Below are positions 1-64,000 of a stretch of DNA of 64,000 bases, piece after piece. The notes beneath the pieces are model-generated. The model did no database searches. It saw nothing but the letters and a program-made list of their open reading frames with translations, and was not told the origin of the DNA. The stretch's first letter is position 1. The number at the start of each line of letters is the position of its first letter. The stretch comes from Pseudanabaena mucicola str. Chao 1806 (GTDB taxonomy: Bacteria > Cyanobacteriota > Cyanobacteriia > Pseudanabaenales > Pseudanabaenaceae): NCBI RefSeq assembly GCF_030323025.1, contig NZ_CP097329.1:3334001-3398000 (forward strand), written 5' to 3'. The position numbers were made by a program, and so were the translations under genes.

Positions 1-198
1 ATCAATTACGGCAGCAATTCCTCCCTGTGCCCAGTCACTCGCAGAAATGGTCAAGTTGTCCTTGGTAATCAGTGCAATTTTCCATTCCTGTTCTTGAGAT
101 GCGTAATGCTCGGCAAGCGAGTCAGACAAGGACAGGGCAGTATACAAACCTGCTGCGCCACCACCAATTACAATTGCATCAAATTTTCTAAATTCCAC
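1..198 (-). CDS. nadB: L-aspartate oxidase, N-terminal part (cut by window start)
   Basis: Reading leftward from a GTG at 198, 66 codons are visible before the window edge. They contain the FAD-binding loop IGGGAAGLYTAL (residues 11-22) and the family signature SDWAQGGIAAV (54-64), which are typical of NadB. NadB oxidises L-aspartate to iminoaspartate in de novo NAD synthesis, acting with NadA. The GTG start is inferred because the nearby upstream ATG is in another frame. The rest of the gene lies outside the window. A strong palindrome (257-310) stands just upstream, between this gene and psbU. Confidence 0.85.
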   Translation of the reverse strand, partial: MEFRKFDAIVIGGGAAGLYTALSLSDSLAEHYASQEQEWKIALITKDNLTISASDWAQGGIAAVID

Positions 199-256
199 AC
201 TCGATTGCCCTTCATTGCGATCGCTACTATACAGCGCTTTGCGCTGAATTGAAAAC

Positions 257-310
257 CAGAAAAAAAGGTTTGAAAGCTTTGCTTTGCAAAGCTTTCAAAC
301 CTTTTTTCTG
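257..310. repeat. Long perfect palindrome between nadB and psbU
   Basis: The arms are about 24 bp (CAGAAAAAA..GGTTTGAAAGC and its complement) with a short GCTTTGC-like tip. The A- and T-runs at either end would let it act as a bidirectional terminator, but it lies upstream of nadB and beyond the psbU terminator. It resembles the other palindromic elements of this window in its tip. Confidence 0.75.
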
Positions 311-339
311 AGCAAATTAAGACTTCGCAATGCTCTGAA

Positions 340-378
340 TAAGGATAAAAGCCTTGCTAAACAAAGCTTTTATCCTTT
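340..378 (-). terminator. Stem-loop terminator of psbU
   Basis: A 12-bp stem, AAGGATAAAAGC with GCTTTTATCCTT, lies directly after the psbU stop and is followed on the minus strand by an A/T-rich tract. The position fits an intrinsic terminator. Confidence 0.6.
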
Positions 379-387
379 TAATTTTAC

Positions 388-771
388 TTACAGTCTGTAG
401 TTGGCATTGTTAATCCGTTCACGAACCATCGACTCATCAGGTTTCTTGAGAGTAAATTTGTCAGCATTAGACTTGAGAATTTCTTTTTGGGTATCAGTCA
501 ATCCTGCAATGTTTAAAACCTCGTCAAAGGATTGGTAAGGAGCATTATCAATGATGATGCGCCCCAAAGTGGGATACATACCACGCACTTGGCGAAAAGT
601 GTTGATATTTGCATTATTTAAGTCAATTTTGCTAAGGTCTTGCGTATAAAAATTAGTTGGAGGTAATTCATCGGCAAACGCAGCGTTACTACCAAAAGAA
701 CCTAAAAAGACAGTTGTCCAAATTGACGCGATCGCCACTAATAAAACAGAAAAGCGTATCAGAGCTTTCAT
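388..771 (-). CDS. psbU: Photosystem II 12 kDa extrinsic protein PsbU
   Basis: The 127-residue precursor has a Sec-type signal peptide (about 1-33, ending NAAFA before DELPP) and a mature domain of about 94 residues. The segment KIDLNNANINTFRQVRGMYP (48-67) is the conserved helix-hairpin-helix-like core of PsbU. PsbU is a lumenal protein that stabilises the oxygen-evolving manganese cluster together with PsbO and PsbV, and is found in cyanobacteria and red algae. The length is usual for the family. It is divergent from ndhD, with a 326-bp shared upstream region, and is followed by a stem-loop at 340-378. Confidence 0.95.
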   Translation of the reverse strand: MKALIRFSVLLVAIASIWTTVFLGSFGSNAAFADELPPTNFYTQDLSKIDLNNANINTFRQVRGMYPTLGRIIIDNAPYQSFDEVLNIAGLTDTQKEILKSNADKFTLKKPDESMVRERINNANYRL

Positions 772-1097
772 GCCTAAAATCTCTCTATTAAAAAAATAAT
801 TTATTCACTTTCGAGATTAGCAGAAAATTGCAAACCCCTAGCCACAGGTTATCCAAATCGATAATATGTAAACAATTATCTCTATTTGTTAACTTCTCTT
901 TACAAATCTTCAAATAGACCCAAAGCTACTCAAGGTAGCCAAATATCTGATTCTATAATGATCCCAGTCTTAAAGTTTAAATTTATAGCGATCACCTAGG
1001 TTTAAGTAACTATAAATAACTGCAAACTCTATAAGTGACCGTAGGTACAATGACTGTCTAGAAAATGGGTGGGTAATTACAACGGTTACTTTTGATT
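772..1097. other. Divergent upstream region of psbU and ndhD
   Basis: There is no convincing gene in these 326 bases, which are AT-rich. A perfect TATAAT occurs at 954-959 in the ndhD direction, but no clear -35 element is visible at the right distance, so any promoter call is weak. I see no palindromic repeat here. Confidence 0.4.
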
Positions 1098-2690
1098 ATG
1101 TTAAGTCTCGAAAACTTCCCTTGGCTCACGTTTATCATCGCCTTTCCCATACTGATGTCGCTCTTAGTTGCCTTTGTGCCAGACAAAGGAGACGGTAAAA
1201 CCATCCGTTGGTTTTCGCTAGTTGTGGGACTGATTGACTTCGCAGCGATCGCCTATGCCTTCTGCACGAAGTATGACTACAGCAACCCCAATCTCCAACT
1301 CGTCGAGAAATACGCATGGGTTCCCGACTTGGGTTTAAATTGGTCTGTGGGCGTTGATGGACTCTCGATGCCCTTGGTCATGCTGACTGGATTTATCACC
1401 ACATTAGCAATCTTGGCATCCTGGCCCGTCACACTGAAGCCACGTTTATTTTATTTCTTGCTGTTATCCATGTATGGCGCACAGATTGCCGTCTTTGCTG
1501 TACAGGATATGCTGCTGTTTTTTCTGACATGGGAATTAGAACTAATCCCCGTTTACCTCTTGCTATCGATCTGGGGTGGCTACAAGCGTCTCTACGCTGC
1601 GACTAAGTTTATTCTCTACACAGCGATCGGTTCCCTGTTTATCCTTGTGGCAGGTTTAGCGATGGCATTCTATGGCGATACGGTTTCCTTTGATATGCAA
1701 ACCCTCGCCAGCAAAAACTACCCTCTCACATTCCAGCTACTAGCCTATGGAGCATTCTTGATTTCCTATGGGGTCAAGTTACCGATTTTTCCTCTGCATA
1801 CATGGCTACCTGACGCACATGGTGAGGCAACTGCACCAGTCCACATGCTCCTTGCTGGTATTCTCTTGAAAATGGGTGGTTATGCCCTGATGCGGATGAA
1901 TGCGGGGATGTTACCTGAAGCCCATGCTTACTTTGCGCCAATCTTGGTAGTTTTGGGGATCGTCAATATTATTTATGCGGCTCTCACCTCCTTTGCCCAG
2001 CGCAGTCTCAAACGCAAAATTGCCTATTCGTCAATTTCACACATGGGCTTTGTGCTTATTGGGATCGCTTCCTTTACCGATCTAGGTACAAGTGGGGCAA
2101 TGTTGCAAATGATTTCCCACGGACTCATTGGCGCAAGTTTATTCTTCCTTGTAGGCGCAACCTATGATCGCACCCATACCCTCATTCTTGATGAGATGGG
2201 CGGTGTCGGTAAAAAGATGCCGAAAATTTTTGCAATGTTTACAGCTTGCTCCCTTGCATCTCTTGCCCTTCCTGGGATGAGTGGATTTGTTGCCGAGGTG
2301 ATGGTCTTTGTCGGATTTGCGACTAGCGAGGCTTATAGCGGTACTTTTAAAGTCATTGCCCTATTACTCATGGCAGTGGGTGTGATTTTAACGCCTGTCT
2401 ATCTACTGTCGATGTTGCGTGAAATTTTCTATGGGAAGGAAAATGCTGAGCTTGTCTCTAACCAAGAATTAATCGATGCAGAACCTCGCGAAGTATTTAT
2501 AATCGCATGTTTGTTAGTTCCCATCATCGGCATTGGTTTCTATCCCAAAATCGTTACCCAAATGTATGATGCGACCACAACTCAGTTAGCTAGTGTTCTC
2601 CGTAATGCTGTTCCTGTGTTAGCCAATAAACGTGATAACAAGCGTTTAGCCGCAATCCAAGCACAACCTGCACCAAGCCTGACTAAATAA
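1098..2690 (+). CDS. ndhD: NAD(P)H-quinone oxidoreductase subunit 4 (NdhD)
   Basis: This 530-residue, very hydrophobic protein is a proton-pumping antiporter-like subunit of the thylakoid NDH-1 complex. It carries the typical [19 protein letters not shown] segment with the conserved membrane glutamate, the following [14 protein letters not shown] helix, and the [14 protein letters not shown] region. NDH-1 takes electrons from ferredoxin to plastoquinone in cyclic flow and respiration. The ATG at 1098 is preferred over the in-frame TTG at 1092. The gene is convergent with ndhF, which encodes its partner subunit. The length suggests a D1/D2-type NdhD, which I infer from the adjacent standard NdhF. 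Confidence 0.95.
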
Positions 2691-2725
2691 CATAAAGAAT
2701 GTTCGCTCAGTGAACCTTCTTTATG
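2691..2725 (+). terminator. Stem-loop after ndhD
   Basis: CATAAAGAA pairs with TTCTTTATG around an inner GTTC/GAAC stem immediately after the ndhD stop. There is no clear U-run, so it may be a processing or stability element instead. Confidence 0.45.
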
Positions 2726-2727
2726 TC

Positions 2728-2761
2728 AAGGATAGGTGATGTTTCACATTGCCCATCCTTA
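2728..2761. repeat. Family D palindrome
   Basis: AAGGATAGGTGATG and a near-complementary CATTGCCCATCCTTA flank a short loop. The stem resembles those at 7979, 38945 and 40064 (AAGGATGGG type), so I group it with them. Confidence 0.5.
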
Positions 2762-2906
2762 TCAATAGAAATCAATAGAAAGGAATTCATACTTAACGTC
2801 AGTTCGGGTTAAGCTAGCAAATCTTAAAAGCCTGTTTCAACTTATCCTGAACTCGCGTTACCTACTGTCATGAAGTCTGAAGTAGAGACCAAATAACTCA
2901 ATAATG

Positions 2907-2953
2907 AAAAAAGCGATCGCCTATTAATTTTTATTAATAGGCGATCGCTTTTT
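2907..2953. terminator. Bidirectional terminator between ndhD and ndhF
   Basis: A perfect stem of about 21 bp contains the HIP1 octamer GCGATCGC in each arm and is bounded by A- and T-runs. It lies between two convergent genes, 22 bases before the ndhF stop, as expected for a shared terminator. Confidence 0.75.
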
Positions 2954-2974
2954 CTATTCAGAATAAGTTAGCAA

Positions 2975-4987
2975 TTAAATCGAAGTAACGATGACGAAAC
3001 CAAGAACACCGATAAAAATAACGAGTGCATAGAACTGCGCCTTGCCATTTTCAAAGTACTTCAAGCCTTCACCTGTAACGACTGTGACGAAACCTGCGAG
3101 GTTAACTAAGCCATCAACGATTTTGGCATCGACTTCTAGCACTTGACGCGCTAAGCGGCGGGAACCAATGACAAATATCGCTTCGTAAATTTCGTCTATG
3201 TACCACTTGTTCTTGGAGAGCTTGTATAGAGGTTCGATAGATTTGGCGATCGCACTGGGATCGATTTTCTTCTGTAAATACATCAAGATCGCAAAGGAAA
3301 TGCCAATCAAGCCAATCCCAACTGAACTTCCACCCATTAAGAAAAATTCAGGAGTAAAACCTTCAACGGGTACTTCTGTAAGTTTTTCAGAGGGAGCATG
3401 GATAAAGTACTCGAAGTAGTTCCCCAAGGGCGTACCAACTAAACCAATCAGAATGGAAGGGATTGCCAAGACTATTAGAGGAAAGGTCATTGTAATTGGA
3501 GACTCGTGGGGCTTACTAGCATGATGATGTCCGTGACCGTCATCAACCTGAGCTTCTTTGCCTACGGAGTTTTCTGCTTTGACGTTAGAAACCAGCTTCT
3601 TATCAGTACCGCGAAAATCACCTTCAAAGGTAGTGAAATACATACGGAACATATAGAATGCAGTAATCCCTGCGGTCAGAAAACCAATTCCCCAGAGAAT
3701 AGGATTTGCTTTGAAGGTAGAAGCGAGAATCTCATCCTTTGACCAGAAACCAGCAAAGGGGGGAATGCCGCTAATGGCAAGAGTACCAATGAAGAAGGTG
3801 ATCGCTGTGATGGGCATATACTTGCGTAGCCCCCCCATCACTCGCATATCTTGAGCGACATCGGGATCATGTCCGACGACTTCTTCCATACCATGAATCA
3901 CGGAACCTGAACCAAGGAACATCATCGCTTTGAAGTAAGCATGGGTCATTAGGTGAAATAGCCCTGCACCGTAAGCACCCACACCCATACCCATAACCAT
4001 GTAACCCAACTGAGAAACAGTGGAATAGGCTAAGCCTTTTTTAATGTCATTTTGGGTAATCGCGATACTTGCACCAAGGAACGCAGTAAAGGCTCCCGTC
4101 CAAGCGATCGTGTTCATTACCTCAGGAATTTCCTCAAATACAGGGAACATCCGAGCAATTAAAAATACACCAGCCGCCACCATCGTTGCTGCATGGATTA
4201 AGGCGGAAATTGGTGTAGGACCTTCCATAGCATCTGGCAGCCATACATGGAGGGGAAATTGGGCAGACTTCGCTGCAGGACCCATAAATACGAGGATCGC
4301 AAATAGGATTGCTAGTCCCACACTCAACCCACCTGACTCAACTAGTTGAGTCAGTTTTTCTCCCATTTCTGTGAATTCAAACGTACCTGTTGCCCAATAC
4401 AAACCAAGTAAGCCTAGTAATAGCCCAAAGTCACCAACACGGTTAGTAACAAAAGCTTTCTGGCAAGCATCGGCTGCTCCTTTGCGATCGAACCAAAAGC
4501 CAATCAGCAAGTAGGAACACATCCCCACTAGTTCCCAGAAAATATAAATCTGTACCAAGTTGGGACTAACCACTAATCCCAACATGGATGAGGTGAATAA
4601 GCTCAGGTAAGCATAGAATCTGACATAGCTGGGATCATGTGCCATGTATCCATCGGTGTAAATTTGGACTAAGAAGGCAACAGTGGTGACTATGACAAGC
4701 ATGAGTGAAGTGAGGTGATCGATCACAAATCCCATGTTCAAATGAAATAAGCCTGCTTGAGCCCACTCAAAGGTGTATGTATAAGGAGTATGTCCTTGAA
4801 TCTGACTCCAGAGTAAGTTAAAGGCAATGACGGCTGCGCCGCCTGTGGCGGATACGCTGAGGACAGACCAGAGCGATCGCAGTTTGTTGGTTGATTCGTT
4901 AAAGGTGATCAGTCCTGTGCCGATAATCAATGCTGCGGCGAGTGGCAGCAAGGGAATCAGCCATGCGTATTGATATGCAAAGTCCAT
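2975..4987 (-). CDS. ndhF: NAD(P)H-quinone oxidoreductase subunit 5 (NdhF)
   Basis: This 670-residue protein has about 16 predicted membrane helices. Motifs include IFWELVGMCSYLLIGFWF (conserved proton-channel glutamate) and the FPLHVWLPDAMEGPTPISAL segment shared by NuoL/NdhF proteins. The loop DDGHGHHHASKPH near residue 490 is histidine-rich. NdhF is the distal proton-pumping subunit of NDH-1 and has a long C-terminal lateral helix region. Its length and the lack of CO2-uptake neighbours (no chp/cupA) suggest the NdhF1 form used in respiration and cyclic electron flow. It converges on ndhD. Confidence 0.95.
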   Translation of the reverse strand: MDFAYQYAWLIPLLPLAAALIIGTGLITFNESTNKLRSLWSVLSVSATGGAAVIAFNLLWSQIQGHTPYTYTFEWAQAGLFHLNMGFVIDHLTSLMLVIVTTVAFLVQIYTDGYMAHDPSYVRFYAYLSLFTSSMLGLVVSPNLVQIYIFWELVGMCSYLLIGFWFDRKGAADACQKAFVTNRVGDFGLLLGLLGLYWATGTFEFTEMGEKLTQLVESGGLSVGLAILFAILVFMGPAAKSAQFPLHVWLPDAMEGPTPISALIHAATMVAAGVFLIARMFPVFEEIPEVMNTIAWTGAFTAFLGASIAITQNDIKKGLAYSTVSQLGYMVMGMGVGAYGAGLFHLMTHAYFKAMMFLGSGSVIHGMEEVVGHDPDVAQDMRVMGGLRKYMPITAITFFIGTLAISGIPPFAGFWSKDEILASTFKANPILWGIGFLTAGITAFYMFRMYFTTFEGDFRGTDKKLVSNVKAENSVGKEAQVDDGHGHHHASKPHESPITMTFPLIVLAIPSILIGLVGTPLGNYFEYFIHAPSEKLTEVPVEGFTPEFFLMGGSSVGIGLIGISFAILMYLQKKIDPSAIAKSIEPLYKLSKNKWYIDEIYEAIFVIGSRRLARQVLEVDAKIVDGLVNLAGFVTVVTGEGLKYFENGKAQFYALVIFIGVLGFVIVTSI

Positions 4988-5192
4988 AGGTCGCGTTGAA
5001 ACGCAAAAGTTTACTGTAGAGACGCTTTTAAATGATTAGTTTACTACAGTGCGATCAGGCGCGATGTGTTAACTATGAGCATTGTTACTTATGAAGCTAA
5101 AATTTTAGAAAAAGTTAATATTGAACTGTATTAGACTTTTAGACTCACAGATGACATTATTTACAGCAAATGCCAAACAAAATATAAATATT

Positions 5193-5318
5193 TAGCGTTT
5201 TTCAAGCAAGCGAGAAGTATAGGTTTGTTTCACCGCCTTTGGCGGTGAAACAAACCTGTACTTCTCCAAAGTAGTAGAGAAATATTTTTGGGTTTTAAGT
5301 AAGCTCAAAGCTCTGTAA
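5193..5318. repeat. Chimeric palindrome: family B left part, family A right part
   Basis: It begins with TTAGCGTTTTTCAAGCAAGC-like sequence and contains the perfect stem AGGTTTGTTTCACCGCC / GGCGGTGAAACAAACCT, identical to the core at 59461-59497. It then runs into GTAGTAGAGAAATATT and ends with a family A arm, GGGTTTTAAGTAAGC...CTCTGTAA, as at 38866-38894. It occupies most of the 442-base gap between ndhF and the COP23 gene; the rest of the gap is AT-rich with no gene seen. Confidence 0.75.
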
Positions 5319-5441
5319 TAAAGTCTTAGATTTTTTTTGAGAATGAATATAATGGAGATGATTTTAGGTACATGTAGTATCTACTGGTATCTGCAAATCT
5401 TGCTATGATGTTGATATTACGAACATGCTATGGCTATAACT

Positions 5442-6041
5442 ATGAAAACTAATTTCACTAATGTTTTAACTTTGGCTGCAATCGCAATTACCAGTGTATC
5501 TCTCTTGCCAAGCCCTAGTGAAGCGCAAAGAGGTCAAGGCTTTTATTGTGATTTTTCTGGTGTCAGTCCTGCCACGATGTATCAAAATTCACAGGGGGGG
5601 ATTGAAAAATGGATTTCTTGGGATTCCGATTTTTTTTCGGATGCAGGTTGGACTCCAGAGGTGCGTTGCAATGAAGTTAGCAAACGTTTAGAGTCTTTTC
5701 GGAAGTCGAAACTCTTGAAATATGTCACTGTGGGAATTATGAACGGTGAACGGGTCATCTGCACTGCAAGTGAAAAGAATGATCGCTGTAGTGGACTGAT
5801 TTATACTCTCAAACCGAGTCAGGATGCGGTTATAACACTTTACAACTTCTTCGGATTGCGTGAAGGTCAAGCAGGTGTACCTGTTCTTAGTGAAAGCGGC
5901 GAAATTCCCTATATTGATGTCAGCAAGCGCTTAGGTGATGATGCTTCAGCTAATACTCCTAAAGTACAAACACCTGCTGTTAAAACTCCTTCCGTTAATC
6001 CCAAAACTTCTCCAGGAGTCCGTAAAGGCGATTTTGAATAG
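5442..6041 (+). CDS. COP23-family secreted protein
   Basis: From ATG 5442 (an in-frame ATG at 5430 is also possible) the protein has 199 residues with a signal peptide ending near PSEAQ. The mature part has four cysteines (40, 80, 111 and 120 counted from 5430). The pattern FYC...PATMYQ...WISWDSDFFSDAGWTPEVRCNEVSKRL...GERVICTA...C...YTLKP matches the cyanobacterial COP23 family, named for a 23-kDa circadian-oscillating membrane-associated protein of Cyanothece. A basic, Pro/Thr-rich tail follows. The biochemical role is not known. It is followed closely by two trypsin-like protease genes on the same strand. Confidence 0.75.
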   Translation: MKTNFTNVLTLAAIAITSVSLLPSPSEAQRGQGFYCDFSGVSPATMYQNSQGGIEKWISWDSDFFSDAGWTPEVRCNEVSKRLESFRKSKLLKYVTVGIMNGERVICTASEKNDRCSGLIYTLKPSQDAVITLYNFFGLREGQAGVPVLSESGEIPYIDVSKRLGDDASANTPKVQTPAVKTPSVNPKTSPGVRKGDFE

Positions 6042-6068
6042 AACTAACTTCATTTAGTTCTTTGATAA

Positions 6069-6971
6069 ATGCAAGGTCGATCGCTTCAACAGATAGTCTG
6101 TACATCTACTGAGTTACTGTTTGTCAGTATCTCTATGTTTTTGTGTGCAGATGCATTTATAAATGTTTCTTTTAATGCTAGTGTTGAAGCTTTCCCTAAG
6201 CAGATTCAGTTAGATCAAAATAGCAAAAGTATATCTATTGATGGTCAAGCTGAACTGCAAAAACAAAGTGTACAGAAATTAGCAACTGCGGTTACTGTCA
6301 GAATTCTAAATTTGAATAGTTCTGGAAATGCAATTACTTCTGGCTCTGGGGTGATTATCCAGAAACAAGGAAATGTTTACACACTGCTTACAAATTTGCA
6401 TGTTTTGCAATTTGCTGATCGCTACATGATCGTGACCCATGACGGTTTGCAATATAAGCCACTGTTACTCTCACGCTCTGTGCAGTTTGGGTTTGGTAGT
6501 AATGATATGGCGATCGCCCAATTTCAAAGCTCTCAACAATATGAGATCGCTCAAATTAAGACAGAACCTTTGCAAATTGGCGATCGCGTTTTTGCGGCTG
6601 GATTTCCCATTTATCAAGCCCATAGTTTAATCTCGACACTCAATTTGGGTATGCAAGCCTTCCATTTTACCGAAGGACGCATATCAATGCTACCAGCTAA
6701 ATCTTTGGTGCAAGGCTATCAAATTGGCTACAGCAACGATATTGTTGTTGGCATGAGTGGTGGTCCAATCTTTGATGTCTCAGGCTTTTTAATTGGAATC
6801 AATGGGCGTACCAAAAATCGCGATCCTGATTTTGGTGGTTATACCTTCTCTGATGGTACTGAACCTTCATCAATGCTTTTGCAGCAAATGCTAAATGCAA
6901 GTTGGGGTGTGCCTATTAGTACCTATTTGCACTTTACTTCTATCCGTTTAAACAATAGTTTCAGGAGCTAA
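6069..6971 (+). CDS. Secreted trypsin-like serine protease
   Basis: This 300-residue protein has a hydrophobic N-terminal export segment (about 12-30) and a trypsin-like fold. The triad can be read as His111 (TNLHVL), Asp146 (SNDMAIAQF) and Ser230 (VGMSGGPIFD). Such proteases act outside the cytoplasm, but the substrate is unknown. It starts 27 bases after the COP23 gene and ends 2 bases before the next protease, so all three are probably one transcript. It lacks a PDZ domain, unlike HtrA/Deg proteases. Confidence 0.8.
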   Translation: MQGRSLQQIVCTSTELLFVSISMFLCADAFINVSFNASVEAFPKQIQLDQNSKSISIDGQAELQKQSVQKLATAVTVRILNLNSSGNAITSGSGVIIQKQGNVYTLLTNLHVLQFADRYMIVTHDGLQYKPLLLSRSVQFGFGSNDMAIAQFQSSQQYEIAQIKTEPLQIGDRVFAAGFPIYQAHSLISTLNLGMQAFHFTEGRISMLPAKSLVQGYQIGYSNDIVVGMSGGPIFDVSGFLIGINGRTKNRDPDFGGYTFSDGTEPSSMLLQQMLNASWGVPISTYLHFTSIRLNNSFRS

Positions 6972-6973
6972 AA

Positions 6974-7873
6974 ATGCGTTTCGATTTACCAAGTTTTTTA
7001 AAGGGTTCAGTTACTAGTACAGCAATTATGGCGTCAATCGCGATTGCTCAGCCTATGCATGTATCAGCTAAAACAGCTAAAGAAGTTGCTCAGGTTGCTG
7101 TTCCCACTACAGTTCGTATTGACAATCCTCTTGGTTCTAATCTCGGTGGTTCGGGGGTGATTATTGCTAAGAATGGTAATACATATACAGTATTGACCTG
7201 TAACCATGTCGTTAAGAATCCTAATCTCGAATATAAAATCTATACTAGTAAAAAGAAAACCTATAAGGTGACTCAAGTTACCTATTTATCTAGTACTGCG
7301 GGTGATCTGGACTTAGCGATCGTTAAGTTTGATAGCCCTGAGGAGCAGGCAGTTGCACCAATTTCTGATTCTGATGAGGCAGGTATTGGTTCTGGTGTTT
7401 ATATCTCAGGTTATCCTATGTCGATTGAGACAGAGGGAGAGAGAGAATATGAGTTTACCAATGGTCAGGTTTCCAGTCGTCCAGATAAACGGGCTGGTGG
7501 TTACACGATGCGTTACACTGCTGTTACTAGACGGGGTATGAGTGGTGGACCTGTGTTTGATGTGAGTGGTCGCGTGGTTGGAATTCATGGTCAGGGCGAT
7601 CGTGAAAAGGAGTCATCATCAGCAGGGGTGGAAATCAAAACGGGTTTAAATGCGGCTATTCCTATTAATAGTTTTACAGCAGTTATGTCTTCACTCAATA
7701 TGAATAAATCCGATCTAGCTTTTGATAATTCTAAGCCTGATGATAAACCCGCAGTTGCGGTGACTCGTCAAGAGGTAAAAAGTTGGGAACAGGATTTTGC
7801 GCTGGCTGTGGGCGTAGGAGTCCTAAGACAATTTATCCCTGTGCCATCTTTTATTCCTGGGTTCCCTTTTTAG
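6974..7873 (+). CDS. Secreted trypsin-like serine protease (second copy)
   Basis: This 299-residue protein has a signal peptide (about 1-32, ending MHVSAK). The catalytic residues visible are His78 (TCNHVV), Asp113 (GDLDLAIVKF) and Ser190 (RRGMSGGPVFDVSG). It is a divergent paralogue of the protein just upstream: both have the GSGVII strand, the G(F/Y)P turn and the VSG..(I/V)GI(N/H)G strand. There is no PDZ domain; the tail of about 55 residues after the protease domain is unlike its neighbour. The 2-base gap to the preceding gene implies translational coupling. The substrate is unknown. Confidence 0.82.
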   Translation: MRFDLPSFLKGSVTSTAIMASIAIAQPMHVSAKTAKEVAQVAVPTTVRIDNPLGSNLGGSGVIIAKNGNTYTVLTCNHVVKNPNLEYKIYTSKKKTYKVTQVTYLSSTAGDLDLAIVKFDSPEEQAVAPISDSDEAGIGSGVYISGYPMSIETEGEREYEFTNGQVSSRPDKRAGGYTMRYTAVTRRGMSGGPVFDVSGRVVGIHGQGDREKESSSAGVEIKTGLNAAIPINSFTAVMSSLNMNKSDLAFDNSKPDDKPAVAVTRQEVKSWEQDFALAVGVGVLRQFIPVPSFIPGFPF

Positions 7874-7978
7874 GCTTGTGATATGACAAGTGGTTAATTT
7901 TATGATGCTTAACATATGGAGGAAAGTGATCGATTCAACATCATTCTGTTGCCGAAATCATTGTCTTTGATCAGCATA

Positions 7979-8017
7979 GTTAAGGAAGGGCAGTGCTTTG
8001 CACCGCCCTTCCTTAAC
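7979..8017. repeat. Family D palindrome
   Basis: GTTAAGGAAGGG and CCCTTCCTTAAC flank an AGTGCTTTGCACC tip, forming a near-perfect hairpin. It lies downstream of the protease operon. Small reading frames crossing it are by-products of the palindrome. Outside this hairpin and the pseudogene at 8252, the 865-base gap 7874-8738 shows no gene. Confidence 0.65.
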
Positions 8018-8251
8018 AAAATACATCCTCTACTTTGTTTGACTGCAAAGTATGAGATAGTAATGATATCTTCACTGATCGCGGTTCTCATCAAGTTAGG
8101 GACTCAGGTTTTGCTGAATCTGCATTCCAAGATATTGAGACTGTAAACACAATTAACCAAATTATCCCCAGTTCAATTCCACTTCCTAAACTACCAATAA
8201 TTATTCCAAGGCGACTTATTTATGGGATTCGTAATATCGTGATCGCCTATT

Positions 8252-8554
8252 GATTCTGAACAAGAAACAGCAGAATTACGAGCATCTTTTGCCAAAACTG
8301 AAAAGTTAGTTGTGCAAATCAATAAGCAGGATATTTAACTAGCCGATGGAGGGAATTTCTGGAAAACATGATCAAGCCTGCCGCCGTGAGAATTTTTAGA
8401 GAACAGGGAATAGATTTGCATTACACGGCAATACAAATAAAAGGTATGACGATCACGGATCGATGGAAATTGACATTTTGGTAGAAAATATTGAACTCGT
8501 AGGAGATTCTGTAATTATTTCCAATAGTCAGAATTTGCAACCAAGAGTCTGGTA
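8252..8554 (+). pseudogene. Decayed PD-(D/E)XK nuclease-like (DUF3782-type) gene
   Basis: Three frames carry successive pieces of one protein. They are ETAELRASFAKTEKLVVQIN (8252-8338), WREFLENMIKPAAVRIFREQ plus GIDLHYTAIQIKG (about 8347-8445), and HGSMEIDILVEN (about 8454-8500, open to a stop near 8554). Cyanobacterial DUF3782-like proteins have a coil followed by a WxxFxE...P motif and a MEIDIL strand that begins the nuclease core, then an E-V-K motif, which is lost here. The multiple frameshifts and truncation mean it is not functional. Confidence 0.5.
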
Positions 8555-8738
8555 ATTTTGCGCGATGTAGAGATTAGTGCTTTTTTAGACTTGTTAATTA
8601 ACTTGAAATTAATGTTATTTTAATGAACCTAAGCTATCTTGGTCAATTCATAATTTCTAGCCATGCTAATTGATATATTGGTAAAATAGCCTCCAGTAAC
8701 CGATAAATCAACTTAAACATTAATTTAGAGATATTACC

Positions 8739-9896
8739 TTGACTATCGTTCCGCTATCACAACGCGCCCTGCAAACCAAAGAATCCCAAATTCGTGAAGC
8801 CTCTCGTTACTGCGAAAAATTTGGTGCGATTAATCTAGCCCAAGGTTTGCCTGACTTCCCTGCACCAGAAGCTCTGAAGGAATCAGCCAGAGCAGCGATC
8901 ACCTTAAATTTTAATCAATATGCTGATAGCTGGGGCTGGGACAAATTGCGCGAGGCGATCGCCGAAAAAATGCAGCGAGATAATCAGATTAGCGTTGATC
9001 CTGAAACTGAAGTTACTGTATGCTGTGGGGCAACCGAAGGCTTAAATATTGCGCTGATGTCACTAATCGATCAAGGCGATCGCGTTTTAATTTTTGAGCC
9101 ATTCTACGAAAACTATATTCCCAATTTAGCAACGGTGGGCGGCATCCCTGAATTTGTTACCTTGCAACCACCACAATGGGAAATTACCCAAGAAATCCTT
9201 GAACCTGCTTTTAAAATAGGTATTAAGGCTGTAATCATCAACAGCCCTGCCAATCCAACAGGGAAGGTCTGGACAAGGACAGAATTGGAACTAATTGCAA
9301 AGCTTTGCCAGCAATACGATGTCTACGCCATTACCGATGAGATTTACGAATATATCATTTATGAACAAGAGCATATTAGCCTGATGAGCATTGAAGGAAT
9401 GCGCGATCGCACAATTGTGGTGAATGGCTTCTCGAAAACCTTTTGTATCACTGGTTGGCGTTTGGGCTATACGGTCGCTAATCCTGTCCTCACTGCTGCC
9501 ATGCGTCGCATCCATGACTTCATTACGATTTGTGCGCCTGCTCCTCTGCAACATGCGGCTCTTACAGCAATGCAGTTTGGACACGAGTACTTTACCAATA
9601 TGGCACTAGATTACCAACGCAAGCGAGATCTGCTTTATCCAGCTTTAGTTGAACTTGGTTTATCGCCAGTACTTCCCAAAGGTGCATACTATATCTGGAC
9701 TGATAGCTCAGCGATCGCTAAGGATGCTGAAAGCGCAGCCTTTCGTCTTGCCAAGGAAGCCTTAGTAGCGGCTGTCCCTGGAACTTGCTTTAGTCATCCT
9801 GAACGTAACCAAGTAAATGGATTAAGGTTCTGTTTTGCTAAGAAAGATAGTACGATTGCATTAGCAGTTGATAATTTGCGAAGACTAAAATTATAG
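8739..9896 (+). CDS. Class I/II PLP-dependent aminotransferase
   Basis: The 385-residue protein starts at TTG 8739, since no nearby in-frame ATG fits. The PLP lysine is Lys233 in NGFSKTFCITGWRLGY, Asp200 (ITDEIY) should bind the pyridine nitrogen, NPTG is at 172-175, and Arg373 or nearby (LRFCFA) binds the substrate carboxylate. It belongs to fold-type I, subgroup I gamma, near kynurenine/methionine aminotransferases and N-succinyl-diaminopimelate aminotransferase DapC-like enzymes; the substrate cannot be fixed from sequence alone. It stands alone between two long non-coding stretches. Confidence 0.85.
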   Translation: MTIVPLSQRALQTKESQIREASRYCEKFGAINLAQGLPDFPAPEALKESARAAITLNFNQYADSWGWDKLREAIAEKMQRDNQISVDPETEVTVCCGATEGLNIALMSLIDQGDRVLIFEPFYENYIPNLATVGGIPEFVTLQPPQWEITQEILEPAFKIGIKAVIINSPANPTGKVWTRTELELIAKLCQQYDVYAITDEIYEYIIYEQEHISLMSIEGMRDRTIVVNGFSKTFCITGWRLGYTVANPVLTAAMRRIHDFITICAPAPLQHAALTAMQFGHEYFTNMALDYQRKRDLLYPALVELGLSPVLPKGAYYIWTDSSAIAKDAESAAFRLAKEALVAAVPGTCFSHPERNQVNGLRFCFAKKDSTIALAVDNLRRLKL

Positions 9897-10002
9897 ACAA
9901 CTATGAAGGTTTCCAAATTAGTGTAGATTCATTTGCAAATAGGCAGTCAGTTCCAGTTAAAACTTTCAGATTTTGGTTTGTTTTGAGCGAAATCTAAAAA
10001 TT

Positions 10003-10110
10003 TTACAGCCCTTTGCATTTACTTAAAACCCAGAAATATTGTTGAAAGTATCGCTAAGCGACACTTTCAACAATATTTCTTTACTACTCAAAGTCTCAAT
10101 AGGCTGCATA
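10003..10110. repeat. Family A palindromic element
   Basis: The left arm is TTACAGCCCTTTGC followed by ACTTAAAACCCAGAAATATT. A stem GTTGAAAGT.. with a TATCGCTAAGCGACA-like tip follows, then AATATTTCT, ACTACTCAAAG and TCTCAATAGGCTG. The reverse complement of 38795-38894 and the element near 61308-61470 share these arms but carry different stems. It lies between the aminotransferase and HPt genes. Confidence 0.75.
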
Positions 10111-10166
10111 AGAAAAGCCTATTAGACTTGATCCTCTTTGCACGTTAACCGCTATGGATCAATACT

Positions 10167-10583
10167 ATGTTTGAAAATATAGAGACTAGGGCGATTACAG
10201 ATATATCAAATATATTGCAAAACTATCCAGAATTTGCCGATTTGCCTACTCTCAATATTGATACATTTCAGGGTTTACGCCAATTAATTGATGATGATAT
10301 GGCATTCTCTGACCTAGTTACGAGTTATCTAAATTCTGCAAAAAACTTGATAGAGGAAATTCAAATAGGCTTTGCTAATCAAGATTCCAGTCAGTTTAGC
10401 TTATCAGCACATTCTCTCAAATCAACTAGTGCCAGTATTGGTGCTGTTAGGCTGTCACAAATATGTAAGTACTTGGAACAGATTGGTAAAACTGGAAAGA
10501 TCAGTGTCTCCCATGATATTTTGCATTTACTAACTAATGAATATGAACAAGTGTTTCAGACTCTCCAAATCGCTGGCTATTAA
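10167..10583 (+). CDS. HPt-domain phosphotransfer protein
   Basis: The 138-residue all-alpha protein carries the HPt signature around His82 (LSAHSLKSTSASIGA), with the following CKYLEQIGK helix. Stand-alone HPt proteins shuttle phosphate between hybrid histidine kinases and response regulators. No kinase or regulator is adjacent, so its partners must lie elsewhere. The C-terminal part (LLTNEYEQVFQTLQ) completes the four-helix bundle. The following radical SAM gene starts 29 bases later but is functionally unrelated. Confidence 0.85.
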   Translation: MFENIETRAITDISNILQNYPEFADLPTLNIDTFQGLRQLIDDDMAFSDLVTSYLNSAKNLIEEIQIGFANQDSSQFSLSAHSLKSTSASIGAVRLSQICKYLEQIGKTGKISVSHDILHLLTNEYEQVFQTLQIAGY

Positions 10584-10612
10584 GTTTATGGCAGAATGAT
10601 TGAGAAGTTGAC

Positions 10613-11620
10613 TTGGATTATCTCTATATGCAAGTTCCTGAGATCGCGATTACACCTTTTTCCCAGAAGCTCACAGCCCCACTTTTAAAATATGATATTT
10701 CGGTGTTACAGATCAATTTGGGCAAGATTTGCAACCTCGCTTGTAGCCATTGTCACGTAGAGGCAAGCCCCCATCGCACCGAGGAATTATCTCCAGAAAT
10801 TTGCCAACAACTTATTGAAATAATTCAACGCTTTCCCCAAATTCAGACAGTAGATCTCACAGGAGGGGCTCCAGAGATGCTGTATGGATTCCGCGAACTA
10901 GTAAAAGCGGCAAGAGCATCTGGGAAAGAAGCGATCGCCCGTTCTAATTTGACGATTTATTTTGAGAAGGGCTACGAGGATATTCCTGAATTCTTTGCTC
11001 AGCATCAGGTGCGCGTGGTGGCTTCATTGCCCTGTTATCTTGAGGATAATGTGGACAAAATGCGTGGCAAAGGTGTCTTTGACAAATCAATTCAGGCTTT
11101 ACAATGGCTTAATCGCTTAGGCTATGGAAGTGACTCTCAGTTAAATCTAGACTTGGTATACAATCCCCAACTTCCTACTGCTAATAAATTTTCCCTTGCA
11201 CCCAATCAACAGAATTTACAAGCCGATTACAAATCCCATCTTCAAGAGCATTTCGGCATTATTTTTAATAACCTGTTTACAATTACCAATCTTCCTATTG
11301 GTAGAAGTAAGTTCCATTTGCAGCATCGTAAATTAGAAGAAGAATACACATCGTTCTTAGAAACCAACTTTAATCCGACTACACTCGGTCATGTCATGTG
11401 TCGCAATCAGATTTCAGTAGATTATCAAGGGAATATCTATGATTGCGATTTTAATCAGATGGAAAATCTACCAGCGCAATCGCCTAATGGTGAAATTCTG
11501 ACTATCGCCAAAATTCTAGAACATGGAACGTTAGATGTTATCCAAGAAATTCAAACGGCTGACTACTGTTATGGCTGTACCGCAGGTAGTGGCTCTAGCT
11601 GCGGTGGAGCATTACTATGA
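10613..11620 (+). CDS. arsS: Arsenosugar-biosynthesis-type radical SAM protein (ArsS family)
   Basis: The 335-residue protein has the radical SAM cluster motif CNLACSHCHVEASP (Cys40, Cys44, Cys47), then VDLTGGAPEM, and a cysteine-rich C-terminal end (MCRNQISVDYQGNIYDCDFN and YGCTAGSGSSCGG). This layout is that of the ArsS family, implicated in making arsenosugars from methylated arsenic. The TTG start at 10613 has a GAGAAG Shine-Dalgarno 5 bases upstream; ATG 10628 is an alternative. No arsM or ars operon genes are nearby, so the pathway assignment rests on family membership only. Confidence 0.8.
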   Translation: MDYLYMQVPEIAITPFSQKLTAPLLKYDISVLQINLGKICNLACSHCHVEASPHRTEELSPEICQQLIEIIQRFPQIQTVDLTGGAPEMLYGFRELVKAARASGKEAIARSNLTIYFEKGYEDIPEFFAQHQVRVVASLPCYLEDNVDKMRGKGVFDKSIQALQWLNRLGYGSDSQLNLDLVYNPQLPTANKFSLAPNQQNLQADYKSHLQEHFGIIFNNLFTITNLPIGRSKFHLQHRKLEEEYTSFLETNFNPTTLGHVMCRNQISVDYQGNIYDCDFNQMENLPAQSPNGEILTIAKILEHGTLDVIQEIQTADYCYGCTAGSGSSCGGALL

Positions 11621-11633
11621 CGCTATAACCAAC

Positions 11634-11687
11634 AAAACCAAAAAGAGAGTTGTGGTGCGAAGCACCGCAACTCTCTTTTTGGTTTTT
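11634..11687. terminator. Bidirectional terminator between arsS and moxR
   Basis: Complementary arms AAAACCAAAAAGAGAGTTG and CAACTCTCTTTTTGGTTTT enclose a GGTGCGAAGCACC tip. It lies between convergent genes. The tip contains GCGAAGC, which forms very stable DNA hairpins. Confidence 0.75.
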
Positions 11688-11697
11688 ATTTGAATGT

Positions 11698-12636
11698 TTA
11701 AGGAACAGTAACAGCATCCAGTAAGCGCTGGATAATATTCTTTGGCGATCGCCTACCTGCAGCAATAATGCGATGTCCTAACACGTAGGGTGCGAGAAAC
11801 TTGACATCATCGGGTAGTACGTAGTTAGATTGTCGATTAGGATCGAGTGCTTGCTGGATTAAGGCATAGCTTTGAGCAGCCCGCAATAGTGCCGAAGTAC
11901 CTCTAGGACTAACACCTAGGGTAATCTCTTCATCATTGCGTGTTGCCCGTACCACATTGACTATATATTCGCTAGTTGCATCACTTACAGGTAATTGGGT
12001 GGCAAGATTCCGAATCTCTAGAACTTCTTCAGGAGTAATACATGGTTCTAGGTTTGCTGAGCCAATTTCCCCCAATTGTAATCTTTTGAGCATTTCTAAT
12101 TCTTCAACTTCACTTGGATAGCCTATGCTAAAAGATAAGGCAAAACGATCAAGTTGTGCTTCTGGCAGAGGAAAAGTACCTTGATATTCAATTGGGTTTT
12201 GGGTAGCGATCGTAAAAAATGGTGAAGGAACCTTGCGCGAGATGCCATCAACCGTTACTTGCGTTTCTTCCATGACCTCCAGCAATGCCGATTGAGTACG
12301 TGGAGTAGCCCGATTAATCTCATCTGCTAATAGGACATTCGCGAAGATCGGTCCTGGCAAAAACTGAAACTCCCCCTTTTGAGGATTCCAAATATTTGTA
12401 CCTGTAATGTCTGTGGGTAATAGATCAGGTGTGCATTGCACCCGTTGGAATTTGCCAGAAATAGAAGCAGCGAGAGATTTTGCTAGTAAAGTTTTACCTA
12501 CCCCTGGGACATCTTCGAGTAAGGCGTGTCCCCCCGAAAATAGTGCCACTAAAACTAGTTGAATCGCTTCATCTTTACCGACGATCGCTTTGGCTAGATT
12601 GTCAACTAACTGTTGTATTTTGAGATGCTTTTCCAT
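11698..12636 (-). CDS. MoxR-family AAA+ ATPase
   Basis: The 312-residue protein shows Walker A VPGVGKTL (43-50), Walker B VLLADEINRA (101-110), sensor 1 IATQNPIE, and the GVSPRGTSAL region typical of MoxR. MoxR ATPases act as chaperones that help mature metalloenzymes or complexes, usually together with a DUF58/VWA protein encoded beside them. Here no such partner is in the window, which is common for cyanobacterial copies. The start ATG at 12636 is the first available. Confidence 0.9.
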   Translation of the reverse strand: MEKHLKIQQLVDNLAKAIVGKDEAIQLVLVALFSGGHALLEDVPGVGKTLLAKSLAASISGKFQRVQCTPDLLPTDITGTNIWNPQKGEFQFLPGPIFANVLLADEINRATPRTQSALLEVMEETQVTVDGISRKVPSPFFTIATQNPIEYQGTFPLPEAQLDRFALSFSIGYPSEVEELEMLKRLQLGEIGSANLEPCITPEEVLEIRNLATQLPVSDATSEYIVNVVRATRNDEEITLGVSPRGTSALLRAAQSYALIQQALDPNRQSNYVLPDDVKFLAPYVLGHRIIAAGRRSPKNIIQRLLDAVTVP

Positions 12637-12888
12637 ATTTTGCTCTTAAAAACCTCTGTCGATCAATAAATAGCGCAAGCTGGACTAAATGTACTGATGA
12701 TGGCTTGCTTTAGCGTAACACTATCATGCCTTTTCATAGCTTGCCCCTTTAGGATAAAACTTTCAACAGGGGGCTATAAATGTTCTAATTTCTCATTAAA
12801 CGGGAAATACAAGATTAATATATTGAGGAGATGATCAATTAAATAATTGTGCTAAGGCTAAACATTTTTAGCTTATAGAAATAGTTTG

Positions 12889-12975
12889 GACTTACGCAAA
12901 ATTATTTTATCGCAGGAAAAATTCATGAATTTTTCCTGCGATAAAATGAGATTTTCAATTCCTTTTGTGTAAGTC
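12889..12975. mobile_element. MITE-like element with GACTTACGCAAAA ends and an inner palindrome
   Basis: The 87-bp element has terminal inverted repeats GACTTACGCAAAA (12889-12901) and TTTTGTGTAAGTC (12963-12975). Inside is a perfect 42-bp palindrome around ATTCATGAAT. There is no coding capacity. Ends of this kind recur in cyanobacterial miniature elements, but I cannot name the parent transposon. Confidence 0.6.
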
Positions 12976-13028
12976 ATATTTTCAGAGAGAAAGACCTTGA
13001 TTAGCAAGGTCTTTCTCTCTGAAAATAT
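12976..13028. repeat. Long palindrome adjoining the MITE-like element
   Basis: ATATTTTCAGAGAGAAAGAC and its complement surround a CTTGATTAGCAAG tip, giving a stem of about 23 bp. It directly abuts the preceding element. The rest of 12637-13166 shows no gene. Confidence 0.6.
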
Positions 13029-13166
13029 TCAAATTTGCAAGTTTACCCCAAATCGAATTTTGAAGGGACGTATCACATTTGATTATCTCCCTTTATGATG
13101 GTCATAGGATCATTCACTCCTACTACTTGTCTGCTAAAATCTACAGCGTGAGGACTTAGGAGTTAC

Positions 13167-14531
13167 ATGGCTGGATATACGCTGATTTTAGCGATTTTGA
13201 TCTTAGGTGGAATTATCGCGACCTTAGGTGATCGCATTGGCACTAAGGTCGGTAAGGCGCGACTTAGTATGTTCAACCTGAGACCGCGAGATACTGCGAC
13301 CCTAGTCACGATCGCTACAGGTGGAATGATTTCTGCTTCAACCCTAGGTATTTTATTATTACTCAGTGGACAGCTAAGGGATGGCTTATTTCGCTTAGAG
13401 AGTATTCGTTCAGAGTTAGCAAGTAGTCAAGATCAAAAACAAAAAGTTGAATCTGAGCTCAGTGCTGCCAAGAATGAGCAGGAAAAGGCACAACAGCGCT
13501 TAGAACAAATTAATAAGTCTTTATCCCAAGCTGTGCGTAAACAGGCAGAAACTCAAGCATTACTACAAACGGTCGAAAATAAATACCAAAAGGCAGATGA
13601 AGATCTCAAAAAAGCTTCGCAGCAAGAAGCGGACTTACTCTCGCGTATTCAAAATTTAACCAAAGAGCAGGAAAATCTGCAAAATGAGAGTAGTCAATTA
13701 CGACAGGAGAAAGAACGGATTTCTGGGGAGTTAGCTAGCATTTCCCGCGATCGCGAAACTCTCAAACAAAAAGTAGATGAATCAGAACAACGTTTAATTG
13801 CAATCGAGAAGCAGAGATCAAAACTGACTTCTGAAATCGCCTCCTTAGAAACCGCCCGTGAACAATTGATTGTAAGTCTTGAAGCCTTACGCAAAGGTAA
13901 CGTAGCAATTTTTGCTGATCAGATTTTATCAATTGGAGTCGTGCGTCCAAACCTTAGTAGTGCCGAGTTACGTCAAGCTAGTATTCAACTTCTGCAACAA
14001 GCGGAACGCAATGCCCGTGAACTTCTAGATTTCCTTCCTGATCAAGCTCCAAAAGAACCAGTTATCAAAATTACTGAAGCGCAAATTGAAGGACTATTAA
14101 ATCGGATTAAAGATGGACAGAGCTATGTGATTCGGATTCTCTCAGCAGGTAATTTTTTAAAACGCGAAACTAGAGTTTTAATCTCTGCCGATGTCACCCT
14201 CAACCGTCAAATATTTGCTCGAGGCGATGAAATTGCAACTTTACAATTCACTCCCAATCTTGCGCCACAGGCTTTAGCCTCAAGAATCGAACAGCTATTT
14301 CTATTAGTGAGCTTTCGGGCAAGACGTGAAGGAGTGTTAGCCAATCCGCTTACAGGTCAAGTTGGCAATTTCCCACCTGAAGCTTTGACAGAACTATTTA
14401 AGGCTGTCAGTGAGTTGAAAGCGCCGTATGAAATAAGAGCTGTGGCTAAAGAAGCAATTTTTCCTGCAAGTTCGCTTACTCTAGAGTTAGTGATCCGTCA
14501 AAATGGTGTTGAAATTGGGCGCTTTAGTTAA
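13167..14531 (+). CDS. DUF3084 coiled-coil membrane protein
   Basis: This 454-residue protein has two N-terminal membrane helices (about 3-24 and 46-67), with the conserved linker RLSMFNLRPRDTATLVTIATG in between. A long coiled coil (about 70-235, rich in E, Q, K and L) and a globular C-terminal domain follow. This is the architecture of the cyanobacterial DUF3084 family, whose function is unknown. The coil suggests a tethering or structural role at a membrane. A 98-residue cysteine-rich protein follows 9 bases after the stop and is probably cotranscribed. Confidence 0.85.
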   Translation: MAGYTLILAILILGGIIATLGDRIGTKVGKARLSMFNLRPRDTATLVTIATGGMISASTLGILLLLSGQLRDGLFRLESIRSELASSQDQKQKVESELSAAKNEQEKAQQRLEQINKSLSQAVRKQAETQALLQTVENKYQKADEDLKKASQQEADLLSRIQNLTKEQENLQNESSQLRQEKERISGELASISRDRETLKQKVDESEQRLIAIEKQRSKLTSEIASLETAREQLIVSLEALRKGNVAIFADQILSIGVVRPNLSSAELRQASIQLLQQAERNARELLDFLPDQAPKEPVIKITEAQIEGLLNRIKDGQSYVIRILSAGNFLKRETRVLISADVTLNRQIFARGDEIATLQFTPNLAPQALASRIEQLFLLVSFRARREGVLANPLTGQVGNFPPEALTELFKAVSELKAPYEIRAVAKEAIFPASSLTLELVIRQNGVEIGRFS

Positions 14532-14540
14532 CTAGGGCAA

Positions 14541-14837
14541 ATGACTATGTCAAAAATATCTCTATGTGATCGCTGCGACTTTTACTCACACACTAGCTAC
14601 TTAGTTTGTGCTTTACATCCCTATGGTCCCAAATGGGGAGTTTGTGCAGATTTCGTCTCAGCCGATTTATGGGAGCCAGATAATCCCAATAACTATGATC
14701 CTGCTATGGAATCAGAATATGGTTGGCATCCAATCTTTACTGGTAAATGTCCTGAATGCCGCACATCATTTTCACGACTGCGGCTACCACCAGAGCAATG
14801 GCGTTGTAAATGCTGTGGATGGGAAGATGATTTGTGA
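14541..14837 (+). CDS. Small cysteine-rich putative zinc-binding protein
   Basis: The 98-residue protein (start ATG 14541, or 14547) has an N-terminal cluster Cys9, Cys12, Cys23, Cys35 and a C-terminal ribbon Cys70, Cys73, Cys89, Cys91/92 (CPEC...CKCC). The spacing suggests one or two zinc sites. I do not recognise a named family. The aromatic-rich middle (FVSADLWEPDNP, ESEYGWHP) is conserved-looking rather than random. It follows the DUF3084 gene by 9 bases and converges on ccmP. Confidence 0.65.
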   Translation: MTMSKISLCDRCDFYSHTSYLVCALHPYGPKWGVCADFVSADLWEPDNPNNYDPAMESEYGWHPIFTGKCPECRTSFSRLRLPPEQWRCKCCGWEDDL

Positions 14838-14862
14838 TCAAAACTTGTCAAGCTAAATATGA

Positions 14863-15501
14863 TTACTCTTTGCGATCGCTCCAGATATCACGCCCTTTAA
14901 TATTTTCAATGGTGTTGAGTACTGCGGCAGCCGCAGCCATAATATCGCGCTCTTCACCACCAAGGTACAAACGACCAAAACTACCTACGGCGACAATTTC
15001 TAAAATATTAATTGAAGCAGCTTTTTCAGCTTCATTTGCCGCGAGCGCAGCATAGGCAGCAGGTTCAACCTCCATAATGTATAGCGTTTGTCCCGACAAA
15101 AGCATTTGTCCACGGCGAAAGCGATTGATTAATTGGGTTTGATGGGCATCGACATTACGGATAATTTGACTAGATAATAATCTTGGCTTAATTCGGTCTT
15201 CTTCAGTTGCGCCTAGCATTTGTAAGATCGCTCTACCTGCGGCTTGGGCTTCACCTTGACTAGCAGAGTGGATTTCTAGCAGTCCATACAAACGCTCAAC
15301 AATTTGAACACCTGGTCTAACTGAAGTAGATTTGAGAGCCACATCAGTAATACGATTAATTTCAATGCCAGGAGAAATCTCAATCCAAATAGATGTGTCA
15401 CCTGGTAAGGGTAAAAAGCCTTGTGCAACTGTTCCTAAATAAGCAGCATGTTGTCTCTGTAAATTGTCCAAGTAGACATAGCTGCGTAAATCAATACCCA
15501 A
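14863..15501 (-). CDS. ccmP: Carboxysome shell protein CcmP (tandem BMC domains)
   Basis: The 212-residue protein comprises two successive BMC folds (about 1-100 and 101-212). The opening [20 protein letters not shown] and the segments [29 protein letters not shown] and [14 protein letters not shown] match CcmP of beta-cyanobacteria. CcmP forms stacked pseudohexameric trimers whose pores open and close, probably letting larger metabolites such as RuBP and 3-PGA cross the shell. It is known to be encoded away from the main ccmKLMNO cluster, as here. Confidence 0.85.
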
Positions 15502-15640
15502 AAAATTGTTCTCCCACTAGGCTGTTAATTGAGTTGCCTGACTTAGCCAGATCATCCATAGCTTGGCAGATCACTCAAGATGTAATTTTATAGCAAGAAG
15601 TATCTCTGTATAATTAAAACCTATAGGTGTAGGTTACTCT

Positions 15641-15709
15641 TATAGCAAACGAATCACTTTATAAAGATTGTTTCCCGCCGAAGTCGGGAAACAATCGAAA
15701 CTGGTTATA
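15641..15709. repeat. Palindrome with TATAGC/TTATA ends, overlapping a gene 3' end
   Basis: The stem GATTGTTTCCCG / CGGGAAACAATC has a CCGAAGT tip and is bounded by TATAGCAAACGA and GAAACTGGTTATA, resembling family B ends. It supplies the stop region of the gene that follows and may terminate it. Confidence 0.6.
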
Positions 15710-16823
15710 AGCCTGCTTGCGCTTTAGCCACTACTTGACCATCTTTAAATTCGATAATGGCATTACTACCCTGTGGATTTTTCCAAGAGTAAACCTTGCC
15801 CACGCTATTATTCGCTGTATTTTCAGCTATTACTTTGCCTGATACACCAAAGATTTGTTCTACCTGCTCAACCGTCATTCCTTTCTGCACGCGATTAAAT
15901 TTCTCTAAGGTAATTAGGTTCTCCTTTTCCTGTGAACTATTGGTTGATGAATTCGGTGTTACAGAAACAGTTTCTGAAGCCGTAGAGTTTTCTGTTGCAG
16001 CTATATTAGGTGAATTTGTACTTGTTGTGGGGGAAGATGTCGATGTTGCAATAGGATCACTAATTTGACCTGCAAGATTTGGCGAAGTAGTAGGCTTGGG
16101 GTTTGATAGCTTGTCATCGGATGAAGTGGTGGAAGAGATTGCGGTAAGTGGTTCAGTAACTCTCTTCGTAGTCAGTGCTCTTGCAAATGCGCCAATACCT
16201 AACCCTAGGAGCATAATTGATGAACCTACAAGTACCAATTGCCAGTAATCATTGGAGGATGAGAGCTTTTTCTCTTCTTGTTTCTGAATTTTAGCTAATA
16301 CACCATTTCTATTAACAGATGTAGAGGCTTCTTGATGATCAATTAGGTGAGCATTTACCTGTAGAGATTTTTCCTCTGTTGAATATTTTTTAGAAAGGGT
16401 ACTAATTGCCTTTTGTAATACGGAATCCTTAGAAAGCTGAGTTTCAGGGGTGCGTCCTTCAGAAACATCTTGCTCAGACTCCATCTCTGATGCTTGAGAT
16501 AAAGTTGATTGTTGTGGCTCTAGCATAACTTTCTCCTTCCACAATAGACGCTGCTCATGCATTTCGCCATCATTACGCCAACATTGCACTTTGAACTTCG
16601 CCACTGATTCTATATGCAAATTTTGGAGGTTGCTAGAGATTAATGTCAGTAGTTTCTCTTTATCAATAGCAGAATCTGTCCTTATTTGTAGTTCTAAATT
16701 GCTATCAACAATAGTGACCTCAATATGAAGATTTTGATAGTTAAGGGATTGTAATTCCTGACGGATAATTTCGGTGATCGCCTGTGGATCTCGTTGATGG
16801 GCAAGTTCGGCAATCGAAAGCAT
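15705..16823 (-). CDS. Membrane protein with a C-terminal BamE/SmpA-like domain
   Basis: The 372-residue protein has an N-terminal alpha/beta domain (about 1-95), a charged linker, one membrane helix (about 194-217, WQLVLVGSSIMLLGLGIGAF) and a Ser/Thr/Pro-rich stretch (225-300). The C-terminal domain of about 70 residues contains LEKFNRVQKGMTVEQVEQIF and VYSWKNPQGSNAIIEFKDGQ. That domain resembles the DUF3862/SmpA-OmlA-type fold, where a GMT..QV..IFG motif precedes a beta-sheet. Its role is unknown. Upstream lies a 309-base region (16824-17132) before sqdB in which I see no gene, only an isolated AAAACGCTATATG scrap of a family B end. Confidence 0.6.
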   Translation of the reverse strand: MLSIAELAHQRDPQAITEIIRQELQSLNYQNLHIEVTIVDSNLELQIRTDSAIDKEKLLTLISSNLQNLHIESVAKFKVQCWRNDGEMHEQRLLWKEKVMLEPQQSTLSQASEMESEQDVSEGRTPETQLSKDSVLQKAISTLSKKYSTEEKSLQVNAHLIDHQEASTSVNRNGVLAKIQKQEEKKLSSSNDYWQLVLVGSSIMLLGLGIGAFARALTTKRVTEPLTAISSTTSSDDKLSNPKPTTSPNLAGQISDPIATSTSSPTTSTNSPNIAATENSTASETVSVTPNSSTNSSQEKENLITLEKFNRVQKGMTVEQVEQIFGVSGKVIAENTANNSVGKVYSWKNPQGSNAIIEFKDGQVVAKAQAGL

Positions 16824-17120
16824 ACTTTTGACTAATCATCCTAGTCTAATTAGTGAATAGCTTTTGGCTAATCTTGTTTGTCATATCTCAATACATTACA
16901 CCTGCCTAGGAAAGGCTGCGATCCGCTAAATTGCGTGAGTGTGTGATTTATTTTAAATCTGATTGACCTAGTTACGAATATCTACTGAAACGATTAAGCT
17001 TGAAAAACGCTATATGTGTTGCTGCATACATAGAGGTTAATAAATTTCGGTCTTGCACATCACAAATCGGTAAAATCCTGATAGGGTTAATTTGGAAACT
17101 GTAACTCAAAATAGTTGTAA

Positions 17121-18284
<1,164 letters not shown>

Positions 18285-18286
18285 TT

Positions 18287-18322
18287 GAAAAGACAAGTCA
18301 TTCAAAGCATGACTTGTCTTTC
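18287..18322 (+). terminator. Terminator after sqdB
   Basis: The stem AAAGACAAGTCAT / ATGACTTGTCTTT with a TCAAAGC loop is followed by TCTTTATT, directly after sqdB. Confidence 0.75.
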
Positions 18323-18420
18323 TTTATTAGTCCCTGCGATAGAAGCTTTCACCACAAAAAAGAGGTATCTTAAGTTACATAAAAGCGTCATTGTAAAAAT
18401 TTTTTCTACCGTACCTAATC

Positions 18421-18798
18421 ATGACATCTTCTACAAAAACTTTGCGCGTTTTGGTGGTGGATGACCACGAGCTCACCCGATGTACTTTACAACTAGCACT
18501 TTCTTTACAAGCCTGTATCGCTTCTGTTGAGGTTGCCATCAATGGTAAAGAAGCGATCGCTAAAGTCAAAAAGCTTGAGCCTGATGTTGTGGTCATGGAC
18601 TTACATATGCCCGTGATGGATGGCTGGGCAGCCTCCAGTGAAATTAAAAATCAGTATCCACATATAAAGATTGTGGCTTATTCTGCAGCCGAGGGTGGCA
18701 AAATGCAAGCAATTTCTAACGGAGCAAATATCGATGCTTTTTGTGATAAGGGCGCATGTACTCGCAGTTTACTCGAAGCTATTAAAAGTGTTTCTTAA
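18421..18798 (+). CDS. Single-domain response regulator
   Basis: This 125-residue receiver domain has Asp14/Asp15 (VVDDHELTR), phospho-acceptor Asp60 (VVMDLHMPVMDGW), a T/S position in AYSAAEG and a conserved lysine in CDKGACT. There is no output domain, so it would act through protein contacts or in a phosphorelay. The receiver sequence resembles NarL/FixJ types. It has no kinase neighbour. Downstream are transposon remnants. Confidence 0.85.
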   Translation: MTSSTKTLRVLVVDDHELTRCTLQLALSLQACIASVEVAINGKEAIAKVKKLEPDVVVMDLHMPVMDGWAASSEIKNQYPHIKIVAYSAAEGGKMQAISNGANIDAFCDKGACTRSLLEAIKSVS

Positions 18799-18806
18799 AA
18801 AAGGGA

Positions 18807-18985
18807 AGGGGCGTGACCAAAATCTGATGTTCAACTTAATGAGTATATTACCTACTCATAGTAGGGTTTAAAATTTAAATCAGCAATTAATGAAATTATT
18901 CCGATAAAAGTTCTTGGAAATTCCGAAAACCCTTAGTATCAAGGTTATAGCCGATCTACATAAAATTTTGGTCACACCCCCCATC
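18807..18985. mobile_element. Putative MITE, about 179 bp
   Basis: Inverted ends read GGGGCGTGACCAAAAT (left) and the complement of ATTTTGGTCACACCCC (right), continuing with further matches inward. There is no coding sequence inside. It lies between the response regulator and the IS256 remnant. Confidence 0.5.
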
Positions 18986-19029
18986 ACGACTATAACAGTC
19001 TGGCTGTTGGAGTTCTTTAGACCAGACTC

Positions 19030-20030
19030 CTTCTACATCTGTTTGAGGTTGACCTACTACTATCGTTTGCCCTTGATTGCCCAGCCACGAACCAAATTGT
19101 TACCAACCAGATGGAGATATTCCGCAAAGCCAAGTAAACTAATTTGAAAGCAGCCTCATCAGAAGGAAAAATCTGCTGAGATTTAATCACTTTCCGCAAA
19201 CTGCTATTCATCAACTCAATCGCCTTAGTGGTATAAATCGCCCTACGAATCTCGGACGGGAAAGCAAAGAAAGGGATAATGTTCGCCCAATGACTGCGCC
19301 AAGACTTAGAGATCGACGGATATTGTTTGTCCCATTTTTCAGCAAAGAGTTCGAGATTAAACTCCGCTTCTGATTCGGTCGCAGCAGCATAAATTGCCTT
19401 GAGATCAGCACAAACTTACTTGCGTTGTTGCCATGTCACAAAAGCGACCGAGTTACGCACCATATGGACTCCACGGTTGTGAATTTCGGTGAGAACTGAC
19501 AACCAGAATTTTGCACCCTCATCAGGGGAAATCCACATACCCAGCAATTCCTTGTACCCGTCTATGTTTACTGCCAATGCAAAGTACAGCGATTTGTTAA
19601 TCACTCGACCATTGGCTCGGGCTTAGATGACTAGACAGTCCAGAAACACAATGAGCATACAAGGCGATGATCTTTTCGTCTAGTCCTGACAAGCGGCTTT
19701 GTACTTTCTTTACCATCTGTGGTTCAAACTCGCCTTGACGATCTCGGGGGACTGCAATTTCAGCTATGCCAAAGTCGCCTTGGAGCTTTTTCTGGCTATA
19801 GCCGTTGCGACTGTTGGTTTGTCCTTATGGTCTGGATTCATGCTTTTTGTACCCCAGATGCGTTGATAGTTCTGCTTCTAAGGCTCGTTCTACCAATGCG
19901 GTCGTTAGTTGCTTCAGAATTCCTCCTTCTCCGAATAAGTCAGGTGGTGTTTTGCATTCTTGCAGCAGTTCATCTAGCAATTCTTTGCGGATATTTATCG
20001 TTTTTTACTGTTAGTTATTGGGTGGCTTGA
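19030..20030 (-). pseudogene. IS256-family transposase remnant
   Basis: Pieces in several frames on the minus strand follow the order of an IS256 (mutator-type) transposase. They are KELLDELLQECKTPPDLFGE and LKQLTTALVERALEAEL (near 19870-20020), [12 protein letters not shown] and [12 protein letters not shown] (near 19650-19770), NIDGYKELLGMWISPDEGAK (near 19500-19590), and MNSSLRKVIKSQQIFPSDEA (near 19130-19215). Frameshifts and stops separate them. Beyond its start, CTTTACACAAAATACTTTACC (20055-20075) looks like a terminal inverted repeat. No matching lower end was found. Confidence 0.8.
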
Positions 20031-20170
20031 TTGTCTCTCTGTGTGCTTCCTGGACTTTACACAAAATACTTTACCACTCTCATGAAAATAGTGCTAAGTG
20101 TTTATGGGCTTCTTTACCTGCCATTTATCGGCAATGTGCAGTAGCTTATAATTAGCTAGACATAAGTAAA

Positions 20171-20228
20171 CTAAAAACCGAGAATTTTGTTCCGCCCGCG
20201 TAGCCGGCGGAACAAAATCTGGTTTTTA
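20171..20228. repeat. Palindrome next to the IS1 remnant
   Basis: CTAAAAACC, AGA and TTTTGTTCCGCC pair with GGCGGAACAAAATCT and GGTTTTTAG around a CGCGTAGCC loop. It stands between the IS256 and IS1 debris. Confidence 0.65.
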
Positions 20229-20270
20229 GTTTTAATTAAGTTGAGCTACTTACTGATTTCTGGGCTGCCT

Positions 20271-20471
20271 TGCCTATGCATTGGTAATCGCCATCGTCCT
20301 GTGGGTAAAGAAACTGGTCATACTGCCTACATTGAGAGACTTAACTGCACTCTGAGACAGAGAGTCGGACGGTTAGTAAGAAAGACCCTTTCGTTTTCTA
20401 AAAACATAGAAAATCATATCGGTGCTATTTTCTTCTTTGCTCGCCATTACAACTCGTCCTTACCTCTTTAA
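20271..20471 (+). pseudogene. IS1-family transposase C-terminal remnant
   Basis: The frame reads [20 protein letters not shown] and then [19 protein letters not shown]...[12 protein letters not shown]. This is the catalytic C-terminal end of an IS1 InsB protein, with the conserved IERLN and RLVRKT..FSK segments. The N-terminal two-thirds are missing, so it is inactive. It differs from the IS1 remnant at 48410-49122. Confidence 0.8.
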
Positions 20472-20519
20472 CACTACCTTACGTGTTATTTAGGACTGCT
20501 ATAGGTAGGGAGCACGTGG

Positions 20520-23321
20520 CTAAGTGAATTTTTTGCCAGTGAGCCAATAGGTTAGCATTTGACCTTTCCCCTTAACTTCAATAGTGCCACGCTCGACTAA
20601 ATCAAAATTATGTTTGAGAAGTTGATAGGTTTCCGCTGTAACTTGAATTTTACCAACTTCACTATGGGATTCCATGCGACTCGCCACATTTACCGTATCA
20701 CCCCAAAGATCATAAATAAACTTTTGGGTTCCAATCACACCAGCAATTACTGCTCCCGTATGAATACCAATGCGGATTTGTAGTGGTCTACCTGTCGAGA
20801 TACGGAGTTCATTGACTTTCTCAACCATATCCAATGCCATCGCCGCGATCGCCTCCGCATGATTTGTTCTGGCAATTGGAATACCCCCAGCTACCATATA
20901 AGCATCACCAATAGTTTTGATTTTCTCTAAGCCATAGATTTCGCAGAGAGTATCAAAATTAGAAAAAATTAGATTTAGCAGATCAACTAAATCCTGAGGA
21001 GAGAGTTCTGAAGACATTCTGGTAAAACTGACCAGATCAGCAAAGAGAACTGTCACAGACTCGAAACTATCAGCGATGACCCCATGCGCTTGTTTTAGAC
21101 GATCAGCGATTGCTTTTGGTAGGATATTTAGTAACAATCGCTCTGATTTCTCTTGCTCCACAAACAGGGCTTCTTCGGCAAGTTTACGCTGTGTAATGTC
21201 ATCTAGTACCCCCAAAATACCTATAGTCTTACCATCTGCATCAATAATGGGTAATTTACTAACATCTAACCAAATCGATTGCCCTTGCTTATCAGGATTA
21301 ATTTTGCGCTGAATTAGATGCATTTCAGGCATATTTGATTCCATAATTTGCCGATCATGCTTACGGAAGTTATCGGCTATTTCGGGATTACTAATCAGAT
21401 CATAATCAGTCTTCCCAATTACACTTTCAGGTGAATCAAGCTGAGCATACATCGCCCAGTTTTTATTACAGCCTCGAAAAACTAAATTGACATCCTTCCA
21501 GAAAATCTGTTGAGGAATACTATCGATAATTAATCGTAAATAAGCTTCCTGTTCTTTGAGTGCATGCTCTGCTTTAATTCGCGCCGTAATATCCTGAAAA
21601 CTCCAGACGCGACCGATTATCTGATCTGCAAGCTTCTGTGGGCGCGAATAACGCTCTAAGATTCTGCCATCGATTAATTCCAGCAAATCATAGCTTTCCA
21701 TTTCAGAATTACAGTAGAAATTATGCGATCGCTGCATAAATTCCTGAGGATCAACCATTTGTTCAGCAAGAAATTCTAATCGCAGGGAATAATCAGTAAT
21801 GGATAGGATCTCTAGAGATAAAGAAAACATATCCACAAACTGTTGATTGTAGGTAGTGACACGCCCAACATGATCTACAACCAAAATGCCATCGGCGACT
21901 GATTCAAAGGTTGCTCTTTGTAAGCTTACAAATTCTGCTAAATCCGCAGTACGCTCCGCAACTCTCTCTTCTAGCTCTTCTTTGCTTCTTGCAAGCATCA
22001 TGAATGAAGTTTGCAACTGTTGTGCCATCTGATTAAAAGATTCTGCTAAAACCGACAACTCACGAATATTTGCCGTTTCAATGGGATGGTAGGGCTGTCC
22101 ACTTGCAAGGTTGGCAGAGGCAGATAGGGTAGCAAGTAAATGAGATGCTTCGATGAGCCTCTCCACAGGTTTAGCAATCCATTTGGATGTGTAAAAGCCC
22201 GTCAGAATAGCAAAAACTAACGCTAGGGCACATAAAACAATAGTGTTACGAGTGTTGATATTAATTTGATCACGGAAGTCTTGCTCTGATACAGCTACGA
22301 TTAATAACCAGTCTAATCCTTGAGCATTCCTTAACTTTGTAACCTGCACATATTGTGTAGCTCCTTCCCATTCTATTTGAATCTGTTGATGATGAGGAAT
22401 ATCAGCTAGATTGGTATATCTTTTTTGCAGATTTTGAAAAGCTAAACGTAGTAAAGGATTTTGACTTTGGAGAGCATGAATCCGCTTTTGTCCTTGCGAT
22501 GTATTTATAAATGGATTCTCTGAAGTTGAAGTAGCAACTATTTCGCCTGACTGCTCTAGAATAAAAGCCTGTCCTGTTTTAGAGATCTGTAACTGTCGAA
22601 GAAATTCGCCAATTTGAGAAAGTGTTAAGTCGATCGCTAAGACTCCACGTAAGTTTCCTGATTCACTATAGATTGGCACAGAAGCCGTAATCCCTAAAAT
22701 AGGACTTGCCACAAACAGATAAATAGGACTCCAAACTGCTTGCTTTGCTCTAATCGCTCCTTGATACCAAGGGCGATCGCGAGGATCATAAATATCCGAT
22801 TGAATTTGATTGAGAACTTTACCATTGGCATCTAAACGATAGACAACTTTTTGTCCTACATCTTTTTGCCCTAAAGATGGGGTCAACAAAAGTGATCGGT
22901 GTAAGACTAAATCATTTTCGCCTCTGCGTTCAACCCCAATAAATTGACCTTGAGGATTAGCAGCATAGAAAAAATGTAAATTTCGTGATTGTCTCATCTG
23001 CTGCCAAAATAAGTTATCTAACTTATCTAGGTCTTCTAAAGCCAAATTACCGCTCCTTGCATTTACACCATAGGATTGGAGAATTTCTAAAGGTGTATCA
23101 AAATATCCGCGTACATGAGTTTCAATGTTATTGCTGACTTCCTGCCCAATTAGAGGTGCTAGATCCTGTGTTGCCTCACGGCTACTCTGTACTGATAGCC
23201 ATCCTGTGATCCCCACCGCCGCGATCACCTGTGTCACAAGTGGAACAATCAGCAATATCTTCAGAGAAAGCTGATGGCGATCGCGTCGAGGTTTGGCATC
23301 ATGATGTAACGGAGCAGACAT
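20520..23321 (-). CDS. Adenylate cyclase with dCache, HAMP and PAS sensor domains
   Basis: The 933-residue protein has a membrane helix (about 22-43), a periplasmic dCache domain (about 50-350), a second helix (360-378), HAMP (378-436), two PAS domains (about 466-585 and 592-715) and a class III cyclase domain (750-930). Metal-binding Asp762 and Asp806 (FADLVSF; KTIGDAYM), Lys802 and Asp871 (YDLWGDTVNVASRME) specifying adenine, and Asn878/Arg882 for transition-state binding are all present. It should make cAMP in response to an extracytoplasmic ligand. The ligand is unknown. It is transcribed convergently with the IS1 debris. Confidence 0.92.
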   Translation of the reverse strand: MSAPLHHDAKPRRDRHQLSLKILLIVPLVTQVIAAVGITGWLSVQSSREATQDLAPLIGQEVSNNIETHVRGYFDTPLEILQSYGVNARSGNLALEDLDKLDNLFWQQMRQSRNLHFFYAANPQGQFIGVERRGENDLVLHRSLLLTPSLGQKDVGQKVVYRLDANGKVLNQIQSDIYDPRDRPWYQGAIRAKQAVWSPIYLFVASPILGITASVPIYSESGNLRGVLAIDLTLSQIGEFLRQLQISKTGQAFILEQSGEIVATSTSENPFINTSQGQKRIHALQSQNPLLRLAFQNLQKRYTNLADIPHHQQIQIEWEGATQYVQVTKLRNAQGLDWLLIVAVSEQDFRDQININTRNTIVLCALALVFAILTGFYTSKWIAKPVERLIEASHLLATLSASANLASGQPYHPIETANIRELSVLAESFNQMAQQLQTSFMMLARSKEELEERVAERTADLAEFVSLQRATFESVADGILVVDHVGRVTTYNQQFVDMFSLSLEILSITDYSLRLEFLAEQMVDPQEFMQRSHNFYCNSEMESYDLLELIDGRILERYSRPQKLADQIIGRVWSFQDITARIKAEHALKEQEAYLRLIIDSIPQQIFWKDVNLVFRGCNKNWAMYAQLDSPESVIGKTDYDLISNPEIADNFRKHDRQIMESNMPEMHLIQRKINPDKQGQSIWLDVSKLPIIDADGKTIGILGVLDDITQRKLAEEALFVEQEKSERLLLNILPKAIADRLKQAHGVIADSFESVTVLFADLVSFTRMSSELSPQDLVDLLNLIFSNFDTLCEIYGLEKIKTIGDAYMVAGGIPIARTNHAEAIAAMALDMVEKVNELRISTGRPLQIRIGIHTGAVIAGVIGTQKFIYDLWGDTVNVASRMESHSEVGKIQVTAETYQLLKHNFDLVERGTIEVKGKGQMLTYWLTGKKFT

Positions 23322-23462
23322 ACAAAAGCTGCACTAGAAAATCTTTATATTGCCTATAATAAGTTGATCTTCGCCTAAATTTACGAGTCTGCGACTATTT
23401 GCTCAATAAACATTTTCTAGATATGATGGCATACACAATTTATTTTCCCGTTATAGATTCTT

Positions 23463-24719
23463 TTGAAAGTTTTACTGCTTAGTACTTGTGATATTCGGGG
23501 AGGGGCTGCACGCGCAGCTTATAGATTGCATCAAGGGTTGCGATCGCTTTCTATAGATTCCAGAATGTTTGTACAGGAAAAGTCTAGCGATGATTGGACG
23601 GTGATCGCACCTCAGAGCCGCATCCAGATGGGAATTGCCAAAACCAGAGCCACAATAGATTCTTTGCCTTTACGTTTTTATCGTCAGTTTGATAACTACG
23701 GGGCTTTTTTCCCACAATGGCTACCTGATAATCTACCGAATAAAATTCAAAGTATTCATCCCGATATTCTCAATCTACATTGGATTTCAGGTGGCTTTGT
23801 CCAGATAGAAACCCTCAAAAAATTTAAGGAACCTATTGTACTCACACTGCATGATATGTGGGCTTTAACGGGAGGTTGTCACTACAGCCAAGATTGCGAT
23901 CGATACACCATTAGCTGTGGTAATTGTCCGCAATTACATAGTCATCGCGATGATGATATTTCACGTTGGGTCTGGAACCGTAAGGCTAAAGCTTGGAAAG
24001 ATCTTGATTTCGCAATTGTGACACCTAGCCAATGGTTAGCAAATGTGGCAAAGACAAGTTCACTTGTAGGCGATCACCCTATTCATGTAATTCCGAATGG
24101 GATAGATCTAGAGATCTATAGACCGATAGATCCGAAACTTGCTAGATACTTATTCAAACTGCCACAGGATAAGCATCTGATTCTTTTTGGGGCAATGCGT
24201 GCGACTAGTGATCCTCGTAAGGGATGGCAATTTTTGCAACCAACTTTACAACTGCTCAAACAAACAGATTGGCATGACCGTATAGAATTAGTCATATTTG
24301 GAGCTTCGCAACCAGAGCAAGCCGTAGATTTTGGATTTCCCTGCCACTACTTGGGACAACTCCATGATCAGCTATCTCTATCAGTGATGTATGCCGCAGT
24401 TGATCTATTATTAGTCCCTTCCACTCAAGATAATTTACCTAACACTGTTATGGAATCTATTAGTTGTGGAACACCCTGTGTGGCTTTTAAGATTGGCGGT
24501 ATTCCTGAGATGATTCAACATCAACAGCAGGGATATTTAGGAGATCCTTTTGATTGTCAAGATCTGGCAAATGGAATTGATTGGGTCTTGAATGATCCTC
24601 ATCGGTATCAAAATTTGCGACTTGCTGCTAGGGCTAAAGCCGAACAAGAGTTTAACCAATCACTTCAAGCATCACGTTACCAAAAATTATTCCAGCAGAT
24701 TTTGCGTTTACCCACCTAA
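23463..24719 (+). CDS. Glycosyltransferase family 4 protein
   Basis: The 418-residue GT-B enzyme starts at TTG 23463. The N-terminal half has the opening MKVLLLSTCDIRGGAARAAY, LNLHWISGGF and LTLHDMWALTGGCHY with paired cysteines nearby (CDRYTISCGNCPQL). The C-terminal half has VIPNGIDLEIYRP and DNLPNTVMESISCGTPCVAF, the retaining GT4 nucleotide-sugar motif with the E-x7-E-like region. It probably adds a sugar in a surface or exported glycan. A GT2 gene follows 7 bases later, presumably in the same transcript. Confidence 0.85.
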   Translation: MKVLLLSTCDIRGGAARAAYRLHQGLRSLSIDSRMFVQEKSSDDWTVIAPQSRIQMGIAKTRATIDSLPLRFYRQFDNYGAFFPQWLPDNLPNKIQSIHPDILNLHWISGGFVQIETLKKFKEPIVLTLHDMWALTGGCHYSQDCDRYTISCGNCPQLHSHRDDDISRWVWNRKAKAWKDLDFAIVTPSQWLANVAKTSSLVGDHPIHVIPNGIDLEIYRPIDPKLARYLFKLPQDKHLILFGAMRATSDPRKGWQFLQPTLQLLKQTDWHDRIELVIFGASQPEQAVDFGFPCHYLGQLHDQLSLSVMYAAVDLLLVPSTQDNLPNTVMESISCGTPCVAFKIGGIPEMIQHQQQGYLGDPFDCQDLANGIDWVLNDPHRYQNLRLAARAKAEQEFNQSLQASRYQKLFQQILRLPT

Positions 24720-24726
24720 AGTTTGT

Positions 24727-25611
24727 ATGTTTCCTCCAGCTTTTACGCCCCCTAAAGTTGCGGCGGTTATTCCGACTCGTAACCGTAAGGATAAGTTATT
24801 TCGCTTTTTAGAGAAGTTTTCATGCCAGACTTATCCTTATCTTCAGACGATTATTGTGGACTCGAATTCCACGGATGGCACAAGGGAAGAACTGGTTCAA
24901 CGTTTTCCAAAGGTGACACTGATCTGTGTAAGCGATCGCGAATATTGGACTGGTGCGACAAATGCTGGAGTTAAAACCGCCTTGAGGGATGGCTGTGAAT
25001 ATATTCTGACAATTAATGATGATTCGGTAGTTGAGCAAAATCATGTCGAGAGAATGCTAGAAATTGCTCAAAGGCATCAGGCGTTAATTTTAGGCAACTG
25101 TATTAACTATCTTAATAATCCTAATTTGATCTGGTCTCTAGGTACTTCTAATCAATGGGGAACTGCTAATTTTCTGAGTTTAAATTATCATGATACTGAT
25201 CTCGAAGCGTTGTCTAGAGATGTGAGAAATTCAGAAATCATCCAAGTAGATGCTTTGGCAGGTAATGGTGTTTTAATCTCGCGGCAGGTATTTACGCAAA
25301 TCGGCTTATACAATGAGAAATTTTTGCCTCATTATCATGCTGACTCAGAAATGACGATGCGTGCTCATAGTCGAGGAATCAAGGTATTTGTCAGTCCAGC
25401 AATTATTCTATTGAATGACTTTCATGCTGATCAAAAGAAATTGAATTTGAAGAAACCAAAGGGACTTCTTTATGCACTTTTTCATAAAAAGTCTCATTTG
25501 TTTATACTGCCTCTAATGTACTTTTTTATCATTTATTGTCCTAATTCTCAAAAATTAACGACTTTATGGATATTAATCCAAAAATTTTTGATGTTAAGGG
25601 CAAAAACATAA
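24727..25611 (+). CDS. Glycosyltransferase family 2 protein
   Basis: From ATG 24727 (294 residues; a longer frame open upstream overlaps the preceding gene and is unlikely) it shows AAVIPTRNRKDKLFRFLEKF, IIVDSNSTDGTRE, the metal-binding NDD in LTINDDSVV, and DALAGNGVLISRQVF. The pattern, including EYWTGATNAGV, is that of rhamnosyl/galactofuranosyl-type GT2 enzymes. The C-terminal part ends with a hydrophobic segment (about 260-285) that may associate with the membrane. It forms a pair with the upstream GT4. The acceptor is unknown. Confidence 0.82.
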   Translation: MFPPAFTPPKVAAVIPTRNRKDKLFRFLEKFSCQTYPYLQTIIVDSNSTDGTREELVQRFPKVTLICVSDREYWTGATNAGVKTALRDGCEYILTINDDSVVEQNHVERMLEIAQRHQALILGNCINYLNNPNLIWSLGTSNQWGTANFLSLNYHDTDLEALSRDVRNSEIIQVDALAGNGVLISRQVFTQIGLYNEKFLPHYHADSEMTMRAHSRGIKVFVSPAIILLNDFHADQKKLNLKKPKGLLYALFHKKSHLFILPLMYFFIIYCPNSQKLTTLWILIQKFLMLRAKT

Positions 25612-25732
25612 GTTGATACATTCGGTATTGGTCAGTTAATCAGGGATAGGTGCTGAAACGCCCATTTCATGACGGTAAAAATGACGCAAACTCGTCGATC
25701 ATGCTTTAACTAACCAATGCAGAAACAAGGCT

Positions 25733-25819
25733 AGACTGGTAAACGCTATATTGCAGCCCTAGATCATTTGTATATTTTGGGGTCTGTGGAAGCGCATCCT
25801 GAATGGGTATGCTTCCACA
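25733..25819. repeat. Family B end plus hairpin in a gene-free region
   Basis: AGACTGGTAAACGCTATA (25733-25750) matches the right end of the family B element at 59508-59525. A separate hairpin follows (TGTGGAAGC / GCTTCCACA, 25785-25819). In the 436 bases from 25612 to 26047 I see no gene; this is the only structure. Confidence 0.55.
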
Positions 25820-26047
25820 ACTGATGTAGGATTGCTATAAGTGGCTATAGCGATAACTATCAAATTAGGGCAAAATAACAAAATGTGGTGCGACGGACTA
25901 AGGACGAACTCTTCTAAAAAAATGAGTTTTTGATGCTCAAATTTTAATGTTCAACTAAAAGGGAAACCTTACTACTTTTTTTATTTCTGCTTTTGCCAAA
26001 TCACTCAATTCCTCATGGCAGAAACAAGCTATAAGCACTGTGTAACT

Positions 26048-27604
26048 ATGATCAAAACCGCAATTACGAAGATCACACTAGTAGGGTTTTTCCCGCTAAT
26101 GTGTAGCCTCGCTCCTGCTCTTGACACGATCGCCTTAGCCCAAAAGTTGCCAGAATCAACGAGTCGGGTTGCACCACTGATGGCTCAGGGTGATACCAAT
26201 ACACCGATTAAATTAGTAGAACAGGCTAATTCTTTCAGGGAACAAAATCAACTGGATCGGGCCATAGCTTTGTATCGTCAGGCGATCGCAGCAAGTCCCG
26301 AATTTGTACCTGCTTACTATGGCTTAGGGGTAACTTTACGCCAAAAAGGAGATATTCAAGGCGCGATCGATGCTCATCGCCAAGCAATTACGATTGATAA
26401 AAACTATACACCTGCCTACTATGGACTAGGTATTGCGCTGTATCAGAAAGGGGATGCGAATGGCGCGATCGAAGCCTATAGCCAATTTATTCAACTCAGT
26501 AAAGTGGGTACTAATCTGGCTCCTGTGTATTACAATTTGGGGCTTGCCTATGAGCGACGCAATAATATCGAGGGGGCGATCGCTGCTTTTCGCAAAGCCA
26601 TTGAATTTGATCCGAAATATGCCCTTGCCTATAATGGCTTAGGTACGGTGCTGCGACGGCAAGGCAATCGCCAAGAAGCGATCACAGCCTATCGTCGGGC
26701 GATCGAGCTTGCTCCCCAATATGCTGTTGCTCATTTTGCGCTGGGAATTTCCCTATATGAAGAAAGGGACTACATTGGCTCAATTGAGTCTTATAAACGG
26801 GTAATTGTGATCGATCCAAATTTTCCGAATGTTCATTACAATCTTGGACTAACATATAACCAATTAGGTGATCAGCAAAATGCAACCTTGACTTTTCGCA
26901 AAGCGATCGAGCAAGATCCACGTAATGCCGACATTTATGCTGCTTTAGGTAGTGCGCTTTTACGTCAGGATAATGTTCCCGAGGCTACCGAAGCCTTTCG
27001 ACGCAGTACAGAACTTAATCCCAAAGTAGCCAGTAGTTTTAATGGTTTAGGTTTAGCCCTGCGTCGCCAAGGAGATTTCGAGGGTGCGATCGCAGCCTAT
27101 GAGAAATCGATCACCATTAATCCTAGCTATGCGGCAGCGTATAATAATCTCGGTCGTGTTCTCTCCGATCAAAATCGTAATGCTGATGCAATTAAAGCAT
27201 TTCGTCGTGCGATCACCATAGATCCCAAAAATGCAGTTGCCTATAGTAATTTGGGGAATCTCTTGCGTGCTCAGGGGGATAGTGATGAAGCGATCAATGC
27301 TTTCCAAAAAACTATTGAGATTGGCAAAGAGGATCTCTGGGTAGACTACACCAGTTTAGGGCTTGCCTATGCTGATCGCGGTAGACTTGGCGATGCCCAA
27401 AATGCCTATTTCAAAGCGCTATCTCTCAACCCTAAGTTTGCAAAAGCACATTTTGGCTTAGGAGCCTTATATACGCTTAAAGGTGAGGTGAGTAACGCCA
27501 TTCGCTCTTATCAAGAAGCACTTAAGCTCTACGAAGAAAATCGTGATGCTGAGTGGATTAAACGCACAAGACAAGCAATCCAAGCATTACAAGGAATTAC
27601 ATAA
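26048..27604 (+). CDS. Exported protein with 13 tetratricopeptide repeats
   Basis: From ATG 26048 (in-frame ATG 26015 is less likely) the protein has 518 residues. A signal peptide (MIKTAITKITLVGFFPLM...TIALAQ) precedes about 13 consecutive 34-residue TPR units that fill the rest, such as AYNGLGTVLRRQGNRQEAIT and AYNNLGRVLSDQNRNADAIK. TPR arrays bind partner proteins; the target is unknown. A terminator follows immediately. An exported smaller TPR protein is encoded 1.5 kb further on. Confidence 0.85.
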   Translation: MIKTAITKITLVGFFPLMCSLAPALDTIALAQKLPESTSRVAPLMAQGDTNTPIKLVEQANSFREQNQLDRAIALYRQAIAASPEFVPAYYGLGVTLRQKGDIQGAIDAHRQAITIDKNYTPAYYGLGIALYQKGDANGAIEAYSQFIQLSKVGTNLAPVYYNLGLAYERRNNIEGAIAAFRKAIEFDPKYALAYNGLGTVLRRQGNRQEAITAYRRAIELAPQYAVAHFALGISLYEERDYIGSIESYKRVIVIDPNFPNVHYNLGLTYNQLGDQQNATLTFRKAIEQDPRNADIYAALGSALLRQDNVPEATEAFRRSTELNPKVASSFNGLGLALRRQGDFEGAIAAYEKSITINPSYAAAYNNLGRVLSDQNRNADAIKAFRRAITIDPKNAVAYSNLGNLLRAQGDSDEAINAFQKTIEIGKEDLWVDYTSLGLAYADRGRLGDAQNAYFKALSLNPKFAKAHFGLGALYTLKGEVSNAIRSYQEALKLYEENRDAEWIKRTRQAIQALQGIT

Positions 27605-27636
27605 AAAAGAGACTGTGCTTTGCACAGTCTCTTTTT
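27603..27636 (+). terminator. Terminator after the TPR gene
   Basis: AAAAAAGAGACTGTGC pairs with GCACAGTCTCTTTTT around a TTT loop, right after the stop codon. Confidence 0.8.
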
Positions 27637-27662
27637 AGATTTAGTGTCACTTAACTCGCTAA

Positions 27663-28448
<786 letters not shown>

Positions 28449-28450
28449 AT

Positions 28451-28480
28451 TAGAGAAGGGTGCTTTTGCACCCTTCTCTA
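28451..28480 (+). terminator. Terminator after fabG
   Basis: TAGAGAAGGGTGC / GCACCCTTCTCTA with a TTTT loop, immediately 3' of fabG. It shows that the cupredoxin gene starts downstream of it, at 28508, and not at the upstream ATG 28460. Confidence 0.7.
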
Positions 28481-28507
28481 AAATTTATGGAATTTAAGAG
28501 GGATCTT

Positions 28508-28993
28508 ATGCGTCGTATCTTCAAAGCTTTGTTAATTGGCATGTTAGGGATGTTGTGTATGGTAATTAGTCCATATCTGGCGATCGCAGACCCTACTAAC
28601 ACCACTGCCCAACAAACCTCTGTTGATTTTACGAAGCAACAGGTGATTGCTGTTAATGTCAGTCTCAGTAATGCCGCTAACGAATTAAAATTTACTCCTG
28701 ATCGCTTTACCTTCACCTCTGGTAAGCGTTACAAACTCATATTGAGTAATCCTAGCGGCATGAAACATTATTTCACTAGTAAAGATTTTGCTGATGCGGT
28801 CTGGACGCAAAATGTCGTGGTTGGCAATGTGGAAATTAAGGGCAATATCCGTGAATTAGAACTCAAGCCCAATGCCACTGCGGAATGGACTTTTGTGCCA
28901 ATTAAATCAGGAACCTATGAACTGCATTGTGCGATCGCTGGTCATACCGAAGCGGGAATGCTTGGCAGTATCACGATTCAACCCAGTGCTTAA
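28508..28993 (+). CDS. Cupredoxin-like copper-binding protein
   Basis: From ATG 28508, which has an AAGAGGG ribosome-binding site just upstream, the protein has 161 residues. A signal peptide (about 1-28, ending YLAIADP) precedes a plastocyanin/azurin-type beta-barrel. The type 1 copper ligands are readable: His87 (GMKHYF), Cys141, His146 and Met151 in ELHCAIAGHTEAGM, with the C-x4-H-x4-M spacing. It is probably a small electron carrier or copper-handling protein outside the cytoplasm. It is not classical plastocyanin PetE, whose motifs differ. Confidence 0.82.
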   Translation: MRRIFKALLIGMLGMLCMVISPYLAIADPTNTTAQQTSVDFTKQQVIAVNVSLSNAANELKFTPDRFTFTSGKRYKLILSNPSGMKHYFTSKDFADAVWTQNVVVGNVEIKGNIRELELKPNATAEWTFVPIKSGTYELHCAIAGHTEAGMLGSITIQPSA

Positions 28994-29113
28994 TATCAAT
29001 TAAGCATTGATATCTAAGATTCGACCATCCAAAATGGCGTAATCAATATTAATCTCAATTTTTTCTGTATATCCTTTATAAGTAATAATGCTTATATTCT
29101 CTGTGATGTGTAA

Positions 29114-29944
29114 ATGGATCACATGCCCATGCGTTCGATAATTGCAATTTTTCTTAGTTTATCTTTGTTCTTTCATCCCGCAGCGATCGCACCAGTACAG
29201 GCGCAACTGAATATTACCGAAGCAGAATCTCATCAACTGGATGAACTCGTTAAAAAAGCCTTTGCAGCCACGGATGCAGGTGAATTTCCCAAGGCTGAAT
29301 GGTATTGGACAGATTTAATTAAGCTCTATCCCAATAATGCCGCAGGTTGGAGCAATCGCGGTAATGCCAGAATGAGCCAAAATCGCCCTCAGGAAGCTCT
29401 CGAAGATTACAACAAATCCGTAGAGCTTGCACCAAATTTCCCTGATCCTTACCTCAATCGTGGAGCCGCGTTAGAAAGTTTGGGCAAATGGGAGGAAGCG
29501 ATCGCCGATTATGATCGTGTGTTAGAAATCGACCCCCAAGACGCGGCTGCCTATAACAACCGTGGTAACGCTAAGGCTGGGCTAGGTAAATGGCAAGAGG
29601 CGATCGCTGATTATCAAACCGCGATGCAAGTAAATCCGAGATTTAGCACTGCCTTTGGCAATCAAGCGATCGCTTTATATGAGGTTGGCGTTCAAACTGG
29701 TGATACCGATACGGCAATCAAGGCTATGAAAAATATCTTACGCAAATATCCTAACTTCACCGATGTAAGGGCAGCTTTGACGGCGGCTCTCTGGGCTGAC
29801 AAGAAACAGGGTGAAGCAGAAAGTAATTGGGTATCGGTCGAAAATCTTGATCCCCGCTACCGAGACATAAATTGGGTCAAAAATATTCGTCGCTGGCCCC
29901 CGTCGCTAGTTGTTGCCCTCGAAAAATTTCTCACTTTAAAATAA
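29114..29944 (+). CDS. Exported TPR protein
   Basis: The 276-residue protein has a signal peptide (MRSIIAIFLSLSLFFHPAAI, cleavage near VQAQL) and at least three TPR units in the middle (WSNRGNARMSQNRPQEALED, YLNRGAALESLGKWEEAIAD, YNNRGNAKAGLGKWQEAIAD). A conserved tail WVSVENLDPRYRDINWVKNI...RWPPSLVVALEKFL follows. Proteins of this form are widespread in cyanobacteria and probably lumenal or periplasmic; the function is unknown. Several alternative ATGs (29114, 29123, 29129) occur at the start. Confidence 0.8.
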   Translation: MDHMPMRSIIAIFLSLSLFFHPAAIAPVQAQLNITEAESHQLDELVKKAFAATDAGEFPKAEWYWTDLIKLYPNNAAGWSNRGNARMSQNRPQEALEDYNKSVELAPNFPDPYLNRGAALESLGKWEEAIADYDRVLEIDPQDAAAYNNRGNAKAGLGKWQEAIADYQTAMQVNPRFSTAFGNQAIALYEVGVQTGDTDTAIKAMKNILRKYPNFTDVRAALTAALWADKKQGEAESNWVSVENLDPRYRDINWVKNIRRWPPSLVVALEKFLTLK

Positions 29945-29973
29945 AAAAAGCGGCTCCTAGAGCCGCTTTTTTT
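29943..29973. terminator. Bidirectional terminator between convergent genes
   Basis: AAAAAAAGCGGCTC and GAGCCGCTTTTTTT flank a CTA loop. It ends the TPR gene and, on the other strand, the small secreted protein gene. Confidence 0.85.
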
Positions 29974-30313
29974 ATTTATTAGTTTCAGGATTGGCTACGG
30001 GAATCGAAAACTTAACTTCACGACGTTGTTGATTCTTAAAGTTAGACACAGCATCATCTAGTGCTTCACCTTGGCTTGCCCGAAACTGCTCAGGGGATTT
30101 ACCGCCAGCAAGATTAATACTATTCATTAATTGCAATAAGTTGAGATTACTACCGCCAATATTCATCGAACCCTTTTCTTGCTGCTGTGCTTCGCGTAGG
30201 GTTTGCTCAGACAATGTGGGAGCGGTATTGACTTGAGCGATCGCGCCAGCCACAGTAAATATAGTTGTCGAGACTAAACTAGTCGCAACTACAGAAATGG
30301 TCTTGCCAAGCAT
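29972..30313 (-). CDS. Small secreted hypothetical protein
   Basis: The 113-residue protein has a signal peptide (about 1-27, VAGAIAQVN). The mature part of about 85 residues is rich in Q, N and S (LREAQQQEKGSMNIGG, NLNLLQLMNSINLAGG, SPEQFRASQGEALDDAVSNF). I do not recognise a named family, though the LLQLMNSINLA segment looks conserved. It is convergent with the TPR gene and preceded by a family A remnant at 30358-30413. Confidence 0.6.
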   Translation of the reverse strand: MLGKTISVVATSLVSTTIFTVAGAIAQVNTAPTLSEQTLREAQQQEKGSMNIGGSNLNLLQLMNSINLAGGKSPEQFRASQGEALDDAVSNFKNQQRREVKFSIPVANPETNK

Positions 30314-30357
30314 AGTTTTAGCTCCTTGATAACATCTATTTACTAGTCTATATCAAA

Positions 30358-30413
30358 TTTTTGAGTAGCGTAGCAAGTAACACTGAGCTACTCAAAGCCT
30401 CAATAGGCCGTAG
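30358..30413. repeat. Family A element remnant
   Basis: TTTGAGTAGC and GCTACTCAAA form a stem, and CTACTCAAAGCCTCAATAGG matches the right arm of the family A copies at 10003 and 61308. The left arm is missing. Confidence 0.6.
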
Positions 30414-30425
30414 CTCTAGTTCCAA

Positions 30426-31451
30426 TTAGATTGAATAGTCTAACGAGAATGACTTTGAGCCTTTCGGTTCAATATAAACATTTTGCTGTGGCTGTAAATT
30501 TAACTCATTAAACCGATCACGGGTTAGGTGGGCAGTTAGTACTTGACCATCATCTAGCACTAATTCAGCTTGTACTTCCCAACCAAGGTTAATGATTCTA
30601 TTAATCCTTGCCGCTACAGAAGTAGCCGTTGCTTCAAGCTCAATCAAAATATCGCGGGGGCGAATATACAGATCACCTTCACTATTCTGTTTCTGAGTTT
30701 GCTGGAATTTGCTAACTTGCTCGCTTTTAACTGGCAGTACATTCACAGGTCCAATAAAGCCCATAACAAAAGGTGTAGCAGGGTTATCATAAACTTCCGC
30801 AGGTGTGCCAATTTGCTCAATTTTGCCTTGATTCATCACCACAATTTGATCGGATACTTCCATCGCTTCTTCTTGATCGTGGGTGACAAACACACTCGTA
30901 ACATGGACTTCATCATGGAGTCGGCGTAGCCATGCTCGCAATTCCTTGCGGACTTTGGCATCTAGTGCTCCAAATGGCTCATCAAGCAGCAATACGCTCG
31001 GCTGGACAGCGAGGGCACGAGCAAGGGAGACTCTTTGGCGTTGTCCACCCGATAATTGTGAGGGATAGCGGTTGCCAAGTCCTTTGAGTTGAATGAGTTC
31101 GAGTAGCTCCTCTACGCGATCAGCTATTTTCGCCTTAGATATTTTACGGACTTCCAGCCCAAAGCTAATATTTTGACGAATTGTCATGTGCTTAAATAGT
31201 GCATAATGCTGAAACACAAAACCAATATTGCGATCGCGGACATCTTGATCGGTTGCGTCTTTACCTGTAAGAAAAATTTTGCCACTATCGGGAGATTCTA
31301 AGCCTGCAATTACTCGTAATAAGGTTGATTTCCCAGAGCCAGAAGGTCCCAAAAGCGCGACTAGAGATCCTGTTTTGACCTCAAAATTAATATTCTCGAG
31401 AGCTACATAATCGCCAAATTTTTTATTTACATTTTCTACAACAATGCCCAC
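30426..31451 (-). CDS. cysA: Sulfate/thiosulfate ABC transporter ATPase (CysA type)
   Basis: The 341-residue ABC ATPase has Walker [10 protein letters not shown] (35-43), signature [15 protein letters not shown], Walker [17 protein letters not shown], and a C-terminal TOBE-like regulatory domain with PRDI ([12 protein letters not shown]). The closest type is CysA, which powers sulfate/thiosulfate import. The substrate-binding and permease genes (sbpA, cysT, cysW) are not in the window. It is divergent from sufS, which is consistent with a sulfur theme. Spermidine- or molybdate-type ATPases are less likely alternatives. Confidence 0.8.
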
Positions 31452-31480
31452 GCTGCTCTTGCCTCAAGTTATTTGGGAGT

Positions 31481-31536
31481 AATCAACGGTATCACGCCTA
31501 ATAAACTACTAATAGATCGCGATGATACCGTTGATT
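31481..31536. promoter_or_regulatory. 14-bp inverted repeat in the cysA-sufS divergent region
   Basis: AATCAACGGTATCA (31481-31494) and its exact complement TGATACCGTTGATT (31523-31536) are separated by 28 bases. It lies 30 bases upstream of cysA and about 95 upstream of sufS. It could be a hairpin or a regulator binding site shared by both genes. Confidence 0.5.
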
Positions 31537-31630
31537 ATATATCATTTGAGGGTGTTCGGTTTGCTACAGTCAAAATGAACGCCCCCTACAACTGTTAAGA
31601 TGCAAGTAGCAGTTATGACAGCAGCAATCC

Positions 31631-32878
31631 ATGACATTAACTTACGAAAAGACCTTAGCAGATCAAGTCAGAGCAGATTTTGATATTTTGAATCAAGAGG
31701 TTAACGGCAAGCCACTCATTTATTTTGATAATGCCGCTAGTTCGCAAAAACCTAAGTCTGTGATCAATGCTTGGAAATATTACTACGAGCATGACAACGC
31801 CAATGTGCATCGGGGCGCGCATACTCTTAGTTCTAGAGCTACTGATGCCTATGAAGGCGCTAGGGATAAGATTGCTAAGTTTGTCAATGCTAAGTCATCA
31901 CAGGAAATTATTTATACCCGTAATGCCAGCGAAGCCATTAATCTAGTTGCTTATACATGGGGTTGGGCAAATCTCAAGGCAGGAGATGAAGTAATTCTCT
32001 CGGTTATGGAACACCATAGCAATATTGTACCTTGGCAGTTAATTGCTCAGCGTACAGGCGCAGTGTTGAAGTTTTTAGCGCCAACTGATGAGGGAATATT
32101 AAGCGTAGAGCAGTTTAAATCTTTACTCAATGCCAAAACTAAGCTTGTATCGATTGTCCATGTGTCTAATACCCTTGGCTGTGTTAATCCAGTCGAAGAG
32201 ATTATTCCCTTAGCCCACGCTCAGGGAGCTAAGGTGTTGTTGGATGCTTGTCAGAGTGTGCCCCATATGCCAATTGATGTTCAGTCTTTAGATTGTGATT
32301 GGCTAGTGGCTTCGGGGCATAAAATGTGTGCGCCTACGGGTATTGGATTCCTTTATGGCAAGCAGGACATATTGCTAGCAATGCCGCCCTTTATGGGTGG
32401 TGGTGAGATGATTGCAGAGGTATTCCTTGATCATTCCACCTATGCAAATTTACCTCACAAGTTCGAGGCAGGTACGCCAGCAATTGGCGAAGCGATCGCC
32501 CTTGGTGCCGCCGTAGATTATTTAACAGCGATCGGAATGGACAAAATCCACGCTTACGAACAGGAATTAATTAATTACTTGATGGATTATCTTGTAGAGA
32601 TTCCTGACATTAAAATTTATGGGCCACGTCATCATCGTGCAGGTTTAGCAGCTTTTACGATCGCCCACGGTATTCACGCTAACGACATATCGGCAATGCT
32701 CGATCAAGAGGGAATTGCGATTCGCTCAGGGCATCACTGCACCCAGCCATTACATCGCTTTTTAGGAATTAGTGGTTCTGCAAGAGCGAGTGTTTATTTC
32801 TATAACACCAAGGCTGAAGTCGATACCTTCGTAACTGCTCTCAAAGAAGTGATCGCCTTTTTTAAAAGCGTGATCTAA
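31631..32878 (+). CDS. sufS: Cysteine desulfurase SufS
   Basis: The 415-residue fold-type I PLP enzyme has PLP lysine Lys231 ([18 protein letters not shown]), His129 (VMEHHSN) and active-site Cys370 in [15 protein letters not shown]. The RSGHHC motif distinguishes group II (SufS/CsdA) from IscS/NifS. It takes sulfur from cysteine to make iron-sulfur clusters with the SufBCD scaffold. The other suf genes are not in the window. dprA follows 42 to 75 bases downstream. Confidence 0.92.
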
Positions 32879-32953
32879 CAAAATAATTTACAATCCTTCT
32901 AAATTTTTGGTCTCGGACTTGTGAAAACAGGTTTGAGACTCAGCAAAACTTCT

Positions 32954-34045
32954 ATGGAAAGAGCCTACTGGTTAGCATGGTCGCAAGTATGGGGCATTGG
33001 TTCTGTTTTAACCAAGCGAATTTATCAAGCTTTTGGTTCGATGTCTGAGGCATGGCAGGCTTCACCAAGCGATTTACAAGAAATTGAAGGAATTGGTGGT
33101 CAAACCCTTGAAGCTATTCGTCAGGCACAAAGCGAAGTGGAACCATTGTCTCTACTAGCAATCCATGAGCATAATAATCTCAATTTCTGGACACCTAGCG
33201 ATCGCGAATATCCACAACTGCTTTGGGAAATTCCCGATCCACCAGCAATTCTCTATTATCGTGGTCATCTCACTAGTTGGAATGAACGTAATACTGTGGC
33301 GATCGTGGGTACACGCCGAGCAACTCCCTATGGCAAACGTTGGACGAAGAAATTAGTATCCGCTCTAGCTAAGAGTGGTTTCACGATTATTTCTGGTATG
33401 GCAGAAGGAATTGATGGAGAAGCGCATAAGGCTTGTTTGGATGTTTCTGGGCAAACAGTTGCTGTCGTTGGTACAGGTGTCGATCAAATCTATCCCCACA
33501 AACATAAGGCTCTGTATGAGCAAATCGTGGACTCAGGACTGGTATTAAGTGAATACCCCCAAGGTACTCCACCCGATAAAAAACATTTCCCCGCCCGTAA
33601 TCGGATTATTGCAGGGCTGAGCCGTGCCACCTTGGTAATTGAAGCTCCCGATCGCTCTGGGGCTTTAATTACTGCCTATCAAGCTAATGAATATGGACGC
33701 GATGTTTATGCATTGCCAAATTCTATTGAAGTAACTGAAGCAAAAGGTTGCTTAAAACTTCTCGGTAAAGGTGCTCAGGCAATTTTAGGTATAGATGAGT
33801 TGTTGGAAGCTTTGGGAATGTTGCCCAATTTAGATACTCCTGTACCTACGATCGCTATTTCTAATCTGCCCCCTCTACAACAGAATATTCTCCAAGCGAT
33901 CGGTTTTGGTGAGCCTGTTGGTTTAGATTGGATTGTGGAACAGGTAAAAACGCCTTCGGGTGAGGTGTTAGGTGCTTTGACCCATTTAGAACTTGTCGGT
34001 GCGATCGCGCCTTACCCTGGAATGCGCTATCAACGACTAATATGA
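32954..34045 (+). CDS. dprA: DNA-processing protein DprA
   Basis: From ATG 32954 (GTG 32921 is possible) the protein has 363 residues. An N-terminal helix-hairpin-helix/SAM-like part (VWGIGSVLTKRIYQAFGSM, LQEIEGIGGQTLEAI) precedes the Rossmann-type DprA domain. That domain carries VAIVGTRRATPYGKRW, FTIISGMAEGIDGEAHKACL and FPARNRIIAGLSRATLVIEA. A C-terminal winged-helix tail follows. DprA loads RecA onto incoming single strands in natural transformation. No other competence genes are adjacent. Confidence 0.92.
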   Translation: MERAYWLAWSQVWGIGSVLTKRIYQAFGSMSEAWQASPSDLQEIEGIGGQTLEAIRQAQSEVEPLSLLAIHEHNNLNFWTPSDREYPQLLWEIPDPPAILYYRGHLTSWNERNTVAIVGTRRATPYGKRWTKKLVSALAKSGFTIISGMAEGIDGEAHKACLDVSGQTVAVVGTGVDQIYPHKHKALYEQIVDSGLVLSEYPQGTPPDKKHFPARNRIIAGLSRATLVIEAPDRSGALITAYQANEYGRDVYALPNSIEVTEAKGCLKLLGKGAQAILGIDELLEALGMLPNLDTPVPTIAISNLPPLQQNILQAIGFGEPVGLDWIVEQVKTPSGEVLGALTHLELVGAIAPYPGMRYQRLI

Positions 34046-34061
34046 TTTATTTTCTAAAGTC

Positions 34062-34140
34062 GTAGTCATACAATGTAATTGTGTTGCGGGCGCAAAGCGC
34101 CCGCAACACAATTACTAAAAAAATTACTTTGCAGCAATAC
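34062..34140. repeat. Family C palindromic element (copy 1)
   Basis: The sequence runs GTAGTCATACAATGTAATTG, TGTTGCGGGCGC, AAA, GCGCCCGCAACACAATTACT, then AAAAAAATTACTTTGCAGCA. It is nearly identical to the copy at 42480-42560 except for the stem, where paired bases changed together. It separates dprA from the restriction-modification genes. Confidence 0.8.
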
Positions 34141-34143
34141 CCC

Positions 34144-34563
34144 CTAAAGTTTGCCTGTATTTGTCTTCATAATAAATCTTTCAAGAGTGAGGATTTCTAC
34201 TTGATCACCATAGGGTAAGTATTGTTGTAAATCACCTGAAATATAAAAATCCCTTAAAGTCCAGCCTTCTCCACCAAGGACTAAATAAGCCTTTTGATAA
34301 TTAGGATTTTGCTCCATTGCATCCATTAAACAGATTACTTCAAAAGGAACTTTCTGTTCTGCTGTTCCGCCTACCTGTTGCCATTTGAGAGAAATTAAAA
34401 TGTTGCGATCGCCACGATTAGCAATGACATCAATGATATGTTTGCCTCCCCCTGGACGACTGCCAATGTATTGCTGAGATTGATAAAGATAACCACCATA
34501 AATGAGGGAATGTAACACCATCTGTTCTAAAACTGCACCAGTTTCCGTATTCCGAAGACTCAT
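34144..34563 (-). CDS. Putative type II restriction endonuclease (PD-(D/E)XK fold)
   Basis: The 139-residue protein shows Asp45 (HIIDVIAN) and a strand ILISLKWQQ with Ser58-x-Lys60 in place of the usual (D/E)xK, and Glu69 and Glu75 downstream. Enzymes such as Cfr10I and EcoRII move the catalytic glutamate 12-14 residues beyond the lysine, so Glu75 (about K+15) could serve. The start ATG overlaps the stop of the methyltransferase gene (ATGA), showing coupling. It is very short for a restriction enzyme but looks complete, with GGGKH before the core and a clear end. The recognition site is unknown. Confidence 0.65.
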   Translation of the reverse strand: MSLRNTETGAVLEQMVLHSLIYGGYLYQSQQYIGSRPGGGKHIIDVIANRGDRNILISLKWQQVGGTAEQKVPFEVICLMDAMEQNPNYQKAYLVLGGEGWTLRDFYISGDLQQYLPYGDQVEILTLERFIMKTNTGKL

Positions 34564-35456
34564 GATAGTTCTAACTCCTTTGCAAATCCCTTATAAGCAA
34601 GCATTTCTTTCGCAGGGATGCGATCGCCATTGCAGCTAATCCGACGTGGAGCATTGAGAATATGAATCTTAAATCCTGAATCTTGATAGAGTTCGAGAAT
34701 TCGAGGTGTGGCTTGGTTTGATGCGATCATAGGACAATTGTGCTGAGCTAGCCAGCGTGCCAAACGTTCCTGCTCTGTCCATTCAAAGCCATTTTTAGTA
34801 TATTGACGGAAATCAACATCGTAGGGCGGGTCAGCATAAATAAAATCACCAGATTCAACAGAGATTTTGGCAAAATCAACATTAATAAAATTCCATTCAG
34901 CAAATACAAGTTTATAAGCAGAAAAGTCTCTAGTGTAGTTAATAGTCCTATGTCTACCAAAGGGAACATTAAACCCGCCATTACGATTAAATCGGCACAG
35001 ACCGTTATATCCAGTACGATTAAGATAATAAAAAATTTGGGCAGCTTGAGGAGTATTTGATCTTCCTGCGTGAATTAAGCGATTAAACTCCACTCTTTGA
35101 GTATAGTAAAACTCACGATCATTTTGAACTTCAATATCTAACTTCAATCCATGTTGTAAACATTTGTAGAAGTTCACAACATGGGGATTGATATCATTGA
35201 GGAGTGCTTGATTTGGTTGCAATCCTAGCGCGATCGCCAAGCCACCACAAAAAGGTTCAACTAAACGATAGCTACTATAATTTTGCCAAGTTTTTTGTAA
35301 ATATGGCACTAGCCAGCGTTTACCACCAGCCCATTTTAGAGGTGGAGTCAGTTGTTCTAGCTTGGACACAGGTTCAGCAATATTTGCCACTTGTTTTGCC
35401 AAGGGTTGTTTTGCCAAGGTATTTATGATCAGAGGGGAGCAGCGCATCGATGGCAT
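34560..35456 (-). CDS. DNA adenine N6-methyltransferase (Dam/D12 class)
   Basis: The 298-residue D12-class enzyme carries LKWAGGKRWLVPYL (40-53), the AdoMet motif VEPFCGG (66-72), ALLNDINPHVVNFY (84-97) and the catalytic YADPPYDVDF (207-216). This is the alpha-class order of Dam and M.DpnII. It should methylate adenine, perhaps within GATC, the centre of the abundant GCGATCGC octamer, but the site is inference. Together with the overlapping nuclease it forms a type II restriction-modification pair. Confidence 0.88.
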   Translation of the reverse strand: MPSMRCSPLIINTLAKQPLAKQVANIAEPVSKLEQLTPPLKWAGGKRWLVPYLQKTWQNYSSYRLVEPFCGGLAIALGLQPNQALLNDINPHVVNFYKCLQHGLKLDIEVQNDREFYYTQRVEFNRLIHAGRSNTPQAAQIFYYLNRTGYNGLCRFNRNGGFNVPFGRHRTINYTRDFSAYKLVFAEWNFINVDFAKISVESGDFIYADPPYDVDFRQYTKNGFEWTEQERLARWLAQHNCPMIASNQATPRILELYQDSGFKIHILNAPRRISCNGDRIPAKEMLAYKGFAKELELS

Positions 35457-35611
35457 GGCAGTAAGGAAAAGATTTTAAGCCTATCCAATCTAGCGCTATT
35501 TACTATTCTATGAGATTAAATGAAAACCAGTATTTTGGGTAAATGTAATGCGGTAATGCTTTTCAACACTCTTAAACCTGCGATTACATTCGCGCAAATG
35601 TACATCAAATT

Positions 35612-36328
35612 TTAAGCAGCAACTAGTAATCCTGCACTGGACTGTTTAGGCAATACCCTCACCACATCAATTTTGGCACAGTAGGCAATATCTTCAGCAC
35701 CATTGAGATTTAACAATCTCTTGCCATGACTTGCTTGATAAAATAGCTCCTCAACCTCACTTTTCCATGCCTTGTAAAGAGTTGCCGCAGCGACAGCCTC
35801 ATCATTACCACAGTCAGCCTCATTCTCAAGATGAGCAACGATCGCACCTGCACAGGTCGTATCTTCGAGGGAATAGCTACCTTCCCATCCCGAACCAACA
35901 ATCCATACAGTTTCAGGCTTAGTTTCTCGCAGATAGCTCAATACGGAACCAAGGTTAATCATCGCGCAAGCCAATACACTCTTAGCATTTTGGACTTTTT
36001 CCAACGATCGCGTGCCATTGGTCGTACTCATAAAAATCCGCTTACCCTTGACGACATCTGGCGTAAAATCAAAGGGAGAATTACCCAAATCAAAGCCTTC
36101 CACCGTTTTACCACCCCGCTCACCAACTCTGATGCGTAACTCGGGAGGATGGGCTTCACTCACACGCAGCAGTTCATCAAGATCAGAAAATACTTGTACT
36201 CCCTCGGCTCCTGCCGCCAGAGCAGTGGCAATGGTAGTTGTTGCTCGCAAAATATCAACGGCGATCGCGCAGTCAGGACGTTCTGTGTCAGGCACTAATT
36301 CAGGGGTGTGATAAACAAAGATTTTCAT
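35612..36328 (-). CDS. comB: 2-phosphosulfolactate phosphatase family protein
   Basis: The 238-residue protein matches Com[21 protein letters not shown] (24-43), [31 protein letters not shown] and [20 protein letters not shown]. In methanogens ComB dephosphorylates 2-phosphosulfolactate during coenzyme M synthesis. Cyanobacteria do not make coenzyme M, so the true substrate here is uncertain. It is divergent from znuA. The 155-base stretch upstream of the Dam gene shows no gene. Confidence 0.85.
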
Positions 36329-36452
36329 TTGCGGATCTAATGATTGGGCTATCTTCTATAAATTAAACTCTATGATTGCTCGTTTTGCAAGGTTTACAAA
36401 CAAGACAATGAGATTAATCTTCCCGTAAAGCACCGCATTACCATAGAAATAT

Positions 36453-36486
36453 TATCTTAAATAAGATATTATGATAATGATTATCG
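36453..36486 (+). promoter_or_regulatory. Zur-type operator upstream of znuA
   Basis: TGATAATGATTATCG (36472-36486) contains the perfect palindrome GATAAT-G-ATTATC, the form of cyanobacterial Zur boxes. Just left of it TATCTTAAATAAGATA (36453-36468) is a second palindrome. Both precede the zinc transporter gene, so zinc-dependent repression is inferred. Confidence 0.7.
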
Positions 36487-36562
36487 TTTTTATAGTTTTG
36501 CCATGTTTACTCTAGCGCCCTTACTAGTATCATGCTTAAGATCAAGTTCAAGTGGATCAAGG

Positions 36563-37585
36563 ATGAAGGCGATCGCACCTTTATTAATAGTGATCGCTAC
36601 CAGCATCAATGCTTGCACCATCACCACTAGTCCAACTGTCAGCAGTCCTAGCCCCACCACCACTTCTGCCAAAAAAGAGAGCTTGCCCCTAGTTGTAGCG
36701 ACTAATTCCGTGATCTGCGATATCGCTAGGCAAATTGCAGGGGAGACGATCAATCTCAAATGTCTCATTGAAGCTGGTACTGACCCACACCTGTATCAAC
36801 CGAAACCAGAAGACCGCAAAGCGATCGACTCTGCAAAGTTAGTTCTTTATGGCGGTTATGACTTTGAGTCAAGCCTCATCAAACTGGTTCAATCAAGTTC
36901 TAATTCTGCTCCAAAGATTGCTGTGCATGAGAAGGCGATCCCTAGTCCTCTAATTGCCACTGATGGGCATGACCATGGTCATCATGATCATAAGGAAGAT
37001 CAAAAATCTGCTAAACCTAAATATCAGGCTGATTCCCATGTGTGGAATGATGCTCAAAATGGGATCAAGATTGCTCAAACAATCAACAAAAATTTAATCA
37101 CGCTCCGTCCTGATCAAGCAGATACCTACAATCAAAACACTACGAAACTAGTTAGTGAACTTGAACAGATTGATTCTTGGATCAAAGTGCAAATTGCCAC
37201 AATTCCCGAGAGTTCACGCAAACTAGTCACGACTCACGAAGCTCTTGGATATTATGCGAAAGCCTATGGTATTCCCGTTGAAGGTGCTTTGAATGGGATT
37301 AGTACTGAGGAGCAAACCACACCAACCAGAATTAAAGAACTTGTTGAGGTTATTAAAAGTAGTAAAGTTCCCACGATCTTTGCAGAGGTATCAATCAATC
37401 CCAAGTTGATTAATGCCGTCGCTAGGGAAGCCAATGTCAAAGTTAGCGATCGCGAAATTTATGCTGACGGATTAGGCGCAAAGGGCAGCGAAGCAGAAAC
37501 CTATTCTAAAATGCTAATTGCAAATACCAAAACAATTGTCGAGGGATTAGGTGGTAAATATACGCCATTTCAATTACAAAATTAA
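36563..37585 (+). CDS. znuA: Zinc ABC transporter substrate-binding lipoprotein
   Basis: From ATG 36563 the 340-residue protein has a lipoprotein signal (MKAIAPLLIVIATSINAC, Cys18 as the lipid site). The alternative ATG 36503 lies too close to the operator and lacks a charged N-region. The protein is a cluster A-I/TroA-type metal binder with PHLYQPKPEDRKAIDSAKL, the histidine-rich loop DGHDHGHHDHKED, SHVWNDAQN and TTHEALGYYAKAYG. It binds zinc outside the membrane for the ZnuBC importer. znuB and znuC are not in the window. The operator upstream supports Zur control. Confidence 0.92.
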   Translation: MKAIAPLLIVIATSINACTITTSPTVSSPSPTTTSAKKESLPLVVATNSVICDIARQIAGETINLKCLIEAGTDPHLYQPKPEDRKAIDSAKLVLYGGYDFESSLIKLVQSSSNSAPKIAVHEKAIPSPLIATDGHDHGHHDHKEDQKSAKPKYQADSHVWNDAQNGIKIAQTINKNLITLRPDQADTYNQNTTKLVSELEQIDSWIKVQIATIPESSRKLVTTHEALGYYAKAYGIPVEGALNGISTEEQTTPTRIKELVEVIKSSKVPTIFAEVSINPKLINAVAREANVKVSDREIYADGLGAKGSEAETYSKMLIANTKTIVEGLGGKYTPFQLQN

Positions 37586-37744
37586 TGATCAATTTTTAAA
37601 ACAATACTTCTGATAGTCTAAAAAATTGTATATCTAATTTTATACAATCTCTATTATCTTAGCCTTTACTGAAATTGTCTTTAGTACTTAATTTAATAGC
37701 TAATTAACTCAAAATACTAACTTATAACTTATTGTATTATATAA

Positions 37745-38743
37745 CTATGAAAAAGTCTTCCAGAATGTTTTATAAATAGCTGCTAATTTACTCAAATAAT
37801 GAGTTGTTTTTCTTTTGAGATTTCTTCCTATACCTATCATAATTTCTTTAAGTGGTACTGGAGTCTTGTGCAAATATTTAGTTGAAGGTTTATTCTCAAT
37901 ATGGCTTAAAACCCAATCAAATACAAAAATAGGAGAATGACTTAGATTGAGAGTAACAAATTCTACTGATTGTTGCAAATGTTTGTTATAGCAATAGAAT
38001 CCATTTTCCCAATATATATTTTTCATGACCTGTCCACTCTTTAGCCTTGACATTTGATAACCTATATCTTCTCCCTGTACAATAGAATCGTCCCAAGTCT
38101 TTCCCTTTAACACCTTGCCAAGATGGTAGGTATTAAAGGACAGCTTTTGCTTGGCATTTACCCATGCACGCATCTCAGTAAATGCATATTCAGGATTAAT
38201 AATGTCGAACTCTTCTTGTTGTTTTTTTAGAAAATCATCGTCTAAAAAAAGCTGATTAATAACTATAAGATATTGTTTGAGTATGCATGTTTTAACAAAT
38301 CCATTAAGACCATTACCGTTACATTGCTCTGTTGAGTCATAATCCGAAAAATACTCGCTAAATTTGCTGAGATCCTTTAAAATTATTGTATCGGAATCAA
38401 AATGCCAAAATGATTCAAGCTGCATTTTTTGAGCTAGTTCATAGACATAAAACCATCTTTCAAATACATACATTAACCAGTTTCTTCCATTTCTAATTAG
38501 TGGATGAAAAGTGCCCTTTATGGGCTTGAATACTCTATAAAATTCAGTTCTTAAATCAGACTCCACTAAAGAATTAAAATGATGATGTTCAACATGGTTA
38601 CTAGTTGCTAATTCCAAATTATTGTCATCCCCAATCAGAATTACTTTTGTATTCTGGTTAGTGAGTTTTGCACATCTCAGGGTTTTTGAGAGATAAGCAC
38701 TATGACCATAGTGCGTAAAAATAATAGGATTAGGAATACTCAT
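37745..38743 (-). CDS. Glycosyltransferase-like protein (GT-A type)
   Basis: The 332-residue protein opens with PIIFTHYGHSAYLSKTLRCA, has VILIGDDNNLELA, and the candidate metal-binding FWHFDSDTIILKDL (DxD-like DSD) near residue 117. The layout is that of capsular or LPS-type glycosyltransferases with a GT-A fold, but I cannot assign the family. Its AT content is high compared with its neighbours, which may indicate transfer. It stands alone, with 159 bases of AT-rich DNA and no gene after its stop. Confidence 0.6.
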   Translation of the reverse strand: MSIPNPIIFTHYGHSAYLSKTLRCAKLTNQNTKVILIGDDNNLELATSNHVEHHHFNSLVESDLRTEFYRVFKPIKGTFHPLIRNGRNWLMYVFERWFYVYELAQKMQLESFWHFDSDTIILKDLSKFSEYFSDYDSTEQCNGNGLNGFVKTCILKQYLIVINQLFLDDDFLKKQQEEFDIINPEYAFTEMRAWVNAKQKLSFNTYHLGKVLKGKTWDDSIVQGEDIGYQMSRLKSGQVMKNIYWENGFYCYNKHLQQSVEFVTLNLSHSPIFVFDWVLSHIENKPSTKYLHKTPVPLKEIMIGIGRNLKRKTTHYLSKLAAIYKTFWKTFS

Positions 38744-38794
38744 TGCTATTAATCAGTTTCTGTTTATATGATATGAGATTTTAACTGGTACATT

Positions 38795-38894
38795 CTATTG
38801 AAGCTTTGGGTAGCACAGAAATATTTTTAAAAGTGGCGCTTTGCACCACTTTTAAAAATATTTCTGGGTTTTGAGTAAGCGCAAAGTGCTGTAA
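38795..38894. repeat. Family A palindromic element (reverse orientation)
   Basis: In reverse complement it reads TTACAGCACTTTGCGCTTAC, TCAAAACCCAGAAATATT, then a TTTAAAAGTGG stem with a TGCAAAGCG tip, AATATTTCTGTGCTACCCAA and AGCTTCAATAG. The arms match the copy at 10003-10110, while the stem differs. Confidence 0.78.
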
Positions 38895-38944
38895 GTATAA
38901 GCTCATAGGAATGAATAGGTTTAGTGAAATTCAGGGACAAGATA

Positions 38945-38987
38945 GCATTAAGGATGGGCGGCGCGAAGCACCACCCATCCTTAATGC
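38945..38987. repeat. Family D palindrome
   Basis: GCATTAAGGATGGG and CCCATCCTTAATGC flank a CGGCGCGAAGCACCA tip containing GCGAAGC. It sits just downstream of the metallophosphatase stop and could terminate it. Confidence 0.72.
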
Positions 38988-38992
38988 AAGAT

Positions 38993-39988
38993 TTAGGCGA
39001 TATTTTTGGTAATGATGGAACGATCAAATACTTTGCCATTGGTAGCGATCGCTTTGGTGATGATCTTATCTTGATAGACATCAAAAGTCATGAAACTAAA
39101 CTGGGCGCTTACAAAAGCGGTTTGTGGCGATCGCCCAAATTTGTATAGTGGTGCGCCGCCGCCGCCATTGACGATATAGGTAGTGCCATTGATCGGGTTA
39201 AACCTTTCATATCCATGATCATGTCCACAGAGATATAAAGGCACTTTATGCTTAGCAAAAATTGGTGCGAGTTTAGCGGCTAATTCGCGATTGCTGCCAT
39301 GTCTACCAGAAGAATAGAGGGGATGATGCCCATACACGATTTTCCAAGGGGCAGTACTTTTCGCTAGTTGCTGATCGAGCCATGCTAGTTGCGCTTCCCA
39401 AGCAGCATTACTATTCGTATCAAGGGCAAAAAATTCTACGGTTCCTTCTTTGACATCACCTTGAGTAAAGGAATAGTAGCGATCGCTCATGTTAAAGGGT
39501 TTGTAGTTAATTTGGTCGAGACCATTATTAGATTTGATAATGTCGTGGTTGCCTAGCACCGCATAAAATTTCACATTCTCCTTGAGCAATGGTGCATAGG
39601 GTTCTTCAAAATATGCTTTAGCTAATTTAATTTCCCCATAGGAGTAAATGTTATCGCCTGCCATCAAGACAAAGGCATAGGGCTTTTGCTGGTAGGTTTC
39701 CCACATTGACTTAGCTACCGCAAATTGATCGGGGCTACCAAAACCGTTATCGGCGATCGCGGCAAAACGCAGTAACGGCTCCTCTGTAGTTTCAAGACTG
39801 ATCTCATTATTGTCCTTATTTGCCTCAGCTAAATTATTGGCAGATGGTGATGTAGGCGACTGGGTGGCGGCTGATTCGTATGTGGTTTGATTTTTGGATT
39901 TTGAGATCGCATCATAAATCAAGGTCCCAATCACAGGAACTCCTATCAAGGCTCCACCCACTGCGAATAAAAGCTGACGGCGTTTCAT
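38993..39988 (-). CDS. Secreted metallophosphoesterase (purple acid phosphatase-like)
   Basis: The 331-residue protein has an N-terminal KRRQLLFAVGGALIGVPVIG signal with paired arginines (possible Tat export). The calcineurin-type metal motifs follow in order: IADNG, AGDNIYSYG, LGNHD, YGHHPLYSSGRHG and CGHDHGYERF. These residues bind a two-metal centre and hydrolyse phosphate esters outside the cytoplasm. A Ser/Asn/Thr-rich linker (36-70) separates signal and domain. It may help scavenge phosphate, but no Pho box was identified. Confidence 0.85.
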   Translation of the reverse strand: MKRRQLLFAVGGALIGVPVIGTLIYDAISKSKNQTTYESAATQSPTSPSANNLAEANKDNNEISLETTEEPLLRFAAIADNGFGSPDQFAVAKSMWETYQQKPYAFVLMAGDNIYSYGEIKLAKAYFEEPYAPLLKENVKFYAVLGNHDIIKSNNGLDQINYKPFNMSDRYYSFTQGDVKEGTVEFFALDTNSNAAWEAQLAWLDQQLAKSTAPWKIVYGHHPLYSSGRHGSNRELAAKLAPIFAKHKVPLYLCGHDHGYERFNPINGTTYIVNGGGGAPLYKFGRSPQTAFVSAQFSFMTFDVYQDKIITKAIATNGKVFDRSIITKNIA

Positions 39989-40063
39989 AAAGTTCTTCTA
40001 CTAGATCCTACTTGTATCAATTCCAATTTACCAAGAAATAAATTTTGGTAGTGATGATTTTTT

Positions 40064-40102
40064 GGTAAGGATAGGTAGCGCTTCGCGCTGTCCATCCTTA
40101 CC
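40064..40102. repeat. Family D palindrome
   Basis: GGTAAGGATAGGTAGCGC and GCGCTGTCCATCCTTACC flank a TTC loop (GCGCTTCGCGC tip). It lies between the divergent phosphatase and rlmN genes. Confidence 0.68.
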
Positions 40103-40194
40103 CTCTATAAATTTTTTGGTGTAAAGCCTGAGATCAAGCGTTCATTCTAATTTTTGAGTAAACTTAAGGTGTTCGCCCATTTCCCTGTGCTACT

Positions 40195-41268
40195 ATGACC
40201 GTCAATACTTTACCCAAACCTTTGACTCAAGCCCTACCTCTCTTGGGGCGATCGCTCGCTGAATTAACGGCATGGGTAGAAACGCAGGGTCAACCCCGCT
40301 ATCGTGGTAAGCAGCTTTATGAATGGCTCTATATCAAAGGGGCAAGAAATTTAGCAGATATTACGGTTTTCCCTAAGTCATGGCGTGAACAATTTGCCGC
40401 GAATCCAACTGTGGAAATTGGGCGATCGCAAATTCATTTGCATAAGCAAAGTCGTGATGGCACGGAGAAATTTCTACTTCAGCTAGCTGATGGTGAAATC
40501 CTAGAAACAGTAGGCATTCCTACCAGTAAGCGTTTGACAGTTTGTGTATCCACTCAAGTGGGCTGTCCGATGGCATGTGATTTTTGTGCCACAGGTAAAG
40601 GGGGATTTCGACGCAACTTAGCAAAGCATGAAATTATCGATCAAGTGCTAACTGTCCAAGAAGTAATGCAGCAAAGGGTTAGCCATATTGTCTTCATGGG
40701 TATGGGTGAGCCATTGCTGAATTTTGAGAATCTGGTTGGAGCAATTCATGTGATCAATCAAGATATCGGCATCGGACAGCGCAATATCACCGTTTCCACC
40801 GTCGGTATTCCCAATCAAATTCCTAGATTCGCAAAGGAACATCTCCAAGTTACGCTCGCAGTCAGCCTCCATGCTCCCAATCAAAAGATTCGTGCTCAAG
40901 TAATTCCCTCCGCCGATCGCTATCCTCTAGAATCCCTAATGGATGATTGCCGAGCCTATGTGGAAATCACGGGTCGCAGGATTAGTTTTGAATATACTTT
41001 GCTAGCGGGAGTGAATGACTCTACTGCTAATGCACAGGAACTTGCCCACTTAATTCGTGGCTTCCAAAGTCATGTCAATTTGATTCCCTACAATCCCGTC
41101 AACGATGCGGATTACCAACGTCCTAGTGAAAGAGCAATTCAAGCCTTTGTGCAAACCTTAGAAGGATCAAAAATCGCAGTCAGTGTCCGCCGTACTAGAG
41201 GCTTAGAAGCAGATGCTGCATGTGGACAACTCCGAGGACAAGTTACAAATGGCACACAAAGGCAATAA
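40195..41268 (+). CDS. rlmN: 23S rRNA (adenine2503-C2)-methyltransferase RlmN
   Basis: The 357-residue radical SAM enzyme has the cluster motif [11 protein letters not shown] (Cys124, Cys128, Cys131), preceded by [11 protein letters not shown]. Further motifs are [20 protein letters not shown]-like [18 protein letters not shown] and the C-terminal methyl-carrying cysteine in [11 protein letters not shown]. It methylates A2503 of 23S rRNA and A37 of certain tRNAs. Its 3' end overlaps the start of a DUF2256 gene, which in turn overlaps cobT. Confidence 0.95.
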
Positions 41269-41395
41269 ATCCTTTTTACCTAGCAAAGATTGTGTGATTT
41301 GCGGTAAACCCTTCTCATGGCGGAAGAAATGGGAAAAATGTTGGGACGAAGTAAAGTACTGTAGTGATCGCTGTCGTCGACAGAAAAGTAAATGA
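41249..41395 (+). CDS. DUF2256 small zinc-finger-like protein
   Basis: From ATG 41249 (48 residues) it reads [20 protein letters not shown] followed by [12 protein letters not shown]. This is the DUF2256 pattern of two CxxC-type pairs with a basic middle. The function is unknown. A longer frame from 41213 is open, but the family normally begins shortly before KG..FLPSK. It overlaps the end of rlmN by 20 bases and cobT by 4 bases (ATGA), so the three genes are translationally coupled. Confidence 0.75.
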
Positions 41396-42465
41396 TCAAA
41401 ACCTACACACAACGCAAAAAAGCCAAAGCTTGGCTCAAAAGCTATCGTGGTAAACGTCCAGTATTTGCCTGTGTGCTAGGTTTCACCGAAACAGGACTAA
41501 TTCCCAATATCTCAGCAGCAGGAGCAACGCCTGAGGACCGCAAATACACTGCGATCGCTGATGCCGAATTTCTCGCCACAGGTAAAAATATCAATTTCCC
41601 TTTACCGCCTCTAGTGGCAGGTGCATCACCTGTATTAATTTCCCGTGCTGTTGTTGCCACGCAGGAATTACCCCTATTTATTTTCGATGCAGGTTTAGTG
41701 ATCGCTCCGACCGTAGAAACAATTGATCTCGGCGGATGTCCTGCTAAATGTGTGAGTACAGGTCAGGCGCTTAGTTTAGAAAAGGTTCTGCAATTATTTG
41801 TGCAAGGACTGGTATGGGGTGAAAAGTTGTCCCAATTAGGAGCCTATGTCATTTTGAGTGAATGTGTAGTGGGTGGTACGACTACAGCTCTAGCGGTTTT
41901 AACAGGATTAGGCATTGATGCGAAGGATAAAGTTAATAGTTCCCATCCCACCTGCAACCATTCCCAAAAGTGGGAAATTGTTCAAGCTGGTTTAGCTCAT
42001 CTTTGCCCTGATGCCAATCCCTTTGAAGTAGTGGCAGCAGTGGGCGATCCGATGCAAATTGTTGTTGCAGGTATGGCGATCGCTGCCAGTCGGCACAGTG
42101 GCGTATTACTCGCAGGTGGAACCCAAATGCTTGCGGTCTACTCTCTAGCAAGAGCGATCGCCAATTATCAAAAACTCGTATGGAATCCAGAAGTGATCAT
42201 GATCGGCACAACTCGATGGGTTGCCGAAGATGCTACAGGTAAGACCATTGACTTAGCCTTAGCTGTGCAAGATGTTCCATTACTAGCTACCCAATTGAGC
42301 TTTGCTAAGTCCCAATTTCCCCAGCTACGCGCCTACGAGCAGGGCTTTGTCAAAGAAGGTGTGGGGGCAGGTGGTGCAGCGATCGCTGCCCATCTCTATC
42401 AAAACTGGACACAGGAAAAGTTATTAGGCGCGATTGAATCACAGTTACACATAGCTGTAGTCTGA
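41392..42465 (+). CDS. cobT: Nicotinate mononucleotide-dimethylbenzimidazole phosphoribosyltransferase-like protein
   Basis: The 357-residue protein is of the CobT-like UPF0284 type in cyanobacteria and archaea. It has [60 protein letters not shown] and [20 protein letters not shown]. CobT activates the lower base for cobamide assembly. Most cyanobacteria make pseudocobalamin with adenine, so the base used here is uncertain. It overlaps DUF2256 by 4 bases. A cobU gene lies 15 kb away. Confidence 0.85.
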
Positions 42466-42479
42466 CATTTAGATTTGGG

Positions 42480-42560
42480 GTAGTCATGCAATGTAATTGT
42501 GTTGTGAGCGCGAAGCGCTCGCAACACAATTACTAAAAAAATTACTTTGCCGCATTACCT
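42480..42560. repeat. Family C palindromic element (copy 2)
   Basis: It repeats the family C layout of 34062-34140: GTAGTCATGCAATGTAATTG, TGTTGTGAGCGC, GAA, GCGCTCGCAACACAATTACT, then AAAAAAATTACTTTGC. Stem positions GG/CC in copy 1 are (G)A/T(C) here, preserving pairing. The tip is GCGAAGC. Confidence 0.8.
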
Positions 42561-42581
42561 CAGAATAAATGGTGAATATAA

Positions 42582-42617
42582 TAGCTAAGTATTTAGCTAA
42601 ATACTTAGCTAAATACT
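42582..42617. repeat. Three tandem 12-bp repeats
   Basis: TAGCTAAGTATT, TAGCTAAATACT and TAGCTAAATACT follow each other without gaps, 28 bases before the ATG of the Uma2 pseudogene. They may be an operator or merely a slipped-strand tract. Confidence 0.6.
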
Positions 42618-42644
42618 TAAAAATGCATCACGGAGATTAAATAT

Positions 42645-42959
42645 ATGGTAGCAATTACCGCCCGTGAATTAGAGATGCAGATGCCCGATGCTAGTCAACT
42701 CTTGAGTGATGAGCCTGAGGTGGAAAGTTCTTTGCATTAAATGCAGTTGTTTTTGCTAGTGACTTGTCTGGAATGGGCTTGGCAAGAGCGTAATGACTTT
42801 TTTATTGGCGCAAATCTTACGATTTATTTTAGTCGTCAACAATTAAAAAATCGTGATTTTCGAAGACCAGACTTTTTTCTCGTTAAAAACACCCCTAGAC
42901 ATCCTCGCAATTCTTGGGTGGTGAATGAAGTTACTTGGTATTGTTCAAGATTAACTTGA
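42645..42959 (+). pseudogene. Uma2-family nuclease gene with a stop codon and a lost 3' end
   Basis: From ATG 42645 the frame gives MVAITARELEMQMPDASQLL...VESSLH, a TAA at 42738, then continues in the same frame with MQLFLLVTCLEWAWQERNDF, FFIGANLTIYFSRQQ and PDFFLVKN. Together these are the N-terminal half of an Uma2 protein, where a tyrosine or similar residue normally stands at the TAA. The C-terminal half with the IEV/E-K catalytic residues is absent after NSWVV. It is inactive unless rescued by a readthrough, and even then truncated. Confidence 0.65.
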
Positions 42960-42964
42960 TGCCA

Positions 42965-44143
42965 TCAATGGGACTGAAATAGATCAACATATTGCCGAGC
43001 GATCGCCACGGGATCGTAAGTATGTCTAATCAGTTGGATTGTATCGCTGTTTGGCAAGTAGCGATCGCGATTTTTGAGCATTTCTGTCAGGCGATTGCAC
43101 CACTCATCGACATTCGTTGGATGCTGCACATATTCAGATAAATTCATAGTTACTTCAGGAATTGCAGTACAGCGAGTTGTCAATACTGGTAGACCCATGC
43201 CCATGGCTTCTACAGGAGGCATTCCAAAACCTTCAAATAATGATGGGAAAGCGAATAGATGAGCATGGCGATAGTACCAAGCCAACTCGCGATCGCTAAT
43301 ATAGCCAGTAATATAAACCCGATCTTCTAAATTAAGATCCTTGACTAACTGCTGAATATCATCACAGCGATCGCGCCGCATTCCTATTAGAGATTCTGGC
43401 AATTGTCCAACTAAGACTAGTTTCAATTGACTTGTATCATCAGATATTTTGGCAAAAGCTTTGACTAGAGTTGCTAAATTTTTATGTTGATAATGATTGG
43501 CAACTGCAAGAATAAAAGGATGATTAACTAATTCATTTCTTGGGAAAGTTTTCCCGACTTGAACGACTATTTGATCTTTTATTATATCTTGATGATTAAA
43601 TACTTGTGTATCTAGTCGATCCCATAAAATAGGAGTATAAATAACTTTGATATCATGTTTAGAATGATAAGATTGTTTGATATCTTGTCTAACAAAATTA
43701 GAGATTGTAACAGTATACTTGGCATTGCTTAGGGTGAACTGATGTATCAAGTACAGCCATAGCCTTTTTTGCCAAGAAAATAAATCTGGAAAGTGCAAAT
43801 AATTCAGATCGTAAATTATCGTCACACAATTTATATTTAGTAATAATCGCCAAGGGGTAAAGTAGTTGGTATTAATTAATCCATCAAGATTTAATTGATT
43901 AACTAAAAATGGTAGTTGAAATGCTTCGCTAATAAAACGATTACCCCATATTTTAATCGGAACAATTTTAACTGATTTACCTAGATTTAATTCATTTACC
44001 CATTGACTTAAATCTTGATTAATAAATATATACAACTCTATATTGGATATTTGTGCTAGCCCAATCAATAGTCCCCTCAATACAAACTCTGCACCCCCAA
44101 CCAGTTGAGGTTTTAGGAATAAACTATTAATACCAATTTTCAT
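42965..44143 (-). CDS. Glycosyltransferase family 4 protein
   Basis: The 392-residue GT-B enzyme opens with MKIGINSLFLKPQLVGGAEF and has HPFILAVANHYQHKNLATLV, VLVGQLPES and FPSLFEGFGMPPVEAMGMGL with the E-x7-E retaining motif. It is typical of mannosyl/rhamnosyl transferases in surface polysaccharide clusters. It overlaps the upstream GDP-mannose 4,6-dehydratase gene by 17 bases, which supports a GDP-sugar-derived donor, although that is inference. Confidence 0.85.
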   Translation of the reverse strand: MKIGINSLFLKPQLVGGAEFVLRGLLIGLAQISNIELYIFINQDLSQWVNELNLGKSVKIVPIKIWGNRFISEAFQLPFLVNQLNLDGLINTNYFTPWRLLLNINCVTIIYDLNYLHFPDLFSWQKRLWLYLIHQFTLSNAKYTVTISNFVRQDIKQSYHSKHDIKVIYTPILWDRLDTQVFNHQDIIKDQIVVQVGKTFPRNELVNHPFILAVANHYQHKNLATLVKAFAKISDDTSQLKLVLVGQLPESLIGMRRDRCDDIQQLVKDLNLEDRVYITGYISDRELAWYYRHAHLFAFPSLFEGFGMPPVEAMGMGLPVLTTRCTAIPEVTMNLSEYVQHPTNVDEWCNRLTEMLKNRDRYLPNSDTIQLIRHTYDPVAIARQYVDLFQSH

Positions 44144-45095
44144 AATTGTGTTTTGCTTGAATCATCATTTTAATAATATCTTGCATTTCGTACTTAGCCT
44201 GCCACCCTAGCTTTTCCTTGGCTTTTTGAGGATTGCCACAACTTTGCATGATTTCTGAAGGACGAAATAGGCTGTGATCGATCACAATGCGATCGCTATA
44301 ATCGATTCCCAAGTAATCAAAACCAACTTCCACAAATTTTTGAAGACTATTACTTTTACCTGTAGCAATGACATAATCGTCAGGCTCAGGCTGTTGAAGC
44401 ATCAGATACATTGCCTCAACATAGTCAGCAGCCCAGCCCCAATCCCTCTGAATATTCGTGTTTCCAAGAATTAATTTCTCATTACTACCTTTAGCAATTC
44501 TAGAAATAGCCGAGATAATTTTTTGAGTAACAAAGCGCTCTGGTCTAAGAGGGGAATCATGGTTAAACAAAATGCCTGAGCAAGCAAAAATATTGTAGGC
44601 TTCCCGATAGTTAGCCACTTCCCAAAAGGCGGCAGATTTCGCTACAGCGTAGGGGCTGCGAGGGCGAAAAGGAGTTAACTCATTGGCTGCCCTATCTCCT
44701 GTGTCACCAAAGCATTCACTAGAGCCAGCATTGTAAAAGCGGATAGGAGCCTTAGTAAAACGAATGGCTTCTAATAGATTTAAAGTGCCTGTTGCGATAC
44801 TTTCTAAAGTCTCTACGGGCTGAGCAAAAGATAATCCTACGGAAGTCTGCCCTGCTAGGTTATAAATCTCATCGGGTTCTACTTTCATTAAGACTTGTAA
44901 AACACTCCGAAAGTCATTTAGAGACATAGACTCCAAATGCACTTGATTTCTAATTTCTAGCCTTTCTAAATTCCTAAAGGATGAAACTTCAGCGTCTCTG
45001 GAAGTGCCATATACAAGATGTCCTTTTTGTAATAATAATGAAGCTAGATAGGCTCCATCTTGTCCGGATATACCGCAAATCAATGATTTTTTCAT
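44127..45095 (-). CDS. gmd: GDP-mannose 4,6-dehydratase-like protein
   Basis: From ATG 45095 (322 residues; an upstream ATG 45128 is less likely) it is an extended SDR with cofactor loop CGISGQDGAYLASLLL (7-22). It also has YNLAGQTSVGLSF, the active-site SSECFGDTGD...SPYAVAKSAA (Y-x3-K) and PLRPERFVTQKI, the Gmd fingerprint. Gmd converts GDP-mannose to GDP-4-keto-6-deoxymannose, precursor of GDP-fucose or GDP-rhamnose. The following enzyme gene (fcl or rmd) is absent; a glycosyltransferase comes next. A broken second copy of the Gmd N-terminus is at 48327-48409. Confidence 0.85.
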   Translation of the reverse strand: MKKSLICGISGQDGAYLASLLLQKGHLVYGTSRDAEVSSFRNLERLEIRNQVHLESMSLNDFRSVLQVLMKVEPDEIYNLAGQTSVGLSFAQPVETLESIATGTLNLLEAIRFTKAPIRFYNAGSSECFGDTGDRAANELTPFRPRSPYAVAKSAAFWEVANYREAYNIFACSGILFNHDSPLRPERFVTQKIISAISRIAKGSNEKLILGNTNIQRDWGWAADYVEAMYLMLQQPEPDDYVIATGKSNSLQKFVEVGFDYLGIDYSDRIVIDHSLFRPSEIMQSCGNPQKAKEKLGWQAKYEMQDIIKMMIQAKHNYENWY

Positions 45096-45132
45096 GGTGC
45101 AATATTTTACTGCGCGTCCCCAATACAATCTT

Positions 45133-45288
45133 TAACTGATGTTACGTGGAAGTTTCTAAGACCCTCACCCCTAGCCCACCTCCCATTAAGGGAGATGGGA
45201 ACAAGAAATTAGTCTAGCTCCCCCTCTCCCATCAAGGGAGAGGGGGCAGGGGGGTGAGGGTGATATGTGTTCCATGTAACATCAGTTA
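45133..45288. mobile_element. MITE-like palindromic element, 156 bp
   Basis: The ends are TAACTGATGTTACGTGGA and TCCATGTAACATCAGTTA, with CCCTCACCCC/GGGGTGAGGG and TCCC-AAGGGA stems inside. There is no reading frame. It lies between gmd and the DUF29 gene. Confidence 0.65.
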
Positions 45289-45373
45289 TAAATAAAAACA
45301 ATTTAGTAAAGGGTTGCGATTACCTGAAGGTAAATCAGATCTCTACAAGAATAATTGAGGTTTTCAAGATAGT

Positions 45374-45769
45374 ATGACAACTTTATACGAGCAAGATTAT
45401 GGATTGTGGGCTGAGCAGATGACAGATCTCATTGCGGCTGGACGTTTTAATGAGTTAGATATCGAGAATTTAGTGGAGGAGGTACGCGATTTGTCTAAGC
45501 GTGAGCGCGATCACCTGTTGAGCAGTTTGCGATTAATTGTGCATCATTTACTGAAGTTGGACTATCAACCACAGCGCAGGTCAAAGAGTTGGCAAACTAC
45601 AATTCAGCGTGAGCGAAATAATATTACATTTTATTTAAAAGATATTCCCAGCCTCAAACGTTACTTAACTGATGATTGGTTAAGTGAAGTCTACATTAAT
45701 GCTCGCTTAAATGCCATGAAGGAGTCAGGCTTATCAGATTCAAGCAACTACCCCAAAGTTTTACCATAG
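45374..45769 (+). CDS. DUF29 family protein
   Basis: The 131-residue protein begins TLYEQDYGLWAEQMTDLIAA and has NLVEEVRDLSKRERDHLLSS and LKLDYQPQRRSKSWQTTIQR, all diagnostic of DUF29, a family very numerous in cyanobacteria and of unknown function. Family members usually end a little later with a PLSTFPE-type segment; here the end SDSSNYPKVLP suggests a changed or truncated C-terminus. Coding remnants follow directly at 45772. Confidence 0.8.
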   Translation: MTTLYEQDYGLWAEQMTDLIAAGRFNELDIENLVEEVRDLSKRERDHLLSSLRLIVHHLLKLDYQPQRRSKSWQTTIQRERNNITFYLKDIPSLKRYLTDDWLSEVYINARLNAMKESGLSDSSNYPKVLP

Positions 45770-45771
45770 TT

Positions 45772-45931
45772 TGCGGGAGGATTTAATTGATGGAATTAAG
45801 GGGCTACTAAGTGGTGAGTGGCGGCAATCTCAAACAGAGGAATTTTGGGCGTTAAAGAAACGGGGTTGCAGTTTCCAGAGATTTACCCTTATGGGATTAG
45901 AGATATCTTAGAGCTAGATATTTATTTTTAA
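45772..45931 (+). pseudogene. Unidentified coding remnant
   Basis: One frame reads LREDLIDGIKGLLSGEWRQS...EEFWALKKRG, then a one-base shift leads into LQFPEIYPYGIRDILELDIY before a stop. The sequence looks like a genuine protein C-terminus, but I cannot name it. It may be the lost tail of a neighbour. Confidence 0.35.
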
Positions 45932-45948
45932 CAAATTTATGTATAGTT

Positions 45949-46065
45949 ATGTTGGATAGGGTGATTAAGGTAGAAAATTTGAATAAGTGCTATGTGTTTG
46001 GGCATCAGGAGCAGAATGGTCAGTTGATTTTCGAAATGCGATCGCTAATGGGTCTAGGTCTTTAA
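45949..46065 (+). pseudogene. N-terminal scrap of a Wzt-like ABC transporter ATPase
   Basis: The 38-codon frame starts MLDRVIKVENLNKCYVFGHQ and then runs into a stop. Polysaccharide-export ATPases open with the pattern VI.VENL.K.Y..GHQ. The Walker motifs are gone. The neighbourhood of glycosyltransferase genes supports this reading. Confidence 0.5.
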
Positions 46066-46101
46066 AGCACAGAATATTTAATTAATAAAAAAACACAAGG
46101 T

Positions 46102-47007
46102 ATGACTAAAGAAAATGTCTACATTATTATTCCTGTCCATAATCGCAAAGTTATCACACTAAAGTGTTTAGCGACCTTAGAAGATAATGGAGATCTTGCA
46201 AAATATTATGTAATTGTTGTCGATGATGGTTCAACAGATGGAACTAGTGAAGCAATTAAATCTCTCTATTCAGAGGTAATTATATTAGAAGGAGATGGCA
46301 ACTTATGGTGGACAGGTGCTGTTAAAAAAGGAATGGAGTATGCTTATAAAAATGGAGCGGAATATTTAATTTGGTTAAACGATGATTGCTATCCTCAAAA
46401 AGAGACTATTCCAAAATTAATCAAAACTTGTCGGACTGATAAACAAATTGTAGCTGGCGCTCAATCTTTAGACCCTGAGACCTTCCAACCAAGTTATGCA
46501 GGTATCATTGTTAGACGAAATCAAATTGTCCAAATTCATACTTTAAAAGGTCTATTAGAATGTGATGGACTAAGTGGTAACTTAGTTTGTTTACATAGAA
46601 ATTTAATCAAAGATATTGAATATCCTAATTTTAAATTGTTTCCTCAATATTATGGAGATGTTACATATACACATCAAGCAAAAAAGAATAACTATAGATT
46701 GTTAATCCAAGGAGATGCAATCGCATTTTGTAAAAATGATCATCCAAATATTTCTTGGTTAAATCCTAATAAATCGCTGTTATCCTACTGGCAAGACTAC
46801 TTTAAGATAGGATCACCACAATATTGGAAAGCAGAGTTAAATTATTATGGAGAAATGTTTGGGTTTAGAGGTTTCGCTTTGTATTTATATCAAAAAATTA
46901 TTCGATTCTGGATCTTCTTTGTTATTATCAAATTTATACCATCTTCTTGGCGACAATATTTAAAGAAATTAAAACATGAACTTAAACACGATTCAAGTTG
47001 CCTATGA
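46102..47007 (+). CDS. Glycosyltransferase family 2 protein
   Basis: The 301-residue protein has VYIIIPVHNRKVITLKCLAT, VIVVDDGSTDGTSEAI, the metal-binding NDD in EYLIWLNDDCYPQK and NLWWTGAVKKGMEYA. The architecture is that of rhamnosyltransferase-like GT2 enzymes. It is strongly AT-rich, unlike genes at 40-42 kb, suggesting a separate origin for this polysaccharide block. Its 3' end overlaps the next glycosyltransferase by 32 bases. Confidence 0.83.
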   Translation: MTKENVYIIIPVHNRKVITLKCLATLEDNGDLAKYYVIVVDDGSTDGTSEAIKSLYSEVIILEGDGNLWWTGAVKKGMEYAYKNGAEYLIWLNDDCYPQKETIPKLIKTCRTDKQIVAGAQSLDPETFQPSYAGIIVRRNQIVQIHTLKGLLECDGLSGNLVCLHRNLIKDIEYPNFKLFPQYYGDVTYTHQAKKNNYRLLIQGDAIAFCKNDHPNISWLNPNKSLLSYWQDYFKIGSPQYWKAELNYYGEMFGFRGFALYLYQKIIRFWIFFVIIKFIPSSWRQYLKKLKHELKHDSSCL

Positions 47008-48274
47008 TATTTCAATTTTAGGACAAGGATATACTAATTCTAAAGCCAGAACAGGTATTTACAGAGCTGTAGAATCATTGTTGTTAGAAATCATCCAAAA
47101 AAATCAAATTGATTTTAATGTTCTCTGCTTAAACAAAGACAGTAGCTATTGGGATTATCTAACTACTGAAATCTATATTGAAAATCTCAATCAAGTAATA
47201 TCTACCATTACACCTTATCCTTCTAATTTCTTTTTGCAAAAACCATATAAAAGCTTAGTTGAACGATATTGTTATACGTTAAAAACTAGGATGACATTGA
47301 ATCCTCTAAACTATAAGTTAATACAAGCAATCAAACTAAATATTCAGCTTTTAGATAGAGCTATTTTAAAACCAGATATATCACACATTAATCTGGATTT
47401 ATATCATTCAACTTATTTTCCCCTTCCTCGTTTATCTAATAATCTCAAAAAAGTGATTACGATTTATGATTTAATTCCTCAAATTTTTCCAGATTTTGTA
47501 ACATCACAGGTAAAAAGAAGAGGGAGACGAATTATAGATAGTATAAATATAAACAAAGATTGGATTACCTGCATTTCTGAAAACACCAAACAGGATTTTT
47601 GCAACTATACAGGCATGAACCCAGAGCGAGTTTTTGTGACACCTCTTGCAGCTAGCGAAAATTTCTATCCTGTCAGTGATCCAGCAATAATTTCTCAAAA
47701 ACTCAAACAATATCAAATACCCGAACAACCCTATCTCCTGAGTCTATGCACCCTCGAACCTCGCAAAAATCTTAATTTTCTGTTGCAATGCTTTGCACAA
47801 CTCCTTGCCCAAGATCCAAGCTTAGACCTTAATCTTGTTCTCGTTGGTGTTAGTGGATGGAAAAACAACAACATCTTTCAAACTGTTCAAAACAATTCCT
47901 TATTAAAAAAACACGTCATTTTTACAGGATACATCCCCGATCATGACCTCAGTGCTATTTATAGCGGCGCATTAGCTTTTGTCTATCCCTCTTTATATGA
48001 GGGCTTCGGCTTACCACCCCTCGAAGCTATGCAATGCGGAACTCCTGTGATCACCTCTAATACTAGTTCCTTGCCCGAAGTCGTAGGCGATGCAGGAATA
48101 ATAATTAATCCCCATCAATCAGACGATCTCTGTCAAGCGATGCTAGAACTAATTAACAATGCAACTCTTAGAAATCAACTATCGCAAAAAGGCATCGATC
48201 GCGCGACTCAATTTAGTTGGGCAAAATGTGCAGCAGAAACAATTAAAGTTTATAAAATTGCCGCTAATTCATAG
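46976..48274 (+). CDS. Glycosyltransferase family 4 protein
   Basis: The 432-residue protein has an N-terminal half with [20 protein letters not shown] and a [13 protein letters not shown]-type acceptor region. The C-terminal GT4 half has [28 protein letters not shown]-like [15 protein letters not shown] and [20 protein letters not shown]. It overlaps the preceding GT2, so the two are cotranscribed. It should transfer sugars in O-antigen or capsule assembly. The sequence is AT-rich, like its partner. Confidence 0.85.
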
Positions 48275-48326
48275 CAATTCTTAATCTCATAGTTAAATTT
48301 TTAGTAACTATACTTCCCAATCAAGC

Positions 48327-48409
48327 ATAAAAAAATCTCTCATTTGCGGCATAACTGGACAAGATAGAGCTTATCTAGCCAAATTATTAAAAAAAAGGTC
48401 ATATTGTCT
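48327..48409 (+). pseudogene. Broken second copy of a GDP-mannose dehydratase start
   Basis: Translation from 48330 gives KKSLICGITGQDRAYLAKLL, closely similar to KKSLICGISGQDGAYLASLL of the intact gmd. The initiator is ATA instead of ATG, an extra A in a run of eight shifts the frame before the expected GHIV, and IS1 sequence replaces everything after about 48410. Confidence 0.7.
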
Positions 48410-49122
48410 GTTGTGTACCAATCTTTGCACAGTGACTGCGCGTTGTAATCCTTCAGTATTTTTCGCATACAGGTTTTGTCTGCGGCGATAAGCGCTACAT
48501 CTCCTTCTCAAAGCACTGTTGTTTGCTTCATTGTGATTAGCATGAACGTCACTCTTGTCGCTAATCGCGGTATAAGGATGCTCAGGTTTTACCCATTCGA
48601 CACGATGATTACCGTGTGAGCCTTTGATTTTGATCGCCACTTCTAATCCATATCGCCATACCTTGTGATGTCCATACTCACGACTTACTTCGGTAGCTTT
48701 GATGTTTACACTTGCCATTTGCCACAGTTGTTGGGCATATCTCTTTTCGCCATCAGTAAACCATCGGATGTATTGACTTGCCTTTGACCATGGCACTGCT
48801 GTTTTCGTTACTTTCGCAAATAGTTCAGTGGTTTTGAGTCCTGCTCTTGCCTCAATCCAATAGCGACTGTTGTGTTGCGTTCGATAAATACTACTGTCCA
48901 CCCTTTTGATTCTCTGGGGGGGAAGGTTCTCGCCTATGTGAGTATAAATTTCATCTCCTTCAATAGTCCTGGGGTTCTTAGCCTTGACATGGCTGTGCCT
49001 GCGCGTTCGTTGAATCTTTTGTCACATCTTTTACATAAGTAATTCTGGATTGCTTTGCCGTCTTGGTGGTAGTCTTTGCCATTCTTGACCACTTTTTCGC
49101 TTTGGCAGTGGGGAGATTTCAT
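48410..49122 (-). pseudogene. IS1-family transposase remnant
   Basis: The N-terminal zinc-binding part is KSPHCQSEKVVKNGKDYHQD (from 49122), followed by YLCKRCDKRFNERAGT. The middle of the protein is deleted and the frame broken, then IEGDEIYTHIGENLPPQ and RYWIEARAGLKTTELFAKVT...YTAISDKSDVHANHNEANNS remain. The end RLVHN is cut where the gmd scrap begins. The transposase is inactive, and the right end of the IS is missing. Confidence 0.85.
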
Positions 49123-49272
49123 GATTTCTTCCTTGTCTCTACTTCTCTATTTTAACCCTCACTTCTTTACTGACCAGTGCCGTTTCGGTTTACGTTGTAA
49201 TTTGATTGCTGCCATTTATAACTTTGAAGTCTCTCTTCCTGCTTCTAAAACTTCCTCTCCACAGTCATAATT

Positions 49273-52200
49273 TCAGTTCTGCAAGATGTCTATTCTAGTG
49301 GGATTATTTGGTAATGTAAAATAGAATGTGGCTCCTTTTTCCACTTCCCCTTCAGCCCATACCTTACCACCATGACGATGGATTACACGCTGAACTGTCG
49401 CTAGACCAATACCAGTACCATGAAATTCGTTTGCGTTATGTAGGCGTTGGAACACTCCAAAAAGCATCTTGGTATAATTCATATCAAAGCCTGCACCATC
49501 ATCACGGACAAAATAGACAGACTGTTCATCCTGCTTGATTAACCCAAACTCAATTCTCGCTGTAGCATGATTGCTAGTAAATTTCCAAGCATTTTGAATG
49601 AGGTTATTGATGATCACCCGCATCAGGGTAATATCAGCAGAAACGATAATTTCAGGAGCAATAATGACTTCAACCTGTCGTTGAGAATCTGACTCTTGCA
49701 ATTCATGGATTTGCTCTTCGACTAGGCTACTTAGATTGACTTGGCTATATTGCATTTCTGATCGGGAAACACGGGAGAGCCGCAGTAAATCATCAATAAG
49801 CAGTCCCATACGTTGAATATTGCGCCGAATGCGCTCAAAGTAGTCGCGCCCATCCTCATCAAATTTATCTCCATAGTCCTCCATTAAGGCATTACTAAAG
49901 CCATCGATCGCTCGTAAGGGTGCACGCAAATCATGGGATACAGAATAGGCAAAGGCTTCTAACTCACGGTTAGAGGCTTCTAATTGTGCTGTAGTTTGCT
50001 GGATCAGGGCTTCTGTTCTCCTGCGATCGCTAATGTCAAAGTTAATCCCTACCATTCGTAGTGGTTCGCCTTGAGCATTACGTTGTACTAAAGAATAAGC
50101 TTTAATAAAGCGGCTATTTCCATCAGGCAAAACAACTCTAAATTCAGGATCATATTCTTTTTCGCCACGCAAAGCCTGTTGAATCGCATTTTCGGTATTG
50201 ATGCGATCATCTGGATGTAAGGTGCTTGCCCAAGCATCGTAGGCATTAGCAAATTGCTCTGGTTTAATTCCATATAGCTCATACATCCGATCATCCCATT
50301 GGAGAACGTTTTGGATAACATCCCAATCCCAAATGCCGATCGCTGCGGATTTGACAGCAAGGGTTAAGCGATCAGAGAGATTGCGGAGAGCAGATTCAGA
50401 TTGCTTGCGAGCGCTAATATCTTGAGCCGTGCCAATGGTCTGTTTAGGATGTCCTTGCTCATCTCGACTAAATATCGAATCACGACTATAGAGCCAGCGA
50501 TATTCACCATTGATATGACGCATCCGATATTCCAGTTCAAAGATATCACCATCTTGAGATGCATTAATTTTTTGATAATAGCCATAAATTCTAGGAAGGT
50601 CATCGGGATGCATCAGATTGGTAAACAAATCCGACCCCATAGCTTGAATCTCGGCAGCAGTATAGCCTAGCACGGCGGAGACTTCGCGATTGCAGTAAAC
50701 ATTGCGATGCTCTTGCAAATCATAGAGATAGAGAATATTGGGAGATGCATCGGCAATTTTCTGAATAAATCGCTGCTTTTCTAAAATCTCTTCTTCAGCA
50801 TATTTGCGATTCGTAATATCCCGTGCCGCTGCATAGATAGAATTACCATAGGGACGTGAATACCACTCGATATAGCGATAGGTTCCATCTTTGCATCGAT
50901 AGCGATTGACAAAGGCGATTACTGCCTCTTGGTTACTTAAAGCAGACATAGATTCTAGGGTGACTGCAATGTCTTCGGGATGCACGAAATCTAAGAATTT
51001 CCTACCCTCAAGTTCAGCGAGGTCATAGCCGAAGGTACTTTCCCAAGAGCGATTGAGACGACAGAAATGTCCTTCCATATCGGCAATACAGAGTAAATCC
51101 AAAGACACACTGAAAAAGCGTTCTAATTCTTCTTTTGACTCTCGCAATTGTTCCTCAGTTTGTTTGCGATCGCTAATATCAATATGGCAACCAATCATCC
51201 GTATCGGATTGCCATCGAGATCCCATTCAATCACTTTTCCTGAACAAATCACCCAAACTATGGAACCATTTTTATGACGATAGCGCACTTCGACGGAGTA
51301 GGGTACTGCACCACGACTCTGGACATGGCGCTCAAAAGCTTCTAGGGCTTTGGGTAAATCTTCAGGAAAGATCAGTCGTTGCCAGCTTTCGGGCAAGTTA
51401 GCGATCTCATGGTCTTCATATCCAAACATTTGTTTAAATCTAGGACTGAGGTATTCATAATTTTCAGGAATATCCCAATCCCAATAACCAGCTAAGACAA
51501 TATCCAAAATATTCTCTAGCAGCTTGAGTTCTCTCTGAACTTGTTCATTAAGCAGTCGCTCTTTTTCTGCTTGCTTAAGTTCGCTAATATCTCTAGCAAT
51601 CGTCGAGAATTGGTTGATTTTATGATCGCTGCCACGGTGACAGACAATCACTTGCAATGCAGGGAATTCTGAACCATCTTTGCGGCGGAATATAGTTTCA
51701 CCTGACCAAAATCCTTGTTGGACACATTGGGGAAGAGCTTCCTGCAAAATAAACTCGGCGATATGGGGTGGATGATAATCAGGAATATTTGTATTGTAAA
51801 TATCTGTATCAGGGTCTATTCCCAATATCAATTTTCCAGTTTGATTGATAAATGTAACACGACCTTCAACATCTGTAGAAGCTATTACATCACGGGCGGC
51901 TTCGAGAATATCCAGACGACGCTGTGCTTGTTCTTCAGCAAGTTTGCGATCGCTAATGTCAGTATGGGTTCCTAGCATCCGAATCGGATTACCTGCTTCA
52001 TCCCATTCGACAATTTTGCCCAAAGAGAGGATCCATTTCCATTCGCCACTTTGAGTAAGTTGGCGAAACTCCACTTTATATTCAGTCAGATTACCAATTA
52101 TGTATTCTTGATAGATATTTACTGCAATCTCGCGATCATCTGGATGCAGGCGTTCAATCCACTTTGCATTTGTTTCCACAAAGGTCGCATAGTCATAGCC

Positions 52201-53319
52201 CAACATAGTCGCATATTCAGGATTAACGATCGCTTCACCTGTTCGCAAATTCAAGTCATATAATCCTTGATTAGCAGCCCTAAGAGCGAGCCTTAAGCGT
52301 TCTTCACTTTCTTGTAAATTAATTTCTGCTTGAACTTTTTCTGTAATATCCTCAGAAAAAAAGATTACCCCCCCAATCTCTTGATTACTTGTGCGCCAAG
52401 GACGAATCTCCCACCTAATCCACTGATGAGTTCCATCAGCACGCACAAACAAGTCCTGCTCCGCTCGCTCAATTGCCCCTTGCAAACACCGTCGATGAAT
52501 TTGTCGCCAATTTTCAGGAATTTCAGGAAAGATCTCATAATGAGATTTGCCGATGATTGCCTCTACGGATTCCAGTCGATATTCATCTACCCATCTCTGG
52601 CTCGCATGGACATAGCATAGATTAACATCTAGCATGACGATACCCACAGGGACATATTTGATAAATAATTTGAGAGTTTCTTCACTCTGTCGTAGCGCCG
52701 TTTGCATTTGCTGGTGTTCAAACTGTTTAGTTTGCGCCTGTTGATAAAATGAAGTTACCATTTCGGTTACAATTTTGGTGGCTACCTTCTGACTCTCAAA
52801 TCTGGCATCTAGCTCTTCATCATTATGCGGAGCATTAGAACTTGGTGATTCCAAAGGTCTAGACATTTGCCACAGACTATCATAGGTGATTATTCCCAAT
52901 AGCAGATCGCTCTGATCGACAATCGGCAAATGACGAATATGATTTTGCCGTAACAGATTCACCACTGCGAGTAAATCAGTACAGTCTTTTTCTTGGAGTG
53001 TAAATACTGGAGAGGACATGACCTCACGCACAGTTAAGTGTTCCAGAGATCGCCTTTGGGCACTCAATCTAACAACATCCCGTTCGGTGATAATGCCAAT
53101 AACTTTTGCTGCCTCAATTACTAATACACAACTAGCCCTTGCCTCCTGACAAATGACTTCTAACGGATCCATTTCTTGTTTTGCATTAGCCCTTAACAAT
53201 ACATTAGACATTTGTGTGATCGCATCAATCACCTTCAGATCAGCATTAACCACCAATGGATTAGGAATGATCGCTGATTTCAAATCAATGGAAGTGAGAG
53301 AAGTTGCTATGGGAGACAT
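49273..53319 (-). CDS. Sensor histidine kinase with a CBS pair and seven PAS domains
   Basis: From ATG 53319 (MSPIATSLTSIDLKSAIIPN) the protein has 1348 residues. The order is two CBS domains (about 10-165), then seven PAS/PAC units (about 205-1095), each ending in a D(I/F)(T/S)xRKxxE-like linker. A HisKA domain with His1129 (YSVSHDLRAPLRAID) and an HATPase with N-box NNLIQNAWKFT, DDGAGFDM and GTGIGLATVQ follow. There is no membrane helix, so it is cytoplasmic. CBS domains usually sense adenine nucleotides. A longer frame from 53400 would include a broken receiver-domain scrap and is not preferred. Confidence 0.85.
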   Translation of the reverse strand: MSPIATSLTSIDLKSAIIPNPLVVNADLKVIDAITQMSNVLLRANAKQEMDPLEVICQEARASCVLVIEAAKVIGIITERDVVRLSAQRRSLEHLTVREVMSSPVFTLQEKDCTDLLAVVNLLRQNHIRHLPIVDQSDLLLGIITYDSLWQMSRPLESPSSNAPHNDEELDARFESQKVATKIVTEMVTSFYQQAQTKQFEHQQMQTALRQSEETLKLFIKYVPVGIVMLDVNLCYVHASQRWVDEYRLESVEAIIGKSHYEIFPEIPENWRQIHRRCLQGAIERAEQDLFVRADGTHQWIRWEIRPWRTSNQEIGGVIFFSEDITEKVQAEINLQESEERLRLALRAANQGLYDLNLRTGEAIVNPEYATMLGYDYATFVETNAKWIERLHPDDREIAVNIYQEYIIGNLTEYKVEFRQLTQSGEWKWILSLGKIVEWDEAGNPIRMLGTHTDISDRKLAEEQAQRRLDILEAARDVIASTDVEGRVTFINQTGKLILGIDPDTDIYNTNIPDYHPPHIAEFILQEALPQCVQQGFWSGETIFRRKDGSEFPALQVIVCHRGSDHKINQFSTIARDISELKQAEKERLLNEQVQRELKLLENILDIVLAGYWDWDIPENYEYLSPRFKQMFGYEDHEIANLPESWQRLIFPEDLPKALEAFERHVQSRGAVPYSVEVRYRHKNGSIVWVICSGKVIEWDLDGNPIRMIGCHIDISDRKQTEEQLRESKEELERFFSVSLDLLCIADMEGHFCRLNRSWESTFGYDLAELEGRKFLDFVHPEDIAVTLESMSALSNQEAVIAFVNRYRCKDGTYRYIEWYSRPYGNSIYAAARDITNRKYAEEEILEKQRFIQKIADASPNILYLYDLQEHRNVYCNREVSAVLGYTAAEIQAMGSDLFTNLMHPDDLPRIYGYYQKINASQDGDIFELEYRMRHINGEYRWLYSRDSIFSRDEQGHPKQTIGTAQDISARKQSESALRNLSDRLTLAVKSAAIGIWDWDVIQNVLQWDDRMYELYGIKPEQFANAYDAWASTLHPDDRINTENAIQQALRGEKEYDPEFRVVLPDGNSRFIKAYSLVQRNAQGEPLRMVGINFDISDRRRTEALIQQTTAQLEASNRELEAFAYSVSHDLRAPLRAIDGFSNALMEDYGDKFDEDGRDYFERIRRNIQRMGLLIDDLLRLSRVSRSEMQYSQVNLSSLVEEQIHELQESDSQRQVEVIIAPEIIVSADITLMRVIINNLIQNAWKFTSNHATARIEFGLIKQDEQSVYFVRDDGAGFDMNYTKMLFGVFQRLHNANEFHGTGIGLATVQRVIHRHGGKVWAEGEVEKGATFYFTLPNNPTRIDILQN

Positions 53320-53645
53320 TTGAATATCCATCACAATCAAGTCAGGTTGATATTGTTTCACAAGATCAATCACTTCTTTACCATTTTTAGCTAGGATCAC
53401 TCGATAACCCTTAGCTTCAAATAACCAAAGAATGCCATTATATTAGCCTTATTATCATCACCTATCAAGATTAGCGGTAATGAACATTCTATGGGTTGCT
53501 CTAAAGTTGGCTTAGATATCACAGTTTCAGTTGTTGGTGATTCTTCTTTCCCTAACTCAGAAGCATTGCAGGGAATATCTACACTAAAGCGAATTCCCCC
53601 GCTCAACTCAATCATTAAATTCCAAATATCGAGAAAAGGTGACAC
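53320..53645 (-). pseudogene. Broken kinase/receiver-domain remnant upstream of the PAS kinase
   Basis: One frame gives the tail of an HATPase (LSGGIRFSVDIP), a linker and the start of a receiver domain (PLILIGDDNKANIMAFFGYL). A missing base near 53425 then shifts the frame to EAKGYRVILAKNGKEVIDLV, ending at the phospho-acceptor strand LIVMDIQ. The rest of the receiver is lost, and the next codon is the start ATG of the PAS kinase. It is the debris of a deleted hybrid kinase. Confidence 0.65.
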
Positions 53646-53665
53646 CTAGCGATATTTTTTTACAA

Positions 53666-53690
53666 CAAAGCCTTGCTAAGCAAGGCTTTG
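53666..53690 (-). terminator. Stem-loop after thiC
   Basis: CAAAGCCTTGC / GCAAGGCTTTG is preceded on the plus strand by a T-run (TTTTTT near 53655), about 75 bases beyond the thiC stop on the minus strand. It may be an ordinary terminator or another copy of the CCTTGCT(A)AGCAAGG stem type. Confidence 0.5.
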
Positions 53691-53763
53691 CTACTTTACC
53701 AATTTTTGATGGTGCGGCTTTACCATATCACCAAAAATCCTTTCCCTATTTTACTGTGCGTCC

Positions 53764-55246
<1,483 letters not shown>

Positions 55247-55343
55247 ATCTTGAGATCATAGCACTGTAAAGCTAGTGCTTATAGGCGGAGATAAGCTGGG
55301 CTATAAAAATTTAATTATTGTTATAGCAATGAAAGTTTTGCTT

Positions 55344-55413
55344 AGGACATAAACCCCAAAAATGAAGGCGGCACATCGTGCTGCCTTCGTTTATTTGGGG
55401 TTTGATTTGTCCT
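55344..55413 (-). terminator. Long hairpin at the end of the Uma2 operon
   Basis: AGGACATAAACCCC and GGGGTTTGATTTGTCCT enclose an inner GAAGGCGGCAC/GTGCTGCCTTC stem. It includes the stop of the last gene and probably terminates the operon. Confidence 0.6.
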
Positions 55414-55993
55414 AACCACCAGTGAAATCAATATTGTCGTAAAGATCGGCTATTTGGATTTGCACATCTACAAACTGTAGAGAAATCGTCACGGTCGGAT
55501 CGTCGTATTCAGAAAATAACCATTGATTGACATCGGTTTTAACATGATGCTCAACATGAATACGGTATTGATCGATCAAGAGATATTCCTGAAAAATGGG
55601 AATTGATCGATAGGCTGCAAATTTTTCACTGCGATCATAGTTTTGCGTGCATTTAGATAACACTTCCGCAATAAAACAAGGATTAGTAATCGTATCTGTA
55701 CGACGATCCTGCATTTCTAAAGGTTTAGGCGCAACCATCACATCAGGATAGGTATGGATCTTGACAGCAGGAATCCAAAGTCTCTGATCAGCAGAAAATA
55801 AACGAAAAGGCTTACCGTGTAGAGTAATTTTGAGAATTGATAATAAATTTACAGCAATTTCTGTATGATTTGGAGTTCCGCCAGTCATGGGAATAATTTC
55901 TCCATTACGATATTCATTGCGAATGTCTGACACTACTTCTAGTTCGAGATACTCATCAACGGTATAAGTTTTTTTGGCAAGTTGAGTAACCAT
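55412..55993 (-). CDS. Uma2-family endonuclease
   Basis: The 193-residue protein has the Uma2 order: TVDEYLELE at the start, Glu27 in NEYRNGEIIPMTGGTPNHTE, Asp84 (TYPDVMV), Glu110 (FIAEVLS), then DRSEKFAAYRSIPIFQEYLL. Uma2 proteins are PD-(D/E)XK-fold nucleases abundant in cyanobacteria; their role is not settled. It is the last of three closely spaced genes, 6 bases after a small secreted-protein gene. Confidence 0.85.
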   Translation of the reverse strand: MVTQLAKKTYTVDEYLELEVVSDIRNEYRNGEIIPMTGGTPNHTEIAVNLLSILKITLHGKPFRLFSADQRLWIPAVKIHTYPDVMVAPKPLEMQDRRTDTITNPCFIAEVLSKCTQNYDRSEKFAAYRSIPIFQEYLLIDQYRIHVEHHVKTDVNQWLFSEYDDPTVTISLQFVDVQIQIADLYDNIDFTGG

Positions 55994-55999
55994 AATGAT

Positions 56000-56467
56000 T
56001 TAACGCCGATCACGTCCTGATAAGATTTTTTTAAAGTAAGGCTGGTTGGAGTTAAGACATTCTTGCAATTCGGGCGATCGCTCTGTGCCCACATCCCGTT
56101 CACGTTTGTACACCAATCCACGCACAAAACCCCCCACTAAATTTCCAAAGATAATCTGATCAGGTTTGAAAGCATATTGCTGAATAGATAAATCATCGGC
56201 TTCATGCAATCTATAAACTTCATAATCAAGCCCTGTCAGATAACGAGGAATCTTGAGATGGAGAGAAGCAATCATTGTGCCATTAGATGAGGAGCCTCTG
56301 TAGCAATAGCGATCGCCTGTGGGGCTTGCCTGTTTGGTAATACTGATATAACGTGAGCCGCCACCCCAATATTGCCCTTCCTCTAAAGCTTGGGCGGAGT
56401 TTACTGCAACAAAGTTAGAGCTAAAGCTAATGGCGATCGCTGCAATGCTATATAAAACTTTTTTCAT
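56000..56467 (-). CDS. Secreted hypothetical protein in a Uma2 operon
   Basis: The 155-residue protein has a clear signal peptide (MKKVLYSIAAIAISFSSNFV, cleavage near AQALE). The mature domain of about 125 residues contains QYWGGGSRYISITKQ, RYCYRGSSSNGTMIASLHLK and GNLVGGFVRGLVYKRE. Two cysteines (in RYCYRG and LQECLNS) could form a disulfide. I recognise no family. It sits between two Uma2 genes with 6-base gaps on both sides, so it is probably cotranscribed. Confidence 0.65.
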   Translation of the reverse strand: MKKVLYSIAAIAISFSSNFVAVNSAQALEEGQYWGGGSRYISITKQASPTGDRYCYRGSSSNGTMIASLHLKIPRYLTGLDYEVYRLHEADDLSIQQYAFKPDQIIFGNLVGGFVRGLVYKRERDVGTERSPELQECLNSNQPYFKKILSGRDRR

Positions 56468-56473
56468 ATCTAG

Positions 56474-57100
56474 TTATTCAAAAATCTGGGATATTAGACA
56501 GGAAAACTCTGGCAAAAGTGCCGAAGTTAGGGTATCAGTTGCAAACAAAGTCATCGTTAGTTTGAGAATGCCATTTTCGCGCCGATAAACTTGAATTTGC
56601 TTAGCTCTCCAATCAGCAATCCAATATTCCAATACACCACGCGATGAATAAAGTTTAAGTTTTATTTCGCGATCGCGCTTTTCATTATCAATTCCCGCCG
56701 ATAGCACTTCGATCACAAGATCAGGTGCACCCCGAAAATGTCCTGCATCATCGATTAAAGCTGCATATTTCTCTTTACTCATCCAGATGACATCGGGAAT
56801 AACATCATCATTATCACCAAAGACTACTCCTGCCCCAATTACCGCATACCCCATTCCTGTATTTGTTGACCATGATTTTAATACATAGTAAAAGTTGCCA
56901 CAGGTATCTTGATGTTTGTTATGAGGCGCTCTCGTCACGTAAAGTTCTCCATTAATAATTTCATAACGGTTGCCGTTGTCGGGCATCAGATCTAGGTCAG
57001 CACTAGTCCAAGGAAGTTGGCTTTTTGGATTAGAGACGGATGCTTCTGTAGCAACGGGATGCTCTGTGACTTCAGATGTAGCAATGATCGCTTGAGTCAT
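56474..57100 (-). CDS. Uma2-family endonuclease
   Basis: The 208-residue protein has Glu47 (NRYEIINGELYVTRAPH), Asp103 (VIPDVIWMSKEKY), Asp127/Glu131 (GAPDLVIEVLSAG) and KRDREIKLKLYSSRGVLEYW, the full Uma2 core. The N-terminal 25 residues are an unstructured extension. It heads a three-gene operon and is divergent from cobU. It and the 55412 protein are only distant paralogues. Confidence 0.87.
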   Translation of the reverse strand: MTQAIIATSEVTEHPVATEASVSNPKSQLPWTSADLDLMPDNGNRYEIINGELYVTRAPHNKHQDTCGNFYYVLKSWSTNTGMGYAVIGAGVVFGDNDDVIPDVIWMSKEKYAALIDDAGHFRGAPDLVIEVLSAGIDNEKRDREIKLKLYSSRGVLEYWIADWRAKQIQVYRRENGILKLTMTLFATDTLTSALLPEFSCLISQIFE

Positions 57101-57164
57101 GATGGATTCCTACGATGAGCGATATCGTAATAGTATAGCAAGGGGTCATTGATGGTAAATAAGG

Positions 57165-57698
57165 ATGATTACTCTAGTAACGGGTGCGACTCGCTCAGGC
57201 AAAAGTGAATGGGCGGAACATTTAGCAATGCAATCGCAAAAATCGGTAATTTATATCGCCACTGCAACTCGTTATCCCGATGATGCGGAATGGGAAGCGA
57301 GATTGCAAAAACATAGCGATCGCCGTCCTACAAGTTGGCAAACCCTAGAAGTTCCCATTGAACTAGCCAAAAGTATTTTAGAGATTAGAAACAATACTGT
57401 TTATGTACTGGTGGATTCCATTGGAACTTGGTTAGCGAATCTTTTAGAAGAGAGTGAGGAGTCTTGGCTAAAGATTGAGAATGAATTATTGAAATCAATT
57501 CAATTATGTGCAGTTGATATCACATTGGTATCCGAAGAAGTTGGTTGGGGAATCGTTCCAGAATATAAACTAGGTAGAACCTTTCGCGATCGACTTGGTA
57601 GTCTCAGTCGCAAAATTGGGGCGATCGCTGATGCCGTCTACTTAGTCACAGGTGGCTATGCTGTCAATCTCAATCAAATTGGTGAAAAACTACCCTGA
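57165..57698 (+). CDS. cobU: Adenosylcobinamide kinase / guanylyltransferase
   Basis: The 177-residue protein has the P-loop GATRSGKS (7-14), IYIATATRYPDDAEWEARLQ with the KHSDRRP segment where the guanylated histidine lies, and VLVDSIGTWLANLL. The end, VSEEVGWGIVPEYKLGRTFR, is typical of CobU/CobP. It phosphorylates adenosylcobinamide and activates it with GTP for cobamide assembly. It is complete in length. cobT is at 41392. Confidence 0.92.
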   Translation: MITLVTGATRSGKSEWAEHLAMQSQKSVIYIATATRYPDDAEWEARLQKHSDRRPTSWQTLEVPIELAKSILEIRNNTVYVLVDSIGTWLANLLEESEESWLKIENELLKSIQLCAVDITLVSEEVGWGIVPEYKLGRTFRDRLGSLSRKIGAIADAVYLVTGGYAVNLNQIGEKLP

Positions 57699-57800
57699 AC
57701 TTTATCCTTGTAGATTTTTAAGAACTGGGATAGTTAGTGCAGCGATCACAATAGTTTAAAATGCAGACAATATTAAAAATCTTTAAAAATTTGGTTTCGC

Positions 57801-58724
57801 ATGATCGACTTGCCCCAGCTAATAGTTGAACAACCCTTTCATAAATTTCGCAAGGCGATCGCCAATCAGGAATTTTTAATTACGGCTGAGGTTTCTCCTC
57901 CTAAGGGTAGTGACCCTACGCATATGCTCGCACAAACGCGATCGCTCAAGGGGAGAGTTCATGCGGTCAATATTACTGATTCCAGTCGTGCCGTGATGAG
58001 CATGAGTCCTGTAGCTGCTTCGTTCTTAATCCAGCAGCAAATTGGCATTGAAACAGTATGCCAAATTGCCTGTCGCGATCGTAATCGCATCGCATTACAG
58101 GGGGAACTCTTAGGAGCAGCCGCTTTAGGTATTAACAATATTTTGGCGCTGACAGGCGATCCTGTGAAGGCTGGCGATTCTCCCGCAGCACGATCAGTAT
58201 TTGACTATGAATCAGTACGCCTATTGCAATTAATCCAAAAACTCAATCAGGGTATTGATGCTAATGGCAAAGCTTTACCGCATCAAGGTACAAACTTCCT
58301 CGCAGGAGCTGCCGTTGATCCGCAGTCACGCAGTTGGTCAGGTTTGCAAAGACGATTTGAGCGCAAGATTAATGCGGGGGCACAATTTTTTCAAAGCCAA
58401 TTAATTACAGATTTTGATCGCCTCGATAAATTTGTCCATCAAATTGCCAATCAGTCAGATAAGCCCGTTTTGGCAGGCATATTTCTGATTAAATCCGCTA
58501 AAAATGCCATATTTCTAAATAAATATGTGCCAGGGGTACAAATTCCTGACCATATTATTGATCGCTTAGCCAAAGCCAAATCACCTTTACAGGAAGGACT
58601 AGCGATCGCCGCCGAGCAAATCCAAACCGCAAGGCAAATTTGTCAGGGTGTGCATATCATGGCAATTAAAGCTGAGCATCTCATTCCTGAGATCCTCGAC
58701 CGTGCAGGTGTCGCCAATCTATAA
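57801..58724 (+). CDS. Methylenetetrahydrofolate reductase-like protein
   Basis: The 307-residue TIM-barrel flavoprotein has FLITAEVSPPKGSDP (the catalytic Glu region), VNITDSSRAVMSMSP, TVCQIACRDRNRIALQGELL and ILALTGDPV (FAD contacts), then AGAAVDPQ and AGAQFFQSQLITDFDRL. It belongs to the MetF/MTHFR superfamily, which reduces methylene-THF to methyl-THF for methionine synthesis. It is the usual cyanobacterial form. Its own partner metH is not nearby. Confidence 0.85.
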   Translation: MIDLPQLIVEQPFHKFRKAIANQEFLITAEVSPPKGSDPTHMLAQTRSLKGRVHAVNITDSSRAVMSMSPVAASFLIQQQIGIETVCQIACRDRNRIALQGELLGAAALGINNILALTGDPVKAGDSPAARSVFDYESVRLLQLIQKLNQGIDANGKALPHQGTNFLAGAAVDPQSRSWSGLQRRFERKINAGAQFFQSQLITDFDRLDKFVHQIANQSDKPVLAGIFLIKSAKNAIFLNKYVPGVQIPDHIIDRLAKAKSPLQEGLAIAAEQIQTARQICQGVHIMAIKAEHLIPEILDRAGVANL

Positions 58725-58767
58725 AATTTGTTTGTCTTCCAGCCTTCGGATGGAAGACAAACAAATT
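58725..58767 (+). terminator. Terminator-like palindrome after the MetF-like gene
   Basis: AATTTGTTTGTCTTCC and GGAAGACAAACAAATT flank an AGCCTTCGGAT loop just after the stop. It is followed by GGTAAGCGCTATAAC, which matches the family B right end, so the stem may be part of a B-type element. Confidence 0.7.
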
Positions 58768-58872
58768 GGTAAGCGCTATAACTTTGGATAGGTTTGCAAG
58801 GTATTTACGCAGTAAATTTCTCAAAAGTTCAGCACTTTCGGTTAACCTAGGAAATAACCCTAAATCACATCT

Positions 58873-59391
58873 ATGGCAAGACGTAGATATTCCTCAACTC
58901 TGAACACGCCTCCCACTGAACCAAGGTCGAATGGTACAACGATCAAATTGGCGATCGCTGGAGCCATTTTTGCGGTCGGTATTGGTGTTGGCATTGCCCT
59001 TTCTACGCTCAACCCCACCCCCCGCACCGTTGATGCTATCCGCCTTGACAATCTCGCCCCTAGTCGCGATTTTTGTAATAACTACGGCGCTTCAGCGATG
59101 GTGATGAGTAGCCGTGTCTATGTGACGCTCAACCCCTTTAACGTATTTATTAGCCAAGCTGAGCCGATCCCTGGCTGTGTAGTTTTACCTAATAACTGGA
59201 ATTTGCTCTTACAAAAAAACGTGATCAAAGAGTCAGATATTCGGCAGTGTAAAGACAGAATGAATACCTTTGGCTTTACAGGTGATCTCGAAAAAAGTCC
59301 TAGCGTTGACTGCATTTACGAAAGTAAAAACGCTACTGAAAAATTTACCAACGGTTTACCCACAACACCTAGCCCCAGTCCAAAACCCTAA
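58873..59391 (+). CDS. DUF3172 protein
   Basis: The 172-residue protein has a basic N-terminus (MARRRYSSTLNTPP), one membrane helix (about 24-45, IKLAIAGAIFAVGIGVGIAL), the sequence AIRLDNLAPSRDFCNNYGAS, and VYVTLNPFNVFISQAEPIPG with CVVLPNNWNLL. This is the DUF3172 family of cyanobacteria, of unknown function. The tail is Pro/Thr/Ser-rich. Four cysteines (in DFCNN, GCVV, RQCK and VDCIY) may matter for the outside domain. Confidence 0.8.
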   Translation: MARRRYSSTLNTPPTEPRSNGTTIKLAIAGAIFAVGIGVGIALSTLNPTPRTVDAIRLDNLAPSRDFCNNYGASAMVMSSRVYVTLNPFNVFISQAEPIPGCVVLPNNWNLLLQKNVIKESDIRQCKDRMNTFGFTGDLEKSPSVDCIYESKNATEKFTNGLPTTPSPSPKP

Positions 59392-59426
59392 CAAAGCCTC
59401 AGCTCGAGCTAATTTTGTCAATTTTA

Positions 59427-59525
59427 TATAGCGCTTTTCAATCAAGCGAAGAACATAGACAGGTTTGTTTCACCGCCTTTGGCGGTGAAACAAACCTGTA
59501 CTTCACCAGACTGGTAAACGCTATA
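59427..59525. repeat. Family B palindromic element
   Basis: The ends are TATAGCGCTTTTCAATCAAG and ACTGGTAAACGCTATA. The core AGGTTTGTTTCACCGCC, TTT, GGCGGTGAAACAAACCT is identical to that at 5221-5257. It lies in a 310-base gap (59392-59701) that holds no gene but three hairpins in a row. Confidence 0.78.
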
Positions 59526-59527
59526 TG

Positions 59528-59610
59528 CTAGAAATCAAAATCCTAGCTAAGCAAAGATTTTGATTTCTAGAATTGAGAGAGAGTTTGCGTAGCAAGCTCT
59601 CTCTCAATTC
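59528..59610. repeat. Two abutting palindromes
   Basis: CTAGAAATCAAAATC with GATTTTGATTTCTAG (59528-59570) is followed directly by GAATTGAGAGAGAG with CTCTCTCTCAATTC (59570-59610). The tips are CTAGCTAAGCAAA and TTTGCGTAGCAAG, the same AGC(A)AAG type seen elsewhere. Confidence 0.65.
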
Positions 59611-59662
59611 CATTTTTAAGTTATCCTGAACTAGCATTAACAAAGATACTTAGTCTGCTCTC

Positions 59663-59703
59663 AAAAAGAATAAAGAGACGCTTCGCATTCCTTTATTCTT
59701 TTT
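59663..59703 (-). terminator. Terminator of the 77-residue protein gene
   Basis: AAAAAGAATAAAG pairs with CTTTATTCTTTTT around a loop containing GCTTCGC, immediately beyond the stop codon at 59702. Confidence 0.75.
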
Positions 59704-59935
59704 AACATTCATCAAATGCTTCTAAATCTAGTAAGTGCCGATACGGCTCAACTAAATCCGAGCCTTTAAAAGCTAGCGATCGCAGAATATGCCAATCTCT
59801 GAGGCTCTCAAAAGCACTGGCATAGTCATCACGCTCTAGACGATCTGCAATTTCTGCGACATCTGTCGCATTAAATTTACTAGGATCAACTTCTGGAGCT
59901 TCGCCTATTACATCCTTTGAGGGGTTATCAACCAT
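59702..59935 (-). CDS. Small conserved hypothetical protein
   Basis: The 77-residue protein is acidic and soluble, with KFNATDVAEIADRLERDDYA, SAFESLRDWHILRSLAFKGS and EPYRHLLDLEAFDEC. It appears to be a small helical cyanobacterial protein of unknown role; no domain is recognisable. It is followed by a clear terminator and preceded by the tRNA-Ser gene 22 bases upstream on the same strand. Confidence 0.6.
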   Translation of the reverse strand: MVDNPSKDVIGEAPEVDPSKFNATDVAEIADRLERDDYASAFESLRDWHILRSLAFKGSDLVEPYRHLLDLEAFDEC

Positions 59936-59957
59936 ATCCTATGACAGGCTTGTGAAC

Positions 59958-60048
59958 GGAGAGAGAGGGATTCGAACCCTCGGTACGGAGTTACCTGCCG
60001 TACAACAGATTAGCAATCTGCCGCTTTCGTCCACTCAGCCATCTCTCC
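59958..60048 (-). tRNA. tRNA-Ser (anticodon GCU)
   Basis: On the minus strand the acceptor strand GGAGAGA pairs with TCTCTCC, the D-arm is GGCTGAGTGG, and the anticodon stem-loop is GCAGATTGCTAATCTG with anticodon GCT. A long variable arm and the T-arm GAGGGTTCGAATCCCTC follow. The 91-base length with an extended variable arm fits a class II serine tRNA reading AGC/AGU. The 3' CCA is not encoded. Confidence 0.95.
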
Positions 60049-60151
60049 AAATTTATTAGGAATTATATATTAGCAGACTGCAGAAATAATGCAACCATTA
60101 AATTTAATAAATTTTACTTTAGGTTGATCTAGCTTAGCAAACTGCATTGCC

Positions 60152-60334
60152 TTAGTTTCGATCTCCTGTAGCTGTCCTAGAGATACAGTGGTTTTCATTT
60201 TGCCTACGGCAAAATGAAAACTCAAAAACTTTTTCAGTATCAGCCTCGAAATACTTTTTGATCACTAGGGATGGTGAATAGCACAAATCTTCAGAATGAT
60301 CTGGCCAAGCAATTTGAAAATGGACTTCAGACAT
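60152..60334 (-). pseudogene. MSMEG_0570-type small protein gene, disrupted
   Basis: From ATG 60334 the frame gives MSEVHFQIAWPDHSEDLCYS and SPSLVIKKYFEADTE, which matches the N-terminus of MSMEG_0570 family nitrogen-starvation-response proteins (normally about 95 residues). After KVFEFS the sequence enters a palindrome and continues with an unrelated tail to a stop at 60152. The conserved C-terminal half is missing. It begins 7 bases after a methyltransferase gene. Confidence 0.65.
60191..60221. repeat. Perfect palindrome at the break point of a small gene
   Basis: GTTTTCATTTTGCC and GGCAAAATGAAAAC enclose TAC. It lies inside the reading frame of the MSMEG_0570-type gene at the place where its conserved sequence ends. 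Confidence 0.75.
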
Positions 60335-60341
60335 AAATTCC

Positions 60342-61235
60342 TCATATTTTACGAGCAACGTGAAAAGCAGAGATAAATGATAGATTCAGGTAATCGCCTC
60401 GATGATGACGAAGAATTTCCTGTAAATTAGCAAATAAATGAGTGCGTTTCTCTTCGGCTAAGGCAATATAAGGTGAAAGCGTACTCAAAAGCAGTAGGTA
60501 TTCTTCAACGCTATAAGTCACATTAAGAATCGAATGGTCATATTTGACATTGGCGAAATATCCCGAATTGATAATGCTCTCACTAAACTTGAGAAAATCC
60601 GCTTGATGGGTCTCCCTGCCCTCATGTCTAGCATAAAGCGGAATCTCAGGGGCTAGTGCTTGATAAACGGAATCAACAAGTTGGTAAGTTGCAGGGTCTA
60701 ACTGTGGTGGTGTATTCCATAACAAAATGAGATGTCCTGCTGCCTTTAATGCTGCTGCCGATTTGCGATAAGCGATCGCAGGATCGAGCCAATGCCAAGA
60801 GGTTGCCGCTAACACAGCATCAAATTGATTTTCTATCAGATCCCATTCCTCAAAGGATGTATTGATGATTTGCACTTGGGGATAGGCTGCACAGTTCAGT
60901 TTTGCTATTTTAGATGCTTCCCAATTTGGCTCTAGACTGATTACCGAAAACCCTAATTCTGCTAATGGAATCGTAGCAATTGCAGGTCCACATCCTATTT
61001 CTAGGATTTTTGCCGAATTATGGAGTTGAGCAATGGTGATCGCCCGCGTAATAATTTCTTGAGGATAGCGGGGACGCACTCGGTTATAAGCATCAGCAAC
61101 AGCACTATACCAAGTCTTTTTTGATTCTAGGGTTTTACCAACGTAATCCTTTAATACTCCTGTCCAACTTTTGAGATCGGCATAATTTTCTATTTCTGAG
61201 GCTGTAATAGATTGCAAATCCGATAGATCACCCAT
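60342..61235 (-). CDS. Class I SAM-dependent methyltransferase
   Basis: From ATG 61235 (297 residues; an upstream ATG at 61286 would add a hydrophobic stretch and is less likely) it has motif I ILEIGCGPAIAT, acidic motif II ISLEPNWEAS and FDAVLAATSWHWLDPAIAYR. This resembles UbiE/MTase_11-type enzymes of the family with SWHWLD. The substrate is unknown. The truncated MSMEG_0570-type gene follows directly. Confidence 0.8.
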   Translation of the reverse strand: MGDLSDLQSITASEIENYADLKSWTGVLKDYVGKTLESKKTWYSAVADAYNRVRPRYPQEIITRAITIAQLHNSAKILEIGCGPAIATIPLAELGFSVISLEPNWEASKIAKLNCAAYPQVQIINTSFEEWDLIENQFDAVLAATSWHWLDPAIAYRKSAAALKAAGHLILLWNTPPQLDPATYQLVDSVYQALAPEIPLYARHEGRETHQADFLKFSESIINSGYFANVKYDHSILNVTYSVEEYLLLLSTLSPYIALAEEKRTHLFANLQEILRHHRGDYLNLSFISAFHVARKI

Positions 61236-61307
61236 AAAAGACTCAAAGACCAAGAAAAAACTCAAAATATGATGAATTATGGACAATATTATAAGACACA
61301 GCTTAAT

Positions 61308-61470
61308 TCGACGCTTTGCGCTTACTTATAGCGCTTTTAAAACAATCCTCTGTACTTCGCTAAACTGGGAAATGCTATAAACCCTAGAAATATTTTTGAA
61401 AGTGCAGCGAAGCGGCACTTTCAAAAATATTTCTGTACTACTCAAAACCTCAATAGGCTGTATTAGGAGA
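61308..61470. repeat. Family A element interrupted by a family B element
   Basis: The A arm CGACGCTTTGCGCTTACTTA is followed by the B insertion (61327-61379, TATAGCGC...TGCTATA) and then A resumes as AACCCTAGAAATATT. A TTTGAAAGTGC stem with an AGCGAAGCG tip follows, then AATATTTCTGTACTACTCAA and CCTCAATAGGCTG. The B insert lacks the central palindrome seen at 59427. Confidence 0.72.
61327..61379. mobile_element. Short family B element nested in a family A arm
   Basis: A 53-bp unit, TATAGCGCTTTT...GTACTTCGCTAAACTGGG...AAATGCTATA, occupies the point between the ACTTA and AACCC parts of a family A arm. The flanking TA may be a duplicated target. Confidence 0.6.
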
Positions 61471-61598
61471 AATATTACTGAATGCAGCTTTATAGTAAGT
61501 AGATTAGCTCTAGATATACTTGACACTCCCTGCACTGAAGTGACAGGGATGCCTGATTCAGCGAGACAACTTACCAACTAGATTAGCATCTATTTGGA

Positions 61599-62183
61599 GA
61601 ATTTGTGGGGGAAGAGTGGTTTGATTACCTGCTTTGTGACCCATGTACCCGTTTTCGTATCCGTATTCGTAAAAACACCTTGCTTAACGATGGGCAGAAA
61701 CAACTACGGGCTGACGTTTGTTTCCAAGATCTCCAAGTTGGTCAATCGAAAGTATTGTCCAAGCCCAGACTAGTTTGGCAACATTGGCTCTATATTGCGG
61801 CGATGCGTCTGGAGGATGGCGATTTATTAATTGTTGCTACCGCTCATGATCCGAATACCGCTATTGCTGACTATGCCAAACGTTGGGCGATTGAGACTTT
61901 GTTTGGTTGTTTTAAATCTCGTGGCTTTTGTTTGGAGGCGACTCACCTTCAAGACCCTGAACGCCTTTCTAAGCTTATTGCTTTACTCACCCTCGCTTTA
62001 TGTTGGGCTTTTTCTTCGGGGCTTTGGCTTGCTCAGCTCAATCCCCTCAAACCTAAAAAGCACGGTCGCTTACCTAAGAGCATTTTTCGTCTTGGCTTTG
62101 ATTTTCTGCGTCATATCATCTTTGACATCCATCTCAATTCCGAGGCTTTCTTCAACTCCATTAAATTTTTGTCCTGTACTTAG
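61599..62183 (+). pseudogene. IS4-type transposase, C-terminal half
   Basis: The frame reads EFVGEEWFDYLLCDPCTRFR, RIRIRKNTLLNDGQKQLRAD, WLYIAAMRLEDGDLLIVATA, IADYAKRWAIETLFGCFKSR (the YREK-like catalytic region) and ends ...IKFLSCT. The DDE N-terminal half is missing, and only debris precedes it. Such a fragment cannot transpose. The 565-base stretch after it holds one further remnant. Confidence 0.8.
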
Positions 62184-62552
62184 CCGTGGCACTCAAATTA
62201 TTTCCATCAATCTTCACAGAGATAACTCCATTACTAGGAATAATCACCCCATTCCAAACCTGAGCGCAAGAACCAGTGATTTCTGCTGACTTCAATCTAC
62301 TTGTCATCTTATTTGTAATTATTTGTAACCAAATACTTTAAGGATAAATTTTTAGAGACCTTAGCTATGCTAAATTTATTCAAGAATAGCCATAAATTTA
62401 TTAGATATCTTTAAATCAATCAAATTTTGTCCGTAAATCTCTATAAACAGATAGTTGCAAAGAAAATAAGATTAGACAAGAGCTAAATCTATTAAAGTAT
62501 ACGGACACTTTTTATAAAAAAAGTATATCTAATCCTTACTAATGTGGTTAGA

Positions 62553-62735
62553 ATATGGGACAGCGATCGCGGTCATCTCGATCTCAAAAATGTGAACTTG
62601 CCTACCTGCTATGCTTAATGTCGATGGCGACTCTCTAACCCCACCGACACCGATAATCGCGATCGCTATGTTGAACCTAATCGGCGTAAACAAATTGAGG
62701 AGATTTTAAGAAAATTAGGTTGTCAAATAATTTAA
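62553..62735 (+). pseudogene. Unidentified coding remnant upstream of fic
   Basis: One frame gives WDSDRGHLDLKNVNLPTCYA, then a stop and a frame shift, then NPTDTDNRDRYVEPNRRKQI and EEILRKLGCQII to a stop. Both pieces look like protein sequence, but I cannot name the family. The fic gene starts 14 bases later. Confidence 0.35.
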
Positions 62736-62748
62736 AGGTATCCAACTC

Positions 62749-63510
62749 ATGCAAGATCTAGAATCAATCCTAACCAAGATTAATCAATGCAAATCTGAGC
62801 TGGATATTTTGCGGCACAATCTTGATAATGCCACAATTAAAGAAGCCTTAAAAGTTGAATTTTTGTACGAAAGTAATCGCATTGAAGGAAATACATTAAC
62901 CTTGCGCGAAACTCAACTTGTCATTAATGAAGGGATGACGATTAGTGGCAAGAGTATGCGCGAACATTTGGAAGCAATTAATCATAAAGAAGCAATTTTG
63001 TTTATTGAAGATCTAGTTACTCAAAAAATGGAGCTATCAGAGTATGTACTCAAACAAATTCATGGGATTGTTTTGTATGGCATAGATCGAGAGAACGCTG
63101 GAGTTTATCGCAAGTTACCTGTCGCGATCGCAGGAAGTAAACACTTACCGCCACAGCCCTATTTATTACAGGATTTAATGGAAGATTATTTTCGATTTTA
63201 TGAACTCCATAAAAATGATTTACATCCCGTAGTTTTAGCTGCCGAAATGCACGAAAGATTAGTTTCCATTCATCCTTTTATTGACGGAAATGGTCGCACT
63301 TCTCGTTTAATTATGAACTTAATTTTATTACAGCACGGCTTTCCCTTAGCAATTATCGGTGGTGATTATGAAAGTCGCATGGCTTACTATGATGCTTTAG
63401 AAAAAGTCCAAACTGAGAATGACAAACAGTCCTTTATTTTGTTGATTGCCGAAAAAGTTCTATTTGCCTTAGAACGTTATATAAATATACTTAGTTCTAA
63501 CAGGAGCTAA
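62749..63510 (+). CDS. Fic family protein (AMP-transferase type)
   Basis: The 253-residue protein has the full Fic motif HPFIDGNGRTSR (175-186, catalytic His175) and the N-terminal inhibitory helix motif S-x3-E-G in ESNRIEGN (Ser42, Glu46). This makes it a class II Fic enzyme, autoinhibited in cis. It has the Fic_N-like start LKVEFLYESNRIEGNTLTLR. Targets are unknown; Fic proteins modify partners with AMP or phosphate groups. It is followed 5 bases later by a nuclease-like gene. Confidence 0.9.
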   Translation: MQDLESILTKINQCKSELDILRHNLDNATIKEALKVEFLYESNRIEGNTLTLRETQLVINEGMTISGKSMREHLEAINHKEAILFIEDLVTQKMELSEYVLKQIHGIVLYGIDRENAGVYRKLPVAIAGSKHLPPQPYLLQDLMEDYFRFYELHKNDLHPVVLAAEMHERLVSIHPFIDGNGRTSRLIMNLILLQHGFPLAIIGGDYESRMAYYDALEKVQTENDKQSFILLIAEKVLFALERYINILSSNRS

Positions 63511-63515
63511 AACAG

Positions 63516-64000
63516 ATGACTACTATTGCTGTTACAGATGCAATTAGATCTTTTACTGAGGTGGAGTCGAGATTTGGACTAACGAGATCGCTTGATCCTG
63601 ATTTCTTTTCGGAATGGCAACAGAATTTTGAGCCTCTCACCCAAATCGAAAAATCAACTCTGGATCGGATTAAGCATTCCTATTTGCGCCACATTAATGA
63701 AGGGTTTCTCTCGGAAGGTGTGGTTAATTTATTAGTAGTTTCACCTTTGCTATTTCTAGCGAATTTTCTGGATGCTCCTTTCAGCCTTCGCAGTGAAGAA
63801 GCGATCGAGATTGTCGATCAAGATCTAGATATTACCTATAAAGGGCGGATCGATGCTTTGGTATTTAAAGAAAGTATTTGGATTGTGTTAGTAGAAGCTA
63901 AACGTTCTAGCTTTTCGTTTTTAGTGGCAGTTCCTCAAGCCTTAACCTATATGATGGCAAGCCCCAATGAAAATTTACCAACCTATGCTCTAGTCACCAA
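63516..64000 (+). CDS. PD-(D/E)XK nuclease-like protein (cut by window end)
   Basis: At least 161 residues from ATG 63516, 5 bases after fic. An N-terminal part FFSEWQQNFEPLTQIEKSTL and INEGFLSEGVVNLLVVSPLL precede a core YKGRIDALVFKES, IWIVLVEAK, with Asp113, Glu127 and Lys129 in the D...ExK arrangement. It resembles cyanobacterial proteins annotated as restriction endonuclease subunit R, though only the nuclease-like fold is visible. The end lies outside the window. Confidence 0.6.
   Translation, partial: MTTIAVTDAIRSFTEVESRFGLTRSLDPDFFSEWQQNFEPLTQIEKSTLDRIKHSYLRHINEGFLSEGVVNLLVVSPLLFLANFLDAPFSLRSEEAIEIVDQDLDITYKGRIDALVFKESIWIVLVEAKRSSFSFLVAVPQALTYMMASPNENLPTYALVT

Follow-up and report, generated by a model that had tools for sequence, protein, structure and literature searches.

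Near-perfect hairpins of a MITE and of other repeat families as probable template-switching hotspots in a Pseudanabaena genome

Template switching has a published signature: homogenisation of the two arms of an inverted repeat, together with inversion of the spacer between them (PMC8604942; PMC8794818). The available sections of Abraham and Hazkani-Covo 2021 (PMC8604942) describe ten spacer inversions, flanked by arms of 10-16 bp, in coding genes across 50 yeast strains, and their introduction refers to an earlier analysis of proteobacteria that had already suggested repeated template switching in that group. Monttinen and Loytynoja 2022 (PMC8794818) present 69 loop-inversion patterns in rRNA, with two bacterial examples in a figure legend. 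In plastids, small inversions of hairpin loops have been described from 11 loci among 20 plastomes, with a 9-bp stem shown in one case; six of the 11 loci lie between tail-to-tail genes and the flip-flop is homoplastic (PMC6824564, which cites Kim and Lee 2005). Finally, the spacers of bacterial inverted repeats are reported to vary more than their arms within species, most near terminators, in a study that counts single-nucleotide variants and whose available text never mentions "template switch" and has the word "inversion" twice, once on how very long repeats arose and once on human cells (PMC13155455).

The window analyzed here comprises 64,000 nucleotides of Pseudanabaena mucicola str. 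Chao 1806 (NZ_CP097329.1, positions 3,334,001 to 3,398,000), and the comparison genome is a same-species metagenome-assembled genome (MAG, G006). Two nearly identical hairpin-bearing repeats had been reported in this window by the initial annotation. Both are present, with 91% identity across 80 bases and with the stem sequences quoted for them, their true extents being 34061-34141 and 42479-42559 on the forward strand. Copy 1 consists of a left end (34061-34073), a stem (34075-34093 and 34097-34115) closed by the loop AAA (34094-34096), and a tail with the right end (34116-34141); copy 2, also of 81 bp, has the loop GAA. Relative to copy 1, the stem of copy 2 shows a compensated substitution at pair 15 (G-C to A-T on both arms), as had been claimed, whereas the change at pair 13 (C-G to T·G) is one-sided. 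The orthologue of copy 1 in the comparison genome is 100% identical and its loop is not flipped. For copy 2 no orthologous site was found there, the alignment stopping at 42438 with other sequence beyond.

Both copies belong to an 81-bp non-coding element, of which 108 distinct copies or fragments were extracted from the Pseudanabaena genome. At its centre lies a perfect hairpin of 19 bp whose loop has three bases, and it is bounded by terminal inverted repeats (GGTAGTCATGCAA versus GGTAGTGCTGCAA) that are equal at 11 of 13 positions. Among the 80 copies having both ends (20 of the 100 stem-intact copies, with recognisable ends missing, were left out), an 8-bp target duplication is exact in 26 and matches at seven or more of the eight positions in 45, against 0.8 expected from shuffled flanks. 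Judged by its terminal inverted repeats and 8-bp target duplication, the element is therefore a MITE (miniature inverted-repeat transposable element). Its right end has 171 matches in the comparison genome and none in the control. According to the available part of a review (PMC10969869), bacterial MITEs are likewise short, non-coding elements with terminal inverted repeats, target duplication and high copy number; as opposed to these, an end-pattern search of the Pseudanabaena genome found no autonomous partner with the same ends among the matches read. That search gave at least 104 matches, and those read (28 and 12) were all copies or derivatives of the element, bar two chance matches. The MITE structure also accounts for the conserved 3' tail, for which a function had been proposed: the conservation is real, but the tail is the right end of a transposing element and transposition explains it. 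REP sequences, or GTAG-tagged palindromes, have a single tagged end, no target duplication and a RAYT transposase as partner. A reading of this kind, prompted by the GTAG start of the element, is ruled out by the inverted repeats at both ends and the 8-bp duplication; no link to the element was found for L039, the genome's one match to a Y1 transposase. An intrinsic terminator, in turn, consists of a GC-rich hairpin with a run of T behind it, and this identity is excluded as well, since in both window copies the bases next to the hairpin read TAAAAAAATTAC downstream on one strand and ATTG on the opposite one, with no T run on either.

Over the 100 copies with an intact stem frame (8 of the 108 extracted copies lack one and were left out), the two arms of the hairpin change together more often than expected by chance. 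Two-sided Watson-Crick changes occupy 29 cells, against a mean of 3.4 and a maximum of 10 in 2000 shuffles of the 3' arms, and sliding the partners by 1-3 columns leaves just 0-2 two-sided cells. Shuffling does not preserve the kinship of copies, and the 14 distinct two-sided types (shuffled mean 2.8, maximum 8) are hence a safer count than the 29 cells. A further cell carries a two-sided mismatch and 97 cells are one-sided. The relative share of compensated types is higher at mid-stem (8:5) than beside the loop (6:26; Fisher p 0.011), a contrast that falls to p 0.12 when the four base-proximal pairs are pooled in.

Comparison of the two strains reveals a second kind of change in these hairpins. 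The flanks of the element differ by 0.40%, and 74 of 79 orthologous copies could be compared as hairpin pairs, the other five not being hairpins; one of the 74, L113, has a shortened stem. The loop is inverted in place in 25 of the 74 pairs, and 23 of these 25 inversions are exact. Flipping is frequent where the perfect run reaches at least 16 pairs (24/50) and nearly absent below that length (1/23, one more copy having another loop). Mismatches near the loop turned with it in four of four cases and mismatches near the base of the stem stayed put in three of three, the pattern that switching within the stem should leave. New compensated changes are found in none of the 74 pairs, which show other substitutions only.

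In-place inversion is not specific to the element, and it depends on the length of stem and loop. Across 352,897 bases aligned to the comparison genome, perfect stems were located in the Chao 1806 genome (G000) only, and two alignments overlap by about 0.7 kb, so that a hairpin in the overlap may have been counted double. For loops of 2-9 bases, the proportion flipped among flipped and same hairpins rises from 0/558 for stems of up to 9 bp to 1/24 for 10-13 bp, 6/22 for 14-15 bp and 40/68 for stems of at least 16 bp, a count from which one-base loops (6 flipped, 11 same at this stem length) are excluded because a flip there equals a substitution. With loops of 10-24 bases, 2 of 10 such stems are flipped. 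When all loops of up to nine bases are taken together, one-base loops included, 46 of 85 hairpins with stems of at least 16 bp are flipped, another 8 of 93 having been dropped because their counterpart is neither same nor flipped. Several cases lie in the window itself. A hairpin of another repeat family (38816-38866, stem 21, loop 9) is inverted in the comparison genome with a loop-near mismatch carried along; a single hairpin (28450-28481, stem 14) has the loop TTTT here and AAAA there, where one base at the 3' edge is also absent; and a third (60191-60221, stem 14) changes its loop from TAC to GTA. The one-base loop of a 12-bp stem (53666-53690) is A here and T there, a change that alone is indistinguishable from substitution. 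Two others, one of a further family (59459-59499, stem 19, loop TTT) and one with stem 20 and loop 9 (61386-61434), keep the same orientation. Flips occur in many hairpin families, and their occurrence in unrelated and single hairpins rules out flipping encoded by the element.

The reading we favour, and consider likely, is that the hairpins of the MITE and, more generally, near-perfect hairpins whose stem measures roughly 14 bp or longer and whose loop is short act as hotspots of polymerase template switching in this genome. Within one arm, the nascent strand would jump to the complementary strand as its template, and it would return in the other arm, so that the segment between the jumps would be copied as its reverse complement and the loop, with any loop-near mismatch, would end up inverted in place. 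Alternatively, the nascent strand could fold back on itself and copy one arm onto the other, which would turn a one-sided mutation into a compensated pair or revert it. The observed spacer inversions are clean and depend on arm length and on a short spacer, and we infer that replication template switching is the agent of the flips and that it has reached saturation here. Many of the compensated pairs probably arose by it as well, and their relative abundance in the middle of the stem is as predicted by fold-back copying primed by the inner stem. The candidate traces of arm homogenisation, 29 compensated cells of 14 types over 100 copies, nevertheless have no new counterpart in any of the 74 orthologous pairs; compensation therefore proceeds far more slowly than flipping does, and its cause may be a different one.

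One such cause would be the history of the element itself. If the transposase needs the hairpin, a few active sources might have carried both changes and spread them, resident copies only decaying, and the compensated pairs would then be subfamily marks. Eight of the 14 two-sided types are indeed common to 2-5 copies (T-A to A-T at pair 8 is found in five), and the lack of new compensated changes between orthologues agrees with such a history; the other six types, however, occur in one extracted copy each, and flips in unrelated hairpins are left unexplained, so that we hold this account to be unlikely. Selection of the hairpin for its structure in RNA or DNA (as a terminator, a small RNA or a protein site), the possibility raised by the initial annotation alongside a repair mechanism, appears very unlikely. 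It would favour paired changes, which do exceed chance; the window copies begin 15 and 13 bases past the stop codon of the upstream gene; and arms (4.6% and 3.8% divergence from consensus) and tail (3.3%) are closer to consensus than the two ends (9.4% and 8.2%, values inflated by truncated copies and by how copies were found). Nonetheless, the hairpin lacks the T run of a terminator, the unpaired tail is at least as conserved as the arms, hairpin-less derivatives exist, and one-sided changes prevail over two-sided ones (97 versus 30, or 29 if only Watson-Crick changes are counted), the very outcome that had been named beforehand as refuting the proposal, which it does for the strong form of the claim. 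With no new compensated change among orthologues either, selection is not borne out and RNA-level selection is not needed for the compensated pairs. What survives of the original proposal is a DNA-level process acting on hairpins, manifest as in-place loop inversions between strains in many hairpin families; repair would be an occasional by-product of it at most, given that flips carry loop-near mismatches along rather than mend them.

The agent of the flips might also be other than replication. Extrusion of a cruciform and cutting of its junctions, or a recombinase that recognises hairpins, would fit the requirement for a long, nearly perfect stem with a short loop, conditions that favour cruciforms too, and the clean inversions with their mismatches kept. 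Cutting of cruciforms, though, should yield deletions as well, and the 44 flipped forms outside the element share no sequence apparent by eye, which argues against a site-specific enzyme; this origin is distinctly unlikely. Artefacts of assembly or sequencing come to mind insofar as the comparison genome is a MAG and flipping approaches 50%, like random orientation. Stems of 14-16 bp flip too, however, and k-mers of 21-31 should by reasoning resolve them; element copies with broken stems hardly flip (1/23); a third assembly, also a MAG, agrees with the comparison genome at the sole informative locus; and the one-contig genome alone holds both orientations among its copies (43 TTC versus 36 GAA relative to the tail). 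We regard an artefactual origin as highly improbable, and polymerase template switching as the most likely explanation.

Flipping at this rate is not universal, since five hairpins of E. coli K-12 flip rarely if at all, as upper bounds. These are five of the eight listed hairpins with stems of at least 12 bp, drawn from five MG1655 stretches (250 kb); one stretch of strain HS was not used. Loss of SbcCD or ExoVII as the cause of the high rate is not supported: the Pseudanabaena genome has two SbcD matches above cut-off, one ExoVII large subunit and two full-length SbcC-like matches below a cut-off that only 1 of 14 control genomes passes for SbcC. The ExoI C-terminal domain was not found in it, and among the 14 controls only E. 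coli has it. Whether this Pseudanabaena species is an unusually active hairpin inverter is, in our view, evenly balanced. Near-perfect hairpins from roughly 16 bp upwards would then be two-state systems at equilibrium, with a flipping rate of at least 140 times the base substitution rate for the element and 245 times for all such hairpins (lower 95% bounds), and with the tested E. coli hairpins hardly flipping, and the same process would explain the compensated stems and part of the excess of spacer polymorphism in bacteria.

Paired changes in a stem usually count as proof of a selected RNA structure. Here the same genome has a mutation process whose substrate is the hairpin in its DNA form and which could yield paired changes without selection, a warning against defining RNA families by covariation within palindromic repeats. 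The steep increase with stem length amounts to a hairpin-inversion rate curve for a natural bacterium. Given the contrast with E. coli, which replication or nuclease factor sets the rate becomes a directly testable question. If the process is general, loop flips scored as clustered SNVs would inflate distances between strains and could explain part of the published excess of hairpin-loop variation.

Template switching is already known as a type of mutation; in this Pseudanabaena it would be running at saturation. As far as the available sections of these studies go, the yeast cases (PMC8604942) share with ours perfect arms, short spacers, in-place spacer inversion, recurrent strain-to-strain flip-flop and, putatively, arm homogenisation, whereas in Pseudanabaena about half of the long hairpins compared differ between two strains of one bacterium. 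The template switches of RNA hairpins (PMC8794818) similarly place a single mutation process behind compensatory changes and loop inversions, but rRNA is strongly selected and its loop inversions are rare, as opposed to the mobile-element and other hairpins of Pseudanabaena, which saturate. In-place inversion of spacers might account for some of the spacer excess described in bacterial inverted repeats (PMC13155455). Plastid hairpin loops (PMC6824564) flip-flop likewise, and to these the Pseudanabaena data add a stem-length curve over 353 kb of bacterial chromosome.

Two copies of one repeat (window 34061-34141 and 42479-42559), on which the initial annotation had commented, are indeed present and share 91% identity across 80 bases. 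A search of their own genome (4.53 Mb, one contig; G000) yielded at least 108 distinct copies or fragments, which were extracted with their flanks. The 81-bp consensus runs from a left end (GGTAGTCATGCAAT) through a 19-bp stem, whose two arms enclose a loop of 3 bases, to a tail (TAAAAAAATTACTTTGCAGCACTACC). Its termini are inverted repeats (11 of 13 positions equal), and an exact 8-bp direct repeat flanks 26 of the 80 copies with both ends; at least seven of the eight positions are equal in 45 of the 80, against 0.8 with shuffled flanks. On the strength of these terminal inverted repeats and the 8-bp flanking duplication, the element is a MITE. The hairpin-free tail, noted initially as conserved and possibly functional, is conserved and constitutes the right end of this MITE. 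No autonomous partner was found among the end-pattern matches examined. The sole match to Y1 (HUH) transposases in the genome, L039 (G000:C1:3001760-3002035), encodes a product of about 180 aa which we take to resemble RAYT-type proteins; no connection between this gene and the element was found. Five loci of the genome (L337, L341, L336, L342 and L339) are derivatives of 48 bp and 36 bp without the hairpin, and such short forms may also be mobile, since an 8-bp duplication brackets one of the 48-bp forms, L337. Another copy, L119, is apparently broken by a different palindromic repeat family (stem GGTAGATGTGGTGCGGGC), a case of nested miniature elements.

Copy 1 has matches in 19 of 26 Pseudanabaena genomes (its own included), and the consensus copy in 21 of 38 genomes of the order, all of them Pseudanabaena, with none in the 12 genomes from other genera. 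In a pattern scan of named genomes, possibly lacking the window's own, all 35 matching stretches came from Pseudanabaena metagenome-assembled genomes (MAGs), 34 of them from one record set.

Relative to the tail, the loop of 100 element copies reads TTC in 43, GAA in 36, TTT in 8, AAA in 7 and otherwise in 6. For an in-place comparison, both flanks of 79 distinct copies (82 pairs) were matched between G000 and a same-species MAG, G006, with a flank divergence of 0.40% (130 of 32,859 bases). Of these copies, 74 form hairpins; 37 show no difference between the genomes, the loop is inverted in 25 (exactly so in 23), and the remaining 12 are distinguished by substitutions alone. Mismatches adjacent to the loop turned over with it in four of four flips, and those at the stem foot stayed in place in three of three. 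Flips occurred in 24 of 50 copies with a perfect run of at least 16 pairs versus 1 of 23 remaining copies (Fisher p 0.00015; one further copy was set aside). A truncated copy (L045 in one strain, L156 in the other) shows an inversion-like difference in its central bases, CACG versus CGTG.

Flipping is a property of the hairpin, not of the element. Over 352,897 aligned bases of G000 and G006, flips also occur in other repeat families and in single hairpins, amounting outside the element to 44 distinct stem-loops (stem of at least 12, loop of at most 9); the loop is a single base in seven of these. Expressed as flipped over flipped plus same, the fraction for loops of 2-9 bases is 0/558 with stems of up to 9 bp, 1/24 at 10-13 bp, 6/22 at 14-15 bp and 40/68 from 16 bp upwards; for loops of 10-24 bases on stems of at least 16 bp it is 2/10. 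With one-base loops included, the figures are 46/85 for stems of at least 16 bp and 1/645 for stems of up to 9 bp. The curve climbs to one half, the value expected of an exchange at equilibrium. At 0.40% divergence, the lower 95% bound on flips per hairpin per substitution per site is about 245 for all hairpins and 140 for the element alone, two overlapping sets in which 14 of 85 hairpins are element copies.

The 64-kb window itself is very rich in long perfect hairpins: 14 have stems of at least 14 bp and loops of at most 9, whereas a 250-kb sample of E. coli K-12 contains three. Ten window hairpins (stem of at least 12, loop of at most 9) are comparable with G006: three are exact flips (one with a one-base loop), one is a flip plus a one-base deletion and six are the same. 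The hairpin of copy 1, one of these six, has the same orientation in both genomes. Copy 2 has no counterpart in G006, where the alignment stops at window 42438, just upstream of it, and the sequence differs beyond. Copy 1 sits tail-to-tail between what is, judging from translations, presumably a dprA-like gene and two genes on the minus strand (window 34144-35456) that resemble an adenine methyltransferase and a small partner.

As G006 is a metagenome assembly, the flips might be considered an artefact of it. Against this, flips are found at stems of 14-16 bp as well, broken-stem element copies rarely flip (1 of 23), and both loop orientations coexist among element copies within the one-contig G000 alone. 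A second MAG, represented by two small contigs, matches the G006 orientation at the sole informative locus, and matches both genomes at copy 1. Judged from the assembled sequences, the strain-to-strain flips appear to be real.

Five K-12 hairpins were searched with 101-base queries in 5,426 genomes. Identity of at least 99% was found in 5322 of 5374 matching genomes for stem 14, loop 6; 1450 of 2045 for stem 17, loop 6; 5339 of 5374 for stem 14, loop 2; and 5167 of 5375 and 3357 of 4063 for two hairpins of stem 13, loop 4. By our own count, a flip would lower identity to about 94% in both loop-6 hairpins and to 96-98% in the other three. Below 95%, the former have zero (stem 14) and one (stem 17) genomes, a few partial alignments aside; the 95-99% band, where flips of the latter could fall, holds 35, 208 and 414. 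Flipping of these five E. coli hairpins is thus rare at most, though it may occur; in the Pseudanabaena pair, by contrast, 13 of 27 hairpins with stems of 13-17 bp and loops of 2-6 flipped. The comparison is suggestive only, because several of the K-12 hairpins probably have a function.

Of the stem changes between the window copies, at least one of which was described initially as compensated, pair 15 (numbered from the foot) is so, G-C having become A-T, but pair 13 is not (C-G to T·G). In the 100 copies whose stem frame is intact, two-sided Watson-Crick cells number 29 (14 types), beside one two-sided mismatch and 97 one-sided cells. Reshuffling 3' arms among copies (2000 shuffles, relatedness not kept) gives a mean of 3.4 two-sided cells (maximum 10) and 2.8 types (maximum 8), and offsetting partners by 1-3 columns leaves 0-2 cells. 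The pairing signal is real. Unpaired changes are nonetheless more frequent than paired ones (97 versus 30 cells), and parity between them was the outcome the initial annotation had named as contrary to its claim. Two-sided versus one-sided types number 8 and 5 in mid-stem pairs 5-11, against 6 and 26 in loop-near pairs 12-19 (Fisher p 0.011); pooling the four stem-foot pairs (0 versus 7) with mid-stem weakens the contrast to p 0.12. No new compensated pair arose among the 74 orthologous hairpins, and compensation is far slower than flipping in this genome pair. At one locus (L055 in G000, L203 in G006), pair 17 is compensated (T-A) in the former and one-sided (T·G) in the latter; the one-sided state is a possible intermediate of compensation, although the change may have run either way.

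Template switching between inverted-repeat arms inverts the spacer and homogenises the arms (PMC8604942; PMC8794818), and has been followed with quasipalindrome reporters in E. coli (PMC7202029). A clean inversion that carries mismatches along fits a polymerase jump onto the complementary strand as template; compensated pairs fit fold-back copying that happens now and then, with the stem next to the loop as primer. The high flip rate is not explained by loss of SbcCD or ExoVII, because genes for SbcD, an SbcC-like protein and ExoVII were found in the genome. A 2026 survey reported that, within bacterial species, the spacers of inverted repeats carry an excess of SNVs, peaking near terminators (PMC13155455); template switching goes unmentioned in its text, and in-place flips are a candidate cause. 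The literature searched, of partial coverage, yielded no account of a bacterial chromosome in which long-hairpin flips are saturated between close strains. An earlier study had proposed repeated template switching in proteobacteria, according to the introduction of PMC8604942. Loop inversion by template switching is an already known type of mutation, and MITEs are likewise known; the element itself is new.
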